In this document: positions 1 to 6,169 of the stretch, in pieces
Layout of the letters: each line of letters begins with the position of its first letter
Numbering within the stretch: position 1 is the stretch's first letter
Assembly: GCA_946479205.1 (NCBI GenBank)
Contig: CAMLFJ010000216.1
Location: 1-6,169, forward strand
From: an uncultured bacterium
GTDB lineage: Bacteria > Methylomirabilota > Methylomirabilia > Rokubacteriales > CSP1-6
Direction of reading: 5' to 3'
Length of the DNA stretch: 6,169 nt
Notes under the pieces: generated by a model
Told to the model about the DNA's origin: nothing
The model's database searches: none
Seen by the model: only the letters and a program-made list of their open reading frames with translations
Program-made: the position numbers and the translations under genes

Positions 1-2059
1 CGTCGTGGCTCCACGCCATGAGCTGCCCGGCCCGCTTGAGCGCCTCCGCGTCGTCGGGCTGCACGTCGAGCAGCGAGCGATAGGCGCGCAGGGCCACCTC
101 GTTGCGCGACAGCGCGAGGCCGCGCCGGCCGACCTCGCGCAGCACCCGCGGGTCCCGCGGGCGCGCGCGCATGAGGCTCTCCCACTGCCGGAGCGCGGGC
201 TCGCCCGCCCCCGTCCAGTCGTAGAGCTGGGCCAGCGCCAGCCGCGCGGCCACCGCGTCGTCGCCGTCGCCCGGGGCCGCCGCGAGGACCGCCTCGTACT
301 CCGCGATCGCGTCCGGGTACTTGCCGAGATCCATCAGGATGCGGCCCGCCTTCGCCCGGTAGGCGGGCCTCGCGGAGGCCGCGAAGCGGCGGTGCACGCG
401 GAGCCCGTCGTCCAGGCGGCCGGCCTGCGCGGTGAGGCTCAGGTACCGGAGCACCTGGCCCTCCTCGAGAGGCCGCCCCTCCACCATCGGCTGCATCAGG
501 CGCGCCGAATCCGGGAATCGGCCGAGCCCCTCGGCGACCTGGGCGGCCGCGTCGCGGAGGGCCCAGTCGTCCGGGCGCCGGGCGAGCAGGCGCTCGGCCA
601 CCCGCACGAAGTCGGCGGGACGATCCTGGAAGCGATAGAGCTCGGCGAGCCGCCCGAGCGAGGCGTCCGGCAACGTGCCCGCGCGATCGAGCCTCTCGTA
701 GACGGAGATGGCCTCGCGCTCCTGGTTGTTCCACTCGTGGAGCTGGGCGAGCCGGAGCGCGGGGCCGGGCGCCCCCGGATTCTGCTCGACGATTCGCCGC
801 TGCCGCGCGATCGCCTCGGGCAGGCGATTCGCGGCGGCGAGGGCGTCCACGGCCTGCTGAGCGTAGCGGACATCCTGGGGCGAGAGGGCGGCGAGCCGGT
901 CCAGCGCGGACAGGGCGGACCCGCCATCCTCGGTGCCCTGCGCGAGCGCGGCCACCCGCTCCTGCAGCGCGCGATCCGCGGGGCGCGCCTTGGCCACGCG
1001 CTCGAGCAGGGCCAGCGCGCGGCGCGGGTCGTTCCCCCACTCGTAGAGCTGGGCCAGGGCCAGCGCGCTGTCGAGCCGGTCCGGCGCGAGCTCCACCGCC
1101 CGCTCGTACGCGGCGATCGCCTCGGGGCCGCGGTCTTGCTCGACGAGCAGCCGGCCGAGCAGCGCCAGCGTGTCGTGGTCGCGGGGACGGAGCCCGGCCA
1201 GCTCCCGCTGCGCGCCGATCGCGCGGGGCCCGTCACCGGCGCCGCGGTAGAGCTCCACCAGCCGGCGGCGCGATCCCTCGTCGCGGGGATCCGCCGCGCG
1301 CTGGCGCTCGAGCAGCGCGATCTCCTCCACCCGCGGCGCGCCGCCCGGCGCCGGGAGGAGGCGGTCGCGGGCCTCGACGTCGCCCGGGGCAATCCGCGCC
1401 AGCACCTTCCAGTGCTCGATCGCGCGATCCCCCTGCCCGAGCGAGTCGTAGGCCTGGGCGAGCCAGCGCCGGCCCTCGGGATCGTCGGGGCGCCGCCGCA
1501 CAAAGGCCTCCAGCACCGTCACGGCCTCCTGCTGCCGGTTGAGGCTTCGCGCCGCGGTGGCCAGCTCGCCCACGATCCCGGAGTCGGTCGGGCTGAGCGC
1601 CACCAGCTTGCGGAGCACCGCGACCTCGCGCTCGTAGTCGCCCTTCCACAGGTACGCGGTGAGCAGGCGCTCGAGCAGGGGGACGTCGTCCGCTCCCGGC
1701 GTCACGGTCAGGCGCTCGAGCACCGCGGCCGCCGCGGCGGGGTCCTTGTTGGCCTGATACGCGTCGGCCAGCCTCAGCAGGAGATCGCGGCGGCGCGGCA
1801 GGCTGCGCGCCGCGTCCTCGAGCGTCGCGATCTGCCGGTCGGGCTCGCCGAGCCCCTCGTAGGCGGTGGCCAGCCCGACCCAGAGATGCGCGTCGGTGGT
1901 GTCGCCGCGCAGCGCGTCGGTGAACATGTCCCGGGCCAGGGTGTACTGCCGGTCGGCCAGGTACGCCCAGCCCAGGTCGCCGCCCCATGGCACCGACAGC
2001 GCGAGGAGCGCGAGGGTGAGCAGCACCCCGAGCCCAAGCTTCCAGCGCTCGATCTTCAC
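1..2059 (-). CDS. Large TPR protein with N-terminal membrane anchor, PelB-like; 3' end missing
   Basis: Translating the minus strand from a GTG at 2059 gives an uninterrupted frame of 686 codons to the window edge, so the C-terminus is missing. Residues 7-24 form one hydrophobic segment (LGLGVLLTLALLALSVPW) that would act as an anchor or uncleaved signal. From about residue 27 onward the protein is a solenoid of 34-residue TPR-type helical pairs, about 15 or more by eye, with the usual spacing of Ala/Gly/Tyr positions and closing Pro residues (for example 296-328, 330-362, 568-597, 603-635, 637-669). Several repeats share an L-A-Q-L-Y-x-W signature. The start overlaps the stop of the deacetylase gene by four bases (GTGA), implying translational coupling. 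In Pel loci, PelB has this layout: anchor, many TPRs, then an outer-membrane beta-barrel, with the TPR part contacting PelA. PelB identity is inferred from architecture and neighbours. A PelE-like or generic TPR scaffold remains possible until the missing end is read. Confidence 0.85.
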   Translation of the reverse strand, partial: MKIERWKLGLGVLLTLALLALSVPWGGDLGWAYLADRQYTLARDMFTDALRGDTTDAHLWVGLATAYEGLGEPDRQIATLEDAARSLPRRRDLLLRLADAYQANKDPAAAAAVLERLTVTPGADDVPLLERLLTAYLWKGDYEREVAVLRKLVALSPTDSGIVGELATAARSLNRQQEAVTVLEAFVRRRPDDPEGRRWLAQAYDSLGQGDRAIEHWKVLARIAPGDVEARDRLLPAPGGAPRVEEIALLERQRAADPRDEGSRRRLVELYRGAGDGPRAIGAQRELAGLRPRDHDTLALLGRLLVEQDRGPEAIAAYERAVELAPDRLDSALALAQLYEWGNDPRRALALLERVAKARPADRALQERVAALAQGTEDGGSALSALDRLAALSPQDVRYAQQAVDALAAANRLPEAIARQRRIVEQNPGAPGPALRLAQLHEWNNQEREAISVYERLDRAGTLPDASLGRLAELYRFQDRPADFVRVAERLLARRPDDWALRDAAAQVAEGLGRFPDSARLMQPMVEGRPLEEGQVLRYLSLTAQAGRLDDGLRVHRRFAASARPAYRAKAGRILMDLGKYPDAIAEYEAVLAAAPGDGDDAVAARLALAQLYDWTGAGEPALRQWESLMRARPRDPRVLREVGRRGLALSRNEVALRAYRSLLDVQPDDAEALKRAGQLMAWSHD

Positions 2060-4179
2060 CCGAGTCGCACCTCCACGTCCGCCGCCTCGCCGGCGCGGAT
2101 GGTGAGGTGTCCGTCGGGCCCGGTCCGCGGCCGCTCGCGTCGCGATCCGGCGCGGTCGCGGATCTCCACCGCGATCTCGCGACCCGCGGGCAGTCCGGCC
2201 AGCTCGACCAGCTTCGGGCCCATCCCCGAGAGCGACACCGCGACGCGCGCGGCCTCGTGGGCCCAGGCGGTGACGCGATGGCTCGCCTGCACGAGGTAGG
2301 GGGTCTGGGGCGCGCGGTCGCCGAGCACGATCAGCGCGGGCTCGGGCCCGGCCAGGTGCACGTAGAGCGCGCCCTGGTGATGGACGAAGCCGAGGACTCC
2401 CCGTGAGCGCGCCAGGTCCACCCCGGCGCGCGTGTCGTCGAAGCGCACGGTGCGCAGCGCGCCGTGGTCCCAGACGCGCCAGCCCGGCTCGGCGCGGGCG
2501 ATGCGCGCGGTCCGGAAGCCCGCCACGATCGCGAGGTACTCGCTGGTGAAGAGGCGCGCGAGCGGCTGCCGCGCGACCCAGTCGTGCACGTGGCGCAGCG
2601 AGGTGAGCGAGGCCACGCGCTCCGCCGAGTAGAAGTGGTAGTAGAGGTTGACCGGGGCGACGCGCCGCGGCTTCTCGGTGTTCTCGAACGTCTCGACCAC
2701 GTGGCGGTAGCCGTAGAACGGACCGCTCCACAGGTTGGTGTAGAGGTTCTCGTTCGAGGCCGACGTGTAGGTCTGCCACTGCCGGCCCACCTGGCGCATC
2801 AGCGGGGCGACCCGGGCGTAGCTCGGCCACTCGCGGTCGCGCATGGTGTCGCCGCCGTTGATGTTGGGCACCCCGAGCCGCGCGAGGACCGCGATCGCCT
2901 CCTCGCTCACCCGGGTGGACCCCGACCACTGGAAGAGCCGCACCCGCTTGCCCGGCGGCAGGAGCCGCTCCTCGATGTACCGGATGGAGCCCGCGGTCTC
3001 CGTCTCCACCGAGTACGGGATCGAGGCGAGCGCGAAGCTCCGCGTCCGCTTCTCCCAGTCCAGCGGATGGGTATAGGAGTGGCTGCCCGCCTCGACGTTC
3101 GGCAGCCGGAAGATCGCGCGGGCCAGCTCCTGGAACTCGGGCGAGCCGAGCAGCGTCGGATCCACCTCCGCCACCACGACCGACACGCTGGTGGGCAGCC
3201 CGTAGCGCGAGAGGACCTCCTCGAGCAGGACCTGGCCGCTCGAGGCGCCCGCGCGGACCTCCGAGCGGTTGCGCAGCCCGTCGCCGTCGATGTGCGAGTA
3301 GCAGATGCGCCGCCCGCCCTGGGTGGTGGTGTCCGGCCGCGGCCAGTCCCCGACCCCGAGCGCTTCCCGGAAGAACGCGAACGGGTCGAGCCACCACTGC
3401 GCGCCCGATTCCCCCGGGAACTGGAAGCGCACGTACTCGGCCGCCGCGAAGCCGCCCCACGGACCCGTCACCACCACCTGGCTCTCGGAGTCCGGCAGGT
3501 CGCGCCGGGCCAGCACGAGATACGCGCGGGAGTCCGCCCGGCGCGCGCGGACCTGCTGGTAGGCGGGCAGGCCGGGCGGGAACGACCGCTCGAACTCCAT
3601 CATCTTCGGATCCTTGCGGCGGAGCTCGATCACCGTCTGGTTGCCCGTCCAGTTGCCCAGGAACTCGAGCCCGCTCGGCGCCAGCGCCTCGTTGGCCGCG
3701 GCCAGGTCGACGGTCCGCAGGGTCCGGCGATCGCGCAGCGCGCCCAGGTACTCGAGGATCACCACCCGGCGACCGGCCCGGATCTGCGCGCCCAGCCAGC
3801 GCAGGTAGTCGAGCGGCGCGGCCATGTCCTCGGTCTGGAACCACGTGATGACGCCGCGGTAGCGCGACATCGTCCGCTCGTCCGGCAGCCCCCGGTCGAT
3901 GTCGTGGTACTCGACCATGAGCCCGAGCCAGTTGAGCGGCATCTGGGCCCAGCTGTGCACCTCGTTGCGGGTGGCGGTCTTGGGCCGGCGGCCGTCCACG
4001 TCGTTGGAGAACTCGCCCGACTTGTACAGCGCCAGCACGTAGCGCGGTAGCTCCCCCGGGGCCGACGCGGGCGCGGTCGGCGCCGCGAGGGCGGGGCGAG
4101 CGGCCGCCCCCAGCGCGAGCGCGCCCACCGCGGCGGCCGAGCCCCCCAGGAGGGAGCGGCGCGAGAGCGATCGGGTCAC
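2056..4179 (-). CDS. pelA: Tat-exported polysaccharide deacetylase, PelA-like without the hydrolase domain
   Basis: This 707-residue protein starts with GTG. Residues 1-33 form a twin-arginine signal: SRRSLLG at 6-12, a hydrophobic Ala/Gly/Leu core, then an Ala-rich cleavage region near 30-33, so it should leave the cytoplasm folded. Residues 45-285 resemble the alpha/beta middle region of PelA and carry no deacetylase motif. Residues 290-555 form a CE4-like deacetylase domain: SHIDGDG at 295-301 supplies the Asp pair (D298, D300), HSYTHP at 367-372 supplies two metal-binding His (H367, H371), and NGGDT (441-445) and YYHFYS (513-518) match later conserved blocks. Residues 560-707 look beta-rich, as in a carbohydrate-binding or Ig-like end domain. 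The expected reaction is partial removal of N-acetyl groups from a GalNAc/GlcNAc polymer in the periplasm. It follows the hydrolase gene by seven bases with no visible Shine-Dalgarno, and its stop overlaps the next start. PelA-type identity is well supported; the actual substrate is inferred. Confidence 0.88.
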   Translation of the reverse strand: MTRSLSRRSLLGGSAAAVGALALGAAARPALAAPTAPASAPGELPRYVLALYKSGEFSNDVDGRRPKTATRNEVHSWAQMPLNWLGLMVEYHDIDRGLPDERTMSRYRGVITWFQTEDMAAPLDYLRWLGAQIRAGRRVVILEYLGALRDRRTLRTVDLAAANEALAPSGLEFLGNWTGNQTVIELRRKDPKMMEFERSFPPGLPAYQQVRARRADSRAYLVLARRDLPDSESQVVVTGPWGGFAAAEYVRFQFPGESGAQWWLDPFAFFREALGVGDWPRPDTTTQGGRRICYSHIDGDGLRNRSEVRAGASSGQVLLEEVLSRYGLPTSVSVVVAEVDPTLLGSPEFQELARAIFRLPNVEAGSHSYTHPLDWEKRTRSFALASIPYSVETETAGSIRYIEERLLPPGKRVRLFQWSGSTRVSEEAIAVLARLGVPNINGGDTMRDREWPSYARVAPLMRQVGRQWQTYTSASNENLYTNLWSGPFYGYRHVVETFENTEKPRRVAPVNLYYHFYSAERVASLTSLRHVHDWVARQPLARLFTSEYLAIVAGFRTARIARAEPGWRVWDHGALRTVRFDDTRAGVDLARSRGVLGFVHHQGALYVHLAGPEPALIVLGDRAPQTPYLVQASHRVTAWAHEAARVAVSLSGMGPKLVELAGLPAGREIAVEIRDRAGSRRERPRTGPDGHLTIRAGEAADVEVRLG

Positions 4180-4186
4180 GGGGCGG

Positions 4187-5056
4187 TCACCGCGCGAGGG
4201 TGTGGGTCGAGACCTGGTCGAGGCCGATCGTCGAGACGTACGGGACGAATCCGCGGGCGCGGGCGCGGCGGATCAGCTCGGTCGGCCAGGGCGCGCCGCG
4301 GTCGGCCGCGGCGTACTCGATGGTGAACACGGGCAGGCCCAGCGCGACCACCCGGGCCAGGAGGAGCGCCCGGGACTCCGCCTCATCGGCCGGCCGCACG
4401 CGATAGGCCTTGGCCTTGAAGTCGTAGTCCGTCCAGATGGACTCGAGCGCGACCGCGTCCAGCACCGTCGGCAGCCGCTCCGCGATCGGCAGGCCGCCGT
4501 TGATCATCAGGAGCGCCCGCGGGTGGCGGCGCCGGAGCTCGACGAGCACGCGCTCGAGCGCGTGGGCCGCCCCCGCGAACCGCCGCGGGTCGGTCTGCTC
4601 GAGGTCGAGCGCGGTGTCCGCGGTGTCGAGGAAGAGACCGTTCACCGGACCGGCCAGCGCGGCCGGCACCACCCGGTCGAGCAGCCAGCGCTCGTAGGCC
4701 GGGGCGCGCACGTCGAGGCGGCGCGCCTCGGGCCAGCTCGGGTTGGCGGAGAGCACCCACGACTCGCTGGCGACGGCGGCGAACTCGGGATGGCTCGTGT
4801 TCACCTCGCCCAGGCTCACGTAGGTCAGCAGCAGCGAGCCGTACCGCTTGACGAGGGGAAGCGGCGGGTGGGCGCGCGGATCGAGCACGACCACGTCGAA
4901 GCGGGCCAGGTCCACCGCCGCCTCGGGGGCCGCCGCGTAGTAGACGACCCAGGTGCGCACGCCCGCCAGGGGACGGATCGGCGAGGCGGCCGGCGCCGAC
5001 GCCCCGCCGAGCCCCAGGACGAGGGCGGCGGCGAGCAGGCGCCGCGTCAGACCCAC
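4187..5056 (-). CDS. Secreted GH114/GH166-type glycosidase, PelA hydrolase-domain-like
   Basis: The frame is open as far as 5794, but that extension is an out-of-frame reading of the upstream regulator gene. The GTG at 5056 is preferred: it is followed at once by a Sec-type signal (residues 1-25, RRLLAAALVLGLGGASAPAA), lies 10 nt after a GGGGGGAGG stretch, and overlaps the upstream stop by ten bases. The product is 289 residues. Motifs along a predicted TIM barrel fit the GH114/TM1410-like superfamily: VVVLDP (55-60), TYVSLGEVN (78-86), GLFLDTADT (140-148), MINGG (184-188), ESIWTDYD (205-212), VFTIEYA (243-249) and FVPYVSTIGLD (270-280). D144 and E205 are the likely catalytic acid pair by analogy with the PelA hydrolase and fungal Ega3 alpha-1,4-galactosaminidases. 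The expected role is endo-cleavage of a GalNAc-containing polymer in the periplasm or outside the cell. The deacetylase gene follows, so together the two cover what is one protein, PelA, in Pseudomonas. Fold is confident; linkage specificity is inferred. Confidence 0.85.
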   Translation of the reverse strand: MGLTRRLLAAALVLGLGGASAPAASPIRPLAGVRTWVVYYAAAPEAAVDLARFDVVVLDPRAHPPLPLVKRYGSLLLTYVSLGEVNTSHPEFAAVASESWVLSANPSWPEARRLDVRAPAYERWLLDRVVPAALAGPVNGLFLDTADTALDLEQTDPRRFAGAAHALERVLVELRRRHPRALLMINGGLPIAERLPTVLDAVALESIWTDYDFKAKAYRVRPADEAESRALLLARVVALGLPVFTIEYAAADRGAPWPTELIRRARARGFVPYVSTIGLDQVSTHTLAR

Positions 5057-5877
5057 GCGGCGAGCGCCTCCCCCCGGGTGCCGTGGATCGTGACCGCCTT
5101 GATCAGGCGGGTCATCTCGAAGATCGCCCGCACGTCGTCCTGCAGCGCGCAGAGGCGCAGGTCCCCGCCCGCGGTGCGGGCGTGCTTCAGCGTCGCGACG
5201 AGGGCGCCCATGCCCGAGCTGTCGATGTAGCCCACGCTCCCGAGATCCACCAGCAGCTTGACGGACCCCTCGTTCACGAGGCCGGCCAGCACGCGCTTCA
5301 TCTGGTCCGCGGCCGCCATGTCGAGATCGCCCCGGGGGACGATCACCGCGATCGCGGCCGAACGAGTCACCTCGATGTCCATGGCCTCTCCTGATCGAGC
5401 CGGCGCCCCGTCCCCGCCGTCCGCGACCGAGCGATCGACCGGGGCATGCCCCGGTCGGAACTTGACGAGGGTCCAGCGGGTCCCGCGCTCCCGGCGTACG
5501 TCGATGGAAACCGAATCGGCGATGCGGTGCACCAGGTGGATGCCCAGCCCGTGATCCGGTAGCGCGTCGAGATCGGGCTCCACGTAGCGCGCGGCCTCGA
5601 AGGCACGCCCGAAGTCCTCCACCTCGAGCACGAGCCGGTCCTCGAGACCCTGGATCGAGACGTGAATGGGCTGGCCGCCCCGGCCCTCGTACGCGTGCTC
5701 GATGGAGTTGGCGCACAGCTCGCCGATCGCCAGCACCAGGGCCGCGCGGGTCTTCCGCTCCACGCCCAGCCCGGCCAGCTCCTCGCGCAGCCACTCACGC
5801 AGCCGCGCCAGATGCAGGGCCTCGCTCGACATCGTGAAGCGGCCGGGTGCCGCCGGGTCACGCTCTGGCCGGATCAC
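5047..5877 (-). CDS. RsbW-type serine kinase/anti-sigma ATPase fused to STAS anti-anti-sigma domain
   Basis: This 276-residue protein has no signal or membrane segment and should be cytoplasmic. Residues 13-141 are a GHKL ATPase of the RsbW/SpoIIAB class: N box E53-x-x-x-N57-x-x-x-H61-A-Y, DFGRAF at 88-93 and HGLGIHLV at 109-116, all intact. A Gly/Asp/Pro-rich linker covers about 142-165. Residues 166-276 are a complete STAS domain with GDLDMAAA at 183-190 and the phospho-acceptor motif IDSSGMG at 218-224 (S220/S221). In the known switch the kinase binds and inhibits a sigma factor or other target, phosphorylates the STAS serine, and is released when STAS is unphosphorylated; here both sit on one chain. 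The GTG start is chosen because the first beta strand of the family (around residues 13-16) would be lost at the internal ATG at 5832, although neither start has a clear ribosome binding site. The gene leads the polysaccharide operon and overlaps the hydrolase gene by ten bases. No sigma factor or PP2C phosphatase is in the window. Confidence 0.88.
   Translation of the reverse strand: MIRPERDPAAPGRFTMSSEALHLARLREWLREELAGLGVERKTRAALVLAIGELCANSIEHAYEGRGGQPIHVSIQGLEDRLVLEVEDFGRAFEAARYVEPDLDALPDHGLGIHLVHRIADSVSIDVRRERGTRWTLVKFRPGHAPVDRSVADGGDGAPARSGEAMDIEVTRSAAIAVIVPRGDLDMAAADQMKRVLAGLVNEGSVKLLVDLGSVGYIDSSGMGALVATLKHARTAGGDLRLCALQDDVRAIFEMTRLIKAVTIHGTRGEALAAWV
5385..5392 (-). promoter_or_regulatory. 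Internal ribosome binding site for a free STAS protein
   Basis: The minus strand reads AGGAGAGGCC followed by ATG at 5382-5380, which is codon 166 of the fusion gene and the exact first residue expected of an RsbV/SpoIIAA-type STAS protein. It is the best Shine-Dalgarno match seen in the window, with about five bases between AGGAG and ATG. Initiation here would give a separate 111-residue antagonist in addition to the fusion. The motif is directly visible; its use is inferred. Confidence 0.6.
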
Positions 5878-5903
5878 GCTCGGATACCCACATCGCGCGA
5901 TTC

Positions 5904-5912
5904 AGTATAACA
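5904..5912 (-). promoter_or_regulatory. Extended -10 promoter motif upstream of the regulator/Pel-like operon
   Basis: The minus strand reads TGTTATACT, a five-of-six match to TATAAT with the upstream TG of an extended -10 element. It is a rare AT-rich spot in very GC-rich DNA. No -35 hexamer is recognisable 16-18 bases upstream, as is usual for extended -10 promoters. Transcription would start near 5897, about 20 bases before the GTG at 5877. A housekeeping sigma factor is assumed. Confidence 0.45.
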
Positions 5913-5919
5913 GCGGGAG

Positions 5920-5940
5920 GGCGCCCGACTGGCGGGCGCC
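5920..5940 (-). terminator. GC hairpin after the small membrane protein gene, possible terminator
   Basis: GGCGCCCG and CGGGCGCC form a perfect 8-bp stem around a 5-base loop, about 20 bases after the stop of the 63-residue gene. The sequence after it on the minus strand (CTCCCGCTGTTAT) has only a poor U-tract, so it is not a textbook intrinsic terminator. It may slow or partly stop polymerase or stabilise an RNA end. It directly precedes the -10 motif, which supports a transcription-unit boundary here. Confidence 0.4.
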
Positions 5941-5959
5941 GGAGGGAACAGCGGGACTG

Positions 5960-6151
5960 CTACCGCCGCGAGTAGCCGAGCTGGGCGCCGACCGGAAAGC
6001 CGTTGCGGTCGCGCCGGGAGGGATCCGCGGTCACCGAGTCACGCCACGCCTGGTATTCACGCTCGTCCTGCCAGCGCCGGAGCGCCCACACCGCGAGCCC
6101 CACCGCGACACCCCCCATCGCCACGACGCAAACCAGCGCTCCGCGCTTCAT
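5960..6151 (-). CDS. Small single-pass membrane protein, unknown function
   Basis: The 63-residue reading frame begins MKRGALVCVV, has one hydrophobic segment at about residues 5-24, and continues with a charged tail rich in Arg and Asp (WQDEREYQAWRDS at 27-39). The lysine and arginine before the hydrophobic stretch and the charged tail after it suggest a short anchored protein or uncleaved signal. C8 is not in a convincing lipobox. Upstream there is only a weak GAG at Shine-Dalgarno distance, and a TGA two bases before the ATG could be the end of a previous gene. A hairpin and a candidate promoter separate it from the regulator gene, so it may belong to a different transcript. I do not recognise the family. 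The size and clean membrane profile support a real gene, but a chance frame is not excluded. Confidence 0.5.
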   Translation of the reverse strand: MKRGALVCVVAMGGVAVGLAVWALRRWQDEREYQAWRDSVTADPSRRDRNGFPVGAQLGYSRR

Positions 6152-6155
6152 GATC

Positions 6156-6169
6156 AGCTCGAACGAGCT
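6156..6169. repeat. Short inverted repeat at the window edge
   Basis: AGCTCG-AA-CGAGCT is a perfect 6-bp inverted repeat around two bases, located 5-18 bases upstream of the ATG at 6151. It could be part of an operator or only the end of an upstream coding region cut by the window. The length is short enough to occur by chance. Confidence 0.2.

Follow-up and report, generated by a model that had tools for sequence, protein, structure and literature searches.

The analysed stretch of DNA (6,169 nucleotides, hereafter the window) is best explained, with a probability of about 0.87, as the beginning of a Pel-type operon of the Gram-negative kind, most likely from a Methylomirabilota (Rokubacteria) bacterium, with PelA divided between two exported proteins and PelB, judging from relatives, also made as two. 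Three tightly spaced genes on the minus strand were identified: a PelA-type hydrolase (PelA_H, GH114-type fold; 4187..5056, 289 aa), a PelA-type deacetylase comprising an alpha/beta domain, a CE21-type deacetylase domain and a C-terminal region (2056..4179, 707 aa), and a TPR protein with an N-terminal membrane anchor, assigned as the TPR half of PelB (2..2059, 686 aa, incomplete at the window edge). The first-pass annotation had described the same three products in tight order, and their places as well as the lengths of both PelA halves were borne out; the precursors add up to 289 + 707 = 996 aa, while the mature sum of ~940 residues remains an estimate. As read from the DNA, the hydrolase stop and the deacetylase start are separated by 7 nt and lie in different frames, the deacetylase stop overlaps the TPR start within GTGA, and the hydrolase start overlaps by 10 nt with an upstream minus-strand ORF (5047..5877) that encodes both an RsbW-like kinase domain and an antagonist domain within a single frame (Pfam HATPase_c_2, E 2e-23; STAS, E 1e-17). 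This ORF contains an internal ATG at 5382, preceded by AGGAGAGGCC. This partner-switch type regulator upstream of the hydrolase was absent from the first-pass annotation.

Both PelA halves matched PelA structures in the PDB. The hydrolase matched Pfam Glyco_hydro_114 (E 6e-13) and the PelA entries 5tcb, 5tsy and 9cgy with E-values from 1e-24 (5tcb) to 4e-22. Its Glu205 (4442-4444) aligns to the position at which 5tcb and 5tsy differ, and 55 of the 56 hydrolases in the alignment have Glu there; Asp144 is also conserved. A PelA hydrolase domain with its catalytic Glu, a membership feature of Pel systems, is therefore present in the window, and this half carries its own N-terminal signal-like stretch with RR. 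In genome G002, which otherwise carries the operon, the hydrolase was not found, so Pel systems of this type may be able to do without it, or its function may be a different one.

The deacetylase aligned with PelA 9cgy over residues 79-655 (E 3.5e-84), and no Pfam domain scored above the cut-off for it in the profile search. Using the PtPelA numbering and the deacetylase motif (base, metal triad and acid) given in PMC12022489, the segment H296-I-D298-G-D300 (3280..3294, minus strand) was aligned to PtPelA D517/D519 and would provide the activator His, the catalytic base and a metal ligand (among 62 aligned rows, H296 is retained in 57 and each of the two Asp residues in 61). The 9cgy alignment further placed, on the same strand, the metal ligands H367 and H371 (3067..3081; 61/62 and 60/62 rows) and the putative catalytic acid H515 (2635..2637; 60/62), whose partner is Glu477 (2749-2751; 59/62). 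All seven residues are present in the window protein, which thus also has the second enzymatic hallmark of Pel systems, a CE21-type PelA deacetylase complete in its base, its three metal ligands and its acid. In our trees it groups with deacetylases from pel loci, in agreement with the Pel-type assignment made in the first pass. An NCBIfam search of the window proteins returned no Pel name. A PgaB- or alginate-type locus was rejected, because PelA is what the two halves resemble and because relatives carry PelF and PelG further along.

The break between the two halves is PelA's published boundary between the hydrolase and alpha/beta domains, located at PtPelA residue 292|293, confirming the earlier proposal that PelA is broken between domains. 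The modelled PelB interface in PMC12022489 holds only the deacetylase and alpha/beta domains of PelA, and a free hydrolase is therefore compatible with a working PelA–PelB pair. The Gram-negative PelA survey described there accepted only matches covering over 85% of the fused chain, a rule under which split forms would go uncounted.

Since the window ends before any glycosyltransferase or flippase gene, the PelF glycosyltransferase and the PelG transporter are deduced from related loci. In L014 and L015 the order is HATPase-STAS, hydrolase, deacetylase, TPR, TPR plus barrel, PelC, PelD, PelE, PelF and PelG; L016 has the same order without the hydrolase, and L017 breaks off inside the deacetylase, with the PelG of that genome on another contig. 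Thus, PelF (DUF3492, E 4e-82) and PelG (PF16933, E 1e-122), which the first pass had expected in the neighbourhood, lie downstream of the PelA/PelB genes in the Rokubacteria-type relatives L014, L015 and L016, together with a PelC that matches PDB PelC 9h80 (E 3e-17). The identities of PelD and PelE were placed mainly by position: the L014 PelD combines a GAF domain with a degenerate GGDEF domain bearing RDVD at the RxxD site (a candidate c-di-GMP receptor) and gave no match to a dedicated PelD model in Pfam, and HEAT repeats were the sole Pfam match of PelE. The HATPase-STAS module precedes pelA in all four loci, as a single ORF in L014 and as separate ORFs in L015-L017. The amino-sugar supply gene glmS, recognised by eye, adjoins the operon in L014, L015 and L017. 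Of the 95 genomes from the phylum, 4 carry the deacetylase, and exactly these also have a PelG above the cut-off.

The relatives also indicate that PelB is split in the window's lineage, a point missed by the first pass, since the TPR scaffold and the barrel are separate ORFs in L014, L015 and L016; in the window, the sequence runs out within the TPR portion. A PelB-like TPR protein, as previously claimed, is present: it matched Pfam TPR_14 (E 5e-34), shows an N-terminal hydrophobic stretch and is 75% identical to the 740-aa homologue of L014 (7721-9943). By its own sequence, the window TPR half alone is too generic for the PelB name. PrsT, the best NCBIfam name for this protein, scored far below the cut-off and was rejected. 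A model of the L002 barrel protein contained 16 strands (pLDDT 86.6), and its best PDB fold match was PelB of PelBC (Foldseek E 1.2e-17, TM 0.55/0.67), with BcsC a close second (E 6e-17, TM to the model 0.60). Because BcsC matches almost equally well, the PelB name for the barrel is drawn from fold and operon context. PDB sequence and profile searches with the barrel protein returned TPR-region matches, with no PelB among the matches listed (in one of these searches, 60 of 159).

Compared with the pelABCDEFG operon of Pseudomonas (PelA 9CGY, PMC12022489; PelBC 9H80, PMC12141448), the order A-B-C-D-E-F-G, here seen in relatives, is the same, and both PelA catalytic centres, the anchored TPR scaffold, the 16-strand barrel, PelC, PelF and PelG are shared, the last four by relatives of the window. 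In contrast to Pseudomonas, PelA is two proteins in the window, L014, L015 and L017, PelB is two proteins in relatives, the window deacetylase carries a twin-arginine-like signal and a HATPase-STAS switch lies upstream. The Gram-positive core is pelDEA(DA)FG without PelB or PelC and with a split PelA, as in Bacillus cereus, where pelA(H) is separate (PMC7112168). Deleting the hydrolase gene is reported to increase biofilm in that species. Hydrolase and deacetylase are thus separate there and here, whereas the window has the canonical order (A first), adjacent halves and a PelB-like TPR gene directly after the deacetylase, with the barrel, PelC and the string B-C-D-E-F-G in relatives. A close parallel in gene content is the plasmid pel locus of Azospirillum thermophilum (NZ_CP029356), where an 'endo alpha-1,4 polygalactosaminidase', an unnamed deacetylase and two TPR proteins are followed by a GNA1162-type protein in the PelC position, a GAF protein, PelF and PelG; there, however, an epimerase gene rather than HATPase-STAS precedes the hydrolase, and the deacetylase is only ~35% identical. 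Section 10 of a survey of pel operons (PMC7112194), with its figure legend, reports pelB fission, including PelB in more than one gene in aquatic thermophiles as in the window's relatives, and pelA rearrangement; no split PelA in Gram-negatives was seen there. Our literature search, confined to open-licence papers, found no account of PelA being split in an operon that also contains PelB.

Sampling across bacteria suggests that the two-protein form of PelA is common. Among 32 deacetylase-bearing Pseudomonadota genomes, 14 had a fused PelA and 18 did not (Thalassobaculum and Azospirillum being named split examples), and all 16 genomes examined in the KSB1 phylum lacked a fused form; at most two candidates were scored per genome, and the second copy at G250:C200 was left out. 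Many Gram-negative loci carry a split PelA beside PelB-sized and PelC genes, one of the comparisons behind this covering loci with a PelD-like match within 9 kb downstream. Among the matches listed in protein searches, 119 of 120 deacetylase homologues lacked the hydrolase domain, a count that does not reflect prevalence, as both queries were split forms. The locus survey yielded 76 deacetylase domain matches, some several per ORF, from which 62 ORFs of 480 to 1056 residues (L127-L130 included) entered quick or FastTree searches; the length filter dropped short pieces (e.g. L124 and one L085 ORF) and tandem forms (L110 and L126), two later sets were built without L008 and L129, and one hydrolase tree also without L076 and L088. 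Whether the tree was built from hydrolase or from deacetylase halves, all 15 fused loci fell into a single clade, and the split forms span several clades and three gene orders (hydrolase-deacetylase, deacetylase-hydrolase and D-E-deacetylase-F-G). A Gram-positive outgroup was sought, and none of the best 120 of 169 deacetylase matches, most of them without a name, was named Bacillus, Clostridium or another familiar Gram-positive; the trees therefore stay unrooted.

These data suggest that the fused PelA of Pseudomonas may be derived. Tentatively, and at a little under even confidence, we propose that separate PelA halves, along with separate PelB halves in the window's layout, are the older and broader state, whereas Pseudomonas, with its fused PelA and single-chain PelB, has a derived and physically coupled version. 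The foremost alternative, that a common ancestor already had a fused PelA (and PelB) that broke in the window's and other split lineages, we consider unlikely, although it retains real weight: with a root inside the fused clade, one fission would explain most split forms, grouping of the window clade with the fused clade was neither recovered nor rejected (AU p 0.228), and P0244 (681 aa, without hydrolase domain) sits inside the fused clade, which suggests that its hydrolase part was lost once or that the gene is incomplete. Weighing against such a fission are the spread of split forms over clades and gene orders and the separate halves of the published Gram-positive loci. In addition, the wider quick tree contained two further probable separate fusions, P0098 and P0242+P0243, nested among deacetylase-only forms, and a single clade of P0098 with the fused loci was rejected (AU p 0.0065), which argues that later fusions probably happen.

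Under the older-split proposal, each half would be addressed on its own, and Pel cutting would thus not be tied to the deacetylase–PelB assembly. Motif patterns (simple ones rather than a trained predictor) suggest that the halves bear different export signals in some lineages: a twin-arginine-like signal lies on the deacetylase in Rokubacteria (LSRRSLL in the window) and on the hydrolase in Thalassobaculum and Azospirillum, while the KSB1 phylum has a lipoprotein-type hydrolase. A hydrophobicity filter let through just 34 of 70 near homologues and gave way to a plain motif count, by which [ST]RR occurred in 59 of 61 full-length near homologues and in 1 of 49 more distant ones. The patterns also matched elsewhere: RR in the L079 hydrolase and in 2 of the 8 remaining deacetylases from the KSB1 phylum, and the lipobox in 3 of 28 split Pseudomonadota deacetylases, 1 of 10 from KSB1 and a single fused chain out of 15.

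The operon might instead make a related but different deacetylated amino-sugar polymer. The deacetylase is only ~32-36% identical to the fused PelA of Caballeronia, Cupriavidus and Burkholderia, and divergent pel operons may produce altered polymers according to PMC7112194; yet the strong PelF and PelG family matches in relatives and the retention of both PelA active sites make this improbable, and the neighbouring glmS fits Pel and a relative equally. Still less probable is the first-pass suggestion of an intermediate or independently rearranged form special to the window's lineage, which was prompted by a PelB-like protein accompanying a split PelA of the kind described for Gram-positive operons without PelB/PelC. 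The data do not support that combination as an odd mixture, given the non-fused forms counted above, the several non-fused loci with PelB-sized and PelC genes, the identical gene string of Azospirillum thermophilum and the single fused clade, and no transitional place of the lineage was demonstrated by the AU comparison. An assembly error or a decayed pelA, conceivable for ORFs just 7 nt apart of likely metagenomic origin, is scarcely credible, since the same two separate ORFs recur in L014, L015 and L017, which come from independent assemblies, both halves possess a start and a putative export signal of their own, neither active site is disrupted and nearly all listed homologues lack the hydrolase domain.

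For the preferred reading of a Gram-negative operon with PelA in two proteins, the sequences show which genes are present and in what order (in relatives), the active sites and where the splits fall, while the substrate, the assembly of complexes, the routes of export and regulation by the HATPase-STAS switch are inferred. PelF would polymerise UDP-GalNAc in the cytoplasm, and the chain would cross the inner membrane via PelD, with its degenerate GGDEF domain and RxxD site, PelE and PelG. The anchored TPR protein would then guide the chain, the deacetylase on this scaffold would strip part of the acetyl groups to give a cationic chain, and exit would occur through the separate TPR plus beta-barrel protein with its PelC ring. 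The free hydrolase would cut the acetylated chain independently of the deacetylase–PelB assembly, and the upstream switch would control the operon. In models of Pel modification, a single PelA chain deacetylates and hydrolyses while bound to PelB. Natural split systems part the two activities and would thus bear on which of the halves depends on PelB, on whether the system can work without its hydrolase and on why the two are joined in Pseudomonas, and a split PelA offers smaller, separate enzymes for structural work. Moreover, with the deacetylase recognised where it is annotated as 'hypothetical protein', as in Azospirillum thermophilum, such genomes become readable as carrying complete pel loci.

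Four genes of the window, all on the minus strand, follow one another in transcription order: a HATPase-STAS open reading frame (ORF; 5877-5047), a PelA-type hydrolase of 289 residues (5056-4187), a PelA-type deacetylase of 707 residues (4179-2056), and a TPR protein that is open at the window's left edge (2059-2). Upstream of this operon, the same strand carries a small ORF of 63 residues (5960-6151) with an N-terminal membrane-helix-like stretch. The hydrolase matched Pfam GH114 (E 6e-13) and the solved PelA hydrolase 5tcb (PDB; E 1e-24), residues 79-655 of the deacetylase matched full-length PelA (PDB 9cgy; E 3.5e-84), and the TPR protein combined a hydrophobic N-terminal stretch with many Pfam TPR matches. 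The first-pass annotation was right in its core observation, namely split PelA genes accompanied by a TPR gene, and the locus very likely belongs to a Pel system. That annotation also used the family name GH166 for the hydrolase. Among the matches listed, deacetylase homologs with 79-80% identity belonged to Methylomirabilota or Rokuibacteriota (P0028, P0031), and the deacetylases of two Rokubacteria loci (L001, L002) were 63% and 66% identical to that of the window.

With residue roles assigned via the numbering in the available text of PMC12022489, the window deacetylase retains the activating His296, the base Asp298, the metal ligands Asp300, His367, and His371, Glu477, and the acid His515, which are conserved in 57, 61, 61, 61, 60, 59, and 60 of 62 aligned deacetylases, respectively. 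In the hydrolase, Glu205 aligned to the residue distinguishing the PelA hydrolase structures 5tcb and 5tsy, and Glu occupied this position in 55 of 56 aligned hydrolases. Its Asp144 lies at the position named D160.

In the phylum of G002, a Rokubacterium, the deacetylase was present in 4 of 95 genomes, and PelG exceeded the cut-off in exactly these four (G094 gave a weak match below it). Two relatives' loci (L014, L015) share the order HATPase-STAS, hydrolase, deacetylase, TPR, TPR + barrel, PelC, PelD, PelE, PelF, PelG; the G002 locus (L016) follows this order minus the hydrolase, and L017 runs through HATPase, STAS, hydrolase, and deacetylase to the contig end. The hydrolase was found in three of the four deacetylase-bearing genomes, and a genome search did not find its gene in G002, the pel operon of which is otherwise complete. 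The relatives' PelG matched PF16933 (E 1e-122), PelF matched DUF3492 (E 4e-82), and PelC matched PelC of PDB 9h80 (E 3e-17), while PelD contains GAF and GGDEF domains with RxxD ahead of a degenerate GGDEF, and PelE was assigned from its position and mutual likeness among L014, L015, and L016. Directly upstream of pelA, HATPase and STAS are kept as a pair in L014-L017 and form a single open frame in the window. The pair looks like partner-switch control of a pel operon. Just ahead of it, glmS was recognized by eye in L014, L015, and L017; the genes farther upstream in L002 likewise look by eye like those of a PP2C-type response regulator and a multi-GAF sensor kinase.

The PelA break had been proposed to fall between domains, and this was borne out. 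For 9cgy, PMC12022489 assigns residues 37-292 to the hydrolase domain and begins the alpha/beta domain at 293. The window hydrolase alignment to this structure ends at chain position 249 (~residue 285), and the deacetylase alignment begins at position 280 (~residue 316), with ~40 more residues N-terminal to that. In 14 fused proteins (L096-L109), the hydrolase profile end and deacetylase profile start are ~9-13 residues apart. Because of these alignment ends and the short profile gap, the break is placed at the domain junction.

Judged from the relatives, PelB is split as well. The L014 TPR gene is read in a different frame from the gene that follows it, and the two share a GTGA overlap. The second PelB-type protein of L002 (14608-16065, 485 residues) was modeled with a pLDDT of 86.6 (31 homologs in the input), displaying nine helices in the TPR region followed by 16 strands. 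Among solved structures, Foldseek ranked PelB from the PelBC complex first (9h80_M; E 1.2e-17, TM 0.55/0.67), E. coli BcsC was nearly as good (E 6e-17, TM 0.60/0.54), and 4y25 (PgaA) came after both. Because the BcsC match is near-equal, the predicted barrel fold alone is insufficient for the PelB name, and it is the operon context that separates the two. In the available text of PMC12141448, the last TPRs and stalk of PelB are required for holding the PelC ring, a membrane helix that stays uncleaved may form its N-terminus, and the PelA binding site comprises residues 332-436. A split PelB would carry the anchor on one protein and the PelC-facing part and barrel on the other.

A profile built from 18 deacetylases (A2) was run against an even draw of 398 Pseudomonadota genomes, with at most two candidates scored in each, and matched 32. 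Their surroundings (L006 standing for G099) revealed a single-ORF PelA in 14 and not in 18; 17 of the latter possess a separate nearby hydrolase ORF, and G456 showed none in the stretch read. Split PelA occurs in Thalassobaculum litoreum (L006) and Azospirillum thermophilum, where the annotation reads endo alpha-1,4 polygalactosaminidase, hypothetical protein, TPR, TPR, GNA1162, GAF protein, hypothetical protein, PelF, PelG; by contrast, a Caballeronia plasmid carries the fused form. PelG was present somewhere in 8 of 11 re-searched split genomes (nine that lacked PelF/PelG within reach, along with G154 and G115), and the genome search did not find it in the other three (G127, G234, G266). Ten hydrolase-deacetylase pairs were without PelF/PelG in the stretch read (L079, L080, L082, L083, L087, L089, L091-L093, L095), some of these stretches stopping at a contig end, and PelG lay elsewhere in 7 of the 10 genomes. 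On a Cereibacter azotoformans plasmid (L129), PelF, PelG, a polysaccharide export family protein, a convergent polygalactosaminidase, galE, and glmS accompany a very divergent deacetylase-like protein, with catalytic residues out of register in the alignment used. Deacetylases of ~1200 residues without a hydrolase domain were also seen (L110, L126; P0071, P0104; P0214-P0216, P0219-P0223), and in P0071 and P0104 the N-terminal portion of this region gave repeated matches.

Among 82 genomes from the phylum that contains the KSB1 locus, 20 matched the profile, and no fused chain was found in the 16 with stretches read (the other four being fragments). Gene orders were deacetylase-hydrolase-PelB-like-D-E(-F-G) or D-E-deacetylase-F-G, some without a visible hydrolase. 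The latter, Gram-positive-like order was seen in L111-L115 and L125 (incomplete in L113); L111, L112, and L114 also carry a TPR gene, and the deacetylase consensus of L111-L114 has a membrane-like stretch at the C-terminus.

PelB state was scored where a PelD-like ORF lay within 9 kb downstream. One large intervening ORF (1107-1511 residues, stop to stop) was present in 14/14 fused PelA loci, and two ORFs of at least 470 residues in 16/21 split loci outside the KSB1 phylum (L076 has one ORF, L008 is irregular, and L091-L093 have no such pair), the barrel identity of the second ORF being established for Rokubacteria only. The KSB1-phylum loci listed have a single ORF of 1115-1133 residues (8/8). 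PelA and PelB states therefore co-vary, but both track clades and are not independent evidence.

Export signals, called by motif matches whose patterns also match a few other chains, differed among groups as well. [ST]RRx followed by two hydrophobic residues was found in 59 of 61 full-length near homologs of the window deacetylase and 1 of 49 more distant deacetylases. The window hydrolase carries an RR motif too, as do hydrolases of Thalassobaculum-type loci (L004, L006, L007) and Azospirillum (L127, L128); in the split Pseudomonadota loci, the motif is missing from 20 of 26 hydrolases and from 28 of 28 deacetylases. All eight KSB1-phylum deacetylase-hydrolase loci have a lipobox on the hydrolase.

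In a tree of 62 deacetylases, a single branch (SH-aLRT 100) separates the 15 fused rows from all others, and a tree of 56 hydrolases shows the same separation. The window groups with L014-L017 in the deacetylase tree; its companions in the hydrolase tree are L014, L015, and L017. The deacetylase of P0098, a 969-residue fused protein, places among deacetylase-only rows, and a single clade with the other fused rows was rejected (AU p 0.0065); its hydrolase part had no supported placement. In a wider FastTree of 229 rows, 65 form a clade in which almost every protein is fused (no hydrolase domain was detected in P0244, P0306, and the long P0286), and the remaining 164 rows have no same-chain hydrolase domain except P0242 + P0243 and P0098. 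Since these exceptions lie among deacetylase-only rows, fusion probably arose more than once. A single early fission of PelA stays compatible with the trees, which are unrooted. The window locus had also been read as an intermediate form, for which the survey and trees offer no support; adjacency of the window and fused clades was not rejected in the unrooted tree (p 0.228).

Within the available text of each source, Gram-positive loci have separate PelA halves and a core without PelB and PelC (PMC7112168), PelB fission occurs in some thermophiles (PMC7112194), a Gram-negative PelA survey demanded >85% coverage (PMC12022489), and pelF, pelG, and a separate polygalactosaminidase appear in an expression table for Fusobacterium, the hydrolase not being taken up in that portion of the text (PMC9848294). 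No description of split PelA within a PelB-containing operon was found in the open-licence literature searched. What is new is a canonical Gram-negative operon in which PelA and, judging from the relatives, PelB are split, together with the breadth of this variant. Also new is the idea, suggested by our analysis, that the fusion seen in textbook PelA is the derived state.
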